From Roseateles asaccharophilus (GTDB lineage Bacteria > Pseudomonadota > Gammaproteobacteria > Burkholderiales > Burkholderiaceae_C), in contig NZ_SNXE01000001.1 of assembly GCF_004362405.1 (NCBI RefSeq), forward strand, positions 248,001 to 312,000: a stretch of 64,000 nt of DNA, given 5' to 3'. A model generated the notes under the pieces. It was given only the letters and a program-made list of their open reading frames with translations. It did no database searches and was not told the origin of the DNA. Of this stretch, positions 1 to 64,000 are shown piece after piece; the first letter of the stretch is position 1; every line of letters starts with the position of its first letter. The position numbers were made by a program, and so were the translations under genes.

Positions 1-1
1 G

Positions 2-2449
2 CGCCAGGCCCGCCTGGCCCCGCAGGCCAGCGCCCTGTTCTGGGAGGATGAGCCGGACGCGCCCCAGGCCCAGCGCCTCAGCTATGCCCAGCTCGACGCC
101 ATCAGCCTGCATCTGGCGCGGCAGCTGCGCGAGCGCGGCCTGCACAGCGGCGACCGGGTGGCCCTGGTGCTGGCCCTGCTGGCCACGGCGCGCGCGGGCG
201 CGGCCTTTCTGATCCTGGATGCCGAGAGCCCGCCCGAGCGCCTGGGCGAGCTGCTGGCGCTCAGCCGCGCCCGCCTGCTGCTGTGCAGCGAACCCTGCCC
301 CGTGAGCTCGGCCCTCGACACCCTGTGCCTGCCGCTCTGGGGCCCCTGGCCGGCACAGACACCGGGCCCGCAGCCGGATGAGGCGGAGGACCACTCCAGC
401 CCCGAGGGCGCGGCCTATATGCTCTTCACCTCCGGCTCCACGGGCCGCCCCAAGGGCGTGCTGATGGGGCACGACGCCCTGCAACGCCGCCTGGCCTGGA
501 TGGCACGACGCTGGGGCCTGAGCCCGCAGGACCGCGCGGTGCAGCAGGTCCAGCCCGCCTTCGACCCGGCCCTGATCGAGCTGCTGCTGCCCCTGACCCA
601 GGGCGCCAGCCTGGCCCTGATGCCCCCGGGGCGCCACAGCCCGCAGCGCCTGGCGGCCTTCATGGCGCGCCACCGGGTGAGCTTCTGCGCCCTGGTGCCG
701 GCCACGCTGCAGGCCCTGCTGGAAGGCCTGCGCGAGCACCCGGTGCCCAGCCTGCGCCTGGCCTGCTGCGGCGGCGAGACCCTGCCGCCGGCCCTGTCCA
801 ACCGCTTTCTGGCCCAGACCGGAGCCACGCTCTTCAATGTCTACGGCCCCACCGAGGCCTGCATCTTTGCCAGCGCCTGGGCCTGCGAACCCTGGCCCGA
901 GGACCAGGCCCTGCCCGTGGGCCGCGCCCTGGACGACACGCGCATCTATGTGCTGGACAGCGAGCGCCAGGTCCTGCCCTTTGGCGTCTGCGGCGATATC
1001 TGGCTGGCCGGACCGACCCTGGCCCAGGGCTATCTTGAGGCCGAGGACACGGCGCGCGCCTTTCATCCCGACCCCTTCCACCCGGATCAGCGCATGTACC
1101 GGACCGGCGACCGGGGCTGGCTGGACACCGACGGCCAGCTGCACTTTGCCGGACGCCAGGACCGGCAGATCAAGCTGCGCGGCCACCGCATCGAGCTGGG
1201 CGAAGTGGAGGCCGCCTGCCTGACCCTGCCCGGGGTGCGCCAGGCGGCCGTCCAGTGCCTGCAGGAGGGCCCGGGGCCCGCCCGGCTGCACGCCTGGCTG
1301 GCGGGCAGCGGCATGCGCCCCGCCGCCGAGCTGCTGGCCGCCCTGCGCGGCCGTCTGCCCGGCTATATGGTGCCCGCGGGCCTGAGCCTGATGAGCGAGC
1401 TGCCGCTCAGCGCCACCGGCAAGATCGATCTGCAGGCCCTGCCCGCCCCCCAGGCGCCGGAGCGCAGGGCCGGCGCGGAGCCCCCCGGCAGCGCGCTGCC
1501 AGCCCGGCTGCTGGCCCTGTGGCGGCAACAGCTGCAGCGCGAGGACATCGGTCTGGACGACGACTTCTTCGAACAAGGCGGCGACTCGCTGAGCGCCCTG
1601 AGCCTGCTGGGCGCGCTGGAAGAGGCGCTGCAGCGCAGCCTGCCCCTGCAATGGCTGGTGGAGCACCCCAGCCCCCGGCGCCTGGCCGCCGCCCTGGAGG
1701 CGCCCGCGCCCGGCAGCGATCTGCTGCTGCCCCTGAGCGAGGGCGGCACGCCGCTGTTCATCGCGGCCTCGGGCCATGGCGATCTGCTGCGCCTGCGCCG
1801 CCTGGCCGAGGCCTTGCAGGGCCGCTATGCCCTGCGCATGCTGCAGCCGCCGCTGGATCCGGCACCGGCCAGCATGGCGGACCTGGCCACGCGTTATGCC
1901 CAGGCGATTGCGCGCGAGACGGCCGGCAGGCCCTATCTGCTGGCCGGCTTCTCGGTGGGCGGGGTGGCGGCCCTGGCCAGCTGTGCGCAGCTGGAGGCCC
2001 AGGGCCACGGCCCGCAGCGCCTGCTGCTGCTGGACACCCTGTACCCGGATGCCGCCCTGGGCGGCGGCAGTTCCTGGCGCCTGGCCAGCTGGCTGGTGCG
2101 CCATCTGCATCTGCAGGACCTGAGCCTGAACGGCCGCCGCCTGGGCGCCATGTTCAGCGATCCGGGCCTGGTCGCCCAGGTGGCGGCCCTGCGCCGGCAC
2201 CGCAGCAGCGCCTGCGACTGCCCGGTGCTGCTGGTGCGCAGCAGCGGCCTGCTGCGCTGGAACCGCATGCTGTTCCAGCCCTGGGAGCGCTTGCTGGGCC
2301 AGCGCCTGAGCCTGGCCGAGGTGCCCGGCCTGCACGGCAGCATGTTCGACAGCGAGCATGTGCAGGCCCTGGCCGAGCTGCTCACCAAACTGCCATCAGT
2401 TGCGGCGAACATGGCGGACCCGACCTCGCAAGCCCCAGCGCAACGCTAA
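2..2449 (+). CDS. Nonribosomal peptide synthetase, terminal module (5' end outside window)
   Basis: The frame is open from the left edge, so 815 residues of a longer protein are visible. An AMP-binding adenylation domain fills about the first 480 residues, with core motifs LFTSGSTGRPKG, NVYGPTEA, YRTGDRGW, GRQDRQIKLRGHRIELGE and ATGKIDL. A carrier domain follows (DDDFFEQGGDSLSAL, Ser for phosphopantetheine). A type I thioesterase ends the protein (GFSVGG nucleophile elbow, Asp in LLDTLYPD, His in PGLHGSMF). The order A-T-TE marks the chain-terminating module that activates the last amino acid and releases the peptide. By hand alignment to GrsA the specificity residues read roughly D-P-I-L-A-C-V-I-F-K; I do not assign a substrate. 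Any condensation domain lies upstream, outside the window. The next gene starts 3 bases after the stop. Confidence 0.93.
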   Translation, partial: RQARLAPQASALFWEDEPDAPQAQRLSYAQLDAISLHLARQLRERGLHSGDRVALVLALLATARAGAAFLILDAESPPERLGELLALSRARLLLCSEPCPVSSALDTLCLPLWGPWPAQTPGPQPDEAEDHSSPEGAAYMLFTSGSTGRPKGVLMGHDALQRRLAWMARRWGLSPQDRAVQQVQPAFDPALIELLLPLTQGASLALMPPGRHSPQRLAAFMARHRVSFCALVPATLQALLEGLREHPVPSLRLACCGGETLPPALSNRFLAQTGATLFNVYGPTEACIFASAWACEPWPEDQALPVGRALDDTRIYVLDSERQVLPFGVCGDIWLAGPTLAQGYLEAEDTARAFHPDPFHPDQRMYRTGDRGWLDTDGQLHFAGRQDRQIKLRGHRIELGEVEAACLTLPGVRQAAVQCLQEGPGPARLHAWLAGSGMRPAAELLAALRGRLPGYMVPAGLSLMSELPLSATGKIDLQALPAPQAPERRAGAEPPGSALPARLLALWRQQLQREDIGLDDDFFEQGGDSLSALSLLGALEEALQRSLPLQWLVEHPSPRRLAAALEAPAPGSDLLLPLSEGGTPLFIAASGHGDLLRLRRLAEALQGRYALRMLQPPLDPAPASMADLATRYAQAIARETAGRPYLLAGFSVGGVAALASCAQLEAQGHGPQRLLLLDTLYPDAALGGGSSWRLASWLVRHLHLQDLSLNGRRLGAMFSDPGLVAQVAALRRHRSSACDCPVLLVRSSGLLRWNRMLFQPWERLLGQRLSLAEVPGLHGSMFDSEHVQALAELLTKLPSVAANMADPTSQAPAQR

Positions 2450-2452
2450 GCC

Positions 2453-3058
2453 ATGAGCCTCAGGCCACGTCCCCGGATTTCAGCCGCCTTGCGCTGGCGC
2501 CTGCTGCTGCTGGGCCTGGCCCTGCTGGCCCTGATCGCGCTGAGCCTGGCCTGGCGCAGCGAGGCCCTGGCGCCCTGGCTCTCGCCGCAGAAGCTGCTCA
2601 CGGCCCTGCAGCAGGGCGCCCAGGCCCTGGGGCCGCTCTTGATGCTGGGCCTGATGGTGCTGGCCCTGGTGCTGGCCATGCCGCTGAGCCTGCTCTGCCT
2701 GCTGGTGCTGGCCGCCCTGGGGCCCTGGCCCGGCCTGGCCCTGTGCTTTGGCGCGGCGGCGCTCTCGGCCTGCGTGAGCCATGGCCTGGGCCATGCCCTG
2801 GGTCATGAGCTGCTGCTGCGCCTGGCCGGGCCCAAGGTGCAGCTGCTCAGCGAAAGCCTGGGCCGCCGCGGCCTGCGCTCGGTAGTGATCCTGCGCCTGC
2901 TGCCCATCGCCCCCTTTGCGGTGGTGAATATGGTGGCCGGGGCCACCCATATCCGGCTCTGGCAGATGGTGCTGGGCACCCTGATCGGCATGGCACCCAG
3001 CACCGTGTTCATGGCGGTCTTCATCCAGCCCCTGCTGGACGCCCTGCTTCAGCGATAG
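2453..3058 (+). CDS. TVP38/TMEM64 (VTT, DedA-like) family membrane protein
   Basis: 201-residue integral membrane protein with several hydrophobic helices. It has the VTT-domain signature in its second half: ILRLLPIAPFAVVNMVAGAT, then a Gly-rich helix ending in GMAPSTVF. Family members are inner-membrane proteins linked to lipid scrambling or small-solute transport; the substrate here is unknown. Its ATG lies 3 bases after the synthetase stop with no strong ribosome site, so translation is probably coupled. It may serve export or membrane handling of the peptide product, but that is inferred from position only. The 3' end overlaps the convergent amidase gene by 10 bases. Confidence 0.85.
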   Translation: MSLRPRPRISAALRWRLLLLGLALLALIALSLAWRSEALAPWLSPQKLLTALQQGAQALGPLLMLGLMVLALVLAMPLSLLCLLVLAALGPWPGLALCFGAAALSACVSHGLGHALGHELLLRLAGPKVQLLSESLGRRGLRSVVILRLLPIAPFAVVNMVAGATHIRLWQMVLGTLIGMAPSTVFMAVFIQPLLDALLQR

Positions 3059-4554
3059 CCGGCGCGCCCCCGGTTGGCCAGGGGGTTGGAGCGGCGTATC
3101 AGGGTCGGCGTCTGCGCCTCGGACGCTGGGTCGGCATCCGCCTCGGGCGGCACGGGCCAGGGCCGCTGCGGCCCGCGCAGCTGCTCGTAGGCACGGGCCA
3201 GGCGCAGCACGCCCAGATCATCGAAGCGCCGGCCCGCGATCTGCAGGCCGATGGGCAGGCCGTCCGCGTCGTAGCCGCAATTGATGCTGGCGGCGGGCTG
3301 CTCGCTCATATTGAAGGGCAGGGTGAAGGCGATGTGCTCGAAGGGCCGCAGCGGATCGTTGATCGGGCTGGCCCACTCGGCCGGGAAGCTGCCCACCGGC
3401 GAGGTGGGCGAGAGCACATAGTCATAGGGCTGGCAGGCCGCCACCGCGGCCTCGCGCAGCGCCGCCATCTGGCTGTAGCCATGAAAGAGCTCGGACGCGC
3501 TGAGCTGGGCGCCGCCGGCCACCCAGGCGCGGATATAGGGCAGGACCTGGGCCTGGCGCTCGGCCGGCAGGGCCGAGATGTCCAGCCAGGAGCGCATGCG
3601 CCAGAAGCGGTCCAGGCCGTCGATCATGGCGCGCGTGGAAAAGCCGGGCATCAGCGCCACACTCGCGCCCGCGCGCTCCAAGACCCCGGCGGCGGCCTCG
3701 ACGGCGGCGCGGATCTCGGGCGTGACGGCCAAGCCCCAGCCGGCATCCAGCATCAGGCCCAGGCGCAGGCCGCGCAAGTCCTGAGCCTCGCGCGCCTGCA
3801 GCCAGGGAATGTCCTGGGCCGGCAGGCTGGTGGTGTCGCGCCAGTCGGGCTGGGCCAGGGCCGCCATCATCACCGCGGCGTCTTCCACCGTGCGCGTCAT
3901 GGGCCCGGCCACCCGGCCGGCATAGGGCGGCTTGATGGGAATGCGGCCCAGGCTAGGCTTGAGCGTGAAGAGCCCGCACCAGGCCGCGGGCAGCCGCACC
4001 GAGCCGCCGATGTCCGTGCCCAGGTGCAGGGGGCCGTAGCCGGCCGCGGCGGCGGCGGCCGCCCCGGCGCTGGAGCCGCCGGGGTTCTTGCTGAGGCCCC
4101 AGGGATTGCGGCTCAGGGCGTGGAAGCTGGACAGGCCCGAGCTCAGCATGCCGTAGTCCGGCATGGTGGTCTTGGCCAGCAGCACGGCGCCCAGCTCGCG
4201 CAGGCGGGCGGCGGGCGGCGCGTCCTCGGTGGCGGGGCGCAGCTCGGTGGCCGCCGTGCCCAGGGGCACGGGCGTGCCCTGGGTGGCAATGTTTTCCTTG
4301 AGCGTGGCGGGCACGCCGTCCAGGCTCAGGCCTTGCGCGTTGCGCAGGGGCTCGCCGCGCAGCCAGCGCGCCTCGGAAGCCCGGGCCTGGGCCAGCACGG
4401 CCTCGGGCTCGAAGGCATAGAGCGCGCACAGCTGCGGCTCCCAGCGCGCCACATGGTCCAGCAGGCTGCGCGCCACCTCCAGCGGCGAGAAGTCGCGGCG
4501 GCGGTAGCCCTCGACCAGGGCCAGGGCGCCAAGCTCGTGCAGGGCCGGGCTCAT
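3049..4554 (-). CDS. Amidase signature family enzyme (last gene of peptide-uptake operon)
   Basis: 501-residue member of the amidase signature family (GatA/AtzF-like), which hydrolyses amide bonds with a Ser-cisSer-Lys triad. The Lys is in the TLKENIATQG segment. The Gly/Ser-rich signature is in GGSSAGAAAAAAAGYGPLHL, followed by GTDIGGSVRLPAAW. There is no signal peptide, so it is cytoplasmic. The ATG at 4554 was chosen because it lies 5 bases after the stop of the binding-protein gene; an in-frame extension would run into that gene. Being in one operon with a dipeptide-type ABC importer suggests that it hydrolyses the imported amide or peptide-like compound. The actual substrate cannot be read from the sequence. 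Confidence 0.9.
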   Translation of the reverse strand: MSPALHELGALALVEGYRRRDFSPLEVARSLLDHVARWEPQLCALYAFEPEAVLAQARASEARWLRGEPLRNAQGLSLDGVPATLKENIATQGTPVPLGTAATELRPATEDAPPAARLRELGAVLLAKTTMPDYGMLSSGLSSFHALSRNPWGLSKNPGGSSAGAAAAAAAGYGPLHLGTDIGGSVRLPAAWCGLFTLKPSLGRIPIKPPYAGRVAGPMTRTVEDAAVMMAALAQPDWRDTTSLPAQDIPWLQAREAQDLRGLRLGLMLDAGWGLAVTPEIRAAVEAAAGVLERAGASVALMPGFSTRAMIDGLDRFWRMRSWLDISALPAERQAQVLPYIRAWVAGGAQLSASELFHGYSQMAALREAAVAACQPYDYVLSPTSPVGSFPAEWASPINDPLRPFEHIAFTLPFNMSEQPAASINCGYDADGLPIGLQIAGRRFDDLGVLRLARAYEQLRGPQRPWPVPPEADADPASEAQTPTLIRRSNPLANRGRAGYR

Positions 4555-4559
4555 CGTCC

Positions 4560-6052
4560 TCACTCCCAGCTCAGGCCGGCGAGGTCGTTGACGAAGACGG
4601 GCATGTCCGTCCACAGGCCCTTGAGCGAGCGTTTGGCCACGGTCAGCCACAGGGGCTGGTAGAGGAAGACATTGGCCGCATCCTGGGCGATCAGGCGCTG
4701 GGCATCGCCCAGCAGCTTGAGGCGGTCCGCCTCGCGCGGCGTGTTGTTGATGCGGTCCAGCAGCTTGGCGAACTCGGGGTTCTCATAGCCCCAGTAGTAG
4801 CCGGGCTTGGCGTAGTTGCCCAGGTCGAAAGGTTCGACATGGGCAATGATGGAGAGGTCGTAGTTGCGGTTGGTGTAGACGCCCGAAAGCCACTGCGCCC
4901 ACTCCACGTTCTCGATCTTGGCCGTGATGCCCACCTTGGCCAGCTGGGCCGCCACCACCTCGCCGCCCTGGCGCGCATAGGGCGTGGGCGGCAGCTTGAG
5001 GCTCAGCTCCAGCGGCGTGCTCACACCGGCCTCCTTGAGCAGGGCGCGGGCCTTGGCCGGGTCGAAGGCATTGACCGCGGTCAGGTCCACATAGCCAGGC
5101 GCGCTGGGCGGGTAGTGGCTGCCGATGGGCACGCCAAAGCCGTCCGCCGCGGCCTCGATCACGGCCTTGCGATCGATGGCCATGGCAATGGCGCGGCGCA
5201 CCCGCACATCGTCCAGGGGCTTCTTCTTGTTGTTGATGGCCACGATGGTCTTGGCCCGCGAGCCCGCCTGGATGACCTGGAAACGCGGGTTGTTGCGGAA
5301 CTGGCCCAGGCTGCGCGCCGCGGCCACGCGCGGGAAGGCGTCCACATCGCCCGAGAGCAGGGACGCCACCTGGGCCGCCGGATCGCTGATGAAGCGGAAG
5401 GTGGCGCGGCGGATCTTGATGGCCGCCGCGGCGCGGTAGCCGGCCCACGCGCCCAGGGTGATGCTGGCGCCCTTGTTCCAGGCCTCCAGCTTGTAGGGGC
5501 CGGTGCCCACGGGCTGGCTGGCGTTCTTCTCGGCGCTCTTGGGCTCCACGATGATGGCCGTGGCCTGGCCGATCAGGAAGAGGAAGTCGGGCTCGATGGT
5601 CTTGAGGCCGATCACCACGGTGTTCGCATCGGGGGCGCTGATGAAGCCCATGCTGGCAAACAGGCGCTTGTCCTTGTTGCTGCTCTTCTCGCCGGCGGCG
5701 CGCTCGAAGCTGAACTTCACCGCCGCGGCATCCAAGGGCTCGCCGTTCTGGAACTTGATGCCCTTGCGCAGGCGGAAGGTCCAGGTCTTGAGATCGGGCG
5801 AGACCTCCCAGCTCTCGGCCAGCAAGGGCTTGACCTTGCCGTCCGGGGCGATCTTGGTGAGGGTCTCGAAGATGTTGTAGAGCACGATCTCGGCAATCGC
5901 CGAGGCCGCGCCGGCCGTGGGGTCCAGACCCGGCGGCTCCAGGGTCATGCCCAGCACCAGGCTGCCGTCGCGGCGGGCCTGGGCCCAGGCCGGCAGGCTG
6001 CCCAGGGCACTCAGGCCCATCAGGCCGGCGGCGGCGGAGCGTCGGGTGATCT

Positions 6053-6056
<4 letters not shown>
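4560..6056 (-). CDS. Periplasmic peptide-binding protein (SBP family 5)
   Basis: 498 residues, beginning with an export signal (MKITRRSAAAGLMGLSALGS, cleavage after AWA). The double Arg and uncharged core allow Tat export. The mature part has the family 5 (DppA/OppA) hallmarks: LVLGMTLEPPGLDPTAG near the N terminus, NIFETLTK, and the segment WTFRLRKGIKFQNGEPLDAA. It captures peptides, nickel-chelates or similar small solutes in the periplasm for the DppBCDF-type importer encoded just upstream in the operon. The start codon overlaps the stop of the preceding ATPase gene in an ATGA junction (6053-6056), indicating coupled translation. The ligand is unknown; the downstream amidase hints at an amide-containing one. 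Confidence 0.93.
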
Positions 6057-7067
<1,011 letters not shown>

Positions 7068-7075
<8 letters not shown>

Positions 7076-8045
7076 GGGCGGCACCCTCCTGATGCACATG
7101 GATGCAGCGCAGCAGATGGTCGGGCGCCAGCGCCCGCGCCGCGGGCCGCGCCGCCTCGCAGGCCGCTGTGGCCCGCTCGCAGCGCGGCGCGAAGGGGCAG
7201 CCCGGCGGCATCTCGTGCAGACCCGGCACCGTGCCGGGAATGGCGCGCAAGGCCTGGCCCCGGGCGCCGCCCAGGCGCGGCCGCGCCGCCAGCAGGCCGC
7301 GGGTGTAGGGGTGGGCCATGCGCTGGAACAGGGCGGCGCTGGGCCCCTGCTCCAGCACCAGGCCGCCGTACATGACCAGCATGCGCTGCACGTTCTCGGC
7401 AATCACGCCCAGATCGTGCGAGATCAGCAGCAGGGCCATGCCGCCCTCCTCCACCAGCTCGGCCAGCAGGTCCAGGATCTGGGCCTGCACCGTCACGTCC
7501 AGGGCCGTGGTGGGCTCGTCGGCAATCAGCAGGGCCGGCTCGCAGGCCAGTGCCATGGCCATCATCACGCGCTGGCGCTGGCCGCCCGAGAGCTCATGCG
7601 GATAGGCACCCAGGCGGCGGCGCGCATCGGGCAGGCCCACGCGCTCCAGCAGGGCCAGGGCGCGGGTCTCGGCCTCGTGCCGGGTGGCGCCGCGGTGCAG
7701 GCGCAGGGGCTCGGCCACCTGGCGGCCTATGGGGTGCAGGGGGTTGAGCGCCGTCATGGGCTCCTGGAAGACCATGGCCAGGCGCGCGCCGCGCAGCCGG
7801 GCCAGTTCCTGCTCGGGCAGGCTCAGCAAGTCCTGACCCTCCAGCAGGATGCGGCCCGTCGCCCGTGCCCCTTCGGGCAGCAGGCCCATCAGGGCCAGGG
7901 CGGTGAGGGACTTGCCGCTGCCGGACTCGCCGATCAGGCCCAGGGTCTGGCCGCGGTCCAGCGTGAAATCCAGACCACGCACCGCCTCTACCGGCCCATG
8001 AGCCGTGGCGAGGTGGATGTGCAGGTCTTGCAGCTCCAGCAACAT
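7068..8045 (-). CDS. Dipeptide-type ABC transporter ATPase, DppD/OppD-like
   Basis: 325-residue ABC ATPase with Walker [13 protein letters not shown], signature [15 protein letters not shown] and Walker [13 protein letters not shown]. The Cys-containing C-terminal segment is typical of OppD/DppD ([20 protein letters not shown]). The start at 8045 ([12 protein letters not shown]) fits the usual N terminus and lies 2 bases beyond the stop of the DppC-like gene. It forms the heterodimeric motor with the next gene in the operon. Confidence 0.93.
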
Positions 8046-8047
8046 GC

Positions 8048-8863
8048 TCAGCGGCTCCGCGCCAGTTTGGGGTCCAGCAGGTCGCGCAGCCCGTCGCCCA
8101 GCAGGTTCAGGCCCAGCACGGCCGCCATGATGGCCAGGCCGGGAAACACCGCCAGCAGCGGCGCCTGGAAGAGCAGGGTCTGGGCCTCGGCCAGCATGCG
8201 GCCCCAGCTGGGCGCGGGGGGCTGGCTGCCCAGGCCCAGATAGGACAGGGCCGCCTCGGCAAGTATGGCCAGGGCGAACTGGATGGTGGCCTGCACGATG
8301 AGCACCGCCGCGATATTGGGCAGCACATGCTCCAGGCTGATGCGCCAGGCCCCCTTGCCGCAGGCGCGCGCGGCCAGCACATAGTCGCGCGCCCATTGCT
8401 GGCGCGCCGCGGCGCGGGTGATGCGGGCGAAGGTGGGGATATTGTGCAGGCCGATGGCGATGATGGCGTTGACGATGCCGGGCCCGGCCACGGCCGTGAG
8501 CATGATGGCCAGCAGCAGGGCCGGGAAGGCGAAGCTGAAGTCGCTCAGGCGCATCAGGGCCTCTTCCACCCAGCCGCGCCGCGCCGCCGCCCACAGGCCC
8601 AGCAGCACGCCCACGCCCAGGCCTATGCCCACGGCGATCACGCCCACCAGGATGGAATTGCGCGCGCCGGCCAGGATCAGACTCAGCACATCGCGGCCCA
8701 GGGGATCGGTGCCCAGCCAGTGCTGGCCGCTGGGCGGCAGCAGCTTCTTGGCCATATCGATCTCCTGCACCGGCCAGGGCGTCCAGACCAGGGACAGGGC
8801 CGCGGCACCCAGCACCAGGCTGCAGAGCACGGCGCCGACCACGAAGCTGCGATGCCGGCTCAT
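8048..8863 (-). CDS. Dipeptide-type ABC transporter permease, DppC-like
   Basis: 271-residue inner-membrane permease. An N-terminal membrane anchor is followed by the segment HWLGTDPLGRDVLSLILAGA, diagnostic of DppC/OppC. The binding-protein-dependent transport loop (ARACGKGAWRISLEHVLPN) contacts the ATPase. The start at 8863 overlaps the stop of the DppB-like gene by 4 bases (ATGA, 8860-8863). It forms the membrane pore together with DppB. Confidence 0.93.
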   Translation of the reverse strand: MSRHRSFVVGAVLCSLVLGAAALSLVWTPWPVQEIDMAKKLLPPSGQHWLGTDPLGRDVLSLILAGARNSILVGVIAVGIGLGVGVLLGLWAAARRGWVEEALMRLSDFSFAFPALLLAIMLTAVAGPGIVNAIIAIGLHNIPTFARITRAAARQQWARDYVLAARACGKGAWRISLEHVLPNIAAVLIVQATIQFALAILAEAALSYLGLGSQPPAPSWGRMLAEAQTLLFQAPLLAVFPGLAIMAAVLGLNLLGDGLRDLLDPKLARSR

Positions 8864-9822
8864 AGCTCGGTGGTCTTGATGCGCGGGTCGATCCAGGCAT
8901 AGAGCACATCGACCACGAAGTTGACGAGGATCACCATCACCGCCAGCAGCAGCACGCAGTTGCGCACCACGATGAGGTCGCGGTTGGCAATGCTCTGGAA
9001 GATCAGGCGGCCCAGGCCCGGCAGGTAGAACACGTTTTCCACCACGATGGTGCCGGCCAGCAGATTGGCGAACTGCAGGCCCATCACGGTGAGCACCGGG
9101 ATCATGGCATTGCGCAAGCCATGGCCCCACAGGGCCTGGCGCGGGGACAGGCCCTTGGCGCGGGCGGTGCGCATGAAGTCTTCGCGCAACACCTCCAGCA
9201 TGGCCGAGCGCGTGATGCGCGCCAGGATGGCGGCCTGCACCACGGCCAGGGCCAGGGCCGGCAGGATCAGGGCCTGCAGGCCCGGCCAGAGCCCGCCGCC
9301 CTCAGCCTCGCGCCAGCCCGGAAAGCCGCCGGCCGGTATCCACTGCAGCTTCACCGAGAAGAGCAGGATCAGCAGGATGGCAAACCAGAAGCTGGGCACG
9401 GCAATGCCCAGCTGGCTGAGCAGCATCACCCCCGTGTCGCCGGGTCGGCCATGGCGGGCCGCGGCATAGAGGCCGGTGCTCAGGGCGATGGCCGTGGTGA
9501 GCATCATGGCCAGCAGGGCCAGGGGCACGGTCAGGGCCAGGCGCTCGGCGATCAGCTCGGCCACCGGGCTGCCATAGGCATAGGACAGGCCCAGATCAAA
9601 GCGCAGCAGGCCCAGCAGCCACTGGCCATAGCGCTGCCAGGCCGGCTGGTTCAGGCCCAGCTTGTCGGCCAGGGCGGCCACGGCCTCGGGCGCGGCGTCC
9701 GGCCCCATCAGCAGCTGGGCGGCATTGCCGGGCAGGACTTCCAGCACGGCAAAGACCAGCAGGGAGGCGGCCAGCAGGGTCAGCAGCAGGGTGGCCAGGC
9801 GGCGCGCGAGGAACAGGCTCAT
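8860..9822 (-). CDS. Dipeptide-type ABC transporter permease, DppB-like
   Basis: 320-residue permease starting MSLFLARRLATLLLTLLAAS, the standard DppB first helix. It has about six membrane helices and the EAA loop (ARAKGLSPRQALWGHGLRNA) that docks the ATPase. Its ATG overlaps the gntR-type regulator stop by 4 bases (9819-9822). The C terminus (VVDVLYAWIDPRIKTTEL) is the standard family ending. Confidence 0.93.
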   Translation of the reverse strand: MSLFLARRLATLLLTLLAASLLVFAVLEVLPGNAAQLLMGPDAAPEAVAALADKLGLNQPAWQRYGQWLLGLLRFDLGLSYAYGSPVAELIAERLALTVPLALLAMMLTTAIALSTGLYAAARHGRPGDTGVMLLSQLGIAVPSFWFAILLILLFSVKLQWIPAGGFPGWREAEGGGLWPGLQALILPALALAVVQAAILARITRSAMLEVLREDFMRTARAKGLSPRQALWGHGLRNAMIPVLTVMGLQFANLLAGTIVVENVFYLPGLGRLIFQSIANRDLIVVRNCVLLLAVMVILVNFVVDVLYAWIDPRIKTTEL

Positions 9823-10535
9823 GCGGCCAGGGCGCGCGGGCGCGAGCCGGCGCGCTCCAGGGCTGCCGAGGCCTGGCGCAGGCAGTCCATGGTGGCGCGG
9901 ATATGGTCACGGCCCAGCCGCTCGGCGCGCTCGGCATCGCCCGCGGCAATGGCCTCCACGATCAGGCCATGCTCGTGCACCGAGGGGGCCGCCCGGTCCT
10001 TGCTGATCAGCACCGCCGGCGCAAAGACCTGGGAGGTCTTGCGCACCAGGGCCAGCTGGGCGGAGAGGAATTCGTTGTCCGCCAGGGCCACGATGGCCGC
10101 GTGCAGCTCCACGTTCAGGCGTATGTATTCGGAGGGCTGCCAGGGCTCCAGGGTCAGGCGCTGCGCCTCCACGATGGGGCCCAGCAGGTCGCGGGCGCGC
10201 GCGGCACCGCGCTCGGCGGCCTGACGGGCGGCCAGCCCGTCCAGCATCTCGCGCAGGGCATAGGCATCCAGCAGGCGGCGCCGGTCGGCGCGCGCCACGC
10301 GCACGCCACGCACCCCGTCGGCCTCCACCAGGCCCTCGCTCTGCAGCATGCGCAAGGCCTCGCGCAGCGGCGTGCGGCTGACCTGCAGATCCTCGGCCAG
10401 CTGCTGCTGGCGCAGCAGATCGCCCGGCAGATAGTGGCCCGTGTAGATGCGCTGACGCAGCACCCGGGCCACCTCGTCGACCAGGCGCACCGGGCTCGGC
10501 CATGCCAGAGCGTCGTGCTCGCTGCTGCTGCTCAT
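9819..10535 (-). CDS. GntR-family (FadR/FCD subfamily) transcriptional regulator
   Basis: 238 residues. The N-terminal winged helix (about 20-85) contains GDLLRQQQLAEDLQVSRTPLREALRML, the GntR recognition helix. An all-helical FCD ligand domain follows, with metal-site-type His and Asp/Glu residues (LNVELHAAIVALA and VHEHGLIVEAIAAGD). Start 10535 is preceded by AAAGAGG eight bases upstream. It is the first gene of the operon and is translationally coupled to the permease, so it probably represses its own operon and is released by the transported compound or a breakdown product. The effector is unknown. Confidence 0.92.
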   Translation of the reverse strand: MSSSSEHDALAWPSPVRLVDEVARVLRQRIYTGHYLPGDLLRQQQLAEDLQVSRTPLREALRMLQSEGLVEADGVRGVRVARADRRRLLDAYALREMLDGLAARQAAERGAARARDLLGPIVEAQRLTLEPWQPSEYIRLNVELHAAIVALADNEFLSAQLALVRKTSQVFAPAVLISKDRAAPSVHEHGLIVEAIAAGDAERAERLGRDHIRATMDCLRQASAALERAGSRPRALAA

Positions 10536-10553
10536 CAATCCTCTTTCAAGACC

Positions 10554-10567
10554 TCGGCCAAGGCCGA
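10554..10567. promoter_or_regulatory. Inverted repeat ahead of the GntR/ABC operon (possible operator)
   Basis: TCGGCC-AA-GGCCGA, a perfect 6-bp dyad with a 2-base centre, starts 19 bases upstream of the regulator start codon. The position suits GntR autoregulation. The G/C-rich sequence does not match the common FadR-type consensus, so this is a candidate only. A second small dyad (GTCTG-GGA-CAGAC) is at 10614-10626. Confidence 0.3.
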
Positions 10568-10647
10568 CACCGGCCACCCCCTGCAGGCGGCGCTCATGAT
10601 AGCCGTGGGGCCGGTCTGGGACAGACGCGCCGGTACGGGGCGAGGCC

Positions 10648-11667
10648 TCAGTTGCACAGGCCCAGGATGCGCTCCTCGTTGGAGCAGCGCTTCTTGGGCG
10701 TGCAGGCGCGCAGCTCGCGCGCGGTGGGCGAGTAGTAGCTCCAGCCCGGGCCCAGCTCGGGCAGGGCCAGCTTGACCTCGCGCCACTTGGGATGGCCCTG
10801 CTCCTGCAGCCGCTCGAAGTTCTGGCACAGGGCGCGGCCGAAGGCACGCATGCTGTCCACCGTGCCGCGGGTGTTGTAGTCGTAGGTCACGAGAAAGGCG
10901 CCCACCGAGATGGTGGTGAAGTCCTCGCTGAGCAGATTGGGATAGCTGGCGGCCCGCACCGTGGCCGGGGCGTAGGTGCTCAGCGGCTGGCGGGCGCTGG
11001 GGTGGCTGGGATCGAACTTGAGCAGCTTGATGAACTTCTGCGCCTCGGGCTTCATGTTCGCGATCAGGGGCGCCGGCTGGCCCGCCGCCACCACCACCAC
11101 GTCGAGCGACTTGTCGCCGATCAGCTTGACCAGGGCCTCCTCGTTGGAGAGAAAGCTGGCCTGCGCCTCGGGCACGGGGCCGCCGAACATCATGCGGTAG
11201 AGGGTGTGGGTGATGAGGGCGGCACCGCTGCCCACCAGGCCGCCGTTGATCCTGGCGTCCTTGATCTCGTGCAGATAGTTGTAGGGCGAGTCCGCCCGCA
11301 CGATGTAGTGGATCTCGGTGTTGTAGAGCGGCAGGATCACGCGCAGGGGGCGGATCAGGGTGCTGGCCTCGGCATTGCCGGCGCCGGAGCGGTCCACAAA
11401 GGCCTGGAACACATCGGCCTGCACCACCGCAAACTTCACCCCCGGCTCGTAGCGCAGCAGCTTGACATTGGCCGCCGAGCCCGAGGTGGGCAGCACCTCC
11501 AGATTGATGCCCGCCTCGGGCGCCACCAGGCGCGCCAGGTCCTTGCCAATGGCGTAGTAAGTGCCTTTCTCGGAGGCGGTGACGATCTTGTAGTCGACCG
11601 CGGCCGCCGCCGCGCCCGCGCACAGCAGGGCCGCAAGCGCCAGGCCGGTGTTCAGCAATCGGTTCAT
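10648..11667 (-). CDS. TAXI-family TRAP-type solute-binding protein (orphan)
   Basis: 339 residues with a signal peptide (MNRLLNTGLALAALLCAGAA) and a TAXI/NMT1-type fold. The start of the mature protein (VDYKIVTASEKGTYYAIGKD) and the stretch LPTSGSAANVKLL are the usual TAXI hallmarks. TAXI proteins deliver solutes to DctQM-type TRAP permeases, but no TRAP membrane gene is nearby. The C terminus is unusual: a Cys-rich tail (ACTPKKRCSNEERILGLCN) whose last part resembles the tail of the protein encoded just upstream. The ATG is preceded by AGGAG and shares one base with the upstream stop codon (TGATG), so the two genes are co-translated. Confidence 0.85.
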   Translation of the reverse strand: MNRLLNTGLALAALLCAGAAAAAVDYKIVTASEKGTYYAIGKDLARLVAPEAGINLEVLPTSGSAANVKLLRYEPGVKFAVVQADVFQAFVDRSGAGNAEASTLIRPLRVILPLYNTEIHYIVRADSPYNYLHEIKDARINGGLVGSGAALITHTLYRMMFGGPVPEAQASFLSNEEALVKLIGDKSLDVVVVAAGQPAPLIANMKPEAQKFIKLLKFDPSHPSARQPLSTYAPATVRAASYPNLLSEDFTTISVGAFLVTYDYNTRGTVDSMRAFGRALCQNFERLQEQGHPKWREVKLALPELGPGWSYYSPTARELRACTPKKRCSNEERILGLCN

Positions 11668-12434
11668 CAGGGACTCCTGGGAGAAGATGGGCTGGGGGAA
11701 TCGCCGCGGTAGGCGCACAGGCCCAGGGCCGCCATGGCTTCGCTGCAGGCTGCCGCAGACGCCGCGCGGCCGGGCAGCGCGGCGGGCGGCGCCACCACCG
11801 CCGGGCGCGGCGGGTTGCGAAGCACTGCGCCCGCCGCGGCGGGTGGGGGTGCGGACGAGGCGGTGGCGGCAACGGCGGCCGGGGCCGGGAGCGTAGGGGG
11901 GGCGCTCGCGCGCACCGGCTCCACGCTGGTGTTCAGGGTCGGGGTTGGGGTTGGGGGCGCCAGCGCGCCAGGCGCGGAGGCGGCCGGACCCGCAGACAGC
12001 ACCGCGGGTGCCGGCGGCTGCGCCGCCGCCTGATGCAGGGCCAGGCGATAACCGGCCCAGGCGCTCAGGCCGGCCAGCAGCAGGCCCGGGGCCAGCAACC
12101 AGGGCCAGCGTGGCCCCCGGGTCGAAGCGCTTGACGGTTCGCCGGCCAGGCGCCAGTCCCGGTCCACCACCAGCTCCGAGACCAGGGGCAGGGCCGGGCG
12201 GGGGCTCAGGGCGCCCGACACCGGGGGATCGGCCTGCAGCGGCTCGGGCTCCAGCGGCCCCAGGTCCTGATGGCAGCGCGCGCATTCCCGGGTCTGGGTG
12301 ACGTCATTGAGCGCACCGCAGTGCCGGCAGGGCTGCAGATGCAGGGCCGCGCCGCACTGATTGCAGAACTTGGACCCGGACGGGCTGCGATGCTCGCAGA
12401 ACGGGCACAGGCTCAGCGGCCGGTGCGCTTGCAC
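11667..12434 (-). CDS. Zinc-ribbon membrane protein with Pro/Ala-rich periplasmic region
   Basis: About 255 residues if the GTG at 12434 is the start. No ATG exists in frame and no clear ribosome site is seen, so the start is uncertain; a rare start near 12475-12490 is possible. Two Cys-pair knuckles come first (LCPFCEHRSPSGSKFCNQCG and PCRHCGALNDVTQTRECARC), a double zinc ribbon. One membrane helix follows (WPWLLAPGLLLAGLSAWAGY), then a long Pro/Ala/Thr-rich stretch and a C-terminal CSEAMAALGLCAYRG. The topology is therefore a cytoplasmic zinc ribbon with a periplasmic tail. It overlaps the TAXI gene by one base. Function unknown; it may be an assembly or sensing partner of the TAXI protein. 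Confidence 0.75.
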   Translation of the reverse strand: MQAHRPLSLCPFCEHRSPSGSKFCNQCGAALHLQPCRHCGALNDVTQTRECARCHQDLGPLEPEPLQADPPVSGALSPRPALPLVSELVVDRDWRLAGEPSSASTRGPRWPWLLAPGLLLAGLSAWAGYRLALHQAAAQPPAPAVLSAGPAASAPGALAPPTPTPTLNTSVEPVRASAPPTLPAPAAVAATASSAPPPAAAGAVLRNPPRPAVVAPPAALPGRAASAAACSEAMAALGLCAYRGDSPSPSSPRSP

Positions 12435-12562
12435 GGCCGTCTGCGGCTGCGCCGACGTGGACGGTTCGGCTTCTATGCTGATCCCCTCAATCTGCCCAGC
12501 GCAGTGTAGGGCGGCACCCCGCCCGCTGCCACCCGCTCGCCTGAGTGGGTCAAGACCTGTCC

Positions 12563-13915
12563 CTAGAGCGGGTGACGCCGGTGTAGCCGCCGGTGAACAC
12601 CGCGGGCATGGGGCACCCAGCCCTGGGTGGCCCAGCGTCGCCACATCAGCAGGCCGCGCAGCCACTCGTCGGCCGCGTAGGCGATCCACAGACCCACCAG
12701 ACCCCAGCCCAGCACGTGACCCAGCAACCAGCTGCCACCCGCCAGCACCAGCAGCATGGAACCCGCGCCCACCATGACCGGATAGCGTGCATCCCCCGCG
12801 GCTCGCAGGGCATTGATGACCACCAGATTGAAGGTGCGGCCAGGCTCCAGCAGCACGGTGAGCCACATCAGGGTCACGCCGGCCGAGACGATGCCGGCAT
12901 CCGTGCTGAACTGCCTGAGCAGCCAGGGTGAGGCCAGGGCCGCCAGCGTGGCCACCACCACGCTGATCAGCAGACCTCGGGCCAGGGCCCGGCGCACCAG
13001 GCGATGCGCCTCGTGCAAGCGGCCCGCACCGATCAGATGGCCCACCACGATCTCGGCCGCGAAGCCGGTGGCCAGGCCGGGCAGCAGCACGAAGTACATC
13101 AGCTGCGAGGCATAGGAATGTGCCGCCAGGGCCGAGGCGCCCAGGGTACCGGCCACCGCGATGCTGACCATATAGGCCAGGCGGTAGGCAATGTTCTCGG
13201 CCGCCCCCGGCAGGCCGATATGCAGCACCGTGGCCAACTCGCGGCGGGGCAGGCGCCACCAGTCGCCCCATTGCGGCCGCAGGCCCAGGCGCAGACGCCA
13301 CAGGCCCAGATGCAGGCCCAGACCCAAGCCGCGGCTGAGCACCAGGGCCAGGGCAAAGCCCGGCAGACCCAGCCACTGCATCAGCGGAATAGCCAGCGCC
13401 AGCTGGCACAGCTGCATGGCCACCAGCACCGCCAAGGTGTCCCGGCTGCGCAGATGGGCGCGCATCACGCTGGCCATGCAGGCATTCCAGGCATCCAGCA
13501 GCAGGGCCGGGGCCAGGGCCATCAGAAAGGGCTGGGCCAGGGGCAGCACCTCGGCCGGCGCGTTCAGCAGGCGCAGCAAGGGCCCGGCGCCCAGCAGGGC
13601 CGCGGCCCCACCCAGCAGGCCGATCCAGCTGCTGGCGCCCAGGGCAGCGCGGGCCAGGGCGTCGGCCTGGTCGCGGCGTCCGCCACCCAGGCTCTGGGTC
13701 ACGACCACGCTGACACCGGCCCCGATGATGCGAAACAGGATGAAGAGCGTGGCCAGCACATGATTGGCCAGCGCAAAGGCCGCCCCGGCTGCATCCGACA
13801 CCCGGGCGGCCAGCAGCGTCCCGATCATGCCCACGGCCAGGCCGAGCAGCAGCTCGATGAACAGGGGCCAGGCCAGGGCGAAGAGGCGGGGCGAGGGCGC
13901 GGTGTGTGGCGGCAT
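12563..13915 (-). CDS. MATE-family multidrug/metabolite exporter
   Basis: 450-residue membrane protein with about 12 hydrophobic helices in two pseudo-repeats of the MatE fold (first helices LFALAWPLFIELLLGLAVGM; GAGVSVVVTQSLGGGRRDQA after helix 2). MATE proteins export cationic drugs or metabolites in exchange for Na+ or H+. Start 13915 (MPPHTAPSP) gives the normal short cytoplasmic N terminus. 128 bases separate its end from the zinc-ribbon gene, so it need not belong to that operon. Substrate unknown. Confidence 0.9.
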   Translation of the reverse strand: MPPHTAPSPRLFALAWPLFIELLLGLAVGMIGTLLAARVSDAAGAAFALANHVLATLFILFRIIGAGVSVVVTQSLGGGRRDQADALARAALGASSWIGLLGGAAALLGAGPLLRLLNAPAEVLPLAQPFLMALAPALLLDAWNACMASVMRAHLRSRDTLAVLVAMQLCQLALAIPLMQWLGLPGFALALVLSRGLGLGLHLGLWRLRLGLRPQWGDWWRLPRRELATVLHIGLPGAAENIAYRLAYMVSIAVAGTLGASALAAHSYASQLMYFVLLPGLATGFAAEIVVGHLIGAGRLHEAHRLVRRALARGLLISVVVATLAALASPWLLRQFSTDAGIVSAGVTLMWLTVLLEPGRTFNLVVINALRAAGDARYPVMVGAGSMLLVLAGGSWLLGHVLGWGLVGLWIAYAADEWLRGLLMWRRWATQGWVPHARGVHRRLHRRHPL

Positions 13916-13993
13916 GGGCTGGGGCGGCGAAGCTGCGCATGCTAGCGCCGCAGCCCAGCGGCGCAATGGCTCAGGGGAGCAATGGGGCGAGGA

Positions 13994-14548
13994 TCAGGGC
14001 TTGGCGGCCCCGCTCTTCCAACGCTGCAAGGCCTGCAGCATGGCATCCACATGGCCGTCCGGATTCATGCTCTCGTGCACGGCGGCAATACGTCCGTCGG
14101 GCGTGATCAGGTACGAGATGCGGTCGGCCATGCCGGGCACGATGCGCAGGGCGGCGTCATAGTCCTTCATCACCTTGGCGCCCGCGTCCGCCGCCACGGC
14201 AAACTGGCTGCGGCAGGCCTCGACCGAGAACTTTTTGAGCGTGGCGATATCGTCGTTGGACATGCCGATCACGGTGGCACCCAGCTGCTTGAACTGAGGC
14301 GTGGCGTCGGCGAAGCGCTTGGCCTCGATGGTGCAGCCGCTGGTAAAGGCCTTGGGGTAGAAGTACAGCACCACCGGCCCCTCCTTCAGCGCGGTGCCCA
14401 GGTGGAAGGCAAAGCCCTGGCCACCCAGCGCGGCCTCGGCCCGGAAATCGGGGGCACGTGCGCCCACCTGCAAGGCGGCCTGGGCCGAGGCGCCGACCAG
14501 CAGCAGGGCGGCGACAGCCAGTCGGCGTGAGATATCAAAGCGACGCAT
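13994..14548 (-). CDS. Exported peroxiredoxin (AhpC/TSA, BCP/PrxQ-like)
   Basis: 184 residues. A signal peptide (MRRFDISRRLAVAALLLVGA, cleavage after AQA) precedes a thioredoxin-fold peroxidase. The active-site stretch YFYPKAFTSGCTIEAKRF holds the peroxidatic Cys. The resolving Cys that BCP/PrxQ proteins usually carry five residues later is replaced by Lys; another Cys (VEACRSQF) lies farther on. It probably reduces peroxides in the periplasm, an uncommon site for this family. Start 14548 has GGAGAG upstream. Divergent from the lipoprotein gene at 14643. Confidence 0.9.
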   Translation of the reverse strand: MRRFDISRRLAVAALLLVGASAQAALQVGARAPDFRAEAALGGQGFAFHLGTALKEGPVVLYFYPKAFTSGCTIEAKRFADATPQFKQLGATVIGMSNDDIATLKKFSVEACRSQFAVAADAGAKVMKDYDAALRIVPGMADRISYLITPDGRIAAVHESMNPDGHVDAMLQALQRWKSGAAKP

Positions 14549-14642
14549 GGCGAGCTCTCCAGTTTCTGATGTCCCGGATGATCTCCCATTTGCATAATGC
14601 CTGCCGACTGCCTCCAACAAGGGCAGCACACAGGGGAGCAAT

Positions 14643-15503
14643 ATGCCAACAACACATGCGCGCCGCGGGCGCCACTTTCTTGTTCCTGTCGCGCTGGGGG
14701 CGCTGCTGGCGGCGTGCGGCGGCGGCTCATCATCCGATGCGGAAGACCTGGGCCGCTCCATTGGGGCCGGCTTCGCAAACGGCGTGGTCTGCGCAATTGC
14801 CAACTGCAAGCCCTCGTCCGAGGCCGCCACCCAAGACGTCCGGCTGAGCTACACCGCCACCCAGACCGGCTCGGTCCTGACGGTCAGGGCGCAGTTGCAT
14901 CAGGACGGCAAATGGGCCGTGCTGCAGCTGGCCGGCGGAGATGCCCTGAGCACCGAGCTGCAAGGTCGGACGTTGGAGCTCAGGCCGAGCAGCCCTAGCG
15001 CCTCTGACTATGTGGCGGTCTTCGATGGCGCAGCCGAGCAAGCTCAGGTCATGGTGAGCTTTCGTCGCGCCGGGAGCGCGTACAACAGCGCGGTGCAGAT
15101 TCCACCCCGCTTCAGCATGATCAGCCCCAGCGGGCCTGTGCGCATGAATGGCAACAGTCCCGATCTTGAGGTGCTGCTCCAGGTTCCGTCGCGAGGACGA
15201 CCGCTGCTCAAGAGTTCGGCCAGCTGCTCACGTCAAGACGGTAGTCTCGCGGCCTTCGCCCAAGAACCTCCCTTTGAGCTGATCGAGGCGCAAGGCGAGA
15301 TTCAACGCTACCGCTTGCGCAGCGCTGACCTCACGCGCTTCTTGACGCAGCTACCGAGCAGCAGCAACAGCCCGCACAAGAGCTGTGACTTCCGGCTCAC
15401 CTGGGCGCTCAGCCAGCCTGCCAGCGTTCCCATGGGCATCAGCAGTGGCGGCACGCGCAGCGGCGAGTATGCGACCCCGCTGGATTTGCGCTACGAGCCC
15501 TAG
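14643..15503 (+). CDS. Putative lipoprotein of unknown function
   Basis: 286 residues, not recognised. It starts with a lipoprotein signal (LGALLAAC, Cys25 lipidated) followed by a Gly/Ser linker. The rest is predicted beta-rich with two Cys pairs (VVCAIANC near 50-56; SASCSRQDG and KSCDFRL later), which could form disulfides. A GGGGAG ribosome site precedes the ATG at 14643. Base use is slightly less G/C-biased than in the neighbours. No operon partner: peroxiredoxin diverges on the left and murQ starts 121 bases to the right. Confidence 0.75.
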   Translation: MPTTHARRGRHFLVPVALGALLAACGGGSSSDAEDLGRSIGAGFANGVVCAIANCKPSSEAATQDVRLSYTATQTGSVLTVRAQLHQDGKWAVLQLAGGDALSTELQGRTLELRPSSPSASDYVAVFDGAAEQAQVMVSFRRAGSAYNSAVQIPPRFSMISPSGPVRMNGNSPDLEVLLQVPSRGRPLLKSSASCSRQDGSLAAFAQEPPFELIEAQGEIQRYRLRSADLTRFLTQLPSSSNSPHKSCDFRLTWALSQPASVPMGISSGGTRSGEYATPLDLRYEP

Positions 15504-15545
15504 CCGCCGAATGGGCCGCGGGGGGGTCGATTACCTGGCGTTATG

Positions 15546-15560
15546 TGCCGAGCGTCGGCA
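15546..15560. promoter_or_regulatory. Inverted repeat upstream of murQ (possible operator)
   Basis: TGCCGA-GCG-TCGGCA, a perfect 6-bp dyad with a 3-base centre, ends 64 bases before the murQ ATG. It stands in the short intergenic gap where the promoter of the wall-recycling genes must lie. No good sigma-70 hexamers are evident around it. Confidence 0.3.
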
Positions 15561-15624
15561 TTCATTGGTCAGAGGGGCGGGGCAGCTCTAGAGTGAACGC
15601 TCCCGCCAGCACACCCCGCCCCAC

Positions 15625-16509
15625 ATGCTCAAGACCGAGACACCCAGCACGGCCCACCCGGATCTGGACCTGTATGAACTGCCCCAGCTGATCAGCGCCT
15701 TTGTCGAGGATCAGTTGCAGGCGGTGGCCGCGGTCCGCGCTGCCGGGCCGCAGCTGGCCCAGGCCGTGGCCGCCGCCCTGCCGCGCATCCAGGCCGGCGG
15801 GCGCCTGATCTATGCCGGCGCCGGCACCTCGGGGCGTCTGTGCGTGCTGGACAGCGTGGAGCTCTACCCCACCTTCTCCTGGCCGCGCGAGCGTGCCCTG
15901 GCCCTGATCGCCGGCGGACAGGAGGCCATGTTCGTGGCGGTGGAAGGCGCCGAGGACGACCAGGCGCAGGGCGCACGCGATGTGCAGGGCGTGAACATCG
16001 GTCCGCACGATGTGCTGCTGGCCCTGGCCGCCTCGGGCGGCACGCCCTATGTGCTGGGCGCACTGGAGGCGGCGCGCGGCGCCGGCGCCCTGACGATTGC
16101 CTTTGCCAACAATGAGGGCGCGCCGGTGACGGCGGCGGCCGAGATCGGCATCACGCTGGACACCGGCCCGGAGGTGATCTCGGGCTCCACCCGGCTCAAG
16201 GCCGGCAGCGCGCAGAAGATGGCGCTCAACACCTTCTCCAGCAGCCTGATGGTCAGGCTGGGCAAGGTCTACGGCAATCTGATGGTGGACCTCAAGGCCA
16301 GCAATGCCAAGCTGCTGCGCCGCGCCGTGGCCCTGACCATGCGTGCCACCGGCGCCGATGAGGCCCAGGCCCGTGCGGTGCTGGAGCGCTGCGATTTCCA
16401 GGTCAAGGTGGCCGTGGTGGCGCTGCGCCGCCAAGTCTCGGTGGAGGCGGCACGCCAGCTGCTGGACCAGGCCCAGGGCCGCGTGCGCCAGGCCCTGGAC
16501 GCGGGCTGA
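15625..16509 (+). CDS. murQ: N-acetylmuramic acid 6-phosphate etherase
   Basis: 294-residue SIS-domain enzyme that removes the D-lactyl ether from MurNAc-6-phosphate, giving GlcNAc-6-phosphate and D-lactate in the cytoplasm. Visible hallmarks are AGAGTSGRLCVLDSVELYPT (sugar-phosphate binding and first catalytic Glu), AVEGAEDD (second catalytic Glu), LALAASGGTPYVLGAL, and the C-terminal helical segment LKASNAKLLRRAVALTMRAT. Length and order match MurQ. It opens a cluster of peptidoglycan-salvage genes that continues to about 26.3 kb. Confidence 0.95.
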   Translation: MLKTETPSTAHPDLDLYELPQLISAFVEDQLQAVAAVRAAGPQLAQAVAAALPRIQAGGRLIYAGAGTSGRLCVLDSVELYPTFSWPRERALALIAGGQEAMFVAVEGAEDDQAQGARDVQGVNIGPHDVLLALAASGGTPYVLGALEAARGAGALTIAFANNEGAPVTAAAEIGITLDTGPEVISGSTRLKAGSAQKMALNTFSSSLMVRLGKVYGNLMVDLKASNAKLLRRAVALTMRATGADEAQARAVLERCDFQVKVAVVALRRQVSVEAARQLLDQAQGRVRQALDAG

Positions 16510-16522
16510 GCGGGCGCCGCCC

Positions 16523-16858
16523 ATGAATCTGCGCGGCGCGCCACGGCGCGAATACACCCTGGACTTCAAGCGCGAGGCCCTGGCCCGTGCGGCCCAGTGT
16601 GGCGTCTATGCCGCCGCCCGTGAACTGGGCCTGGCCGAACAGACCCTGCGCAACTGGGCCCAGGCCCAGCGCCGCGGCACCCTGGAGCGCGCGGCAGAGG
16701 TCAGCGTCGAGCGCATGGAGTTGTCCCGCTTGCGGGCCGAGAATGCACGCCGCAGGATGCGGCTGCCGTCGAGCAGGCCGCTGCAGACCGCCCCGACCGA
16801 GGCTGGGGTGGTCCCGACGCCGAAACGAACCCTAGCGCATGACAACAAGCATCCCTGA
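16523..16858 (+). pseudogene. IS3/IS911-type transposase OrfA remnant (HTH protein)
   Basis: 111 codons. The first half is a clear HTH_Tnp_1 domain (YTLDFKREALARAAQCGVYA then ARELGLAEQTLRNWAQAQRR) and is followed by the start of the usual leucine-zipper region (MELSRLRAENARRRMR). The usual continuation, and all of OrfB with its DDE catalytic domain, are missing. No terminal inverted repeats are visible. The frame stays open and overlaps the ampG start by 20 bases. It may be a dead relic or a domesticated DNA-binding protein sitting between murQ and ampG. Confidence 0.6.
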
Positions 16859-18149
16859 AGCCAGCCGCAGCAACGCCCGCAACCCCTGGGCCTGGATTCC
16901 CAGCCTCTACTTCGGCCAGGCCCTGCCCTATCTGGTGGTCATGACCCTGTCGGTGGTCATGTACAAGAACCTGGAGGTCTCCAACGCCGAGATCGCGCTG
17001 TACACCAGCTGGCTTTACCTGCCCTGGGTGATCAAGCCGCTGTGGTCGCCGCTGATCGAGATCTTCGGCACCAAGCGGCACTGGATCACGGCGCTGCAGT
17101 TCCTGGTGGGTGCGAGCCTGGCCCTGGTGGCCTTGTCGGTGCCGGCGCCCAAGTTCTTCCAGCTGACCCTGGCCATGTTCTGGCTGATGGCCTTTGCCTC
17201 AGCCTCGCATGACATCGCGGCCGACGGCTTCTACATGCTGGCGCTCAAGACCCACCAGCAGGCGGCCTTCGTGGGCGTGCGCTCCACCTTCTACCGCCTG
17301 GCCAATATCGGCGGTCAGGGCGGCCTGGTCTATCTGGCGGGCGAGCTGCAGGAGCGCACCGGCAGCATGACGACGGCCTGGAGCATCGTCTTCTTCATCC
17401 TGGCGGGCTTCTTCGTCGCCATGGCGGCCTATCACCAGTGGGCCCTGCCGCGGCCGGCAGCCGACCAGGCGCGCGTGCACACCGGACAAAGCTGGCTGGC
17501 CGAGTTCCTGACCGTGTTCGCGGCCTTCTTCCGCAAGCCAGGCATTGCGGTCTTCCTGGCCTTTTTGCTGCTGTACCGATTCCCCGAGGCCCAGCTGCTG
17601 AAGCTGGCCACCCCTTTTCTGCTGGACAAGCTGGAGGCCGGCGGCCTGGCGCTGACGACCAAGCAGCTGGGCATCGCCTACGGCACCGTGGGCCTGACGG
17701 CGCTGACCCTGGGCGGCCTGCTGGGCGGCTGGATCATCTCGCGCGTGGGTCTGGGCCGGGCGCTGTGGCCCATGGTGCTGGCCATCAATGTGCCCAATAT
17801 CGTCTATGTGCTGATGGCGGCCTGGCCGACAGGCAATCTGTGGCTGATCAGCGCCGCCATCGCCTTCGAGCAGTTCGGCTACGGCCTGGGCTTCGCGGCC
17901 TATCTGCTGGTGATGATCTATGTGGCCGAGGGCGAGCATAAAACTGCGCACTACGCCATCTGCACCGGCTTCATGGCCCTGGGCATGATGCTGCCCGGCA
18001 TGTGGAGCGGCTGGCTGCAGCAGCAGCTGGGCTATCTAAACTTCTTCATCTGGGTGCTGATCGCCACGCTGCCGTCCTTTGCCATGGCCGCGCTGATCAA
18101 GGTGCCGGCCGAGTTCGGCAAGAAGACCGAGGACGACGCGGCCCGATGA
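16839..18149 (+). CDS. ampG: AmpG-family muropeptide permease (MFS)
   Basis: 436-residue major facilitator protein with about 12 helices. The AmpG-type N terminus reads WIPSLYFGQALPYLVVMTLS and is followed by SWLYLPWVIKPLWSP and SASHDIAADGFYM. AmpG brings GlcNAc-anhydro-muropeptides from the periplasm into the cytoplasm. Its place between murQ and amiD/ldcA genes supports this role over generic MFS transport. The stop overlaps the next start (ATGA, 18146-18149). Confidence 0.88.
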   Translation: MTTSIPEASRSNARNPWAWIPSLYFGQALPYLVVMTLSVVMYKNLEVSNAEIALYTSWLYLPWVIKPLWSPLIEIFGTKRHWITALQFLVGASLALVALSVPAPKFFQLTLAMFWLMAFASASHDIAADGFYMLALKTHQQAAFVGVRSTFYRLANIGGQGGLVYLAGELQERTGSMTTAWSIVFFILAGFFVAMAAYHQWALPRPAADQARVHTGQSWLAEFLTVFAAFFRKPGIAVFLAFLLLYRFPEAQLLKLATPFLLDKLEAGGLALTTKQLGIAYGTVGLTALTLGGLLGGWIISRVGLGRALWPMVLAINVPNIVYVLMAAWPTGNLWLISAAIAFEQFGYGLGFAAYLLVMIYVAEGEHKTAHYAICTGFMALGMMLPGMWSGWLQQQLGYLNFFIWVLIATLPSFAMAALIKVPAEFGKKTEDDAAR

Positions 18150-19279
18150 ATACCCGCCTGCTGTCCTTGGATGTCTTTCGCGGCTTCACCATTGCCGCCA
18201 TGCTGCTGGTCAACAACCCGGGCAGCTGGAGCCATCTGTACGGCCCGCTGGGGCATGCGCCCTGGCATGGCTGGACCTTCACGGACTGGATCTTTCCCTT
18301 CTTCGTCTTCATCAGCGGCATGGCCATGCCCATCAGCCTGGGCCGCCGCGCGGCGCTGGGCGATGACAAGCTCAAGCTGCTGGCCCAGACGGCGCGGCGC
18401 GCCTTCACCATCATCGCCATCGGCCTGCTGCTCAACTGGATCCCCAGCTTCAGCCTGGCCGAGCTGCGCATTCCCGGCGTGCTGCAGCGCCTGGGCCTGT
18501 GCACCCTGCTGGCCGCGCCCATCGTGCTGTGGTGGGGCTGGCGCGGCCAGCTGGCCTGGGCCCTGGGCCTGATGGCGCTCTACAGCGCCATCCAGCTGGG
18601 CGTGCCGGTGCCGGATGCCCAGGGCGTGTGGCACACCGGCTCGCTGCGCCCGGGCGAGGATGTGGGCGCCTGGCTGGACCGCTGGCTGATGGAAGGCCAC
18701 CTCTGGCGCCAGAGCAAGACCTGGGACCCCGAGGGCCTGCTGTCCACCCTGCCGGCCGTCGCCAGCCAGCTCTTGGGCGTGCTGGCCGGCCAGTGGCTGC
18801 TGAGCCGCCGCGAGCCGGGCGAGAAGGCCAGGTGGTTCATGGTCTCGGGTCTTGCCTGCCTGTGGATCGGCCAGGTTCTGGATGCCTGGCTGATGCCCAT
18901 CAACAAGAATCTGTGGACGCCGTCCTATGTGTTCGCGATGGCGGGCTGGGCCCAGCTGGTGTTCGCCTGTTGCTACTGGCTGCTGGACGCCATGCCCCTG
19001 CCGCTGGTGCGCGCGCGCATGGCCGTGCTGGCCAAGCCCCTGCTGGTCTTCGGCATGAATGCGCTGTTCATCTTTGCGTTCTCGGGCCTGGTGGCCAAGC
19101 TGCTGGCCAGCGTCAAGCCCGACGGTCAGACCAGCCTCAAGGCCCTGATCTACGCGCCGATCCAGCAGCTGGGGCTGGCGCCGGTCAATGCCTCCCTGCT
19201 GTATGCGCTGGCATTCCTGGGCGCCATGTATGGTGTGGCCTGGTTCATGTGGAAGAAGCAATGGTTCGTCAAAGTCTGA
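18146..19279 (+). CDS. NagX-like inner-membrane acyltransferase (HGSNAT/DUF5009 family)
   Basis: 377-residue multi-pass membrane protein. It begins RLLSLDVFRGFTIAAMLLVN and continues with PWHGWTFTDWIFPFFVFISG, the signature of the heparan-alpha-glucosaminide N-acetyltransferase family. Proteobacterial NagX members are found in GlcNAc and chitin utilisation clusters, where they are thought to acetylate or transfer amino-sugar acyl groups across the membrane; the exact reaction is unproven. Translationally coupled to ampG. Together with the downstream GHL10 lipoprotein it points to handling of de-N-acetylated wall sugars, which is inference. Confidence 0.85.
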   Translation: MNTRLLSLDVFRGFTIAAMLLVNNPGSWSHLYGPLGHAPWHGWTFTDWIFPFFVFISGMAMPISLGRRAALGDDKLKLLAQTARRAFTIIAIGLLLNWIPSFSLAELRIPGVLQRLGLCTLLAAPIVLWWGWRGQLAWALGLMALYSAIQLGVPVPDAQGVWHTGSLRPGEDVGAWLDRWLMEGHLWRQSKTWDPEGLLSTLPAVASQLLGVLAGQWLLSRREPGEKARWFMVSGLACLWIGQVLDAWLMPINKNLWTPSYVFAMAGWAQLVFACCYWLLDAMPLPLVRARMAVLAKPLLVFGMNALFIFAFSGLVAKLLASVKPDGQTSLKALIYAPIQQLGLAPVNASLLYALAFLGAMYGVAWFMWKKQWFVKV

Positions 19280-20835
19280 ATGCCGGGCGCCGTCGCCTGC
19301 TGCTGGCCGGCGGTGCCGGCGCCGCCCTGTCGGCCTGCGGCAGCCTGCCGCCGCCGCAAGACCGGACCCCACTCGCGCGCCCCGCGCCCGAGCTGGCCGC
19401 CGCGGCCCCGCCGGCGCCGCGCGAGTTCCGCGCCGCCTGGGTGGCCACCGTGGCCAATATCGACTGGCCCAGCCAGCCCGGCCTCAGCGCCGACCAGCAG
19501 ATCGCCGAGATGCGCGCCATCCTGGACCGGGCCGTGGCACTCAAGCTCAACGCCCTGATCTTGCAGATCCGCACCAGCGCCGATGCGTTCTACGACTCGC
19601 GCCTGGAACCCTGGAGCGAGTACCTGAGCGGGCAGCAGGGCCGCTCGCCGGGCTATGACCCCCTGGCCCTGTGGATCACCGAGGCCCACCAGCGCGGCCT
19701 GGAGCTGCACGCCTGGTTCAACCCCTTCCGCGCGCGCCAGAGCGGCGCGAAGTCGGCCCCGGCCACCAACCATCTGAGCCAGACCCGTCCCGACTGGGTC
19801 AAGCGCTATGGCGACCAGCTCTGGCTGGACCCGGGCGAGCCCGGTGCGGCCGAGCACACCCTGGCCGTGTTCCGCGATGTGCTGCAGCGCTACGACGTGG
19901 ACGGCATCCACATCGACGACTACTTCTACCCCTACCCCGTCCCGCAGCCGGGCAGCGACCCGGCGTCCAAGCTGGAGCTGGACTTCCCGGACGAGCCCGC
20001 CTGGCAGCGCTATGTGCAGGGGGGCGGCAAGCTGGGCCGGGCCGACTGGCGGCGCCAGAATGTGGACGAGCTGGTGCAGCGCCTGCATCAGCTGATCCGC
20101 AGCACCAAGCCCTGGGTGCGCTTTGGCATCAGCCCCTTTGGCCTGCCCAAGCCGGCGCTGCGGCCCGAGGGCATTGCCGGCTTCAGCCAGTACGACAAGC
20201 TCTATGCCGATGTGGAGCGCTGGCTGCACGAGGGCTGGCTGGACTATCTGCTGCCCCAGCTCTACTGGCCGCGGGCCCAGCGGGCCCAGGCCTTTGCGCC
20301 CCTGCTGGACTACTGGAACGCGCAGAACCGCCAGGGCCGCCATATCTGGGCGGGGCTCTTCACCAGCCGCATCACCCCGGCCGACAAGGCCGAGGGCTGG
20401 CCCGTCGAGGAGATCACGGCCCAGATCGCCCACAGCCGCCAGGCCTATCCCGGCAGCGGTCACGCGCACTTCAGCATGGTGGCCCTGAGCCAGAACCGCC
20501 GCGGCCTGAGTGAGGCCCTGCAGCGCGAACTCTATGCCGAACAAGCCCTGGTGCCCGCCACACCCTGGCTGGAAGCGGGCGGCCCGGCTGCCCCGCAGCT
20601 GGCCCTGCAGGAGGCGGACCCCGCCCAGCTGCGCCTGCAGCTGCGTCCCGGCCCCGGCAAGCCGGTGCTGCGCTATGCGCTCTGGCAACGCCGTGCGGGC
20701 CAATGGCGCTTCAGCACCACACAAGAGACCGAGCTGCTGCTGGAGCGCGCGGGACTGGAGGCCCTGGTGGTCTCGGCCCTGGACCGCGTGGGCAATGAGG
20801 GCCCGCGTGCGGCCCTGCGGCTGATGGCGGACTGA
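19261..20835 (+). CDS. GHL10 (PF02638, YngK-like) glycoside-hydrolase-like lipoprotein
   Basis: 524 residues with a lipoprotein signal (RRRLLLAGGAGAALSAC, Cys26). The TIM-barrel GHL10 domain starts at EFRAAWVATVANIDWPS and runs to about residue 400. Conserved acid motifs include LDPGEPGA, VDGIHIDDYFYPYP and LDYLLPQLYWP. A C-terminal beta-sandwich-like part of about 100 residues follows. The family is believed to cleave bacterial surface glycans or peptidoglycan derivatives. Start 19261 overlaps the NagX gene by 19 bases. Its place in a muropeptide island suggests a role in trimming wall glycan at the outer membrane; the substrate is unproven. Confidence 0.87.
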   Translation: MVRQSLNAGRRRLLLAGGAGAALSACGSLPPPQDRTPLARPAPELAAAAPPAPREFRAAWVATVANIDWPSQPGLSADQQIAEMRAILDRAVALKLNALILQIRTSADAFYDSRLEPWSEYLSGQQGRSPGYDPLALWITEAHQRGLELHAWFNPFRARQSGAKSAPATNHLSQTRPDWVKRYGDQLWLDPGEPGAAEHTLAVFRDVLQRYDVDGIHIDDYFYPYPVPQPGSDPASKLELDFPDEPAWQRYVQGGGKLGRADWRRQNVDELVQRLHQLIRSTKPWVRFGISPFGLPKPALRPEGIAGFSQYDKLYADVERWLHEGWLDYLLPQLYWPRAQRAQAFAPLLDYWNAQNRQGRHIWAGLFTSRITPADKAEGWPVEEITAQIAHSRQAYPGSGHAHFSMVALSQNRRGLSEALQRELYAEQALVPATPWLEAGGPAAPQLALQEADPAQLRLQLRPGPGKPVLRYALWQRRAGQWRFSTTQETELLLERAGLEALVVSALDRVGNEGPRAALRLMAD

Positions 20836-20848
20836 AGCTGCCGCGGGC

Positions 20849-21559
20849 TCAGGCGGCCCGGGCCCGACGGCGCCAGCCCAGGGCCAGCACGCCCAGGCCC
20901 AGCATGGCCCAGCTGGCCGGCTCGGGCACCTGGGCCACCAGGGCGATGGGCGTGATCGAGACAAAGCGCTGAGCGCCGTCCAGCTGGATCATGGGGCTGC
21001 TCAGCAGACTGCTGACCTGGCTGAAGCTCAGGCTGGTGGCCCCGATAAAGGGATTCATCAAATTGCCGCTGGTGTTGACATGGTCCAGGCCCAGCACATG
21101 AGCCAGCTCATGCGCGGCCAGGACGGCCCCCAAATTTGAAGCCGCGGTACTGGACTTCAGCACCATGATGCGCGCGGCGGGGTAGCCGGGGCCACCCAGA
21201 TCCGCGCAACCCACAAAGTTGCTGCCGTCCTCGCCGCACCAGTTGATGCTGTCCGCGAAGAACATGCTCACGGTCTTGCTGCCCGGCGCGGCCAGGCTGC
21301 GCAGCTCGTCCATCTCCCAAATGCTGTCCAGGCCCAGCAGGCTGGGCTTGACCAGGGTCATCGGAGCGTTGAATCGGATGTCCACGGTCTGCGAGCCAAA
21401 GCTGGGCTGGCTGAAGATGCTGTCCATGCCGGCTTCATTCAGGGTGATGAAACCGGCCATGGCGCCCGCACTCGCCAGGGTGCCAAGCGCCATGACGGCG
21501 GCAGTGCGCAGACGCTGCCAGGGCGTGGGGCGGGAAGTCTGGGTGATCGAGCTGGGCAT
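20849..21559 (-). CDS. PEP-CTERM-anchored matrixin-like metalloprotease
   Basis: 236 residues: a signal peptide (about 1-35), a zincin domain with HELAHVLGLDH at residues 150-160 and the Met-turn just after it (GNLMNP), and a C-terminal PEP-CTERM sorting tail (VPEPASWAMLGLGVLALGWR plus Arg-rich end). The three His ligands and the catalytic Glu are all present, so it should be an active extracytoplasmic protease. PEP-CTERM tails are processed by exosortase in exopolysaccharide-producing bacteria; no exosortase gene is in the window. ATG 21559 has AGGAG eight bases upstream; a TTG seven codons earlier is the alternative. It lies opposite to the wall-recycling genes and splits them. Confidence 0.85.
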   Translation of the reverse strand: MPSSITQTSRPTPWQRLRTAAVMALGTLASAGAMAGFITLNEAGMDSIFSQPSFGSQTVDIRFNAPMTLVKPSLLGLDSIWEMDELRSLAAPGSKTVSMFFADSINWCGEDGSNFVGCADLGGPGYPAARIMVLKSSTAASNLGAVLAAHELAHVLGLDHVNTSGNLMNPFIGATSLSFSQVSSLLSSPMIQLDGAQRFVSITPIALVAQVPEPASWAMLGLGVLALGWRRRARAA

Positions 21560-21750
21560 GGGAAAACTCCTGCAAGGCAATGCTGCACCGCAGTGTGCCC
21601 CCCCGGCACCTCAGTTTTACCGTGGCGTCTACCTGCAAATTAGGGGGGGCTCGGCAGGACGCGGGGCGCACGCCTGAGCCCAGGTTATGGCCCGGCCCGG
21701 CATTGACATTGGCGCCGGTATCCGCGGGGCTCTAAGCTAGGCCGCCGACC

Positions 21751-22683
21751 ATGTCAGTCTCCCCTTACTCCACCACCGCGCTGGGCCTGGGCCTGGACGC
21801 CGGGGGCACCCAGACCCGCTGGGCCCTGGCCCAGGTCGATGGTCATGTCCTGGCCGAGGGCCAGGTGGCCGGCCTCAGCGGCCTGCAGCTGGCCAGCAGC
21901 GCGGGGCGCGTGAGCCTGGCCCAGATCAGCCAGGTCCTGGCCAGCGCCGTGCTGGCGCGGGGCCGGCCGCGGGGCATTTACGCCGGCATCACCGGCGTGG
22001 GCGAGTCCGACGGCCCGGCGGCCGCCCAGCTGCGCGAGCTGCTGTCCCAGGCCCTGGGCCTGGCGCCCGCCGCCATCTTCGTGGGCAGCGATATGGACAT
22101 TGCCTATCGCAGCGCCTTCGCGCCGGGCGAGGGCTATCTGCTGTACGCCGGCACCGGCGCCATCGCGGCCTTCATCGACGAACAGGGCCGCATGCAGCGC
22201 GCCGGTGGTCGTGGCCCCCTGCTGGGCGACGAGGGCGGCGGGTTCTGGATCGCCCGCGAGGCCCTGGCCCAGGTCTGGCGGCGCGAGGACGAGGCGCCGG
22301 GCGCCTGGCGGGACTCGGCCCTGGCGCGCCGGGTCTTCGAGGCCCTGGGCGACAGCGACTGGGCCCGCAGCCGGGCCTTTGTCTACGGCGGGGAGCGCGG
22401 CGATATGGGCCGCCTGGCCCTGGCCGTGGCGGCGGCGGCCGAGCAGGACGGCGACGCGCAGGCCCGCGCGCTGCTTTATCGTGCGGGCCAGGAGCTGGCC
22501 CGGCTGGCGCTGGCGCTGATCCGGCGTTATGGTGCGCGTCCGGTGGTGGCCGCCGGGCGCGCCCTGCAGCTGCACCCGCTGCTGGGCGAGGGCCTGCGCG
22601 CGGGCCTGCCCGGCGACACTTCGCTCACCATCACGCATCTGCAACCCCATCTCACCGCCGCCCAGCTGGCCGCCCGCTCATGA
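21751..22683 (+). CDS. BadF/BadG-type amino-sugar kinase (GlcNAc/MurNAc kinase-like)
   Basis: 310-residue ASKHA-fold kinase. The ATP phosphate loop is LGLDAGGTQTRWALAQ, with VGSDMDIAY, YAGTGAIAAF and LLGDEGGGFWIARE further on. BadF-type kinases of this size phosphorylate GlcNAc, MurNAc or glucosamine. Beside murQ, whose substrate is MurNAc-6-phosphate, the most economical role is making that substrate from free MurNAc, as MurK does in Clostridium. It overlaps amiD by 4 bases (22680-22683). A TTGACA at 21703-21708 could be a -35 box, but no convincing -10 follows at proper spacing. Confidence 0.85.
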   Translation: MSVSPYSTTALGLGLDAGGTQTRWALAQVDGHVLAEGQVAGLSGLQLASSAGRVSLAQISQVLASAVLARGRPRGIYAGITGVGESDGPAAAQLRELLSQALGLAPAAIFVGSDMDIAYRSAFAPGEGYLLYAGTGAIAAFIDEQGRMQRAGGRGPLLGDEGGGFWIAREALAQVWRREDEAPGAWRDSALARRVFEALGDSDWARSRAFVYGGERGDMGRLALAVAAAAEQDGDAQARALLYRAGQELARLALALIRRYGARPVVAAGRALQLHPLLGEGLRAGLPGDTSLTITHLQPHLTAAQLAARS

Positions 22684-23549
22684 AGATCCCGCCACTGCTC
22701 GCCCCGCTGACCCTGGCCCTGCTGCTCAGCGCCTGCGCCACGGGTCCGCAAACCCCGCCCGCGCTGCAGATCGACAGCAGCTACACCTCGGACAACCAGG
22801 ACAGCCGCGCCCAGTTCCTGATCCTGCACTACACGGTGCTGGACTTTCCCAAGTCGCTCAAGGTGCTGACCAGCGGCGGTCTGGTCTCCTCGCACTATCT
22901 GGTGCGCGACGAGCCCCCCACCATCTACCGCCTGGTCGACGAAAACCGCCGCGCCTGGCATGCCGGCCCCAGCTTCTGGGCCGGCCACAGCAATCTGAAC
23001 GCCGCCTCCATCGGCATCGAGATCGTCAACCCCGGCTACACCGACACCGCGGCCGGACGCGTCTACGCCCCCTTCTCGCAAAAGCAGATCGACGCGGTGC
23101 TCGCCCTCAGCAAGGACATCGTGGCCCGCCACGGCATCAAGCCCGAGCGCATCCTGGGCCATGCGGACATCGCACCCGGCCGCAAGCAGGACCCGGGCCC
23201 CATGTTCCCCTGGAAGCAGTTTGCCGATGCCGGCCTGATTCCCTGGCCCGACGCCGCCCAGGTGGCGGCCAAGGTGCCGCTCTTCACCCTGCAGCCGCCC
23301 GACTACGCCTGGGCCCAGGAGCGCCTGGCGCGCATAGGCTACAACGTGCCGCGCCATGGCCAGCTTGATCAGCTGACGCAGGAAACCATCGTCACCTTCC
23401 AGATGAAGTACCGGCCCAGCCGCTACGACGGCCAGCTCGACCCCGAGACCGCCGCCCTGATCGATGTGGCCAGCAGCCCCGGCGGCATGTTGCTCAAGAG
23501 CAGCAGCCCGCTCAGCGGCGAGGCCAAGCCCTATACCTCGCGCTGGTAG
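22680..23549 (+). CDS. amiD: N-acetylmuramoyl-L-alanine amidase, AmiD-type lipoprotein
   Basis: 289 residues with a lipoprotein signal (LALLLSAC, Cys19). The Amidase_2 domain carries Zn ligand His50 (LILHYTV), catalytic Glu in IGIEIVNPG, and His plus Asp in ILGHADIAPGRKQDPG. A C-terminal peptidoglycan-binding domain of three helices follows (ERLARIGYNVPRHGQLDQLT). It cuts the MurNAc-L-Ala bond, including in 1,6-anhydro-muropeptides, at the outer membrane. Coupled to the sugar kinase gene. Confidence 0.93.
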   Translation: MKIPPLLAPLTLALLLSACATGPQTPPALQIDSSYTSDNQDSRAQFLILHYTVLDFPKSLKVLTSGGLVSSHYLVRDEPPTIYRLVDENRRAWHAGPSFWAGHSNLNAASIGIEIVNPGYTDTAAGRVYAPFSQKQIDAVLALSKDIVARHGIKPERILGHADIAPGRKQDPGPMFPWKQFADAGLIPWPDAAQVAAKVPLFTLQPPDYAWAQERLARIGYNVPRHGQLDQLTQETIVTFQMKYRPSRYDGQLDPETAALIDVASSPGGMLLKSSSPLSGEAKPYTSRW

Positions 23550-23600
23550 GGCTGGCGCAGGACCGACCGGCAGCGGGCCGGGTTCTCACAACGGGTTCAC

Positions 23601-23632
23601 GGAGGCGATAACGCAAAGTTATATTTGCCTCC
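23601..23632. promoter_or_regulatory. LysR-type operator candidate nested in a larger inverted repeat
   Basis: ATAAC-GCAAA-GTTAT (23608-23622) is a perfect 15-bp dyad that fits the LysR T-N11-A rule. It sits inside outer arms GGAGGC (23601-23606) and GCCTCC (23627-23632). The stretch is locally A/T-rich in an otherwise G/C-rich gap, 138 bases upstream of the lysR-type gene. A likely site for autoregulation and control of ddpX-ldcA, and perhaps of the genes on the left. Confidence 0.5.
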
Positions 23633-23759
23633 GCTCTATTCAGTTGCGAGCGCCGTCCCGCCTCCAAACAATGACCGGTCCTGTCATGAAGCCCATGCCC
23701 CTGCCCAGGTCCCCCGCCGAAGCCGCTCCGCGCCGCTGCGCCGCAAGAGGCTGCCGGGC

Positions 23760-24659
23760 ATGAGGCTGCGCCATATCGAGGTCTTCCACGCGGTGATGCA
23801 GGCCGGCACCATCAGCGGTGCCGCCCAGCTGCTGCACATCTCCCAGCCCGCCGTGACCAAGGTGTTGCAGCACTGCGAGCTGCAGCTGGGCATGCCCCTG
23901 TTCGACCGGGTGCGCGGCAAGCTCTACCCCACGCCCGAGGCCGAGCGCCTGTTCGTGGAGATCGACAAGCTCAACCGCGATCTGGTCTCGATACGGCGCC
24001 TGGCCGCCAATCTGCGCAGCGGCGAGTCCGAGCAGGTGCGCCTGGTGGCCACGCCCACCCTGGGCGCCACGGTCATTCCCCAGGCCATGAGCCAGTGGTG
24101 CCGGGCCTATCCCCAGGCCCGCTGCGTGCTGGCCACCAACCACACCCGCGAGATCGTCTCGGCCCTGCTGCTGGGCGAGGCCGATCTGGCCCTCTCGCTG
24201 CAGGACCCGCGCCACCCGGGCATACGCTCCGAGAGCATCGCCAGCGGCCCCATGGTGGCCCTGTGCCCCCTGGGCTCACCCGAGGCCGCCGGCGAGGGTC
24301 CCCTGCCCCTGGGTCAGATCCACAGCGAGCTGGTGGCCCTGCCGGCCGATGATCCCCTGGGCAGCGTGGTGCTCAATGCCTGCGAGGCCCAGGGCCTGCA
24401 GCCGCGCAGCCGCCTGACGGTGCAGACCTACCAGCTGGCCCGCTCCCTGGTGGAGGCCGGCCTGGGCCTGGCCATCGTCGACCCCTTCACCGCCGCCGGC
24501 GCCGACCGCAGCCGCCTGCGCCTGCGCCCCGTGGCGCCGCATCTGCCGGTGCAGCTCTATCTGCTCAGCGCCGCCAATGCGCCCCTGGCCCAGACCGCGC
24601 GTCGTCTGGTGCGCTTTCTCGGCGATGCCGCCAAGGACAATCTGGAGACCCTGGCGTGA
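23760..24659 (+). CDS. LysR-family transcriptional regulator
   Basis: 299 residues. The N-terminal winged helix reads MRLRHIEVFHAVMQAGTISG then AAQLLHISQPAVTKVLQHCE, the standard LysR recognition helix. A two-lobed substrate-binding domain starts near VRLVATPTLGATVIPQAM. ATG 23760 gives the canonical N terminus; longer readings would add unrelated Arg/Pro-rich sequence. It overlaps ddpX (GTGA, 24656-24659). Its place among muropeptide enzymes suggests that it senses a wall fragment or D-amino acid, but it is not obviously AmpR. Confidence 0.92.
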   Translation: MRLRHIEVFHAVMQAGTISGAAQLLHISQPAVTKVLQHCELQLGMPLFDRVRGKLYPTPEAERLFVEIDKLNRDLVSIRRLAANLRSGESEQVRLVATPTLGATVIPQAMSQWCRAYPQARCVLATNHTREIVSALLLGEADLALSLQDPRHPGIRSESIASGPMVALCPLGSPEAAGEGPLPLGQIHSELVALPADDPLGSVVLNACEAQGLQPRSRLTVQTYQLARSLVEAGLGLAIVDPFTAAGADRSRLRLRPVAPHLPVQLYLLSAANAPLAQTARRLVRFLGDAAKDNLETLA

Positions 24660-25288
24660 ACGCCCCCGAATCCCTGACGCCGCCCATGATTCCCTGCGAG
24701 GAGGTGCCCGGCCATGCCGACTTCCGCGCCCTGCTGAGCATTCCCGGCATTGCGGTGGAGCTGCGCTACGCCACGCCCGATAACTTTGTGGGCCGCAATG
24801 TCTATGGCGGCCTGGACTGCGGCTATCTGCGTCGCGAGGCCGCCGACGCTCTGGAGCAGGCCGCGCGCTGGCTGCAGGCCCACCGCCCCGGCTACCGCAT
24901 GCTGGTGCTGGACGCGCTGCGCCCCCAGCGCGTGCAGGAGGTGCTGTGGGACGAGCTGCAGGGCACGCCCCTGACCCTGTATCTGGCCAACCCGGTGCGC
25001 GGCTCCATCCACAGCTACGGCATGGCCGTGGACCTGACCCTGCTGGACCCCCAGGGCCGCGAGGTGGACATGGGATCGGGCTTTGACGAGATGGCCCTCA
25101 CCTCCCACCCCGACCACGAGGCCGAGCATCTGGCCCTGGGCCTGCTCCGGCCCGAGCATCTGGTGGAGCGGGGCTGGCTGCGCGCCGCGATGCGCCAGGC
25201 CGGCTTCCAGGGCATCAGCACCGAGTGGTGGCATTTCGACTTCGGCGACCGCGTCGCGGTGCGCCGCGACCTGCCGCGGGTGATGTAG
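24656..25288 (+). CDS. ddpX: D-Ala-D-Ala dipeptidase (DdpX/VanX, M15D)
   Basis: 210 residues starting at GTG 24656, overlapping the lysR stop. Zn-site motifs of VanX-type enzymes are present: GSIHSYGMAVDLTLL (SxHxxGxAxD) and STEWWHFDF (catalytic Glu and last His ligand). VGRNVYGGLDCGYLR near the N terminus is typical. There is no signal peptide, so it acts in the cytoplasm, hydrolysing D-Ala-D-Ala to D-Ala. In this context it probably serves turnover and not glycopeptide resistance, because vanH and vanA-like ligase genes are absent. Confidence 0.93.
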   Translation: MNAPESLTPPMIPCEEVPGHADFRALLSIPGIAVELRYATPDNFVGRNVYGGLDCGYLRREAADALEQAARWLQAHRPGYRMLVLDALRPQRVQEVLWDELQGTPLTLYLANPVRGSIHSYGMAVDLTLLDPQGREVDMGSGFDEMALTSHPDHEAEHLALGLLRPEHLVERGWLRAAMRQAGFQGISTEWWHFDFGDRVAVRRDLPRVM

Positions 25289-25294
25289 GCCACC

Positions 25295-26341
25295 ATGACG
25301 CTGAGCCGCCGCCTGCTGGGCCAATCACTGTTCGCCGCGGGTGCCGGTCTGGCCGCGCCCGCCACCCGGGCTGTCGCGCCGGCGAGCCCGGCCCCGGTCT
25401 ATCCGCGCCGCCTGCAGCCCGGCGACACCATCGCCCTGGTCAGCCCGGCCAAGGCCACCTTCGAGCGCGAGCCCTATGCCATCGCCACCGAGGCCCTGCA
25501 GGCCCTGGGCTTCAAGGTGCGTGAAGCGCCTCATCTGCGCGCGCGCTGGGGCAAGTTCGGCGGCACCGATGAACAGCGTGCGGCCGATCTGAACGCCATG
25601 TTTGCCGACGACGGCGTCGCCGGCATCATGGCCATGACCGGCGGCTCGGGCTGCAACCGCATTCTGGACAAGCTGGACTACGCCCTGATGCGGCGCAAGC
25701 CCAAGTACTTCGGGGGCTTTTCCGACATCACCAGCCTGCTCAATGCCATGCAGCGTCAGGCCGGTCTGGTGAGCTTTCACGCACCGGTGGCCGAATCGGA
25801 GTGGAACGCCTTCTCGGTGGCGCATTGGCGCGCCCTGGTCATGAACGCCGAGGCCCCGCTGCTCAGCAACCCCAAGGGCGAGCGCGGCGACAACCTGGTG
25901 CAGAAGGACGACCGCATCAGTACCCTGCGCGGCGGCCGCGCCCGCGGCCCCCTGGTGGGCGGCAATCTGGCCGTGCTCAGTTCCCTGGCCGGCACGCCCT
26001 ACTTCCCGGACTGCCGCGGCGCCATCCTCTTTCTGGAAGAGGTCAACGAATACATCTACCGCGTGGAGCGCATGCTCTCCACCCTGCGCCTGTGCGGCGC
26101 GCTGAGCCAGCTCAGCGGCGTGGTGATCGGCAAATTCACGCGGTGCGAGCCCGGCGACGGCTATGCCAGCCACACGCTGGACGAAGTCTTCGACGACTAC
26201 TTCCTGCCGCTGAAGGTGCCGGTCTACCGCGGCGCCATGATCGGCCACATCCGCCGCAAGTTCACGATTCCCGTGGGCGCCGAGGCCGAGATCGACGCCG
26301 ACGCCGGCAGCTTGCAAATCCTGCGGCCCGTGGCGCTCTGA
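25295..26341 (+). CDS. LD-carboxypeptidase (S66, LdcA-like) with an export signal
   Basis: 348 residues. The first 27 (MTLSRRLLGQSLFAAGAGLA then AP-ATRA) look like a Tat-type signal with twin Arg. The S66 catalytic set is present: Ser in YFGGFSDITSLL, Glu in ILFLEEVNEYIYRVERML, His in MIGHIRRKFTIPVGA. LdcA removes the terminal D-Ala from tetrapeptides; the classical enzyme is cytoplasmic, so an exported version is notable. It lies 6 bases after ddpX. A second, unsignalled S66 enzyme is encoded at 37.5 kb. The gene converges with an orphan binding-protein gene 16 bases away. Confidence 0.9.
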   Translation: MTLSRRLLGQSLFAAGAGLAAPATRAVAPASPAPVYPRRLQPGDTIALVSPAKATFEREPYAIATEALQALGFKVREAPHLRARWGKFGGTDEQRAADLNAMFADDGVAGIMAMTGGSGCNRILDKLDYALMRRKPKYFGGFSDITSLLNAMQRQAGLVSFHAPVAESEWNAFSVAHWRALVMNAEAPLLSNPKGERGDNLVQKDDRISTLRGGRARGPLVGGNLAVLSSLAGTPYFPDCRGAILFLEEVNEYIYRVERMLSTLRLCGALSQLSGVVIGKFTRCEPGDGYASHTLDEVFDDYFLPLKVPVYRGAMIGHIRRKFTIPVGAEAEIDADAGSLQILRPVAL

Positions 26342-26357
26342 AAGAGCAGGGCCGGCA

Positions 26358-27185
26358 TCAGGACGCCTTGGCGCAAGGCGAGGCTGGCACGGCGTGGGGC
26401 TTGATCAGGGCGGCACTGCGGCCGCTGCGGCACAGGCGCACCAGGGTGGCGTTGAAGGCCTGGAACTCCTTGAGGCTGACCCGGCTGCGCGCGAGGCCGA
26501 AGGAGTAGGCGAACTGCTTCACCACCCCGGCGGCCTGCAAGCCGCCCACGCCGCGCTCGCGGATCAGGTGCAGGGCCACGCCCTCATTGATCAGGGCCAG
26601 ACCCTCGGGTCCGTAGCGGCCCGCCACCAGCTTGCGCAGCACGGTGAGATTGTCCGGCTCGGTCTCGACCCGCAGGCTGGGCTCGGCTTGGGCCAGCTCC
26701 TCCAGGGCCAGCAGGGTGCCCGAGGGACCATAGGCCGCGACGGTGCGACCCGCCAGCTGTTCGGGCCGACCGCGGTACACAAAGTCTTCACCCGCCCGGG
26801 CAAACAAGGTGTAGCGCCCGTCCACCACGGGCGCGCTCACATGGAAATAGGCCCGCCGCTCCGGCGTGTCAGAGATGGTGAACAGCCCATGAGCCTCGCC
26901 GCGCTGCGCCTCGTTAAGCGCCCGCCGCCAGGGCAGGACCTCGATGCTGCAGCGCCAGCCCAGCTGTTCGCAGGCCTCCCGCAAGACATCCACCATGGGA
27001 CCAGCGGCGCGGCCTGCCTCGTCGGCAAAGGTGTAGGGCGGGAAGGGTTCGGTCAGGAAACGGCGCGGCGGCTCGGCCGCCAGCGCAGCCTGCGAGGACA
27101 GCAGCGCCAAGCCGCACAGCAGCCTTGTCAGCCTCCACCACCTCCTCTGGTCAACCACCTCGCTCCAGCCGTCTGCACGCTGCAT
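26358..27185 (-). CDS. Orphan amino-acid-type periplasmic binding protein (SBP_bac_3)
   Basis: 275 residues. Start 27185 has AAGGAG eight bases upstream. A longish N-region with Trp/Arg precedes a signal helix (LLCGLALLSSQAALA). The mature part begins with the SBP_bac_3 pattern RFLTEPFPPYTFADEAGRA, with MVDVLREACEQLGWRC and EVLPWRRALNEAQRGEA. No permease or ATPase is nearby. The gene lies 25 bases downstream of a soluble histidine kinase gene on the same strand. Such lone proteins can act as sensors; ligand unknown. Confidence 0.85.
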   Translation of the reverse strand: MQRADGWSEVVDQRRWWRLTRLLCGLALLSSQAALAAEPPRRFLTEPFPPYTFADEAGRAAGPMVDVLREACEQLGWRCSIEVLPWRRALNEAQRGEAHGLFTISDTPERRAYFHVSAPVVDGRYTLFARAGEDFVYRGRPEQLAGRTVAAYGPSGTLLALEELAQAEPSLRVETEPDNLTVLRKLVAGRYGPEGLALINEGVALHLIRERGVGGLQAAGVVKQFAYSFGLARSRVSLKEFQAFNATLVRLCRSGRSAALIKPHAVPASPCAKAS

Positions 27186-27210
27186 GCGTCGCGCTCCTTG
27201 TGGATCATCC

Positions 27211-29493
27211 TCAGGACGAGGATAGCGCCTCGTCACGCAGTTCAGGATAGGCATCGGGCAGCAGCAGGGTGAAACAGCAACCCCTGCCGGGCTCGCTGCT
27301 GACGCTCAGCGTCCCCCCCAGACGGGCCAGCGCCAGGTTGTGGCAGATATGCAGTCCCAAGCCGCTGCGCCCCTGACCAAAACGGGTGCTGAAAAAGGGT
27401 TCAAACACATGGGACAGGTTGTCCGCTGCGATGCCGCAACCATCGTCCTCCAGGCTCAGGCGCAGCCCACGCTCGCCTTCAATAGCGGCGCGCAGGCTCA
27501 CGCACCCCTGGCTGCGCCCCGCAAAGGCATGCAGGCGTGCGTTGATCAGCAGTTCGGCCAGCAGCTGCTGCAGCGCCACGGGATCGCTGCTGAGGATCAG
27601 ACGCGGATCCACCTCCAGCACCAGCGCCAGGCGCAAGTCTGGGGTGGACGCGAGCTGGCCCTGGAACTCATGCAGGAGCTGCTCGCACAGCGGGCGCAGC
27701 CGCAGGCGCTGCCGCACCCGGGCGTCGGAGCTCACGGCCAGCTGCTTGAACTGTTCGACCAGGCTGGCCGCACGCTCCAGATTGCGCGTCAGCAGCGCCC
27801 CCGAGCTGCGGATCTGATCCAGAAAGGCCTCCAGCGCGCTGCGGCGCAGCTGCTGCACCTGCAAGGCCTGGTGCAGCTCGTCCCCACGGGACTGCAGATT
27901 GCTGGCGGCCATCAGGCTGTTGCCCAGCGGCGTGTTGAGCTCATGGGCCACGCCGGCCACCAGACGACTCAGGGCCTGCAGCTTGCCCTGCTGCACACGC
28001 TGGGCCATCTCACGATCCAGCCGGTCGGCGCGCCGCGCCTGCTCGGCCGCCTGGGCACGCGCCTGCTCGGTTTCGTGCAAGACCTGCATGGCCAGCACAC
28101 GCTGGGCAGCTTGATCGGTCTGGCTGCGGCGCTTGGCAGCCTCGGCCACGCGGCACAGCCGGTAGGCCTGCGCCATATCGCCGCTGGCCGCCCAGGCATC
28201 GGCCAGCTCGTCCCAGAGCTCGCCGGGAGGCGAAAAGCCGGCCAATGTGCCGGCCAGATCCTGCGCCTGCAAGAGGTAGTGCAAGGCCGGGCTGGGCGCC
28301 TGCAAGGGCTCGTCCGGCTTCAGCGCCGGGTGAGCCGCATGCAGGCGGGCCAGCGCGCGCAGCGACTCGATCTGCCGGTACACATGCGCGCTGTCACGGG
28401 CGCGCTGCAGGGCCGTATGCGCGCGACACAGCGCCGCCTGTCCCCGCCCGAGCAGGCTCAAGGCCTGCGCCCCGCCACGCAGGGCATGTATGCCCAGATC
28501 GGGGTGCAGCCGGGCCTGGCCGTGGGCCTGGAGCTGCTCGAAGGTCTGCAGGGCCGGTTCCGCTTCGGCGCGATCCAGCAGCAGATCACCCCGACACTTG
28601 AGCAAAATCGCATAGGGTCTGGAGGTCGGCAGGCCGCCCAGCCTGTCGAGGGCCTCATCCAGCGCCTGCAGGGCCTGATCCAGCCGCCCCAGGCGCCTGA
28701 GCGTATCGCCCAGCTGGGTCAGGCTGTGCCCCTCCAGCAGCGGCCAGGCGCGCGGGCGCAGCAGTTCCAGCGCATGCTCCATCCACTGCAAGGACTGCTC
28801 GTAGATGCCCAGATTGTTGAGCGCATCCACGGCGTTGTGGATGGCCACCACGGCTCGGTGCAGCTGGCCGCTGTTGCGGGCCTTCTCAAAGGCCTGGAGG
28901 CGTTCGCCGGCGGCCCGGCCATAGTCACTGGCCTGGGCGGCCAGTGTGCCGCGAAGCTCGTGGGCCCAGGCGTCCACGCCCACGGGTAGCGTGCCAATCT
29001 GCTCCAGCGACGGTGCGCCGCGAGCGCGGCCCGCCAGCGGGTCGGCAAAGGTCTGCAGCAAGTCTGACCACAAGCTCGCGGCCTGGGCACGCTGGGACTG
29101 CGCCCCGGCCCGCTGCCGCACACTCTCCAGCCAGGGCAGCGCCTGGGGCTGCCGACCTTCGGTGGAGGCACGCCAGGCCTCCAGCCAGTCGCAATCGGCC
29201 AGTCCTTGCGCATCCTCTGCCGCCTCGAACGCCTGACGTGCGCGCCCTAGTGCTTGGTCCAGAAGGGGTAAATCCATCCGGAGCAATGCGAGCTCGGCCT
29301 CGACCAGATCCAGCCGGGCACGGCCGAGCTCGGGCACCAGGGTTCGCAGCTGGGCGCTCAGGGCCAGGGCGGCGGCCGGGTCGCGCTGGCGCTGGTGCCA
29401 GCACAGGGCCAGGCGTTCGGCCACGCCGGCTCCGGCCTGCCCGGCCGAGCGGGCCAGGACCAGGTAGCTCGCCTCGTCGATGAACAGATCCAT
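27211..29493 (-). CDS. Soluble sensor histidine kinase with TPR-like N-terminal region
   Basis: 760 residues without any membrane helix. The first ~440 are alpha-helical and TPR-like (repeated patterns such as LTQLGDTLRRLGRLDQALQALDEA, here cut: LGDTLRRLGRLDQALQAL). A coiled coil (QARAQAAEQARRADRLDREM) leads to the H-box VAGVAHELNTPLGNSLMAAS with His517. The ATPase domain has its N-box (ELLINARLHAF), G1 (LEDDGCGIA), F-box (FEPFFSTRFG) and G2 (RSGLGLHIC). It should autophosphorylate at His517, but no response-regulator gene is in the window. ATG 29493 chosen; a TTG seven codons upstream is possible. Followed by an SBP_bac_3 gene. Confidence 0.9.
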   Translation of the reverse strand: MDLFIDEASYLVLARSAGQAGAGVAERLALCWHQRQRDPAAALALSAQLRTLVPELGRARLDLVEAELALLRMDLPLLDQALGRARQAFEAAEDAQGLADCDWLEAWRASTEGRQPQALPWLESVRQRAGAQSQRAQAASLWSDLLQTFADPLAGRARGAPSLEQIGTLPVGVDAWAHELRGTLAAQASDYGRAAGERLQAFEKARNSGQLHRAVVAIHNAVDALNNLGIYEQSLQWMEHALELLRPRAWPLLEGHSLTQLGDTLRRLGRLDQALQALDEALDRLGGLPTSRPYAILLKCRGDLLLDRAEAEPALQTFEQLQAHGQARLHPDLGIHALRGGAQALSLLGRGQAALCRAHTALQRARDSAHVYRQIESLRALARLHAAHPALKPDEPLQAPSPALHYLLQAQDLAGTLAGFSPPGELWDELADAWAASGDMAQAYRLCRVAEAAKRRSQTDQAAQRVLAMQVLHETEQARAQAAEQARRADRLDREMAQRVQQGKLQALSRLVAGVAHELNTPLGNSLMAASNLQSRGDELHQALQVQQLRRSALEAFLDQIRSSGALLTRNLERAASLVEQFKQLAVSSDARVRQRLRLRPLCEQLLHEFQGQLASTPDLRLALVLEVDPRLILSSDPVALQQLLAELLINARLHAFAGRSQGCVSLRAAIEGERGLRLSLEDDGCGIAADNLSHVFEPFFSTRFGQGRSGLGLHICHNLALARLGGTLSVSSEPGRGCCFTLLLPDAYPELRDEALSSS

Positions 29494-29582
29494 GGCGGCT
29501 TCAGCATAGGCCAAAGTCGGCAGCCTGTCCCCGCGAGCCGATCAAGCCCGCTGCGCTGCCCCGGTCACTGAGCGGGTGGCGT

Positions 29583-31037
29583 TCAGCGCTGCCGCGCCAG
29601 CCAATCGATCAGGCCATCCAGCACCGCACTGCCGCGCGGGCCGGCGCGTTCGTCATTGAGCATGGCCGCCACCACCCAGGTGCGGCCGGCCGCATCGGGC
29701 ACGAAGCCGGCCAGGGCCGTGACATCGCGCAGCGTGCCGGTCTTGAGGCGGGCCCGACCCGCCGCCGGGCCCTCACGCAGGCGCCGGCTCAAGGTGCCGT
29801 CCACCCCGGCCACCGGCAGGCTGACCAGCAGCTCCGGTCCATGACGGCCGCGCTGCGAGGCCAGCAGCAAGGCCACCATCTGACGCGCGCTGATGCGCTC
29901 GCTGCGCGACAGGCCGGAGCCGTTGTCCATCACCAGGCCCTGGGCGTCTATGCCCTGCTCGGCAAACCAGGCGCGGATCTGGCGCTCGGCCGCGGCGCGG
30001 CTGTCCTCACCCGGCGCCGCGGCCGCCGCGCCCAGGCGCAGATAGACCAGGCGGGTGAGCGGATTGTCCGAGCGCTTGTTCATGCCGTACATCAGCTCGG
30101 CCAGGGGCCTGCCCTGGTGCAGGGCCAGCCGTACGGCGCCGGCCGGCGTCGTGCCCTCGCGGTCCTCGCCCGCCAGGCTGCCGCCCAGCTCACGCCAGAT
30201 CTGGCGCAGGGCCTGGGTGGCAATCCACTGGCGCTCGATCAGATTGAGCTGGGGCTCGACCGTGCAGTGGCGCGGAAAGCTGCCGCGCAGCTGCACCACG
30301 GCCTCGCCGCCCTGCCAGGTCATAGCGGGCAGCAACCAGCCGGACGCCCAGTCCTGGCAGGCCCGATCCGCAAGCCTCATGCCGCTCGCGTCCACACGCA
30401 TGCCGGGCCAGGCCGGACTCAGCCGCGCCTGCAGCTGCTGCGCGTCCGATTGCAGGCGCAGACCCAGCAGCTGCCCGTTCAGATAGAGCGCATCCGGAAT
30501 CACGTTGTAGGGGAACTCCGGTGCCTCATCGAAGGCGGGCACGCCGATGTCCAGCCGACCCGGCGTGAACAGGCTGCGATCGATCACCAGGCCGCCGCGG
30601 ATCTCGCGCAGGCCCTGCTCCCGCAGCTGGCGCAGCATCTGCCACAGGGCACCCCAGTCCAGCTGGTCGTCGGCGCCACCGCGCAGATACAGCGGCCCCT
30701 CCAGCACCTCGCCACGGACGGGCGTATCAGCCAACAGCTCGGTCTGGCCCCGGCTGTTGGGCCCCAGCCGGTCCAGCGCCACCACGCTGGTCACCAGCTT
30801 CATGATGGAGCCCGGCTGCATCAGCCGCTCGGGCTGCACCTGCAGGCCGCCACGCCCGGGCTCCCCGCCCTGCAAGGGCACGGCCACCACGGCCAGGGCG
30901 CTCTCGGGCAGGCCGGCGCCCTGCAGCGCCTGGCGCAGCTCGGCGGGCAGGTCCGGGCCGACCGAGTTCAGGCTGGCGCAGCCCGACAGCAGCAGGGCCG
31001 CACCCATCAGACTCAAGGACTTGGTGATCAGTGGCAT
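29583..31037 (-). CDS. dacB: D-alanyl-D-alanine carboxypeptidase/endopeptidase, PBP4 (S13), lipoprotein form
   Basis: 484 residues. A lipoprotein signal (MGAALLLSGC, Cys20) precedes a class C penicillin-binding fold. Active-site motifs are Ser77-x-x-Lys80 (PGSIMK), Ser-Asp-Asn (KRSDNPLT) and Lys-Thr-Gly (LKTGTLRDV). It trims the terminal D-Ala and opens D-Ala-mDAP cross-links in the periplasm. The E. coli enzyme is not lipidated, so the lipobox is a variation. ATG 31037 has only a weak ribosome site. Divergent from the first TonB receptor across about 400 bases. Confidence 0.92.
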   Translation of the reverse strand: MPLITKSLSLMGAALLLSGCASLNSVGPDLPAELRQALQGAGLPESALAVVAVPLQGGEPGRGGLQVQPERLMQPGSIMKLVTSVVALDRLGPNSRGQTELLADTPVRGEVLEGPLYLRGGADDQLDWGALWQMLRQLREQGLREIRGGLVIDRSLFTPGRLDIGVPAFDEAPEFPYNVIPDALYLNGQLLGLRLQSDAQQLQARLSPAWPGMRVDASGMRLADRACQDWASGWLLPAMTWQGGEAVVQLRGSFPRHCTVEPQLNLIERQWIATQALRQIWRELGGSLAGEDREGTTPAGAVRLALHQGRPLAELMYGMNKRSDNPLTRLVYLRLGAAAAAPGEDSRAAAERQIRAWFAEQGIDAQGLVMDNGSGLSRSERISARQMVALLLASQRGRHGPELLVSLPVAGVDGTLSRRLREGPAAGRARLKTGTLRDVTALAGFVPDAAGRTWVVAAMLNDERAGPRGSAVLDGLIDWLARQR

Positions 31038-31445
31038 GGGGACGGGACAGGATGAGCTTGGCGGGCCACTGTATAGTCCCGCGCCGTCTGCCGGCATAAC
31101 TTCTTGCTCGAGGTCCAGAAACCTCGGGAATGCCCCGACGCATACCGCACCAGATCGGCACGCGCATGCCCCACAAGCAGGCATGCTCCAGGCATCCGCG
31201 GGCCGGTTTCCGGCCTGCATTCCATCAGGTTATGGGCAGGCGACAAGCATTCATCGTGACAGACACAACAAATGGGTGGGAGCCCTCTGGCGGGGTTCAG
31301 GCCCCTGTCTGATCATGAATGCAAGAGGGCCGTGCGCAGACAGCGCCACCAGAGCCACCCCAGGGACCCGTATTCCATTCCTCTGCACATCGACCAGCGG
31401 CTTGCGCCGTCCACGATGTGCCAGCCCCTACGAAGGAGAAGCAGC
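31038..31445. other. Divergent intergenic region between dacB and the first TonB receptor
   Basis: 408 bases without a gene. It holds three perfect inverted repeats: CGAGGT-N6-ACCTCG (31109-31126), GCATGCC-N9-GGCATGC (31164-31186) and GGCCGG-TTT-CCGGCC (31201-31215). It must contain both divergent promoters, but I cannot place convincing -35/-10 pairs. The receptor ribosome site AAGGAG lies at its right end (31432-31437). Confidence 0.6.
31109..31126. promoter_or_regulatory. Inverted repeat CGAGGT-N6-ACCTCG (possible operator)
   Basis: Perfect 6-bp arms with a 6-base centre, 72 bases from the dacB start and about 320 from the receptor start. Spacing and symmetry suit a dimeric repressor controlling dacB. 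Regulator unknown. Confidence 0.35.
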
Positions 31446-34241
31446 TTGAAATTGAACCAACTCGCGCGCAGTCTGGCCCTGGTCGGCATGGGCGTTCACG
31501 TGGCAGGCATGGCCTGGGCGCAGAGCGGCCCGGAGGTGAAGAAGGTTGAGCGCGTGGAAGTCACCGGCTCCAGCATCAAGCGACTGGCCTCGGAGGGCGC
31601 GCTGCCGGTGCAGATCATTTCGGCCGCGGAACTCAATCGCAAGGGCATCACCACGGCCGAGCAGATGCTCAGCCAGATGGGCGTGAATGGCACGGGCGCC
31701 GACAGCGCCGTGGCCAACAACAATGTGTTCGGCTCCGACACCGACCGCCTGACCGGCGGCTCGGCCAACGCCAATCTGCGCGGCCTGGGCCCGGGCAGCA
31801 CCCTGGTGCTGCTGAACGGCCGCCGCGTCTCCACCCATGGCATGAGCGGTGGCGCGGTGGACCTGAACGCCATCCCCATGGCGGCCGTGGCCCGCGTCGA
31901 GGTGCTCAAGGACGGCGCCTCCGCCATCTACGGCACCGACGCCATTGGCGGCGTGATCAACTTCATCCTGAAGAAGGACATGCAGGGCGTGGACGTGGGC
32001 GTGAACTTCTCCCAGCCCCTGGAATCCGGCGGCGGCACCAAGCGCCGTGCCAGCATCACCGGCGGCTTCGGCAATCTGGACCGCGACCGCTTCAATGTGC
32101 TGGCCAGCCTGGCCCTGGACAAAGACGACATCCTGCGCGGCAATGAGCGCAGCTGGGCCAATGGCTTCCAGCCTGATCGCTACCTCTCGCCGGACTCGTC
32201 CAGCCATCCTTTCGCCAACGTGATCAATGTGGCCAACACCGCCCTCGGTGCCACCGGCTCCACCGTGGGCAGCGGCGACGCCACCCGGTACACCCGCATC
32301 AATGCCCTGAGCCTCAAGGGTTCTTGCGACGCCATCGCCACGGGCGTGCAGTACCAACCCCAGCTCTGGAACGCCAGCGCCGCGGCCAACCGCTACCTGT
32401 GCAACACCGACTATGGTCGTCAGTACATGCTGGCTCCGCCCAAGGATGCCTTCAACCTGGTGACGCGCGGCAGCTTCTTGCTGAGCGACAGCCACACCGC
32501 CTTCGTGGAGCTGACCGCCTCGCGCACCGAATCCAAGGCTGAGCTGACTCCCGCCCAGTTCAGCACCACGACCGCGGCCGGCAACCATTACCCGGTCAAC
32601 GGCCCGCACTACCTCAACCTTAAGAGCGCGGGCGTCAACGACTTCGATCCCACCAAGCCCATCGCCTACCGCTGGCGCATGCAGGACTTCGGCAACCGCG
32701 TGATCGGCAATGTGTCGGACAACCAGCGCCTGGCCACCGGCCTGGACGGCGATATCGGCGCCTATGCCTACAAGCTCGGCCTCTCCACGGCCAAGGCCAA
32801 GGCCTGGTCGGATCTGATCGACGGCTACGCCTACACCGCCAAACTCAATGAGGCGCTCAAGACCGGCCTCATCAACCCCTGGGTCAAGCCCGGCGAGAAG
32901 CAGAGCCAGGCGGCCATGGACCTGATCGAGTCCACCAAGGCGCGCGGTCGCCTCATGGGCGGCGAGACCACCCTGACCCAGTTCGACGGCTCGATTTCGG
33001 GCGGCCTGATGGCCCTGCCGGCAGGCTCGCTGGACTTTGCCGCCGGCTTCGATCTGCGCCGCGAAGGCTACAAGTTCGCGCCCGAGCCCGGTGCCTTCAA
33101 CTGCGTCTCCGGCCTGAGCAGCACAGCAACTGCAACCGACGTGCTGCTGTGCCCGGGCAACAGCGCCATCGGCAAGCAAAGCCGTGACATCAAGGCGCTG
33201 TACGCTGAGCTGGCGGTGCCGGTGGTCAAGGGCTTGGACCTGCAGCTGGCACTGCGCCATGACCGCTACAGCGATGTGGGCAGCACCACCAACCCCAAGA
33301 TCGCCTTCCGCTTCCAGCCCAATGACATGGTGCTGCTGCGCGGCTCGGTCAACACCGGCTTCAAGGCCCCCAGCTTCCAGCAGCTGGCACCCAACACGGC
33401 GCCGCTGCTGGACACGTCCGACTGGCGCGACCCCGAGCTCTGCCCCACGGTCAGCGCCAGCAATCCAAACTGCACGCGCCGCCTGGACTACATCGTGACC
33501 GGCAAGCCCGACCTCAAGCCCGAAAAGTCCACCCAGGGCACCATCGGCATCGTGTTCTCGCCGCTGCGCGACCTGTCCTTCTACGCCGACTACTGGCGCG
33601 TGGATCTGGACGAGCGCCTGCGCAAGCTCACGCTGAGCGAGGTCAAGAACAACTACGCCCTGTTCAAGGATCGCTTCGCCCGCGACAGCAGCGGCCGCGT
33701 GTCCCTGGTGACCACCGGCTGGGAAAACGCGGCCGACAGCTCCACCAAGGGCCTGGACTGGGGTGGCAGCTATCTGTTCAAGCACAGCAGCGGCACCTGG
33801 CGCGCGGGCGTGAACGGCACCTACATGATCAGCCACAAGGAGCGTGCCCTGGAGAACCAGCCCTTGCAGGAGCTGGTGGGCCAATTCGCGCTGCGCACCC
33901 TGTACCTGCGCAACAAGCTGAGCGCCGATATCGGCTGGGCGCGCGACAACTGGGCCGCCACCCTGACCACGATCTACAAGTCGGGCTATATGGACCAGGA
34001 CATGACGCGCTACGGCACGCCGCGCCGCAAGATCAACGATTACACCACGGCCAATCTCTTCGCCAGCTACACCGGCTTCAAGAACACCACCATCACGGCC
34101 GGCCTGAACAATCTGTTCGACAAGGCTCCGCCCTTCACGTATCACAACGTGGACGATGTGGTGGGTGCGGGCTGGGATCCGCGCGTGGGCGACCCCTTCG
34201 GCCGTACGCTGAGCGTCTCTGTGAACTACAGCTTCCGCTGA
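31446..34241 (+). CDS. TonB-dependent outer-membrane receptor
   Basis: 931 residues from TTG 31446, which has a perfect AAGGAG eight bases upstream; an ATG ten codons earlier lacks one. A signal peptide (LKLNQLARSLALVGMGVHVA, cleavage after AWA) precedes a TonB box region (VERVEVTGSSIKRL). The plug domain runs to about residue 190 (LRGLGPGSTLVLLNGRRVST, RVEVLKDGASAIYGTDAIGG). A 22-strand barrel follows and ends in the aromatic LSVSVNYSFR. It imports a scarce large substrate with energy from TonB-ExbBD. The long lysine-containing plug-barrel insert and family style resemble Oar-like receptors of polymer degraders; substrate unknown. A strong terminator follows. Confidence 0.93.
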   Translation: MKLNQLARSLALVGMGVHVAGMAWAQSGPEVKKVERVEVTGSSIKRLASEGALPVQIISAAELNRKGITTAEQMLSQMGVNGTGADSAVANNNVFGSDTDRLTGGSANANLRGLGPGSTLVLLNGRRVSTHGMSGGAVDLNAIPMAAVARVEVLKDGASAIYGTDAIGGVINFILKKDMQGVDVGVNFSQPLESGGGTKRRASITGGFGNLDRDRFNVLASLALDKDDILRGNERSWANGFQPDRYLSPDSSSHPFANVINVANTALGATGSTVGSGDATRYTRINALSLKGSCDAIATGVQYQPQLWNASAAANRYLCNTDYGRQYMLAPPKDAFNLVTRGSFLLSDSHTAFVELTASRTESKAELTPAQFSTTTAAGNHYPVNGPHYLNLKSAGVNDFDPTKPIAYRWRMQDFGNRVIGNVSDNQRLATGLDGDIGAYAYKLGLSTAKAKAWSDLIDGYAYTAKLNEALKTGLINPWVKPGEKQSQAAMDLIESTKARGRLMGGETTLTQFDGSISGGLMALPAGSLDFAAGFDLRREGYKFAPEPGAFNCVSGLSSTATATDVLLCPGNSAIGKQSRDIKALYAELAVPVVKGLDLQLALRHDRYSDVGSTTNPKIAFRFQPNDMVLLRGSVNTGFKAPSFQQLAPNTAPLLDTSDWRDPELCPTVSASNPNCTRRLDYIVTGKPDLKPEKSTQGTIGIVFSPLRDLSFYADYWRVDLDERLRKLTLSEVKNNYALFKDRFARDSSGRVSLVTTGWENAADSSTKGLDWGGSYLFKHSSGTWRAGVNGTYMISHKERALENQPLQELVGQFALRTLYLRNKLSADIGWARDNWAATLTTIYKSGYMDQDMTRYGTPRRKINDYTTANLFASYTGFKNTTITAGLNNLFDKAPPFTYHNVDDVVGAGWDPRVGDPFGRTLSVSVNYSFR

Positions 34242-34631
34242 CAGCGCGCGCGGAGCGCCAACCGCGCTCCCTGCTCCCATCAGCGCCAAACCGCCAGCGC
34301 CGTCAGGCCCTGGCGGTTTTTTTGTGCGCCGCCGCTTGAGGCCAGTCATCGCGACAGGCCGAACTCCAGCCCGCATCCGTCGCGCGGGTGGTACATGCGG
34401 GCAAGACCCTAGGTCACGGTATCGCGCGCAGCCACTGCAAGTTTGCGTCGCTTGGCAACAAGTCGCAGGTCACGGCGAGGCCCGTGCAGCCGCATGCATA
34501 ACCGCGGTACATGCCCCGCCCTCACAACGCAATGAGCGCTCCAGGCGCAAAGGTCCGACAGTCCGGGCAGTGTCGGCAAAGGCGCAGCCAGGGCCGCACG
34601 CACTCAACCCAGCAAGACTCTGGAGAACTCC
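34242..34631. other. Intergenic region with terminator and paired direct repeats
   Basis: 390 bases without a gene. The first third has the terminator of the upstream receptor. The rest carries two pairs of direct 9-mers in nested order: GGTACATGC (34390-34398), AGGTCACGG (34411-34419), AGGTCACGG (34467-34475), GGTACATGC (34506-34514). CTTG-GCAA-CAAG lies between the inner pair. This is the presumed promoter/leader of the second receptor. Confidence 0.6.
34288..34323 (+). terminator. Rho-independent terminator after the first TonB receptor
   Basis: Stem AAACCGCCAG / CTGGCGGTTT (10 bp, arms 34288-34297 and 34310-34319) with a 12-base loop, ending in a run of seven T. It starts 46 bases after the receptor stop. 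Confidence 0.9.
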
Positions 34632-37454
34632 ATGCCCCCCCGCCTCAAGTTCCATCCCCTTGCCCTGGCCAGCGCCCTGGCCGCACTGAGCCCGGCCCTG
34701 ATGGCCCAGACCGCGCCCGCCCCTGCCGCGGCGTCCAGCAACAAGCTGGAGACGGTGGAAGTCACCGGCATCCGCGCCTCGCTGCAGCGCTCCATCGACG
34801 CCAAGAAGCAGGCCGACACCAATGTCGAGGTGATCAGCGCCGAGGACGTGGGCAAGATGCCCGACAAGAATGTGGGCGATGCGCTGAGCCGCGTGCCGGG
34901 CGTGAATGTGCAGGCCGGCAATGCGCTGGCCATGGACGAGGCCGAGCGCGTGGCCATTCGCAGCGTGCCGCCCAGCCTGAACCTGTTCACGGTGAACGGC
35001 CATGCCATCAGCTCGGGCGACTGGCATATCTCCGACCAGGCGTCCTCCACCCGCAGCGTCAGCTTTGCCCTGCTGCCCTCGCAGCTGATCGGCCAGGTCA
35101 CCGTGTTCAAGAACGGTCAGGCCGATGCCATCGAGGGCGGCATCTCCGGCAGCGTGGACATGAAGCTGCGCAAGCCCCTGGACTTCCGCAAGAGCCTGAC
35201 CGGCGAGGCCTCCCTGGGCGTGGTCTATGCCGACCGCGCCGGCAAGACCGACCCCCAGCTCAGCGGCCTGATCGCCTGGCAGAACGAGGCTCGCAGCGCC
35301 GGCGTGCTGGTGCAGGCCTTCTCGGAAAAGCGCCATATCCAGCGCGATGCGGCCGAGACCTTCTCGCGCGGCTTCTTCAACGCCGCCGGTGCCACGGCCT
35401 CGGGTGATGCCTCCCTGCTCAATGTGCGCTTCCCGGCCAACTTCAATGCCGCCAGCTTCCAGGGCGTGCGCGAGCGCAAGGGCGCCTACATCGGCGCCCA
35501 GCTGCGCCCCAGCAAGGACACCGACATCCATCTGAGCGCCTTCAGCGCGCGCCTGGATGCGCAGAACTTCAACAAGGCCCCCTATGCCACGGTCAGCGGC
35601 ATGATCGGCACCCTGGCGACCGGCGCCTACCGCGTCAGCGACGCCAAGGTGGTGGACGGTGTGCTGACCGAGGCCACCCTCACCCGCCCGGCCGGCAGCA
35701 GCACCCAGACCCAGGGCCTGATGGTGGACCAGCTGCTGCGCGACGGGGCCTACTCCACCAGCCAGTTCCTGGACCTGGAGGCCGAGCACCGCTTCTCGGA
35801 CAGCTTCAAGCTCAAGGCCCGCATCGGCACGACCAAGGGTGATGGCGTCACCGAGGCCCAGCCCTATATCAAGCTGGGCCTGATCAACCCGCATCAGTTC
35901 AAGTACAAGATCTTCCCGGACAAGGCGCCCGAGTACGCCTTCTATGACGCAGCTGGCAAGGCCATCGACCTCTCGGACATCAAGAACTACCAGCTGGTCC
36001 AGGAGCGCACCAATGCGCCCAAGTCCCTGGACAAGGAAGACTATCTGCACCTGGACGGCGAGCAGCGCCTGGACTGGGGCCCCTTCAACCTGCTCAAGTT
36101 CGGTCTGCGCGCCACCGAGCACCGGCGCGACTTCTCGCAGAACCTGATCTTCTGGAAGGCCGAGCGCGACGGCGGCTACAGCCAGGTGGGCCTGAGCTCG
36201 GGCAACTTCCTGCCCTTGATCAATGGCGTGGCCCCCGCCCTGCCCGTGCCGGCCGGCAGCTTCCCGGCCGATCAGGGCAAGGGCCTGGGCGGCAACTATC
36301 CGACAGCCTACCCCTTCTTCTCGGAAGCGCAGATCCGCGCCTTCAACGCACAGTACCTCTACCAGGACCCGGCCAATATCAACTGGGGTGGTGCCTACAC
36401 CATCAAGGAATCCAATCAGGCCGCCTACCTGATGACGGAGTTCGAGACCGGCAAGTGGAGCGGCAATCTGGGCCTGCGCAGCGTGACGACCAAAGTCACT
36501 TCCATCAGTTACCAGCGCCTGGGCAACTACGGCTGTGAAGCCACCACGCCGCGCTGCCGCGTCGATGGCGCCTTCAGCACCAATGCGCAGGTCAACGGCG
36601 TCTTTCTGCCCCAGGCGGTGGAGACCACGCACCGTGTGCTGCTGCCCAGCCTGAACGCGCGCTACCAGTTCAGCCGCGATCTGATCGGCCGCTTCAGCCT
36701 CAACCGCACCATGGGCCGGCCCAACTACGGCGAGCTGGCTGGCTCGGTCAGCCTGACGAACGAGGACATTGCCAAGGGCCCGCTGACCGCCACCATGGGC
36801 GGCAACCCGGCGCTCAAGCCCACGGTGTCCAACAATATCGATGTGTCCCTGGGCTGGTACTTCGCACCGCGCGCCTTTGTCTCGGGCGGCCTGTTCCAGC
36901 AGCGCATGAAGGACTACGCCGGTCGCGGCCGCACCAGCCTGCCGCTGTTCAACCCCCTGACCAACAAGGTGGAGAGCTTCGACACCGCGACCCGCGTGGG
37001 CGTGGATGCCCGGGTCAAGGGTCTGGAGCTGGCCACCGAGCTGCCGGTGGGTGCGGGCTTCGGCTTTGGCGCCAACTACACCTATGTGGACGCCGAGGAC
37101 GACAGCTTCACGCCGGCACAGCCCATGGTGGGCAGCTCCAAGCACACCTACAACCTGGTCGGCTTCTACGAGACCGAGCGCTACTCGGTACGCATGGCCT
37201 GGAACCACCGCTCGCCCTTCCAGTGGGTGCAGGTGGCCTCGGCGCCCTTCAACGTCCAGCGCTGGGCCGATGCCGTGGGCACGCTCTCGGCCTCGCTCAA
37301 CTACAAGATCAGCGACACGCTGAGCCTGAGCCTGGACGCCAACAATCTGAACAACCCGCGCCGCAAGTACTACCACGACGGTCTGGAGCAGCTGCCCCAG
37401 GGCTACTTCGTCTCGGGTCGCCAGTACTACCTGAACCTGCGCGCCAAGTTCTGA
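34632..37454 (+). CDS. TonB-dependent receptor, Xanthomonas/Caulobacter type (TIGR01782-like)
   Basis: 940 residues with a signal peptide (cleavage after LMAQ region). The N-terminal signature of this class is obvious: ETVEVTGIRASLQRSIDAKK followed by VISAEDVGKMPDKNVGDAL and SRVPGV. The plug domain extends to about residue 180 (FKNGQADAIEGGISGSVDMK). A long barrel ends with GRQYYLNLRAKF. Receptors of this class mostly take up oligosaccharides such as chitin, maltodextrin or plant glycans. GGAG lies just upstream of the ATG. It is flanked by wall-related genes (dacB on the left; ldcA, dadA on the right), so amino-sugar oligomers are a reasonable guess, not shown. Confidence 0.94.
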   Translation: MPPRLKFHPLALASALAALSPALMAQTAPAPAAASSNKLETVEVTGIRASLQRSIDAKKQADTNVEVISAEDVGKMPDKNVGDALSRVPGVNVQAGNALAMDEAERVAIRSVPPSLNLFTVNGHAISSGDWHISDQASSTRSVSFALLPSQLIGQVTVFKNGQADAIEGGISGSVDMKLRKPLDFRKSLTGEASLGVVYADRAGKTDPQLSGLIAWQNEARSAGVLVQAFSEKRHIQRDAAETFSRGFFNAAGATASGDASLLNVRFPANFNAASFQGVRERKGAYIGAQLRPSKDTDIHLSAFSARLDAQNFNKAPYATVSGMIGTLATGAYRVSDAKVVDGVLTEATLTRPAGSSTQTQGLMVDQLLRDGAYSTSQFLDLEAEHRFSDSFKLKARIGTTKGDGVTEAQPYIKLGLINPHQFKYKIFPDKAPEYAFYDAAGKAIDLSDIKNYQLVQERTNAPKSLDKEDYLHLDGEQRLDWGPFNLLKFGLRATEHRRDFSQNLIFWKAERDGGYSQVGLSSGNFLPLINGVAPALPVPAGSFPADQGKGLGGNYPTAYPFFSEAQIRAFNAQYLYQDPANINWGGAYTIKESNQAAYLMTEFETGKWSGNLGLRSVTTKVTSISYQRLGNYGCEATTPRCRVDGAFSTNAQVNGVFLPQAVETTHRVLLPSLNARYQFSRDLIGRFSLNRTMGRPNYGELAGSVSLTNEDIAKGPLTATMGGNPALKPTVSNNIDVSLGWYFAPRAFVSGGLFQQRMKDYAGRGRTSLPLFNPLTNKVESFDTATRVGVDARVKGLELATELPVGAGFGFGANYTYVDAEDDSFTPAQPMVGSSKHTYNLVGFYETERYSVRMAWNHRSPFQWVQVASAPFNVQRWADAVGTLSASLNYKISDTLSLSLDANNLNNPRRKYYHDGLEQLPQGYFVSGRQYYLNLRAKF

Positions 37455-37480
37455 GGCCCGCCCCTGCGGCCCTGAAGCGC

Positions 37481-37518
37481 AAAAGCCAGTCGGCAACACA
37501 GCCGACGGGCTTTTCTTT
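37481..37518. terminator. Bidirectional intrinsic terminator between TonB receptor and convergent ldcA
   Basis: Arms AAAAGCC-A-GTCGGC (37481-37494) and GCCGAC-G-GGCTTTT (37501-37514) with one internal mismatch and a 6-base loop; A-run on the left and T-rich tail on the right. It can stop transcripts from both convergent genes. Confidence 0.85.
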
Positions 37519-37538
37519 CCGCTCCCGGCGCTTGTCGC

Positions 37539-38450
37539 TCACAGGTAGCGCAGCACTCGCCCCGCCACATCCATCTCCACCACCAGGCCCATGGGCAGGG
37601 CCAGATTGGGCACCTGGTGGCCGCTGGGCCAGCCGGCCAGCACGGGCTTGCCCAGCTCGCCCAGATAGTCGGCCAGCACCGCGTCCGCGGGCTCCTCGGC
37701 GCCGGTGAAGCCGCCCAGCACAAAGCCGGCGGCGGCGTCCAGCACGCCGGCCAGACGCAGCTGGGCCAGCAGGCGGTCCACCCGGTAGGGTGCCTCGCCC
37801 ACGTCTTCCAGAAACAGGATGGCGCCCTCGGCGCGCGGCGCCCAGGGCGTGCCCAGCAAGGCGGTGAACACCGCGAGATTGCCGCCGATCAGGCGGCCAC
37901 GCGCCCGACCCGGACGGTCCAGCGCATGAGGCGCCGCGGCGCCGGCCTGCGCCGCCTGCAGGCACTCACCCCGCCGCAGGCCGCGCCGCAGCAGCCCGAA
38001 CAAGCCGCGCGCATCGGCCTCGCTGCCAGGATCCAGCAGGTTGGCGCTGGGCATGGGCGCGTGCAGGCTGGGCAGCCCCAGATGGTCGAACAGGCCGATC
38101 AGCGAGCTGATGTCGCTGAAGCCGACCAGCAGCTTGGGATGGCGGCGCAGCAGCGTCGTGTCGATGCGGTCCAGCAGGCGCGCGCAGCCGTAGCCGCCGC
38201 GCAGGCACATCACCGCGTCTACCGCGGGGTCGGCAAAGGCGGCATGCAGATCGGCCAGGCGGGTGGCATCGTCGGCCGCCAGATAGCTCAGCGGGCTGGG
38301 CCCGGCCACGCCGGGCATCAGCTTGGCCTTGAATCCATGCGCTTCGAGCAGCGCCGGCACGCGCGGCAGGGTCTCGGGCCGGGGCGGGCCGGCCGGCGCG
38401 ATCAAGGCAATGGTGGCGCCTTGCGGCAGCGCAGGGATCAGCAGGTCCAT
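37539..38450 (-). CDS. ldcA: LD-carboxypeptidase, cytoplasmic (S66, LdcA)
   Basis: 303 residues with no signal peptide. S66 motifs: CLRGGYGCARLLDRID, Ser in LVGFSDISSLIGL, Glu in ILFLEDVGEAPYRVDRLL, His in WPSGHQVPNLALPMG. It releases the terminal D-Ala from cytoplasmic murein tetrapeptides. Start 38450 lies 4 bases beyond the stop of the beta-lactamase-fold gene, with GGGAGA upstream. Third gene of the dadA operon, so the released D-Ala could be oxidised by DadA. Confidence 0.93.
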   Translation of the reverse strand: MDLLIPALPQGATIALIAPAGPPRPETLPRVPALLEAHGFKAKLMPGVAGPSPLSYLAADDATRLADLHAAFADPAVDAVMCLRGGYGCARLLDRIDTTLLRRHPKLLVGFSDISSLIGLFDHLGLPSLHAPMPSANLLDPGSEADARGLFGLLRRGLRRGECLQAAQAGAAAPHALDRPGRARGRLIGGNLAVFTALLGTPWAPRAEGAILFLEDVGEAPYRVDRLLAQLRLAGVLDAAAGFVLGGFTGAEEPADAVLADYLGELGKPVLAGWPSGHQVPNLALPMGLVVEMDVAGRVLRYL

Positions 38451-38454
38451 CGCT

Positions 38455-39699
38455 TCATTCTCCCAGGCGGCTGCGCAGATAGTCATCCACCGCGCGACCC
38501 AGTGCCGGCAGGCGCCAGGTGCTGGCGGCGCGCGGGTCGGGGGCGTAGCGGCGGCCCAGATTGCTGGTCAGCGCGATCAGATAGTGGCGGCGCGCGCCGG
38601 GGGCCACGCCGCGCACGATGCCGGCATCGGACGCGTAGTTCTCGGTGGTGCCGGTCTTGTGGGCAAAGAGCAGGCTGCCCTGCTGCACACGCGCACGCAG
38701 ATCGCCGGGGAAGGCGCGTTCGCCGGCCTGGGCGCTGCCGTCCTCGGGCTTGAGCCAGCGCCCGGGCAGGCGGGCGGGCAGGCCCTCCACATGGCCGGGC
38801 AGGCCGGCCAGCAGGCCGCTGGACAGGATCTCGTGCAGGGCCTGCTGCTCCAGGGTGTGCAGCACCCAGCTGCGCGAGAGCGGGCTGAGCAGGGGCGCGT
38901 GCTCCGGCCCCAGCCAGGGCGCGGGCGGCGCGGCGGGGTCGATGAGCCAGAGCAGGCGCAGGCTGTCCCAGGCCGTCATCTGGATGCGGCCCACACCCGC
39001 GCCCGCGGCATTGCCCCAGCCGCCCTCGGGCCGGGTGCCGGCCAGGCGCAAGGTAGGCAGGCCCAGATCCTGGAAGAGCTGGTGCAGCGCGTTGTGCAGC
39101 TCCTGGCCGCTGGCGGCATCGCGCCGGATGGCGCCGCGCGCGTGCAGCAGCACAACCAGGGCCGAGGTGGCGCGGTTGCAGCTGATGGCCACCATATCGA
39201 AGGCCCAGTCGGCCACGCGGCGCGAGCTGCCCTGGTCTTCCAGATCCTCGGTCCAGCTGGCCCGGCCCTGGTCGATCAGGCGGGCCACCCCGACCAGCAC
39301 CATGAGCTTGAGCAGGGAGGCCGGGTAAGGCGCCACAAAGCGCGGCGCGCCGCCGTGCTGCGGGCCGGCCAGGGGTGCAAAGTCCAGGCGCGACCAGTCG
39401 GCCCCGGGCAGCCAGGCGATGGAGTCGCCCTGGGCGTTCTGCACATCGGCGCGGAAGTCGATGTTGCGCACCGTGCCGGCCTCGGGGCCGATCTCGGCGA
39501 CCACGCCCTCAGGGTGTTCGCGCGAGAACAGCACATTGGCCCAGAAGGGGCGCCCTCCCTCGGGGAAAGCAGCCACGGCCAGGTCCAGGCTGGGAAAGGC
39601 CTCCAGCGGGGCGCCGACGCGCAGGCCGTCGGGCGTGGCCATGAAATCCTGGGCCAGCACGGCCCGGCGCAGGGCTTCGGCCAGGGCGGGGTCGTTCAT
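38455..39699 (-). CDS. Class A beta-lactamase-fold serine hydrolase without signal peptide
   Basis: 414 residues. Active-site motifs of penicillin-recognising enzymes: PASLLKLMVL (Ser-x-x-Lys), ISCNRATSALV (Ser-Cys-Asn in place of Ser-Asp-Asn) and FAHKTGTTENYASDAG (Lys-Thr-Gly). No export signal is visible at MNDPALAEALRRAVLAQDFM, so it is predicted cytoplasmic, unlike true beta-lactamases. I cannot identify the omega-loop Glu with certainty. Being between dadA and ldcA (10 and 4 bases apart), it may be a D-aminopeptidase or other D-amino-acid amide hydrolase. Resistance function is unlikely from location. Confidence 0.85.
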   Translation of the reverse strand: MNDPALAEALRRAVLAQDFMATPDGLRVGAPLEAFPSLDLAVAAFPEGGRPFWANVLFSREHPEGVVAEIGPEAGTVRNIDFRADVQNAQGDSIAWLPGADWSRLDFAPLAGPQHGGAPRFVAPYPASLLKLMVLVGVARLIDQGRASWTEDLEDQGSSRRVADWAFDMVAISCNRATSALVVLLHARGAIRRDAASGQELHNALHQLFQDLGLPTLRLAGTRPEGGWGNAAGAGVGRIQMTAWDSLRLLWLIDPAAPPAPWLGPEHAPLLSPLSRSWVLHTLEQQALHEILSSGLLAGLPGHVEGLPARLPGRWLKPEDGSAQAGERAFPGDLRARVQQGSLLFAHKTGTTENYASDAGIVRGVAPGARRHYLIALTSNLGRRYAPDPRAASTWRLPALGRAVDDYLRSRLGE

Positions 39700-39709
39700 G
39701 CGTCGGGCC

Positions 39710-40969
39710 TCAGCGCGCCAGCTGCAGGCCGTCCAGCGGCAGGGGGCTGGGGCGGCCGGCCATCAGATCGGCCACGATGCGGGCCGAGCCGAAGGAGAAG
39801 GTGAAACCCAGGGCGCCATGGCCCACATTGAGCCAGAGGTTGTCCGCCACGCCGCTGGCGCCCAGGATGGGCGCGCCGCTGGGCGTGGCCGGGCGCAGGC
39901 CGGCCCATGGCTCGGCGCGCTCGTAGTCGGCGGCCCGCGGGAAGATGGCCCTGCAGGCGCGCTGGAGCGAGGCGATGCGCTGCGGGGCAATGCGGGCATC
40001 GTCGCCCACCAGATCCACCATGGCCGCCACGCGCAGCTGCGCGCCGATGCGGGCATAGAGCACCTTGCGCTCGAAATCGGTCACGCTGACCTCGGGCGGC
40101 CGGTGCTCGCCGGCCACGATGGGCGCGCTCAGGCTGTAGCCCTTGAGCGGGTAGAGCGGCAGGTCCAGGCCCAGGCTCTTGCCCAGGCCGCGGCTGTGCA
40201 GGCCGGCGGCCAGCACAAAGGCGTCGCCGCCGATCTCCTGGCCGTCGCGGGCGATCAGGGCTTTCACGCGGCCGCCCTCCAGGCGGAAGCTGCGGCCCTC
40301 GGCGCGCTGCACGCCGCGGAAATTGGGGTGGCTGTGCAGGCGCTCGGCCAGCTGCAGGCACAGGGCGTGGCAGTCGGCCACGGCCTCGCCGGGGGTGAAG
40401 ATGCCGCCGGCAAAGCGGCTGTCGGCCAGGGCCAGGGCGGGCTCCAGGGCCAGGCACTCGCCATGGTCCAGGATCTGCTCGGGGCCGCCGGGGGTGGCGC
40501 GCAGGCGCTGCGCCACGCGGGCGAACTCCTCGGGCTTGCGGTAGATCACCAGCTTGCCGGGCGCGCGCAGGGCGATGGCGTCCAGACGAGCCGCTTGCTG
40601 CATCTGCGCAAAGGCCTGCTGGCTGAGCGCACCCAGGGCCAGCAGGCGCTCGGTGCTGCGGCGGTTCACCGGCCCACGGCAGGCGCGCAGAAAGGCCAGC
40701 ATCCAGGCCCACTGGTGCCAGCGCAGCTCGGGCTTGAAGCGCAGCGGGCCGTCCGGGTCCAGCAGCCAGCGCAAGGCCTTGAGCGGCACGCCCGCATCGG
40801 CCAGGGGCGAGACATAGCGGTAGCTGAGCTGGCCGCCATTGGCACGGCTGGCGCCCTCGGCCAGGGCGGCCTCGCGCTCCACCAGCGTGACCTGGTGGCC
40901 CTCCTCGGCCAGGGTCCAGGCGGTCGTCAGGCCGACCACCCCACCCCCGATCACCACAATCTGCTTCAT
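39710..40969 (-). CDS. dadA: D-amino acid dehydrogenase (DadA-like)
   Basis: 419-residue FAD enzyme with the dinucleotide fold at the extreme N terminus (KQIVVIGGGVVGLTTAWTLA, then Glu ending beta-2 in VTLVERE). Other DadA segments: SRANGGQLSYRYVSPLAD, PLYPLKGYSLSAPI and the end GHGALGFTFSFGSARIVADL. It oxidises D-Ala and other D-amino acids at the inner membrane face to keto acids and passes electrons to the respiratory chain. ATG 40969 has AAGGGA upstream. First gene of an operon with the serine hydrolase and ldcA. Confidence 0.93.
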   Translation of the reverse strand: MKQIVVIGGGVVGLTTAWTLAEEGHQVTLVEREAALAEGASRANGGQLSYRYVSPLADAGVPLKALRWLLDPDGPLRFKPELRWHQWAWMLAFLRACRGPVNRRSTERLLALGALSQQAFAQMQQAARLDAIALRAPGKLVIYRKPEEFARVAQRLRATPGGPEQILDHGECLALEPALALADSRFAGGIFTPGEAVADCHALCLQLAERLHSHPNFRGVQRAEGRSFRLEGGRVKALIARDGQEIGGDAFVLAAGLHSRGLGKSLGLDLPLYPLKGYSLSAPIVAGEHRPPEVSVTDFERKVLYARIGAQLRVAAMVDLVGDDARIAPQRIASLQRACRAIFPRAADYERAEPWAGLRPATPSGAPILGASGVADNLWLNVGHGALGFTFSFGSARIVADLMAGRPSPLPLDGLQLAR

Positions 40970-41094
40970 CCTGTCCCTTGGGCTTGGCTTGGCCCGGCAG
41001 GGTAAGGGAGCAGCGGCCCGCCGGGCCAATGAAAGCCGTGGCGGACGCTATAACCCTGGCGAATGTGGGGCCCGGGCGGCTTAACCTGGGGTGA

Positions 41095-42288
41095 TCAGGC
41101 CAGCACCGCAGCCATGGCGGCGGCCGTGGCCTCCACATTGCGGGTGTTCAGACCCGCCACGCACATGCGGCCCGAGCGGATCAGGTAGACGCCGAACTCG
41201 TTCTTCAGGCGGTCCACCTGCTCCGCCGAGAGACCGGTGTAGCTGAACATGCCGCGCTGGGTCAGGAAGTAGCGCAGATCGCGGCCCGGCAGCTTGGCGC
41301 TGAGCACATCGAACAGGGCGTTGCGCATGGCCAGGATGCGCTCGCGCATTTCCTCGACCTCGCCCTCCCAGAGGGTGCGCAGCTCGGGGTCGTTCAGCAC
41401 CCGGGCCACCACCTGGCCGCCGTGCATGGGCGGGTTGGAGTAGTTGCGGCGGATCATGAACTTGAGCTGGCCCAGCACATTGGCGGCCTGCTGCGCGTCG
41501 GGGCAGACCACCGACAGCGCGCCGCAGCGCTCGCCATACAGGCTCATGTTCTTGGAGAAGCTATTGGCCACGAAGAAGGACAGGCCGGCGTCCGCCAGGG
41601 CGCGGATGGCAAAGGCATCCTGCTCCAGACCGTCGCCATAGCCCTGGTAGGCCAGGTCCAGGAAGGGCAGCAGCTCGCGCTCGGCCAGCACCGGGATCAG
41701 CTCATCCCACTGCAGGGGCGTGAGGTCCACGCCGGTGGGGTTGTGGCAGCAGGCGTGCAGCAGCACCACGCTGTGCTTGGGCAGGCCGCGCAGGGTCTCC
41801 AGCATGTCGGCAAAGCGCAGGCCGCCGGTCTTGGGGTCGTAGTAGGGGTAGGTCTTGACCTCCAGGCCCGAACCCTCGAAGACGGCGCGGTGGTTGTCCC
41901 AGGTGGGGTCGGAGACATAGATGGCGCTGCCGGGGAAGTAGCGCTTGATGAAATCGGCGCCCACCTTGAGGCCGCCGCTGGAGCCCACGCTCTGGATGGT
42001 GGCCACGCGGCCGGCCTTGAGCGCCGGGTGCTCGGCACCGAAGAGCAGGCCCTGCACCGCCGTGCGGAAGGCCGCCAGGCCCTCCATGGGCAGATAGGGG
42101 CGGGCACCGGCCTCGGCCACCACGGCCAGCTCGGCGCGGCGCACCGAGTCCATCATGGGGATGCGGCCGTCGTCGTCGAAATAGATGCCGATCGAGAGAT
42201 TGATCTTGCCCGGGCGCTCGTCCTTCTGGAAGGCTTCGTTGAGGCTCAGGATGGGGTCGCCGGCGTAGGCATCGACGTGCTGGAACAT
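41095..42288 (-). CDS. tyrB: Aromatic amino acid aminotransferase (class I, TyrB/AspC-like)
   Basis: 397-residue PLP enzyme of aminotransferase subgroup Ia. Lys for the Schiff base is in [29 protein letters not shown] and the phosphate-binding Ser/Arg region are in place. The start [20 protein letters not shown] is the standard for this family. It transfers amino groups between aromatic or dicarboxylic amino acids and 2-oxoglutarate. 125 bases separate it from dadA on the same strand, so it may have its own promoter and feed that operon by read-through. Confidence 0.93.
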
Positions 42289-42348
42289 GGTGGGAACTCC
42301 AAGATGCGGATGTCGGCCGCCATTATCACCAGCCTGATGCCTCGCGCC

Positions 42349-43695
42349 TCACCAGCGGGCGCGGCCGCTGGCAATATCGGCGATCAGGCGCAGGGTCAGG
42401 CTCATCTTGCTGACGAAGGAGTCGAGCTGCACATACTCGGCATTGGTGGTGTGGGCGCCAAAGCCGCGCAGGCCCATGCCCTCGATCACCGGGGCCTGGG
42501 TGTTGAGGGCGGCGAAGGCGGCATCGGTGCCCCCGCCGGTGGGTACATCACGCACGACCAGGGGCGTGCCCTGCGCCTTGGCCAGGCTTTCGGCATGGGC
42601 GGCCAGGCGCCGGGCGGCGTCCGTGGCCTGCAGGGGCGGACGACGACGCTCGAAGCTCAGGCTGACTTCCGACTCGGGCAGCAGCTTGTTCTTGATGCGC
42701 TCGCGCAGCGCGGCCTCGATGCCGTCAAAGTCCGCCACGCGTTCCACGCGGATATCGGCCGAGGCCTCGGCGGCCGGCGGGATCATATTGCGCACGATGC
42801 CGGCGCGGGCCAGGGTCCAGTGCACCTGACGGCCCACCGCACGGTCGGAAAGATCGCGGGCATTGAGCAGCTGGTGCGAGAGCTCGTACAGGGCATTGAC
42901 GCCACGCTCGGGCGAAGCCCCGGCATGCGAGGCCCGGCCCTTGACCAGCAGATTGGCCGCGGCAATGCCGCTGGTCGCCAGGCGCAGCTGGTCCGGGCCG
43001 TCGGGCGCGCCGCCGCCCTCGAAGGACAGCACCACATCGTGAGCCCGGCCCTCGCGGGTGAGGGTGGCGCGCGAGCCCGGGGAGCTGATCTCCTCGTCCG
43101 AGTTGATCAGCACCGTCAGCTGGCCCCAGTCCTGATGCACCCCCAGCTGCTTGAGCAGACCCACCACATGCAGCAGCATGGCCACGCCCTGCTTGTCGTC
43201 GGCAATGCCAAGGCCATAGGCCTTGCTGCCTTCCACACGGAAGGGCTGCTGGGCCAGCATGCCGCGCGGATACACCGTGTCCATATGGGCGATCAGCAGG
43301 ATCTTGCGGCTGCCCTTGCCCTTGAACGTGGCCTTGACCATGGGGCCGATGCGCTCGGGCGTGTCGAACATCTTGTAGATCTCGGCCTCGCTGGGCTCGA
43401 TCAGCTCCACCTGACCGCCCGCGGCGCGCAGCCGCTCGGCCACCAGGGCGGCAATGCGCTCCAGCCCCTCCCGGTCGCTGCTGCCCGACTCGATCTCGAC
43501 CAGGGACTTCAGCGTCTGCACAAAGGCCGCCTGCTCCTTGGCGACCAGCGCCTGCACCACCTCGGGGGCCAGCAGAGGACTCTGGGCCCAGCCGGGCTGG
43601 GGCAGGCCGATCAGGCCACCGCTGAGGGCCAGGGCGGCCAAGCCCTGCTGCAGCAGGGACCGGCGAGCGACGAAAGATGGGCGCAGAGTACTCAT
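42349..43695 (-). CDS. M20 glutamate carboxypeptidase (CPG2/glucarpidase-like), exported
   Basis: 448 residues with a Tat-like signal (FVARRSLLQQGLAALALSGG, cleavage after GWA). Dinuclear zinc motifs: IAHMDTVYPRG (His, Asp), GIADDKQGV (bridging Asp), NSDEEISSPGSR (catalytic and ligand Glu), GAHTTNAEYV (last His). The dimerisation domain shows SGIAAANLLVKGRASHAGAS. The whole layout follows Pseudomonas carboxypeptidase G2, which removes C-terminal Glu from folates and N-acyl-glutamates in the periplasm. Start 43695 fits the signal peptide; longer readings add no homology. Confidence 0.92.
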   Translation of the reverse strand: MSTLRPSFVARRSLLQQGLAALALSGGLIGLPQPGWAQSPLLAPEVVQALVAKEQAAFVQTLKSLVEIESGSSDREGLERIAALVAERLRAAGGQVELIEPSEAEIYKMFDTPERIGPMVKATFKGKGSRKILLIAHMDTVYPRGMLAQQPFRVEGSKAYGLGIADDKQGVAMLLHVVGLLKQLGVHQDWGQLTVLINSDEEISSPGSRATLTREGRAHDVVLSFEGGGAPDGPDQLRLATSGIAAANLLVKGRASHAGASPERGVNALYELSHQLLNARDLSDRAVGRQVHWTLARAGIVRNMIPPAAEASADIRVERVADFDGIEAALRERIKNKLLPESEVSLSFERRRPPLQATDAARRLAAHAESLAKAQGTPLVVRDVPTGGGTDAAFAALNTQAPVIEGMGLRGFGAHTTNAEYVQLDSFVSKMSLTLRLIADIASGRARW

Positions 43696-43796
43696 GCTGG
43701 CGGCCTGTTCAGGAATGGGAAGCTTGATGCTAGCCTGAGCCACCGAGGCTGCGAGACGGTTCAGGCCAGGACGATACGGCCCTCGCCCAGATACCA

Positions 43797-44525
43797 CTAG
43801 CGGTAGCGCTGCAAAATGGCCTGCCAGCTCCCATCCTCACGCATGGCACGAAATGCACGCTCCAGATCACCTTGCCGGTTTTGCCAGGGGGAACGCCGGG
43901 AAAGCACCACATGGGCTTGCTGGGCCGCCATACGCAGGGGTTGCTTGACCAGCTCCAGCTGCAATTCCTGTTGCAGCAGATCCCCTTGCAGTTCCGGGAT
44001 CACCACCACATCCAGCCGCCCTCGCACCACCATTTCGAACGCCGTTCGGTAGTTGTTGAGTGCATGCCGGCTCAGGCGCGCGTCGCCATCGAACTCAGGG
44101 CCATAGCGTTTGCCGCGGTGGACAGCGATGCGCAGGCCGAGCAGATCGGCCGGTACCTTGATCACGGGCGCAAAGGGCCGGGTGTAGAAGGCAATCGCGA
44201 CGGGCGGCAGGGGAGCCTGTGTGTAGATCATGAAGCGCTCGCGCTCGGGCGAACGGAAGGGGCCGACCATCAGATCGGCCTCGCCGAGCTCCATCATGCG
44301 CAGGGCACGGGCGGAGGGCGTCTCTTCATAGCGCAAGGGCCAAGCCAGGCGGGACGCAGCCTCGTTGAGCAGGTCGTAGTACAGGCCCGTGGCGCCGCTC
44401 GGGGCAAAAATGCGGTACGGCGGGTCGGCACTCCCCACCACCAGGGCAGTTCTTGAGCGAGCCTGCAGCGCGCCGGGGTAGAACGGCAGCCCCGGGGCCA
44501 GCATGAGCAGTGTGCGACGACGCAT
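43797..44525 (-). CDS. Orphan amino-acid-type periplasmic binding protein (SBP_bac_3)
   Basis: 242 residues, short for the family. It starts with Arg-rich MRRRTLLMLAPGLPFYPGAL, a possible export signal. The fold pattern is clear: VVGSADPPYRIFAPSGATGL, YYDLLNEAASRLAWPL, MELGEADLMVGPFRSPERER and LLGLRIAVHRGKRYG. No transporter genes adjoin it. Codon bias is somewhat weaker than in the neighbours. Ligand unknown; many such lone proteins are predicted sensors or accessory proteins. Confidence 0.82.
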   Translation of the reverse strand: MRRRTLLMLAPGLPFYPGALQARSRTALVVGSADPPYRIFAPSGATGLYYDLLNEAASRLAWPLRYEETPSARALRMMELGEADLMVGPFRSPERERFMIYTQAPLPPVAIAFYTRPFAPVIKVPADLLGLRIAVHRGKRYGPEFDGDARLSRHALNNYRTAFEMVVRGRLDVVVIPELQGDLLQQELQLELVKQPLRMAAQQAHVVLSRRSPWQNRQGDLERAFRAMREDGSWQAILQRYR

Positions 44526-44628
44526 GGCAGAGCCAGCTTACGCCCCACAGGGCAGATTGCGCTTGTCAACTCTTACAGGGTCATGGCTTTTGGGGATGCG
44601 GGGGCGGTCTGGGGCCCGAGGCTGGGGC

Positions 44629-45735
44629 TCAGCTCAGCCAGTGCAGCCATCGCCCATGCGGATGCGACCAGGCCAAGGCCTGGGTGCGGACGCCCCCGGC
44701 CTCGGCCATCTGCAGGGTCCACAAGCTGGTCGAGCCCGCCTGATAGCCGGCCGGCAGGGCCTCGGGCGGCCGGGCTTCTGGCGGAGCGAGCGAGGGCGCC
44801 TCGGCACTCAGCCAGGCCAGACCGCGCCGGCGCACCAGATCGGCCACCCGGGCGCGATAGGCCTGCAGCGCCTGCGCCTCGAAGTAGGCCAGCACCCAGG
44901 TGTTGAGCAGCACCGGCTGCACGCCGGGAGGCAAGGCGTCCAGCCATTGCTCCAGGAGCAGCAGCCCCTGGCTGGATGGCTGCACCCGCAGATCGCCGTG
45001 CCGGCGCGCCAGGCCCAGCGCCAGATCCAGGCGCCGTGCGCGCTCCAGATCGCAGGGCCAGAGGCAGGCGCGCAGCCAGCGCGTGGCATCGGCATCCCGC
45101 ACATCCACGGGCGCCAGATCGCAGCCCAGGCGGGCCACCAGGCGCCAGGGCGCAGCGCCGGGCAAGGCCGCCTCGCCCTGCCAGCGGCAAGCCAGGCGCG
45201 GCGTGTCCGGCGCCTCGGGCGCGCCGCGCTGGCCCATGGGGCCGTAGTCGTAGCGGTAGCGGTCCACGGCCAGGTTGAGTCCGGCACTGCTGCCGAAGTC
45301 AAACAGCGCCAGTTCGCTGCGGCCCGTCACTTGGGCCACATGCGAGAGCGCCGGCCAGAGCACCGCACAACGCCCAATCTCATTGGTCTGCGTGGCCCGG
45401 CTGCGCAGATGCTGGATCAGCCCGGCCCGCTCCTGACGCACCAGGTCCAGCAGCAGACCAGGCAGTTCGCCGTCGGGCGCACGCTGGCCGCCACAGCTGG
45501 GGTAGTAGGTCGCCAGGGGGTGGGCCACACCCGCCAGCAGGCGCTCATGCAGGGCCGCCAGCAAGAGATTGGGCCGGCGCTGGGTCTCGGGCGCCTCGGC
45601 CATCAGGGCCAGCATCTCGGGGCTCTCGGCCAGGGCCAGGCAGATCGCCACATAGAGCGGGTCGTCCTGGCACTCGGACTCGGCGAAGCGGCGGTACTGG
45701 GCGGCCCAGGCGGGCAGCAGGGTGGCGATGTCCAT
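44629..45735 (-). CDS. DUF2332 family protein
   Basis: 368 residues, cytoplasmic. It matches the DUF2332 pattern: an N-terminal helical part (AAQYRRFAESECQDDPLYVA), RRPNLLLAALHERLL with HPLATYYPS, LFDFGSSAGLNLAVDRYRYD (resembling a Rossmann or methyltransferase-type loop) and VLLNTWVLAYFE later. The biochemical role of DUF2332 is unknown to me. Start 45735 was chosen for the canonical MDIATLLPAW. It diverges from a Crp/Fnr gene across a 59-base gap with a perfect palindrome, so the two are probably co-regulated. Confidence 0.85.
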   Translation of the reverse strand: MDIATLLPAWAAQYRRFAESECQDDPLYVAICLALAESPEMLALMAEAPETQRRPNLLLAALHERLLAGVAHPLATYYPSCGGQRAPDGELPGLLLDLVRQERAGLIQHLRSRATQTNEIGRCAVLWPALSHVAQVTGRSELALFDFGSSAGLNLAVDRYRYDYGPMGQRGAPEAPDTPRLACRWQGEAALPGAAPWRLVARLGCDLAPVDVRDADATRWLRACLWPCDLERARRLDLALGLARRHGDLRVQPSSQGLLLLEQWLDALPPGVQPVLLNTWVLAYFEAQALQAYRARVADLVRRRGLAWLSAEAPSLAPPEARPPEALPAGYQAGSTSLWTLQMAEAGGVRTQALAWSHPHGRWLHWLS

Positions 45736-45770
45736 GGGCCACAAGCCTAGCCCCACCGCCGCGCCGCAAC

Positions 45771-45786
45771 TGTCGGGTACCCGACA
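45771..45786. promoter_or_regulatory. Perfect 16-bp palindrome between DUF2332 and crp/fnr genes (operator)
   Basis: TGTCGGGTACCCGACA, fully self-complementary, centred between two divergent starts: 35 bases from the DUF2332 ATG and 8 bases before the regulator ATG. The TGT/ACA ends recall a Crp/Fnr-type half-site but the core differs from TGTGA-N6-TCACA. The position just ahead of the regulator's own start suggests autorepression. Confidence 0.6.
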
Positions 45787-45794
45787 ATGCATGC

Positions 45795-46469
45795 ATGGAT
45801 GACTCCGTGGATACCGCCCTGGACGCGGTGCTGGCCGCAAACTTTCCCGGCATGCACATGGCCCCAGCCATGCAGGGGCGCCTGCGCCCCCTGCTGCGTC
45901 TACAGCGCCTGGCGCGCGGCCGGACGCTCTTCGCCCAGGACCAGACCTGCAGCGCCTTCTACGCCGTGGTGACCGGTGAGATCGAAGCCCGGCTCACCGG
46001 CGAGGACGGCCATGTCTCGGTGCTGGAGCATGTGCAGGCGCCGCGCCTCTTTGGCCTGGCCGCTTTTGCCACGGGGCGACCCGCCGGCTACGAGGCCCTG
46101 GCACGGCGCCCCAGCCGCCTGCTGGTGATCGGCCCGGCGGCTTACACCCTGCTCATGGACGAGCAGCCGGGCTTTGCCCGCGCTCTGCTGCGCGAGTTCG
46201 CCCTGCGCTTTGACGGCAATCTGCGCCTGCTGGAGGCGGCACGCCACCGCAGCGCATCCCAGCGCTTCGCCCTCGCCTTGGCTCAGCTGACGCGCGAGCG
46301 AGGCCTCGCGGCCGACGCCGGGGGCTGGCAGGCTGTGGCCGCCACCCAGGCCGAGCTGGCCGCCCTGTCGCATCTCTCACGCCAGACGGTGAACCAGCTG
46401 CTGGGCGAGGCCGTGGCGCGGGGCGAGCTGCGCCGCGGCTATGGCCGGCTGTGGGTGCAGGCCCGCTGA
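45795..46469 (+). CDS. Crp/Fnr-family transcriptional regulator
   Basis: 224 residues: a cyclic-nucleotide-binding-like beta barrel (about 35-130; GRTLFAQDQTCSAFYAVVTG then LFGLAAFATGRPAGYEALAR), a long dimer helix, and a C-terminal HTH (ATQAELAALSHLSRQTVNQL). The Arg/Ser set for cAMP binding is not obvious and there is no N-terminal Fe-S Cys cluster, so it is neither a clear Crp nor Fnr. Signal unknown. Divergent from the DUF2332 gene with a shared palindromic operator. Confidence 0.9.
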   Translation: MDDSVDTALDAVLAANFPGMHMAPAMQGRLRPLLRLQRLARGRTLFAQDQTCSAFYAVVTGEIEARLTGEDGHVSVLEHVQAPRLFGLAAFATGRPAGYEALARRPSRLLVIGPAAYTLLMDEQPGFARALLREFALRFDGNLRLLEAARHRSASQRFALALAQLTRERGLAADAGGWQAVAATQAELAALSHLSRQTVNQLLGEAVARGELRRGYGRLWVQAR

Positions 46470-46498
46470 CACCGGGCGGGCCCCGGCCTGCACGGCGC

Positions 46499-47404
46499 TC
46501 AGGCCTTGGACAAGGCCCCGATCTTGCTCTGGTCGCGCGCCAGCTCCTCGCGCCGCGTGATGCCACGGAACCAGATGGTCACCATGGAGCTGGTCAGCAC
46601 GATGAAGAAGGAGTACAGCACCGGAATCAGCAACACATCCTGCTGCTGCGTGCCGGTGAAGGTGAGCGTGACGATGAGCACGGCCAGGGGGCCGTTCTGG
46701 ATGCCGGTCTCCAGCGCAATGGTGCGCGAGCGCTGGGGGTCCTGGCGCAGCAGGCGAGACAGGCCGAAGCCCAGCACAAAGCCCAGCAGGCCCAGGCCGA
46801 TGGAGGCCGCGTAGACCGGGAAGCCCGTGTCCAGCAGCAGCTGGAAGTTGCGCGGCACCCAGGAGCCCATCAGGAACAGGATGACCAGCACGCCCAGCAG
46901 GCCGCCAATCATCTCGATGACCGCGCCCACATTGGCGTTCCACTTGCGCAGCACAATGCCCAGCAGCGTGGGCACCAGCAACACGAAGAGCACCTGGATG
47001 ACATTGCCGGGCGGGATCTTCCAGTCACCCTCGATGCCCTGGCTGTAGAAGGCCAGAGTTAGCGGCACCATGACGATGGCCACCAGGGTCGAGCTGATGG
47101 TCATCAGGATGGACAGGCTCAGCGTGCCCTTGCTGAAGTAAGTGAAGATATTGCTGGTCGTGCCACCGGGCATGCAGCCCATCAGGATCAGGCCGATGGC
47201 ATAGGCCGGGGGCAGGCCCACGGCCTGGCCCAGGAAGTAGGCGATCGCCGGCATCAGGCCGTACTGGCACAACAGGCCCACGATCAGGCCCTGGGGCTTG
47301 CGCAGGGCGATGGCGAAGTCCTTGAAGGTCAGGCTGGCGCCCATGCCCAGCATGATGACCATCATCATCACGCCCAGCAGCTTGGTCTCGAGTTCGCTCA
47401 ACAT
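46499..47404 (-). CDS. Bile acid:sodium symporter (BASS) family transporter
   Basis: 301 residues with about 9-10 membrane helices and typical BASS segments: VIMLGMGASLTFKDFAIALR, LILMGCMPGGTTSNIFTYFS (first crossover motif) and ALETGIQNGPLAVLIVTLTF (second). BASS proteins move organic acids such as bile acids, pantoate or keto acids with Na+. Start 47404 lies 3 bases after the fadD stop, so the two form an operon, suggesting uptake of a carboxylic acid that FadD activates. The substrate is inferred only. Confidence 0.9.
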   Translation of the reverse strand: MLSELETKLLGVMMMVIMLGMGASLTFKDFAIALRKPQGLIVGLLCQYGLMPAIAYFLGQAVGLPPAYAIGLILMGCMPGGTTSNIFTYFSKGTLSLSILMTISSTLVAIVMVPLTLAFYSQGIEGDWKIPPGNVIQVLFVLLVPTLLGIVLRKWNANVGAVIEMIGGLLGVLVILFLMGSWVPRNFQLLLDTGFPVYAASIGLGLLGFVLGFGLSRLLRQDPQRSRTIALETGIQNGPLAVLIVTLTFTGTQQQDVLLIPVLYSFFIVLTSSMVTIWFRGITRREELARDQSKIGALSKA

Positions 47405-47407
47405 GGT

Positions 47408-49138
47408 TCAGGCTTTCTTCAGGGCGGCCAGGACTTCGGCACGCAGGTCCTTGCGCAGGATCTTGCCGATCGGGGTCTTGGGGAGCTCGTCGCGGAACTC
47501 CACATGGACCGGCATCTTGTAGCCGGTGAGCTGCTGGCGGCAGTGGGCCAGTACGGCCTCGGACGTCAGCGCGGCGTCGCCCTTGACGATATAGGCGCGC
47601 ACCGCCTCGCCCGTCTTGGCATCGGGCACGCCGATCACCGCCGCCTCCATCACCCCGGGGTGCTGGGTGAGCACATCTTCGATCTCGTTGGGGTAGACAT
47701 TGAAGCCGCTCACCAGAATCATGTCCTTCTTGCGGTCCACGATCTTGAAGGTGCCGTCCTCGCTCATCACCGCCACATCGCCGGTGTAGAGCCAGCCGTC
47801 CTTGAGCACCTGGGCGGTTTCCTCGGGGCGCTGCCAGTAGCCCTGCATGACCTGGGGGCCGCGCAGGATCAGCTCGCCGGGCGCCCCCAAGGGCACGTCC
47901 TGGCCGGCATCGTCCACCAGGCGGATCTCGGTCATGGGCACCGGAATGCCGATGGTGTCCACCCGGCGACCGCTGTTGAGCGGCTGGAAGCAGGCCACCG
48001 GGCTGCTCTCGGTCAGGCCGTAGCCCTCCACCAACGGGGCGCCGGTGGTCTCTTCCCAATGCTTGACCACGGCGTGGTGCATGGCCGCGCCGCCGCCGCC
48101 GGCCGCCTTGATGTGCTTGGGCGGATAGGCGGTGAACCATTCCTCGCGCAGCAAGGCGTTGTAGAGGGTGTTGACGCCGGTGAGCCAGGTGATGCGGTAG
48201 TTCTCCAGCGCGCGCTGCAGGTTCTGGATGGGCCGCGGGCTGGGCACCAGGATGTTGCGGGCCCCCATGCGGTACATGGTGAGGAAGTTCACCGTGAAGG
48301 CGAAGATGTGATAAAGCGGCAGCGCGGTCAGCACCACCTCCTTGCCCTCGTCGATATGGCTGCGCGTCATGCCCAGCATCTGCTCCACATTCCAGAGCAG
48401 ATTGCCATGGGTCAGCATGGCGCCCTTGGCCACGCCGGTGGTGCCGCCGGTGTACTGCAGCAGGGCCAGGCTCTGTTGGCCCAGGCCCTGCACATAAGAA
48501 CTCAGGTCTCCCGCCTGAGCCCGGCCCTGGGCCAGGGCCTCGGGCAGGCGCGTGACCGTCATGCCGTGCGCCGGCACCAAGCGGTTCCAGTACTTCATGA
48601 CCCCGTAGACGATGGGTTTCACCACCGGCGGGAAGAACTCGGGCACCCGCGTCATCAGCACATGCCGGATGCCGGTCTGGGCCAGGATGGACTCCAGCTT
48701 GTCGGCAAACATGTCCACGATGACGATGGCCTTGGCACCGCTGTCCTTGAACTGGTGCGCCATCTCCTGGGCGGTGTAGAGCGGGTTGGTGTTCACCGCC
48801 ACGCAACCCGCCTTCAGGATGCCCAGCAGGGCCACCGGATAGCTCAGGCAGTTGGGCATCTGCACCGCCACGCGGTCTCCCTGCTCCAGCTTGCACACGC
48901 CGCGCAGGTAGTGCGCCAGGGCGTCGCTCATCTCGTCCACCTGGGCATAGCTCAGGGAGCCGTACATGCCATTGGGCATGACGCAGGTGAAGGCGGTTTG
49001 CGCGCCGTAGCGCCGGGCGGCCTCACGGGCCATGGCCGGCAGATGGGGCACCGTGGGTGCGGCCAGCTCGGCCGGGATGCTGCTGCCGTAATGCTGCAGC
49101 CAGGGTTTACGAGCGTAAGGGGAGGCGGAATCGGTCAT
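47408..49138 (-). CDS. fadD: Long-chain fatty acid-CoA ligase
   Basis: 576-residue AMP-forming acyl-CoA synthetase. ATP loop YTGGTTGVAKGAML, linker-side motif GYGLTESSPVACF, Asp/Arg hinge YTGDVAVMSEDGTFKIVDRK and the C-terminal Lys in LPKTPIGKILRKDL are all present. The N terminus (RKPWLQHYGSSIPAEL) is as in betaproteobacterial FadD. It activates fatty acids for beta-oxidation at the inner membrane. Start 49138 (MTDSASPYARKPW) is canonical. In operon with a BASS transporter. Confidence 0.93.
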   Translation of the reverse strand: MTDSASPYARKPWLQHYGSSIPAELAAPTVPHLPAMAREAARRYGAQTAFTCVMPNGMYGSLSYAQVDEMSDALAHYLRGVCKLEQGDRVAVQMPNCLSYPVALLGILKAGCVAVNTNPLYTAQEMAHQFKDSGAKAIVIVDMFADKLESILAQTGIRHVLMTRVPEFFPPVVKPIVYGVMKYWNRLVPAHGMTVTRLPEALAQGRAQAGDLSSYVQGLGQQSLALLQYTGGTTGVAKGAMLTHGNLLWNVEQMLGMTRSHIDEGKEVVLTALPLYHIFAFTVNFLTMYRMGARNILVPSPRPIQNLQRALENYRITWLTGVNTLYNALLREEWFTAYPPKHIKAAGGGGAAMHHAVVKHWEETTGAPLVEGYGLTESSPVACFQPLNSGRRVDTIGIPVPMTEIRLVDDAGQDVPLGAPGELILRGPQVMQGYWQRPEETAQVLKDGWLYTGDVAVMSEDGTFKIVDRKKDMILVSGFNVYPNEIEDVLTQHPGVMEAAVIGVPDAKTGEAVRAYIVKGDAALTSEAVLAHCRQQLTGYKMPVHVEFRDELPKTPIGKILRKDLRAEVLAALKKA

Positions 49139-49300
49139 GGATCGAAGGCGCGGCCCAGGCGTTGAGGCAGTACGCACCGGCTGGACCGGCCGGCGCGGCC
49201 GCGCCCAAACCGGACGCAGCGGCGCGAAGGTTAGCGAATGAGGGCCGCCTGTCCAGCAGGCTTCTACCAATCCAGTCCCGGGCGTAGGTGCATTAGGCGT

Positions 49301-49789
49301 TCACGCCGCCAGCGCCGCCTCGATGTCCGCGCGCAGCTTGTCCGGCGCCTCGTTGGGCGCATAGCGCTTGAGCACCCGGCCGTCCCGGCCCAGCAAAAAC
49401 TTGCTGAAGTTCCACTTGATGGCCTCGGTGCCCAGAAAGCCCGGCTTCTCGCTCTTGAGCCACTGCCACAGGGGGTGGGCCTCGGCGCCATTGACGCGGA
49501 CCTTGGACATCATCGGGAAGCTGACCCCGTAGTTCATCTCGCAGAAGGAGGCAATCTCCTCATTGCTGCCAGGGTCCTGGCCGCCGAACTCATTGCTGGG
49601 AAAGCCCAGCACCACCAGGCCGCGGGCCGCATAGTCCTCCCAGAGCTGCTCCAGGCCCTTGAACTGGGGCGTGAAGCCGCAGGCGCTGGCGGTGTTGACG
49701 ATCAGCAGCACCTTGCCGCGGTACTGGGCCAGGTCCGCGGCCTCGCCGCGGATGGTCTGGGCCTGGAAGTCATAGACGGTCTGGGACAT
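49301..49789 (-). CDS. Glutathione peroxidase (Cys type)
   Basis: 162 residues. The catalytic Cys lies in LIVNTASACGFTPQFKGLEQ, Gln in GFPSNEFGGQDPGSNEEI and Trp-Asn in IKWNFSKFLL, giving a complete GPx tetrad with Cys in place of selenocysteine. No signal peptide. It reduces peroxides, most likely with thioredoxin. It sits alone between fadD and an EamA transporter, same strand. Confidence 0.94.
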   Translation of the reverse strand: MSQTVYDFQAQTIRGEAADLAQYRGKVLLIVNTASACGFTPQFKGLEQLWEDYAARGLVVLGFPSNEFGGQDPGSNEEIASFCEMNYGVSFPMMSKVRVNGAEAHPLWQWLKSEKPGFLGTEAIKWNFSKFLLGRDGRVLKRYAPNEAPDKLRADIEAALAA

Positions 49790-49831
49790 GAGCTTTTCCT
49801 TGCCCCCGGGGCGGGAGCCTTGTGCGGGATG

Positions 49832-50704
49832 CTAGCGCTGACGCTCCAGCGCGGCCAGCACGGCCGCCCCCAGGATGGCCAGGCCGCCGATGGCGGTCTT
49901 GGTGTCCAGCACGCCGCCGCCCAGCCACAGCGCCGACAGCGCCGCCGCCGGCACCTCCACCAGCATCACGATGGCCGTGATATTGGCCGGCAGGCGGCTG
50001 GCCCCGTACTGCAGGGCCAGGTTGGACAAGAAGAACACCAGGGCCATCAGCAACAGGGGCAGCGCCCAGAGCCAGCCCGGCAGGCTGGGAGCGGCCATCA
50101 GGCCGCCGCCCGTCATCAAGGTGGCCACGGCACCGGCCACCAGCACCCCGCCGCCAAACATGGCCAGGGCGCGGGCCTGCGGACTGCGGGCCGCCTCGCG
50201 GCGCAGCATCACATTGTTGAGCGCGAAGCACAGGCCGCCGAGCACACCCAGCCAGTCGGCCGCGCTGGCAGGCAGGGGGAAGCCGCCTTCGGCCGGCCAC
50301 AGCACGGCCGCAGCCCCGGCCAGGGCCATGGCAATACGCGCCAGGGCCGCCGGTCGCAGCGGCTCCTTCAAGATGAGCCGGGCCAGCAGCACCGCCCACA
50401 AGGGCATCAGATAGAAGAGCAGCACCACCCGCAGCACATCGCCCATGGAGACCGCCCAGTTGAAGGCGGCATTGGTGCTGCCCGCGGCCAGCAGGATCAG
50501 CCACAGGCTGGGATGGCGGAAGAACTCCGCCCAGGCCCGCCGTCCGGCACTCAGGCTGATGACCAGCAGGGACAGGGCGTAGAGCAGCACCGTAGTCCAC
50601 AAGGGATGCAGACCAGCCTCCTGAAACTGCCGGAAAGGCCACCATGACAGGCCCCAGACCAGGGCATTGAAGACAAGGGCGAAATAGGGAAGCAGGGCAG
50701 GCAT
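49832..50704 (-). CDS. EamA/DMT-family transporter
   Basis: 290 residues in ten hydrophobic helices, two EamA repeats (first FALVFNALVWGLSWWPFRQF; second from DWLGVLGGLCFALNNVMLRR). The end of repeat 2, ALQYGASRLPANITAIVMLV, is typical. It exports amino acids, nucleobases or drugs; substrate not predictable. Start 50704 chosen for the standard short N terminus. Confidence 0.88.
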   Translation of the reverse strand: MPALLPYFALVFNALVWGLSWWPFRQFQEAGLHPLWTTVLLYALSLLVISLSAGRRAWAEFFRHPSLWLILLAAGSTNAAFNWAVSMGDVLRVVLLFYLMPLWAVLLARLILKEPLRPAALARIAMALAGAAAVLWPAEGGFPLPASAADWLGVLGGLCFALNNVMLRREAARSPQARALAMFGGGVLVAGAVATLMTGGGLMAAPSLPGWLWALPLLLMALVFFLSNLALQYGASRLPANITAIVMLVEVPAAALSALWLGGGVLDTKTAIGGLAILGAAVLAALERQR

Positions 50705-50916
50705 GGGCGATATGACGCCCAGCTGACATGAGGGCGGGAAACGGGAGGGTTGGCTGGCTGCAACAACCCCCTGAAATGCGCTGGCAAAGCCGCTGCGGAC
50801 CGGCCAACAATGCCCAGGGTTTATAGCATGGCGAAACGCATGGCCCTGGCCTTCCAATTCGGCTGCGGTGCCCGCGTCCCGCCCTCACCGTTCGAGCCAT
50901 CTAGGGAGAGCTTCTT

Positions 50917-51870
50917 TTGGATCATCTGGCCTGCTTCACACCGGCAGACTTGCCCTCGACGAACCCCGCCGCCCTGCTGGACGGCTACCGCTGGCACCTG
51001 CTGGCCCAAGGGGATTCCTGGTTCTCGACGGCCGCCGCCCGGCTCGGGGCACATGCCAATCTGCTGCAGGAACTTGTTTTCAAGCAGCGCGCCATGGCCA
51101 TCAACTGCGCCGGTCAGGGCGAGGCCCTGTCCCATATGGTGGACCTGGAGTCCGCCCCCGACTTCGTGAGACTGCTCACCGGCCAGGACGCCCCGGTCTG
51201 GGACGGCCTGCTGCTGTCCGTGGGGGGCAATGACCTGATCGAGGCGGCGCGCACACCGGCCCACACGCCGGGGCAAGACCCGACCCCGGCCGGTCTGATC
51301 CCCCTGCATCTGCGCTTGCTGCGCCACCAGACCGAGTGGGGCGCGCCCTCGCAAGGCGTGGCCCGCTACTTCTCGGAGCCGGGCTGGCAGACCTATGCGG
51401 ACTATCTGCGCACCAATATCCGCCATCTGCTGAGCCTGCGCGACCAGGGCCCCTCGGCGGGCAAGCCGGTGTTCATGCACTGCTATGCCGTGCCCATGCC
51501 ACGCCCGGCCGCCAGCGAGGGCAGCGGCCCCTGGCTCTATCCCACGCTCAAGGCCTACAACGTGCCCAGCGCCGATTGGGCGGCCGTGAGCCGGCTCATG
51601 GTCATGCATCTGGCGCAGCTGCTCAAGAGCCTGGCCGCCGACCAGGAGAACTTCCCCGGCCTGCATGTGTTCGACAGCACGGCCGTGCCCCTGGCCCTGG
51701 CCGCCCCGGGCAGTACCGGCATCAGCGGCGACTGGCACAACGAGATCCATCTCAACCACAGCGGCAGCTTCAAGATCTCCCGGGCCTGGTCCGAGCATAT
51801 CGAGCGCGTGCTCAGTGGCGAGCCGGCCGTGCCGGCACCCGCCCCCAAGCTGCGCGGCCGCGGCCGCTGA
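50917..51870 (+). CDS. Putative SGNH/GDSL-type hydrolase
   Basis: 317 residues from TTG 50917, with AGGGAGAG six bases upstream; no ATG is available near it. SGNH blocks are visible: block I HLLAQGDSWFST, block II Gly in NCAGQGEAL, block III VGGNDLI, block V Asp/His in SGDWHNEIHLNHSG. No signal peptide. Family members are esterases or lipases; this variant has GDSW in place of GDSL and its substrate is unknown. It stands alone, converging with lplT through a dispersed repeat. Confidence 0.82.
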   Translation: MDHLACFTPADLPSTNPAALLDGYRWHLLAQGDSWFSTAAARLGAHANLLQELVFKQRAMAINCAGQGEALSHMVDLESAPDFVRLLTGQDAPVWDGLLLSVGGNDLIEAARTPAHTPGQDPTPAGLIPLHLRLLRHQTEWGAPSQGVARYFSEPGWQTYADYLRTNIRHLLSLRDQGPSAGKPVFMHCYAVPMPRPAASEGSGPWLYPTLKAYNVPSADWAAVSRLMVMHLAQLLKSLAADQENFPGLHVFDSTAVPLALAAPGSTGISGDWHNEIHLNHSGSFKISRAWSEHIERVLSGEPAVPAPAPKLRGRGR

Positions 51871-51872
51871 AC

Positions 51873-51964
51873 CCTGACCGCTGGGCGAGGCCCGCGGATC
51901 CGGCTCAGCCGGGCCGCCGGGCCTGTCCCCTGGAGGCGCGCGCGAAGCGCGCCGGCGGTGGGCT
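51873..51964 (-). repeat. Dispersed ~92-bp palindromic repeat, copy 1 (between SGNH gene and lplT)
   Basis: Read on the minus strand it starts AGCCCACC at the lplT stop codon (TAG, whose AG belongs to the repeat) and ends GGTCAGG just after the SGNH stop. It shares many blocks in order with 62004-62094: AGCCCACC, a CGCGC-rich hairpin, GGCCCGGC, (T/C)GAGCCGGATCC and GGTCAGG. The internal hairpin is GGCGCGC-GCGAA-GCGCGCC (51935-51953). It may act as a transcription terminator without a T-run. Confidence 0.6.
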
Positions 51965-53240
51965 AGTGATGATCGCTGCGGGCGATGCTCAGCAGGCGCT
52001 CCAGCTCCGCCGGATGCTGCTGGCAGTTGCGTTGATGCCAGCCGCGGATCAGCCACATGGTGCTGGCCACCACCAGACCGAAGATGGTGATGGCGCCGAA
52101 GGCGGACATGCCGAACTTGGTCAGGCCGGTGTAGAGCGCGCCCAGGCCCAGGATGCAGGCCTGCTCATTGAAGTTCTGCACCGCGATCGAGCGGCCGGCG
52201 CCCATCAGATTGTGGCCGCGGTGCTGCAACAGGGCGTTCATGGGCACGACCAGGAAGCCGCCGATGCCGCCCAGGATGATCAGGAACGGCGCCGCCACCC
52301 AGACATTGCTGATGAAGTTCATCAGGATCACCAACAGACCCATGGCAATGCCCAGGGGAATCACGCGGGTGGCCTGGTCCAGGCGCATCCAGACCGAGGC
52401 GACCACGGCGCCCACGGCCGTGCCAATGGCCACCACCCCCACCAGGCTAGACGCCTGCGTGGTGCCATAACCCAGGGCCGCGGCCGCCCAGGCCAGCACG
52501 ATGTAGCGCAGATTGCCGGACACGCCCCAGAACAGGGTGGTGGTGGCCAGGGAAATCTGGCCCAGCTTGTCCTGCCACAGGCGCGAGTTGCACTGGGCAA
52601 AGTCGCGCACCAGGCACAGGGGACTGCCCGAGAGGGGCTGCAGGGCGGCATCGGTGCGCGGAATGCGCAGATTGAAGAGGGCCGCCACCACATACAGACT
52701 GACCAGGGCCGCGATGGCGGCCTCGGGCGCACTGTCGATGCCGGTATTGATCATGGGCAGATCAAGGCCCAGCAGCATGGCCGAGATCTTGTCGCCCACC
52801 AGCTGCCCGCCCAGCAGCACGCCCAGGATGATGGAGGCGATGGTCAGGCCCTCGATCCAGCCATTGGCCTTGACCAGCTGGGAGGGGGGCAGCAGCTCGG
52901 TGAGGATGCCGTACTTGGCCGGCGAATAGGCCGCCGCGCCCAGGCCCACGATGGCATAGGCCAGCAGGGGGTGGCTGCCGAAGAGCATCATCAGACAGCC
53001 GACGACCTTGATGCTGTTCGAGTAGAACATCACCTTGCCCTTGGGTACCGCGTCGGCAAAAGCGCCCACAAAGGGCGCCAGCAGCACATAGAACAGGGCG
53101 AACATGGGCACCAGGGCGGCGCGTTGCCACTCGGGCTCGCCCGAGGTGCGCAGCAGTTCCACGGCGGCGACGAACAGCGCGTTATCAGCCAGCGAGCTGA
53201 AGAACTGCGCTGACATGATGGTGTAGAAACCTTTTTTCAT
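51963..53240 (-). CDS. lplT: Lysophospholipid transporter (LplT-like MFS)
   Basis: 425 residues with about 12 helices. The N terminus MKKGFYTIMSAQFFSSLADN is the classical LplT start and SPAKYGILTELLPPSQLVKA is its conserved loop. LplT flips lysophospholipids inward across the inner membrane for re-acylation; the acyltransferase Aas is not encoded nearby. The stop codon overlaps a dispersed repeat. Divergent from alr. Confidence 0.9.
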   Translation of the reverse strand: MKKGFYTIMSAQFFSSLADNALFVAAVELLRTSGEPEWQRAALVPMFALFYVLLAPFVGAFADAVPKGKVMFYSNSIKVVGCLMMLFGSHPLLAYAIVGLGAAAYSPAKYGILTELLPPSQLVKANGWIEGLTIASIILGVLLGGQLVGDKISAMLLGLDLPMINTGIDSAPEAAIAALVSLYVVAALFNLRIPRTDAALQPLSGSPLCLVRDFAQCNSRLWQDKLGQISLATTTLFWGVSGNLRYIVLAWAAAALGYGTTQASSLVGVVAIGTAVGAVVASVWMRLDQATRVIPLGIAMGLLVILMNFISNVWVAAPFLIILGGIGGFLVVPMNALLQHRGHNLMGAGRSIAVQNFNEQACILGLGALYTGLTKFGMSAFGAITIFGLVVASTMWLIRGWHQRNCQQHPAELERLLSIARSDHH

Positions 53241-53404
53241 CGGCCCGGGGTGAGAAGGTCTGGTGCTTGCGAACGAGGCTGGCCTGGCACCCGGAAGGAG
53301 CTTCCACAAGTGGGCACGAGCGCGGCTTTATAGCATGCAGGCCATGCAATCCCTAGGTCGGCGCCCGCGCTGGCCCGCGGCTGCGGGGTGCCACAATGCG
53401 CCCC

Positions 53405-54514
53405 ATGCCGCGCCCCATCGAAGCCCTGATCCACGCTCCCGCCCTCGCCCACAACCTGGCCCGCGCCCGGGCCTGCGCAGCGGACGCCAAGGTCTGGGCC
53501 GTGGTCAAGGCCAATGCCTACGGCCACGGCATTGCCGCCGCCTATGAGGGCCTGCGGGGCGCCGACGGTTTCGCCCTGCTGGACTTTGCCGAGGCCGAGC
53601 AGCTGCGCCAGCTGGGCTGGCGCGGCCCCATCCTGCTGCTGGAAGGCGCTTTCGAGGCCCGCGATCTGGAGCTGTGCTCGCGCCTGCGCCTGTGGCATGC
53701 GGTGCATTGCCAGGAGCAGATCGACTGGCTGGCCATGCACAAGACCCATGAGCCGCATCGCGTCTTCCTCAAGATGAACAGCGGCATGAACCGCCTGGGC
53801 TTCACGCCCTCGGCCTTCCGCGCCGCCTGGACCCGGCTCAACGCCCTGCCCCAGGTGGACGAGATTTCGCTGATGACGCATTTCTCCGATGCCGACGCCC
53901 TGCGCTTCGGCCAGGACGGCATTGCCCACCAGCTGGCCGCCTTCGAGGCCGTCACCCAGGACCTGCCGGGTGAGCGCTCGCTCTCCAACAGCGCCGCCAC
54001 CCTGCGTCACACCCCGCGCGTGCGCAGTGACTGGGTGCGCGCCGGCATCATGAGCTATGGCGGCGTGCCCGACTATCCGGAGCACGACGCCGCCCACTGG
54101 GACCTGCGCCCGGCCATGACCCTGCGTTCGCGCATCATCGGCGTGCAGAACCTGCAGCCCGGCGACACCGTGGGCTATGGCAGCAGCTTCACCGCCGACA
54201 AGCCCATGCGCATCGGCATCGTGGCCTGCGGCTACGCCGACGGCTACCCCCGCCACTGCCCCACCGGCACCCCGGTGCTGGTGGACGGCCGGCGCAGCCG
54301 CACCGTGGGCCGTGTCTCCATGGACATGCTGACCGTGGACCTGAGCGATCTGCCCCAGGCCGGCTTCGGCAGCGAGGTCACACTCTGGGGTCAGGGCCCC
54401 AAGGGCAGCGTGCTGCACATCGACGAAGTGGCCCGTGCCGGCGGCACCATCGGCTATGAGCTGATGTGTGCCATCACCCGCCGCGTGCCCATGCATCTGG
54501 AAGCCCTGGGCTGA
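53405..54514 (+). CDS. alr: Alanine racemase
   Basis: 369-residue fold III PLP enzyme. The Schiff-base Lys is in [13 protein letters not shown] and the catalytic Tyr in [20 protein letters not shown] and VRVGIM-like [13 protein letters not shown] are also present. It interconverts L- and D-Ala for peptidoglycan. Start 53405 ([10 protein letters not shown]) matches relatives; an ATG three codons upstream is possible. The lplT-alr-radA neighbourhood is common in Burkholderiales. Confidence 0.95.
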
Positions 54515-54529
54515 GTCCCGGCCGGCCCC

Positions 54530-54934
54530 ATGCTGCTGCACTGGACGCCGGCGGACTGGGAGCTGGAGATCAGCGCCATACGGGCCAGCGGGCCCGGTGG
54601 GCAGAACGTCAACAAGGTGTCCAACGCGGTACACCTGCGCTTTGACATCCGGCGCTCCAGCCTGCCGGCGGCGATCAAGGAGCGCCTGCTGGCTCTGGCC
54701 GACCAACGCATCAGCAGCGAGGGCGTGGTGGTGATCAAGGCACAGGATTCGCGCAGCCTGGAAGCCAACCGCCAGGAGGCCATCGCCCGGCTGCAGGCCC
54801 TGGTGCAGAGCGTGGCCCACACCCCCAAGGCGCGGCGCGCCACCAAGCCCAGCTGGGGCTCGCAGCAGCGCCGCCTGACCGGCAAGGCCCTGCGTGGCGA
54901 AGTCAAGGCAGGTCGGGGCAAGCTCCGGGTCTGA
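54530..54934 (+). CDS. arfB: Peptidyl-tRNA hydrolase ArfB (ribosome rescue)
   Basis: 134 residues. The class-I release-factor core has the catalytic Gly-Gly-Gln in RASGPGGQNVNKVSNAVHLR, and the basic C-terminal tail (SWGSQQRRLTGKALRGEVKA) enters the mRNA channel of stalled ribosomes. It frees nascent chains on non-stop complexes without a stop codon. It begins 15 bases after alr and is likely co-transcribed. Confidence 0.95.
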   Translation: MLLHWTPADWELEISAIRASGPGGQNVNKVSNAVHLRFDIRRSSLPAAIKERLLALADQRISSEGVVVIKAQDSRSLEANRQEAIARLQALVQSVAHTPKARRATKPSWGSQQRRLTGKALRGEVKAGRGKLRV

Positions 54935-54941
54935 GTCACGC

Positions 54942-54964
54942 GTGCCCGCTTAATATGCGGGCAC
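54942..54964. promoter_or_regulatory. 8-bp inverted repeat upstream of the EAL gene
   Basis: GTGCCCGC-TTAATAT-GCGGGCAC, perfect 8-bp arms with a 7-base A/T loop, between the arfB stop and the EAL-gene start (20 bases ahead of its ATG). The loop holds TAATAT, a possible -10 box, so the dyad could be an operator over the promoter. It could also be a terminator stem, although no T-run follows. Confidence 0.45.
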
Positions 54965-54983
54965 CATTCCCTCAGGTTGACCC

Positions 54984-56516
54984 ATGCGCCCCACGCTTTT
55001 GGCTCGTGTCCCGCAAGACCGGCTCATCGTCCTGTGCACCTTTGTGCTCAGCACCCTGCTGGGCCTGGGCTTGCTGGGCTCGCTGAACCAGCAATTCGCC
55101 CAGCGCCAGCTGCGCCTGCAGGGCGAGGCCTTGCTGCACGAGTTCCAGGCCTCGCTGCGACAGGCTGGCCAGGAGCTGCTGGCCCTGGACCCCGCCGAGG
55201 CCCGCGCCTGCGAGGGGGGCTTGAGCCTGTCCCTGGCCCGACGCACCTTCAGCAATGCCGGCGTGCGCTGGATGGCCATCGCACGCGAGGGCGAGCTGCT
55301 GTGCCGCAGCCATGTGGTGGGCGTGCCCTGGAACGGCGCCAAGCGGGTGCACAAGGTCGACGCCCAATGGTCCCTGATCGCGCTGGAACCCGGCGAGGGG
55401 CGCTACGGGCTGTTCCTGAGCCGCGAGCAGCAGGGGCTGCAATACCTGGCGGCGCTGGAGCCCCCCAATCTCGATGCGGTCGGCGAGGCCAGCTGTGCCC
55501 AGTGCCGCCGCTTCAGCCTCAAGATCCAGGGCACGCCCCCCCTGCAGCTGCAGGGGGGCGGACTGCGCGGCAGCAGCAGCCTGAGCCACGAGATCCAGGG
55601 ACAGGAGGGCGAGCTGGGCATGGTGCTCACCCTGCAGGCGGACGCTCGCTTTGCCGAGCACTACCGGCTGCAGGGCTGGCTGGCCAGCCTGCTGATCGCC
55701 ACCCTGGTGGCCGCCGCCCTGGCCCTGGGCATGCACAAGCTGCTCAAGTCACGCAGCTCCCTGGACTTTCTGCTGCGCGAGGGCCTGCGGCGCAATGCCT
55801 TCGTGCCCTTCTACCAGCCCATCGTGGACTCCCGCGATGGCCGCATCCTGGGGGCCGAGGCCCTGATCCGCTGGCGGCGCGCCGACGGCAGCTTTGTGCC
55901 GCCGGGCCAGTTCATCCCCTATGCGGAGGACAGCGGCCTGATCCTGCCCATCACCGAGCAGCTCACCCGCCAGGTCATCAAGGACGTCGCCCGCTTCGGC
56001 TGGGCCGGCACCGATCAGTTCGTCAGCATCAATCTGGTGCCCGAGCAGCTGGACAGCCCCAGCTACGGCCAGTCCCTGTCTCAGCTGATTGCCGAGCAGG
56101 GCCTGCAAAGCCGCAATGTCTCGGTGGAAATCACCGAAAGGCGGCAGTTCCACGATCTGGTCAAGGGCCGGCAGATGCTCAGCCTGCTGGTCCAGGCGGG
56201 CATAGAGATCAAGCTGGACGATGCCGGCACCGGCTTCGGCGGTTTTTCCTATGTGCAGGAGCTGCCCATCGGCACGCTCAAGATCGACAAGATGTTCGTG
56301 GACACCCTGCGCAGCGGCTCCGACGCCAAACGGCCGGTGCTGGATGCCATCGTGCAGTTTGCCCGGCAGTCGGGGCTGCAGACCATAGCCGAGGGCGTGG
56401 AAACCGAGGACCAAGTGCACAAGCTGGCGGCCATGGGCGTGTATGCCATCCAGGGTTATGTCTACGGCCGCCCTCAGAGTGCTGAGGACTTCATGCGCTG
56501 GATGGCCGACCGTTGA
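54984..56516 (+). CDS. Membrane cyclic-di-GMP phosphodiesterase (CSS-motif-like periplasmic domain + EAL)
   Basis: 510 residues. Helix 1 (about 15-35) and helix 2 (about 235-252) flank a periplasmic domain with Cys residues (ACEGG, LLCRSH and SCAQC near residue 170), as in CSS-motif PdeC-type proteins whose Cys pairs sense redox state. The EAL domain carries the full catalytic set: GAEALIRW, SINLVPEQ, VEITERR, LDDAGTGFGG, LKIDKMF, EGVETEDQ and QGYVYGRP. It should hydrolyse c-di-GMP to pGpG at the inner membrane and favour motility over biofilm. There is no GGDEF domain. Confidence 0.93.
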   Translation: MRPTLLARVPQDRLIVLCTFVLSTLLGLGLLGSLNQQFAQRQLRLQGEALLHEFQASLRQAGQELLALDPAEARACEGGLSLSLARRTFSNAGVRWMAIAREGELLCRSHVVGVPWNGAKRVHKVDAQWSLIALEPGEGRYGLFLSREQQGLQYLAALEPPNLDAVGEASCAQCRRFSLKIQGTPPLQLQGGGLRGSSSLSHEIQGQEGELGMVLTLQADARFAEHYRLQGWLASLLIATLVAAALALGMHKLLKSRSSLDFLLREGLRRNAFVPFYQPIVDSRDGRILGAEALIRWRRADGSFVPPGQFIPYAEDSGLILPITEQLTRQVIKDVARFGWAGTDQFVSINLVPEQLDSPSYGQSLSQLIAEQGLQSRNVSVEITERRQFHDLVKGRQMLSLLVQAGIEIKLDDAGTGFGGFSYVQELPIGTLKIDKMFVDTLRSGSDAKRPVLDAIVQFARQSGLQTIAEGVETEDQVHKLAAMGVYAIQGYVYGRPQSAEDFMRWMADR

Positions 56517-57398
56517 TCAGCGCTGGCGCTGAGCCATCCAGATGCTGCCCAGGCACAGTGCCATGCCCAGCACCGAGAGCATGCTGGGCCGCCAGCCCTC
56601 AAAGGCCGCGGAGATACCCAGGGCGATCACGGGAATGATCACGCCCGTCAGTGCCGCCCGCGCGGGCCCCTGGCGCTGGGCCAGCTTGAAATACAGCACA
56701 AAGGCCACCACCGAGCCGAAAACCGAGAGGTAGAGCAGGCTCAGGCCATAGGACCTGGTCCAGCTGAACTGCAGGCCGCCCTGACTCATCAAGGCCAGGC
56801 CACCCATGAAAAGCGCGCCATAGCCCATGCTCCAGGCCAGCACGGGCACCAGGGGCAGGCCACGCCGGGTCAGGGTCAGGGTGAGCACATTGCCGATGCA
56901 GGCGGCCAGCACGGCCGCCAGACCCAGGCCCAGACCCAGCAGGGCCGTGGGTCGGGCGCCCGTGGCCGCGATCTCAGGCCAGAAGATCATCACCACCCCG
57001 CTCACCCCGCCGGCCGCCGCCAGCAAGAAGCCGCGACTGACCCGCTGCCCGAAGAACACGCGGCCGGACAGGGCATTGCCGAACACCATCAGACAGAACA
57101 GCACCGCCACCAGACCGGAGGGGATGTGGCGCTCGGCCTCGTACACCGACCAGTAGTTGCCGCTGTACTGCACCACGCCGGTCAAGAGGGCCAGGGCATG
57201 GGCCGAACGCGGCAGACGCAAGGACTGCCCCTGGCGCCAGGCCAGGGCCGCCAGCAGCACAGCCGCCAGGGCAAAGCGCCAGGCCACCGAGCTGACCACC
57301 GGCACGCCGGCCTCCAGCTGATAGAGGATCACATGCCAGGTGCTGGCCCAGATCAGCGTGGGCACCCAGAACAGCCAGCGGTCGGAAAGATGGGACAT
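56517..57398 (-). CDS. EamA/DMT-family transporter
   Basis: 293 residues in ten helices and two EamA repeats (WVPTLIWASTWHVILYQLEA; second from LGLAAVLAACIGNVLTLTLT). The segment ERHIPSGLVAVLFCLMVFGN is typical. Probably a metabolite exporter of unknown substrate. The stop abuts the convergent EAL gene (adjacent bases 56516/56517). Confidence 0.88.
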   Translation of the reverse strand: MSHLSDRWLFWVPTLIWASTWHVILYQLEAGVPVVSSVAWRFALAAVLLAALAWRQGQSLRLPRSAHALALLTGVVQYSGNYWSVYEAERHIPSGLVAVLFCLMVFGNALSGRVFFGQRVSRGFLLAAAGGVSGVVMIFWPEIAATGARPTALLGLGLGLAAVLAACIGNVLTLTLTRRGLPLVPVLAWSMGYGALFMGGLALMSQGGLQFSWTRSYGLSLLYLSVFGSVVAFVLYFKLAQRQGPARAALTGVIIPVIALGISAAFEGWRPSMLSVLGMALCLGSIWMAQRQR

Positions 57399-57417
57399 GC
57401 GCGAGGAAAACGGGGCA

Positions 57418-57443
57418 AGAAAAAGGCCGCCCAGCGGCGGCCT
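57418..57443 (-). terminator. Intrinsic terminator after the LysE-type gene
   Basis: On the minus strand AGGCCGCC-GCTG-GGCGGCCT (perfect 8-bp stem, 57424-57443) followed by TTTTTC. It lies 19 bases after the LysE-gene stop and just before the EamA gene, separating the two transcripts. Confidence 0.85.
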
Positions 57444-57461
57444 GCCTGGGAAGTCGGGGAC

Positions 57462-58097
57462 TCAGAGCGCGCGCTTGAAGCTGGCGAGCAGGGCGCCGGC
57501 CGCGATGAAGAGCGAACCAAAGGTCTTGTTCATCAGCTTGAGATGCGACTCGGAGCGCAGCGCCGAGAGCACCCGCGCGGCCAGTGCGGTGTAGCCGGCC
57601 ATCACGACCAGGTCGGTGAACATCAGGGTGGCGCCGATCACCGCGTACTGCGGGGCCAGCGGCGCTTGCAGATCCAGGAACTGCGGCACCACGGCCAGCA
57701 GAAAGACCGTGCCCTTGGGATTGACCGCATTGATGGCCCAGCCACGCAGCACCAGCTGCCTGCGCGTCACCCGACTGCCTTCAGCCTCGCCCGTCTCAGC
57801 CACCAAGGGCTTGGCCGGCGCGCGCCATTGCTGCACGCCCAGATAGACCAAATAGGCCACGCCCAACCATTTGATGATGGCAAAGCCCAATGAGGACGTC
57901 GCGATCAGGGCGCCCAGACCGGCACCCACCAGCACGATCTGGGTCAGGATGCCCAGCACCAGGCCGAAGGTCATGAAGTAGCCGCGCTTGAAGCCATGGT
58001 TCAGGCCCGCGCTCATGGCGGCAATGGCGCCGGCGCCGGGCGACAGGCTGATCGCCCACGAGGCGGCAAAAAAGCCAAGCCAGACTGAAAACTCCAT
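57462..58097 (-). CDS. LysE/RhtB-family amino acid exporter
   Basis: 211 residues with about six helices. Family marks: AISLSPGAGAIAAMSAGLNH (SPGP-type motif with Ala), FGLVLGILTQIVLVGAGLGA and GWAINAVNPKGTVFLLAVVP. It exports homoserine, threonine or similar amino acids. ATG 58097 has AGGAG eight bases upstream. Divergent from the membrane-protein gene at 58250. Confidence 0.92.
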   Translation of the reverse strand: MEFSVWLGFFAASWAISLSPGAGAIAAMSAGLNHGFKRGYFMTFGLVLGILTQIVLVGAGLGALIATSSLGFAIIKWLGVAYLVYLGVQQWRAPAKPLVAETGEAEGSRVTRRQLVLRGWAINAVNPKGTVFLLAVVPQFLDLQAPLAPQYAVIGATLMFTDLVVMAGYTALAARVLSALRSESHLKLMNKTFGSLFIAAGALLASFKRAL

Positions 58098-58249
58098 GAT
58101 GTAACTCCTGCAACCGAACAGCGTTGTAGCATGCCCGGCATCGACCCGCTGCCACCGAGCTCGGTTTGGTCCGCCACTCGCCCAGATCGCGACACCAGCA
58201 GGGCTGCGACGACGGTGGTCTGCCTCCACGTCTGACGCAGCGACACCCC

Positions 58250-59125
58250 ATGCCCCCCACCGCCGCCAACCGCGCACGCAGCCGTGCCAGCCAGCATCGA
58301 CACTCGCCGCAGCAGCGCGAGCGCGCCTTTGTGCGCGAAACCCGCCAGCGCCTGCAGCGCGAGCGCTGGCTGCGCCTGCATGTGCTGCTGATCGCCCTGC
58401 TGACCCTGGGCGGACTGATGGCGGCCGGCGGCCTCTTGCGGGTGCTGGGTGTGGAATCGCTGGCCTGGCGCTATGCGATCGCCCTGCCCATCAGCTATCT
58501 GCTCTACCTCGGGCTGCTGCGCCTGTGGGCCGGGCATCTGCTGGGCCGGGACTCGCAGCTGCTGGACCAGACGCCCGACGTGCTGGATGGCCTGGATCTG
58601 CTGCCCACACCCCGCGGCGGTGGCGGTACGGGCAGCAGCGTGCCGATCCGCACGGGCGGGGGCGGCGACTTTGGCGGCGGCGGCGCCAGCGGCAGCTTCG
58701 AGGTGGACGATGTGCTGGACGCCGGCACCGGCCTGGGCGAGGCCGCGGGCGAGATCGCCGGCCAGACCGCCAAGCTGGGCGCCGCGGCCCTGGATTCGGA
58801 CGAAGGCGCGGTCGTGGCCGTACCCCTGCTGGTGGTGCTCGCCCTAGGCGCCCTCTTGATGACCCTCTTGGGCCTGGGCGTGTTCGCGCTCTTCGGCGTG
58901 GACGTGCTGATGGCCGTGGTGCTGGAGCTGGGTCTGGCCGGCCTGGCCGGCGGCTTTGCATGGCGGCGCCAGCGCGAGGGCTGGTTGCGTCGAGCCCTGG
59001 CCCACACCTGGAAGCCCGCCCTGGCCATGCTGGTGCTGGGCGTGGCCCTGGGCCTGCTGCTGGACCATTGGCTGCCCCAGGCCGACTCCCTGCCCCACGC
59101 CCTGCGCCTGCTCCAGGCGGCTTGA
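58250..59125 (+). CDS. Membrane protein of unknown function with Gly-rich linker
   Basis: 291 residues. An Arg-rich cytoplasmic N terminus (about 1-45) is followed by two helices (LHVLLIALLTLGGLMAAGGL; YAIALPISYLLYLGLLRLW). A Gly/Ser-rich linker (TGGGGDFGGGGASGSF) resembles those in TPM-domain proteins. Further helices follow (VVAVPLLVVLALGALLMTLL and beyond). I do not recognise a family. It ends 21 bases before radA and may be co-transcribed with it. Start 58250 is the first ATG with homologous-looking continuation; the ribosome site is weak. Confidence 0.75.
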   Translation: MPPTAANRARSRASQHRHSPQQRERAFVRETRQRLQRERWLRLHVLLIALLTLGGLMAAGGLLRVLGVESLAWRYAIALPISYLLYLGLLRLWAGHLLGRDSQLLDQTPDVLDGLDLLPTPRGGGGTGSSVPIRTGGGGDFGGGGASGSFEVDDVLDAGTGLGEAAGEIAGQTAKLGAAALDSDEGAVVAVPLLVVLALGALLMTLLGLGVFALFGVDVLMAVVLELGLAGLAGGFAWRRQREGWLRRALAHTWKPALAMLVLGVALGLLLDHWLPQADSLPHALRLLQAA

Positions 59126-59146
59126 TCGCGCGGCGACAATCGCCGC

Positions 59147-60508
59147 ATGGCCAAGGAAAAAACCGTCTTCAGCTGCAGCGAGTGCGGCGCCACCAGCCCC
59201 AAGTGGCTGGGCAAATGCCCGGGCTGCGGCGCCTGGAACACCCTGATCGAGGGGCCGGCCGAGACGGGCGGCAGTGGCAAGAACCGCTACCAGGCCCTGG
59301 CCAAGAGTCAGCCGGTGGCCACGCTCAGCGAGATCGAGGCGCGCGACTTCGAGCGCACCGCCACCGGGCTGGAGGAGCTGGACCGGGTGCTGGGCGGCGG
59401 CATCGTGGCCGGCGGTGTGGTGCTGATCGGCGGCGACCCGGGCATCGGCAAGTCCACCCTGCTGCTGCAGGCGGTGGATGCCCTGTCCCAGTCCCAGAAG
59501 GTGCTCTACGTCACCGGTGAGGAGAGCGGCGCCCAGGTGGCCATGCGTGCCCGCCGCCTGGGTCTAGCCGGGGACAAGGTGCGGGTGCTGGCCGAGATCA
59601 ATCTGGAGAAGGTGCTGGCCACCATCGAGGCCGAGTCCCCGGACTTCTGCGTGATCGACTCCATCCAGACCCTCTACTCGGAGCAGCTCAGCTCCGCCCC
59701 CGGCTCGGTGGCCCAGGTGCGCGAGTGCGCCGCCCAGCTCACCCGCACGGCCAAGGCCACGGGCTGTTCCATGGTGCTGGTGGGCCATGTGACCAAGGAG
59801 GGCGCCATCGCCGGGCCGCGCGTGCTGGAGCACATCGTGGACACGGTGCTCTATTTCGAGGGCGACACCCACAGCAGCTTCCGTCTGGTGCGCGCGATCA
59901 AGAACCGCTTTGGTGCGGTCAACGAGATCGGTGTCTTCGCCATGACCGAGAAGGGGCTCAAGGGCGTGGCCAACCCCAGCGCCATCTTCCTCTCCACCCA
60001 TGGCGAGCCGGTGCCGGGCAGCTGCGTGCTGGTCACGCTGGAGGGCACGCGCCCCCTGCTGGTGGAGCTGCAGGCCCTGGTGGATGCCGGCGGCCCCAGT
60101 CCGCGCCGGCTCTCGGTGGGCCTGGAGCGCGACCGCCTGGCCATGCTGCTGGCCGTGCTGCACCGCCACGCGGGCGTGGCCACCATGGACCAGGACGTGT
60201 TCATCAACGCCGTGGGCGGCGTGCGCATCAGCGAACCCGCGGCCGACCTGGCCGTGCTCCTGGCCATCCAGGGCAGCTTGCGTGGCCGCGCCCTGCCCAA
60301 GGGTTTCATCGCCTTTGGCGAGGTGGGTCTGGCCGGCGAGGTCCGACCCGCGCCGCGCGGCCAGGAGCGGCTCAAGGAAGCGGCCAAACTAGGTTTCAGC
60401 GTGGCCGTGGTGCCCAAGGCCAATGCGCCCAAAAAACCCATTGAGGGCCTGACCGTGCATGGCGTGGAGCGCATCGAGGAAGCCATGGAGCTGGCGCGCG
60501 GGCTCTGA
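59147..60508 (+). CDS. radA: DNA repair protein RadA (Sms)
   Basis: 453 residues. An N-terminal C4 zinc finger (FSCSECGATSPKWLGKCPGC) is followed by a RecA-like ATPase (Walker A GGDPGIGKST, ATPase segment TGEESGAQVAMRARRL, RadA motif KNRFGAVNEIGVF) and a C-terminal Lon-protease-like domain (GGVRISEPAADLAVLLAI). RadA drives branch migration in recombination. Complete by length and motif order. Confidence 0.97.
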   Translation: MAKEKTVFSCSECGATSPKWLGKCPGCGAWNTLIEGPAETGGSGKNRYQALAKSQPVATLSEIEARDFERTATGLEELDRVLGGGIVAGGVVLIGGDPGIGKSTLLLQAVDALSQSQKVLYVTGEESGAQVAMRARRLGLAGDKVRVLAEINLEKVLATIEAESPDFCVIDSIQTLYSEQLSSAPGSVAQVRECAAQLTRTAKATGCSMVLVGHVTKEGAIAGPRVLEHIVDTVLYFEGDTHSSFRLVRAIKNRFGAVNEIGVFAMTEKGLKGVANPSAIFLSTHGEPVPGSCVLVTLEGTRPLLVELQALVDAGGPSPRRLSVGLERDRLAMLLAVLHRHAGVATMDQDVFINAVGGVRISEPAADLAVLLAIQGSLRGRALPKGFIAFGEVGLAGEVRPAPRGQERLKEAAKLGFSVAVVPKANAPKKPIEGLTVHGVERIEEAMELARGL

Positions 60509-60595
60509 CCAAGAGCCTGACTTCAGCCTTGACCGCGTTGAGCCAGCGCCCACCCTGGCCGATACGGACCCGGCGACACGGTAGCATCCCGCCCC

Positions 60596-60982
60596 ATGAA
60601 TCAATGGATTGGTGGGGCCCTAGCCCTGGCCGCCCTGGTGCTGGGCGGCGTTCTCTATGGCTGGAAAGGCGTGATCCTGGCGCTCACGGCCGTCGTGTTC
60701 TGGTTGCTGATGCAGTTCACCCGCCTGATGCGCGTGATGCGCATGGCGGGCAGCTCGCCCGTCGGCCATGTGGACAGCGCCATCATGCTCAATGCCAAGC
60801 TCAAGCCCGGCATGAAGCTGGTGGATGTGCTGCCGCTGACGCTGAGCCTGGGCCGTAAGACGGCCGACACGCCCGAGACCTATGTCTGGGCCGATCCGGG
60901 CGGCGTCAGCGTGGAGGTGGTGCTGGAAGGCGGCCGCGTGGCGCGCTGGAGCCTGCAGCGCCCCGCCGAACCCCAGGCCTGA
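60596..60982 (+). CDS. Small membrane protein of unknown function
   Basis: 128 residues. Two N-terminal helices (WIGGALALAALVLGGVLYGW; VILALTAVVFWLLMQFTRLM) are followed by a soluble part of about 75 residues (IMLNAKLKPGMKLVDVLPLT, then VSVEVVLEGGRVARWSLQ). Not recognised beyond being a Burkholderiales-type hypothetical between radA and ilvE. The ATG is at 60596; the ribosome site is weak. Confidence 0.75.
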   Translation: MNQWIGGALALAALVLGGVLYGWKGVILALTAVVFWLLMQFTRLMRVMRMAGSSPVGHVDSAIMLNAKLKPGMKLVDVLPLTLSLGRKTADTPETYVWADPGGVSVEVVLEGGRVARWSLQRPAEPQA

Positions 60983-60995
60983 GGCCTGCGCCAAG

Positions 60996-61026
60996 CCGGG
61001 GCCGCGGCCCCGGGGGCGCATAAAAT
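60996..61026 (+). promoter_or_regulatory. ilvE promoter candidate with 18-bp perfect palindrome
   Basis: CCGGGGCCGCGGCCCCGG (60996-61013) is fully self-complementary. A -10-like TAAAAT (61021-61026) follows 7 bases later and lies 47 bases ahead of the ilvE ATG. No -35 match is visible; the palindrome covers that place. It could be an operator or the terminator stem of the preceding gene. Confidence 0.4.
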
Positions 61027-61073
61027 CGGCGGCTCACCCGCCCCAACACCTTTTGCAGCAACAGGAGTTCCCC

Positions 61074-61997
61074 ATGTCCATGGAAGACCGCGACGGCAAG
61101 ATCTGGATGGACGGCCAGCTGGTCGACTGGCGCGATGCCAAGATCCATGTGCTGACCCACACCCTGCACTACGGCTGCGGCGCCTTCGAGGGCGTGCGCG
61201 CCTACAAGACGGACAAGGGCACGGCCATCTTCCGCCTGCGCGAGCACACCGAGCGCCTGTTCAACAGCGCCAAGATCCTGCGCATGAAGATCCCCTTCAC
61301 GATCGAACAGGTCGAGGCCGCGCAAAAGCAGGTGGTGCGCGAGAACCAGCTCGAGAGCTGCTATCTGCGCCCCCTGACCTGGATCGGCTCCGAGAAGCTG
61401 GGCGTGAGCCCCAAGGGCAACAAGGTGCACCTGATGGTGGCCGCCTGGGCCTGGGGCGCTTACCTGGGCGAGGAAGGTCTGAAGCGCGGCATCCGCGTCA
61501 AGACCAGCAGCTACACCCGCCACCACGTCAACATCACAATGACCCAGGCCAAGGCGGTGAGCAACTACACCAACTCCATCCTGGCCAATATGGAAGCCAC
61601 GGACGAGGGCTATGACGAGGCCATGCTGCTGGATCCCTCGGGCTTTGTATCCGAGGGCGCGGGCGAGAACCTGTTCGTGATCAAGAACGGCGTGGTCTAC
61701 ACCCCCGACCTCTCGGCCGGCGCGCTCAACGGCATCACCCGCAACACCATCTTCCACATCTGCCAGGACCTGGGCCTGAAGCTGGTGGAAAAGCGCATCA
61801 CCCGCGACGAGGTCTATATCTGCGACGAGGCCTTCTTCACCGGCACCGCCGCCGAAGTGACGCCCATCCGCGAGCTGGACCGCATCGAGCTGGGCACCGG
61901 TTCGCGCGGCCCCATCACCGAGAAGATCCAGGCGGCCTTCTTTGACATCGTCAACGGCCGCAACCCCAAGTACGCCCACTGGCTGACCCTGGTCTGA
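61074..61997 (+). CDS. ilvE: Branched-chain amino acid aminotransferase
   Basis: 307-residue class IV PLP aminotransferase. LHYGCGAFEGVRAYKT, the PLP Lys in MTQAKAVSNYTNS, and SEGAGENLFVIKNG with GITRNTIFHIC are all standard. It makes Leu, Ile and Val from their keto acids. CAGGAG precedes the ATG at 61074. Followed by a dispersed repeat. Confidence 0.96.
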   Translation: MSMEDRDGKIWMDGQLVDWRDAKIHVLTHTLHYGCGAFEGVRAYKTDKGTAIFRLREHTERLFNSAKILRMKIPFTIEQVEAAQKQVVRENQLESCYLRPLTWIGSEKLGVSPKGNKVHLMVAAWAWGAYLGEEGLKRGIRVKTSSYTRHHVNITMTQAKAVSNYTNSILANMEATDEGYDEAMLLDPSGFVSEGAGENLFVIKNGVVYTPDLSAGALNGITRNTIFHICQDLGLKLVEKRITRDEVYICDEAFFTGTAAEVTPIRELDRIELGTGSRGPITEKIQAAFFDIVNGRNPKYAHWLTLV

Positions 61998-62003
61998 GGT
62001 CAC

Positions 62004-62094
62004 AGCCCACCCCCTACGCGCTGCGCGCGCCCCCTCAAAGGGGGCACGCCCGCAGGCCCGGCCGAGCCGGATCCTCGGGCGTCGCTGGGTCAGG
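62004..62094 (+). repeat. Dispersed ~91-bp palindromic repeat, copy 2 (after ilvE)
   Basis: It begins AGCCCACC seven bases after the ilvE stop and ends GGTCAGG. It contains a hairpin GCCCCCT-CAA-AGGGGGC (62029-62045) preceded by CGCGCTGCGCGCG, then GGCCCGGCCGAGCCGGATCC. It matches copy 1 at 51873-51964 in inverted orientation, and both copies face the 3' end of a gene the same way. It looks like the palindromic intergenic elements common in Burkholderiales genomes. Confidence 0.65.
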
Positions 62095-62138
62095 AGCCCC
62101 GTGGGTGGCGAGTGACAGAAGCATTGAGAAGGAACATC

Positions 62139-62348
62139 ATGAGTAACGAAGTCAAGGCAGTGGTCGAAGTGACGGCCAAGGACGTGCAGGGCCCCGGCGT
62201 GGTGGCCTGCCCCAATCCCAAGATGGCGCTGTGGAGCAACCATCCGCGCGTCTTCGTGGACGTGACGCACGAAGGCGGCGGCAAGTGCCCCTACTGCGGC
62301 ACCGTCTACAAGCTCAAGGCCGGCGAAGTCCTGCACGGCCACCACTGA
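62139..62348 (+). CDS. zf-CHCC zinc-finger protein (NDUFS6-like)
   Basis: 69 residues. Zinc ligands in the pattern Cys (VACPNP), His (SNHPRVFVDV), Cys-x2-Cys (GKCPYCGTVY) match the zf-CHCC domain shared with the complex I accessory subunit NDUFS6. The bacterial role is unclear. ATG 62139 has AAGGA six bases upstream and is preferred over an earlier in-frame start at 62112. Confidence 0.9.
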   Translation: MSNEVKAVVEVTAKDVQGPGVVACPNPKMALWSNHPRVFVDVTHEGGGKCPYCGTVYKLKAGEVLHGHH

Positions 62349-62358
62349 GCCACAACCC

Positions 62359-62808
62359 ATGCAGCGCCCCAAAGCCCAGACCGCGGCCCTGCTGGCCGCG
62401 CCCGAGGACACCGAGGCCCAGTTCTACGAGGCGCTGCAGAGCGCCGACCTGGAGCGCCTGATGTCGGTCTGGGCGGATGAGGAGGAGATCTCCTGCGTGC
62501 ATCCCGGCGGCCCGCGTCTGGTGGGCTTCGGCGCCATCCGCGCCGCCTTCGAGGGCCTGTTCGCCCAGGGGGCGATCTCGGTCCATCCCGAGCGGGTGCG
62601 GCGCCTGCTCAGCGGCGAGACCGCCATCCACCAGGTGCTGGAGCGGGTGCAGGTGGACGGTCCCGAGGGCCAGCACAGCGCCTGGGTCATCGCGACCAAT
62701 GTCTATCTGAAGACCGCCGAAGGCTGGCGCATGGTGCTGCACCATGCCAGCCCGGGCACGGCCCACGATATCCAGGAGGTGGTCGAGGAACCGGCCACCC
62801 TGCATTGA
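62359..62808 (+). CDS. NTF2/SnoaL-like protein
   Basis: 149 residues with an NTF2-like cone fold: EAQFYEALQSADLERLMSVW, then EEISCVHPGGPRLVGFGAIR, and the strand pair TNVYLKTAEGWRMVLHHASP. Such proteins bind small molecules or act as isomerases; function unknown. It lies 10 bases after the zf-CHCC gene and 5 bases before the hydrolase, so these three probably form an operon. Confidence 0.87.
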   Translation: MQRPKAQTAALLAAPEDTEAQFYEALQSADLERLMSVWADEEEISCVHPGGPRLVGFGAIRAAFEGLFAQGAISVHPERVRRLLSGETAIHQVLERVQVDGPEGQHSAWVIATNVYLKTAEGWRMVLHHASPGTAHDIQEVVEEPATLH

Positions 62809-62813
62809 CGGCG

Positions 62814-63809
62814 ATGCGCTACCGCGCGCCGCTGTGGCTGCCAGGCGGCCATGCCCAGACCATCTGGCCGGCGCTGTACGCACGGCGTTTCCACGGCGCG
62901 CCGCCGCGCTTTCGGCGCGAGCGCTGGACCACGCCGGACGGCGACTTCGTGGATGTGGACCATCTGCAGCCCGAGCCGGGCGCCGCGCCGCCCCCCCCGC
63001 AGCAAGCCCTGCTCGTGCTCTTCCACGGCCTGGAAGGCAGCTCCCAGAGCCAGTACTCCCAGGCCTTTGCGGCCATGGCGCGGCAGCGTGGCTGGGCCTT
63101 TGCCATGCCGCATTTCCGCGGCTGCTCGGGCGAGCTGAATCTGGCGCCGCGGGCCTACCACTCGGGCGACTATGAAGAGATCGGCTGGATGCTGGCGCGG
63201 CTCAAGGCCGCGCACCGCGGCCCCCTGATCGCCGCGGGCGTCTCCCTGGGCGGCAATGCCCTGATGCGCTGGGCCGAGGAGGCGGGCGAGAGCGCCGCGG
63301 CCACGGCCGCCGCCGTCTGCTCCATCTGCTCGCCGCTGGACCTGCGCGCGGCCGGCATCGCCATTGGCCAGGGCTTCAACCGCCTGGTCTACACGCGCAT
63401 GTTCCTGCGCAGCATGGTGCCCAAGGCCCTGGCCAAGCTGCGCCAGCATCCGGGCCTGTTCGATGGCGAGCGCCTGGCCCGGGCGCGCGACCTCTACGAG
63501 TTCGACAATCTCTTCACCGCGCCCCTGCACGGCTTTCGCGACACCGAGGACTACTGGCACCGGGCCTCGGCCAAGCCCCATCTGCACCGCATCCGCATCC
63601 CGGCCCTGGCCCTGAACGCGCGCAACGATCCCTTTGTGCCGGCCGAGAGCCTGCCGCGCCCGGGCGAGGTGGGTCGTCACGTCACGCTCTGGCAGCCCGC
63701 GCACGGCGGCCATGTGGGCTTTCCGCATGGGGCGCCCCCGGCACGCGTGATGCAGATGCCCCGGCTGGTCTGCGACTGGCTGGCCGCCGCGGCAAACCTA
63801 AGTCCCTGA
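62814..63809 (+). CDS. YheT-family alpha/beta hydrolase
   Basis: 331 residues. The N terminus LWLPGGHAQTIWPALYARRF is diagnostic of the YheT (AB hydrolase 4) family. Catalytic Ser in GVSLGGNALMRW, Asp in NARNDPFVP and His in HGGHVGFPHG complete the triad. Probably an esterase on hydrophobic substrates. ATG 62814 chosen; a TTG at 62805 overlaps the previous stop. Confidence 0.93.
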   Translation: MRYRAPLWLPGGHAQTIWPALYARRFHGAPPRFRRERWTTPDGDFVDVDHLQPEPGAAPPPPQQALLVLFHGLEGSSQSQYSQAFAAMARQRGWAFAMPHFRGCSGELNLAPRAYHSGDYEEIGWMLARLKAAHRGPLIAAGVSLGGNALMRWAEEAGESAAATAAAVCSICSPLDLRAAGIAIGQGFNRLVYTRMFLRSMVPKALAKLRQHPGLFDGERLARARDLYEFDNLFTAPLHGFRDTEDYWHRASAKPHLHRIRIPALALNARNDPFVPAESLPRPGEVGRHVTLWQPAHGGHVGFPHGAPPARVMQMPRLVCDWLAAAANLSP

Positions 63810-63950
63810 GCGGGCGGGCAAAGACTGCGTTTTTTACGAAGCCACACTCCCCTTCGGCGTAGTGGCAGCGGGCACCGGCTCTGCCGACACTGCGCGGACC
63901 GGCGCGGATGCGCGTCCGGCCCCCCTCGCTCAGCAAGAAGGAGATCGTGC

Positions 63951-64000
63951 ATGCGCCACTACCCACGCAACAGTGCCGAAGCCGCAAGCCGGCTGGTCGC
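63951..64000 (+). CDS. Start of a truncated CDS (runs off the right edge)
   Basis: An ATG at 63951 with AAGGAG about eight bases upstream opens a frame read as MRHYPRNSAEAASRLVA to the edge. The N terminus recalls TerB-family proteins of Burkholderiales, but 16 residues are too few to be sure. The 141 bases before it hold a T-run (63830s) and G/C-rich dyads but no clear promoter. Confidence 0.5.
   Translation, partial: MRHYPRNSAEAASRLV

Follow-up and report, generated by a model that had tools for sequence, protein, structure and literature searches.

The closest described systems to the locus analysed here are found among the Crp/Fnr-family regulators. Escherichia coli CRP reads a 16-bp site with a 5-6-5 layout, whose centre lies at about -41.5 at class II promoters, the position that defines a class II activator. 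FNR, the Fe-S member of the family, has four conserved cysteines, and the recognition helix of CooA carries an Arg-Gln pair. The DNA box of CooA, the CO sensor of the CO dehydrogenase operons of Rhodospirillum and Desulfovibrio, is presented as TGTCGGCNNGCCGACA in one source (PMC545781) and as TGTC-N8-GACA in another (PMC7306483), and CooA is described as a local, not a global, regulator (PMC9603854). Its haem site is attributed to His77/Cys75, Pro2 and the loss of the segment equivalent to CRP 72-82 (PMC12937710, PMC6955866); according to one of these accounts, CooA must be without that segment to hold haem (PMC12937710). In ligand-free members of the family, the same source states, salt bridges occupy the cavity (PMC12937710). 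Further, the residues at CRP positions 180/181 of Crp/Fnr proteins are reported to correlate with the contacted bases (PMC1274295).

The locus lies in a 64-kb window (the whole stretch of DNA under study), in which a gene for a DUF2332 (PF10094) protein (44629..45735, minus strand; Pfam E 1.1e-84) is divergent from a gene for a 224-aa Crp/Fnr-family regulator, hereafter REG (45795..46469, plus strand; PF00027 E 6.7e-13; recognition motif LSRQTVNQLL). The two start codons (DUF2332 ATG at 45735 on the minus strand, REG ATG at 45795) bound a gap of 59 nt. As an earlier note on this DNA had observed, the gap holds a perfect 16-bp palindrome, TGTCGGGTACCCGACA at 45771-45786, which ends 8 nt before the REG ATG; that note had also placed it in the middle of the gap, which is incorrect, there being 35 nt on the DUF2332 side and 8 nt on the REG side. 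The core of this putative operator is TGTC-N8-GACA. Perfect 16-bp palindromes are expected by chance about 0.002 times per such gap; however, the GC-rich window contains five of them against 3.1 expected, and the palindrome by itself is thus modest evidence. The four further examples in the window are at 5976, 43643, 55540 and 60997. When the window was searched with the site's own sequence, allowing up to 3 mismatches, the TGTCGGGTACCCGACA site was the sole match, and 13 of 100 shuffles also gave at least one match. The genome-wide site search that the earlier note had called for recovered the exact TGTCGGGNNCCCGACA once only in the 4.36-Mb genome containing the window (the window genome). 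It is conservation, more than symmetry, that provides the decisive support for the palindrome.

To collect relatives, 200 family genomes were searched for REG at E 1e-20, which gave 20 positives including the window genome. DUF2332 is divergent from REG in 19/19 of the REG-positive relatives, with one intervening gene in three, and REG without DUF2332 was found in none of the 200 genomes. DUF2332 itself was above cut-off in 59/399 family genomes and in 2/399 genomes drawn across the order; G698, in which a DUF2332 fragment fell below cut-off, was left out, and three extra pairs were taken from named contigs (Paucibacter sp. and Rubrivivax sp., both listed as Sphaerotilaceae, and a Burkholderiales MAG). 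We thus read 62 DUF2332 loci in all, 43 with an adjoining REG (REG+; called by tblastn at 1e-6) and 19 without (REG-; REG sought in these genomes at E 1e-5). The test that could have overturned the operator reading, namely loss of the palindrome where the gene pair is kept, went in its favour: a TGTC-N8-GACA-like site precedes DUF2332 in 43/43 REG+ loci, with 8/8 letters in 37 and 7/8 in 6, and in 0/19 REG- loci, with a chance rate of 5-7% per locus. The site is not a perfect palindrome in every REG+ locus. A search of the 19 REG- genomes recovered no REG orthologue elsewhere, the best match per genome having 24-29% identity and an E-value never below 1.2e-13; the positive control, REG+ genome G645, gave 50% identity and E 1.9e-51.

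On the DUF2332 tree the presence of REG changes 11 times, with as many concordant changes in the site label. Only 4 of these 11 changes are forced by well-supported branches, and in the corresponding independent, well-supported pairs REG and the site go in the same direction in 4/4 (sign test p 0.125). Within each of three genera (g14, g22 and g127), the site is present in the species with REG and absent from the one species without it. The site-anchored alignment comprises 42 loci; the remaining one, L126, has a site (TGTCAAACGGTGGACA) that was missed by the 12-letter scorer, and both this site and its 21-nt spacing were read by eye, L126 being counted among the 43. The consensus of the 42 aligned loci is AWTGTCGGnnnnCCGACAWT, with G-7, T-6, C-5, A+6 and C+7 invariant and the central four bases variable. 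In the relatives read, the site is thus conserved with REG and missing without it, which upholds the earlier note's proposal of an operator linking DUF2332 to the Crp/Fnr regulator: the palindrome is very probably the operator that ties the two genes together.

The geometry of the site is constant with respect to DUF2332. A -10-like hexamer follows the operator edge at 21 nt in 38 of the 42 aligned promoters and at 22 nt in 3, with 19 nt chosen by the scorer in 1. The hexamers (TAAGCT in 12, TAGGCT in 9, TACGCT in 8, TATGCT in 5, CACACT in 5 and others in 3; n=42) match TATAAT at a mean of 3.2/6 positions. No -35 was found on the DUF2332 side of the aligned REG+ promoters (mean best 2.5/6 matches), and the 19 REG- promoters have no recognisable substitute -35 (best match per locus 1/6 to 4/6). 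In the window, the hexamer is TAGGCT (45744..45749, minus strand), 21 nt off the operator edge, and the DUF2332 ATG comes 8 nt past it, which would leave the mRNA almost without a leader. A transcription start 7 nt past the hexamer, at 45737 on the minus strand, would place the centre of the site at -41.5 of the DUF2332 promoter. With the start placed in this way, the 21/22 nt spacing puts an activator site near -41.5, in place of the -35, in 41/42 promoters, which is a class II layout. This layout points to an activator-dependent class II promoter, and activation by REG is likely.

In the window (43800-44525) and in some relatives, an SBP_bac_3 gene is found downstream of DUF2332; in others (L056, L058, L060 and L102) it lies between the operator and REG, and it seems to travel with the REG/DUF2332 switch. 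In these four loci the site is held 34 nt from the DUF2332 ATG, and the hexamer before the SBP gene is 10, 30, 39 and 30 nt from the site, respectively, followed in each by 6 nt and an ATG. Thus, the constant side of the site is the DUF2332 side. Beyond REG, 49301-51870 of the window codes for a glutathione peroxidase (PF00255), an EamA transporter (PF00892) and the product of a gene at 50917-51870 that has no Pfam match; the order of these genes is kept in many relatives, several of them without REG.

On the REG side, the right edge of the operator contributes to the hexamer GACAAT (45783..45788, plus strand), a candidate -10 that is followed by 6 nt and then the REG ATG. Since this hexamer is built from the edge of the site, operator-bound REG would mask the possible -10 of its own gene. 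Site and REG ATG are 7-9 nt apart in 16/42 loci; elsewhere, with the SBP loci excluded and some starts uncertain, the distance ranges from an ATG inside the site (4 loci) to 119 nt. Given this variability, autorepression by overlap with the -10 directly fits 16/42 loci, and from the arrangement of these sequences we regard autorepression of REG as on balance probable.

REG has a Crp/Fnr sensor domain of the cNMP-binding type (PF00027, 48.9 bits against a cut-off of 27.5) and a Crp-type winged helix-turn-helix. Its PF13545 score of 23.6 bits is just below the 27-bit cut-off, and the orthologue in G013 scores 32.0. The structure model has a pLDDT of 58.7 overall, with a poor sensor domain and a usable DNA-binding part; in the model, residues 140-224 superpose on NtcA over 81 residues with an rmsd of 1.6. 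There is also a likeness to the ligand-free members (SdrP, TTHB099 and DdrI). By sequence REG matches 2zcw (TTHA1359, which we take to be SdrP) at E 2.4e-5 and 8yz7 at E 2.4e-6, and its DNA-binding model superposes on 2zcw (82 residues, rmsd 2.2) and 3b02 (81 residues, rmsd 2.0), though several cAMP- and 2-oxoglutarate-dependent members match REG at least as well.

The earlier note's remark that the regulator lacks obvious cAMP or Fe-S residues is borne out across the 43 orthologues. The phosphate-cassette Glu and Arg of Mycobacterium tuberculosis CRP align to Leu88 and Ala97 of REG; column 88 is Leu in 40/43 and Phe in 3, and column 97 is Ser, Ala, Gln or Thr, with Arg in 0/43. No Cys is conserved, the maximum being 5/43 in any column. 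Unlike CooA, REG has Gly87 (43/43) and Ala89 (36/43) at the placed positions of Cys75 and His77, with no conserved His or Cys there, and it retains the segment matching CRP 72-82, which aligns gap-free to M. tuberculosis CRP. The N-termini are variable among the orthologues. Every orthologue has Glu100, with Tyr or Phe at residue 99, which suggests that the pocket serves something else or is closed as in the ligand-free members. By residue content, then, the signal of REG would not be cAMP, CooA-type haem or an FNR-type Fe-S cluster, and REG possibly has no signal at all.

Arg196-Gln197 in its recognition helix, which correspond to CRP positions 180/181, are present in 43/43 orthologues, and REG shares with CooA both this Arg-Gln pair and the operator (TGTC-N8-GACA / TGTCGGCnnGCCGACA; PMC7306483, PMC545781), the CooA box being matched in the REG+ loci at 8/8 letters in 37/43 and at 7/8 in 6. 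With class II E. coli CRP it shares the Crp/Fnr family, the 16-bp 5-6-5 site and the centre at about -41.5, but differs in its half-site (TGTCG versus TGTGA), in having Gln rather than Glu at position 181, in being without the cAMP residues and in having a local target.

The relation between the Arg-Gln pair and the box was examined in 42 Crp/Fnr genes, namely 12 from the window genome, out of its 20 HTH_Crp_2 matches, and 30 listed loci out of many more matches in nine relatives. The other 8 window-genome matches were excluded, one being Crp-like and non-RQ (L202, SREMVS) and 7 looking like other HTH families; neither L202 nor any of these 7 has an exact site upstream. Defining RQ-type by the motif [ST]RQ[STR] gave 8 of the 42 genes. 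An exact TGTC-N8-GACA lies upstream of the gene itself in 6/8 RQ-type genes versus 0/34 others, and at least 7 of the 8 letters in 7/8 versus 5/34. Without REG (L205) and a case known beforehand (L219 in G116), the exact-site count is 4/6 versus 0/34 (Fisher p 1.6e-4), and with an apparent orthologous pair (L193, L222) counted once it is 3/5 versus 0/34 (p 0.001). RQ-type genes L199 and L201 are without an exact site. This association supports REG as the binder and also means that REG may not be the only paralogue able to contact the site; among the 12 classified Crp/Fnr genes of the window genome there are four other RQ-type genes (L193, L198, L199 and L201), whose products might read the same box. 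A general rule leading from Arg-Gln to TGTC-N8-GACA is suggested.

TGTC-N8-GACA sites lie just upstream of the RQ-type genes L193 and L198 in the window genome and of L222 and L233. G116 has a different RQ-type Crp/Fnr gene (VSRQSLS; L154:327-1117) divergent from a TPP-enzyme gene, with TGTCGGATTTCCGACA in the space separating the two; the TPP-enzyme gene is sulfopyruvate-decarboxylase-like and falls below the cut-off of that model. The same genome has a porin gene (PF13609) with TGTCGGAATTCCGACA (L182:212-227) and a TAGCAT hexamer 21 nt downstream, and G116 thus appears to hold a second regulon with the same box and spacing.

As to the breadth of the regulon, the exact TGTCGGNNNNCCGACA occurs at the pair in 18/28 REG+ genomes and, among the matches listed, in 8/12 others. 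Away from the pair, 4 exact sites were found in the 28 REG+ genomes (two in G766 and one each in G127 and G739) versus 5 in the 19 REG- genomes (G116, G021, G084 and G716), which is background, and REG therefore seems to act locally, with few candidate sites besides the one at the pair. In this it resembles CooA. All nine exact off-pair sites were read, eight with their flanks (L182-L189) and the ninth as L154, and only those in G116 look regulatory. We also read nine near-matches of the window genome in context, 6 at no more than 1 mismatch from TGTCGGNNNNCCGACA and 4 at no more than 3 from the exact sequence, one being common to both sets. A wider regulon finds little footing among these, 6/9 lying inside long open frames and 3 (C3:1711, C4:114491 and C2:82781) looking intergenic. 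C9:18984 was rejected as a target: it recurs in G013 (L159/L161) within the same conserved protein, which is coding conservation.

C3:1711 (L156:1711-1726, TGTCGCGGCACCGACA) has a GNAT gene on one side and an alpha/beta-hydrolase gene on the other. The hexamer TAGAGT, read by eye in L156, stands 21 nt away, and a further 6 nt lead to the hydrolase ATG, the same layout as at DUF2332; none of the other eight near-matches has a comparable hexamer at that distance. G075, a genome of the same genus, lacks this site in its full list at one mismatch or fewer, and in G180, also of that genus, a similar site occurs elsewhere (L241) with neither neighbour matching. C3:1711 may be due to chance, or REG or a different RQ-type regulator may have a second target here, and the layout of the site leads us to soften the claim of a single target for REG.

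Taken together, we consider it likely that the palindrome serves as operator for the neighbouring REG, in a local switch that activates the divergent DUF2332 gene in class II fashion with limited REG synthesis. Binding, activation, autorepression and the start sites are the parts of this mechanism that we infer. A REG dimer would read TGTC-N8-GACA via Arg196-Gln197 of the recognition helix; bound near -41.5 of the DUF2332 promoter, with its -10 and no -35, it would recruit RNA polymerase; and the same bound dimer would hide the -10 of the apparently leaderless REG gene and so cap REG synthesis. Binding of the operator by REG is very likely. REG might instead bind and repress both divergent genes until a signal frees the operator, as the site is near both starts and Crp/Fnr repression has been predicted where sites overlap the -10 (HcpR at sat and apsAB, as given in PMC545781). 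However, a repressor site need not hold a fixed distance of 21-22 nt upstream of the -10, as this one does in 41/42 promoters, and help is required where a promoter has no -35, which makes dual repression an unlikely reading.

Alternatively, REG could be a mere neighbour of a site whose main binder is another RQ-type paralogue. The window genome has four such genes, two of which (L193 and L198) have exact TGTC-N8-GACA sites of their own, but the site follows the presence of REG (43/43 versus 0/19), and at least two REG- genomes, G021 and G116, have RQ-type paralogues (L233 and L219, respectively) yet no DUF2332 site; we therefore hold a paralogue to be a very improbable main binder. Finally, a perfect inverted repeat could be a structural element of RNA or DNA (a terminator or an attenuator) or arise by chance in a window with five such palindromes against 3.1 expected. 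This is scarcely credible, since the conserved letters are the outer TGTC/GACA with the central four bases variable, no loop or T-run after the palindrome can be read from the sequence, and the site has a tight linkage to REG and a 16-bp CRP-like layout.

The neighbour of REG is DUF2332, whereas that of CooA is CO dehydrogenase. Sequence searches gave no PDB relative of DUF2332 (the best, at E 0.0012 and 0.15, were judged unrelated), no NCBIfam match, nothing from another Pfam family below E 0.06 among 42 members and no usable PHROG match for 3 proteins. An AlphaFold2 model from 4 sequences was poor (pLDDT 49). A glycine-rich segment, LFDFGSSAGLNL, resembles methyltransferase motif I, and against a class I SAM-dependent methyltransferase profile (built from 11 of the 24 methyltransferase matches in the window genome) DUF2332 matched only weakly at motif I, over 15 columns (P 0.0096, probability 4%); the same comparison with the REG profile as a control gave P 0.29. 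These data offer a hint, and only a hint, of a methyltransferase-like glycine loop in DUF2332. Among open-licence PMC papers we found none on DUF2332, COG4427 or PF10094, and none in which Crp/Fnr occurs together with TGTCGG.

We propose tentatively, and with some doubt, that there is an unstudied subfamily of Crp/Fnr proteins that needs neither haem nor cAMP to read the CooA box; that one operator serves two genes within 59 bp, as the class II site of a near-leaderless gene and, by its edge, as the -10 of the other; and that the Arg-Gln pair predicts a TGTC-N8-GACA autoregulatory site. The REG/DUF2332 pair is probably a further local Crp/Fnr switch of known type, with a useful residue-to-operator rule. 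DUF2332, a domain of no assigned function, is now tied to a specific regulator, operator and predicted promoter, making its induction testable. Moreover, the link from Arg-Gln to TGTC-N8-GACA offers a cheap prediction of operators for orphan Crp/Fnr regulators; if it is true, the operators of many such regulators would be readable from sequence.
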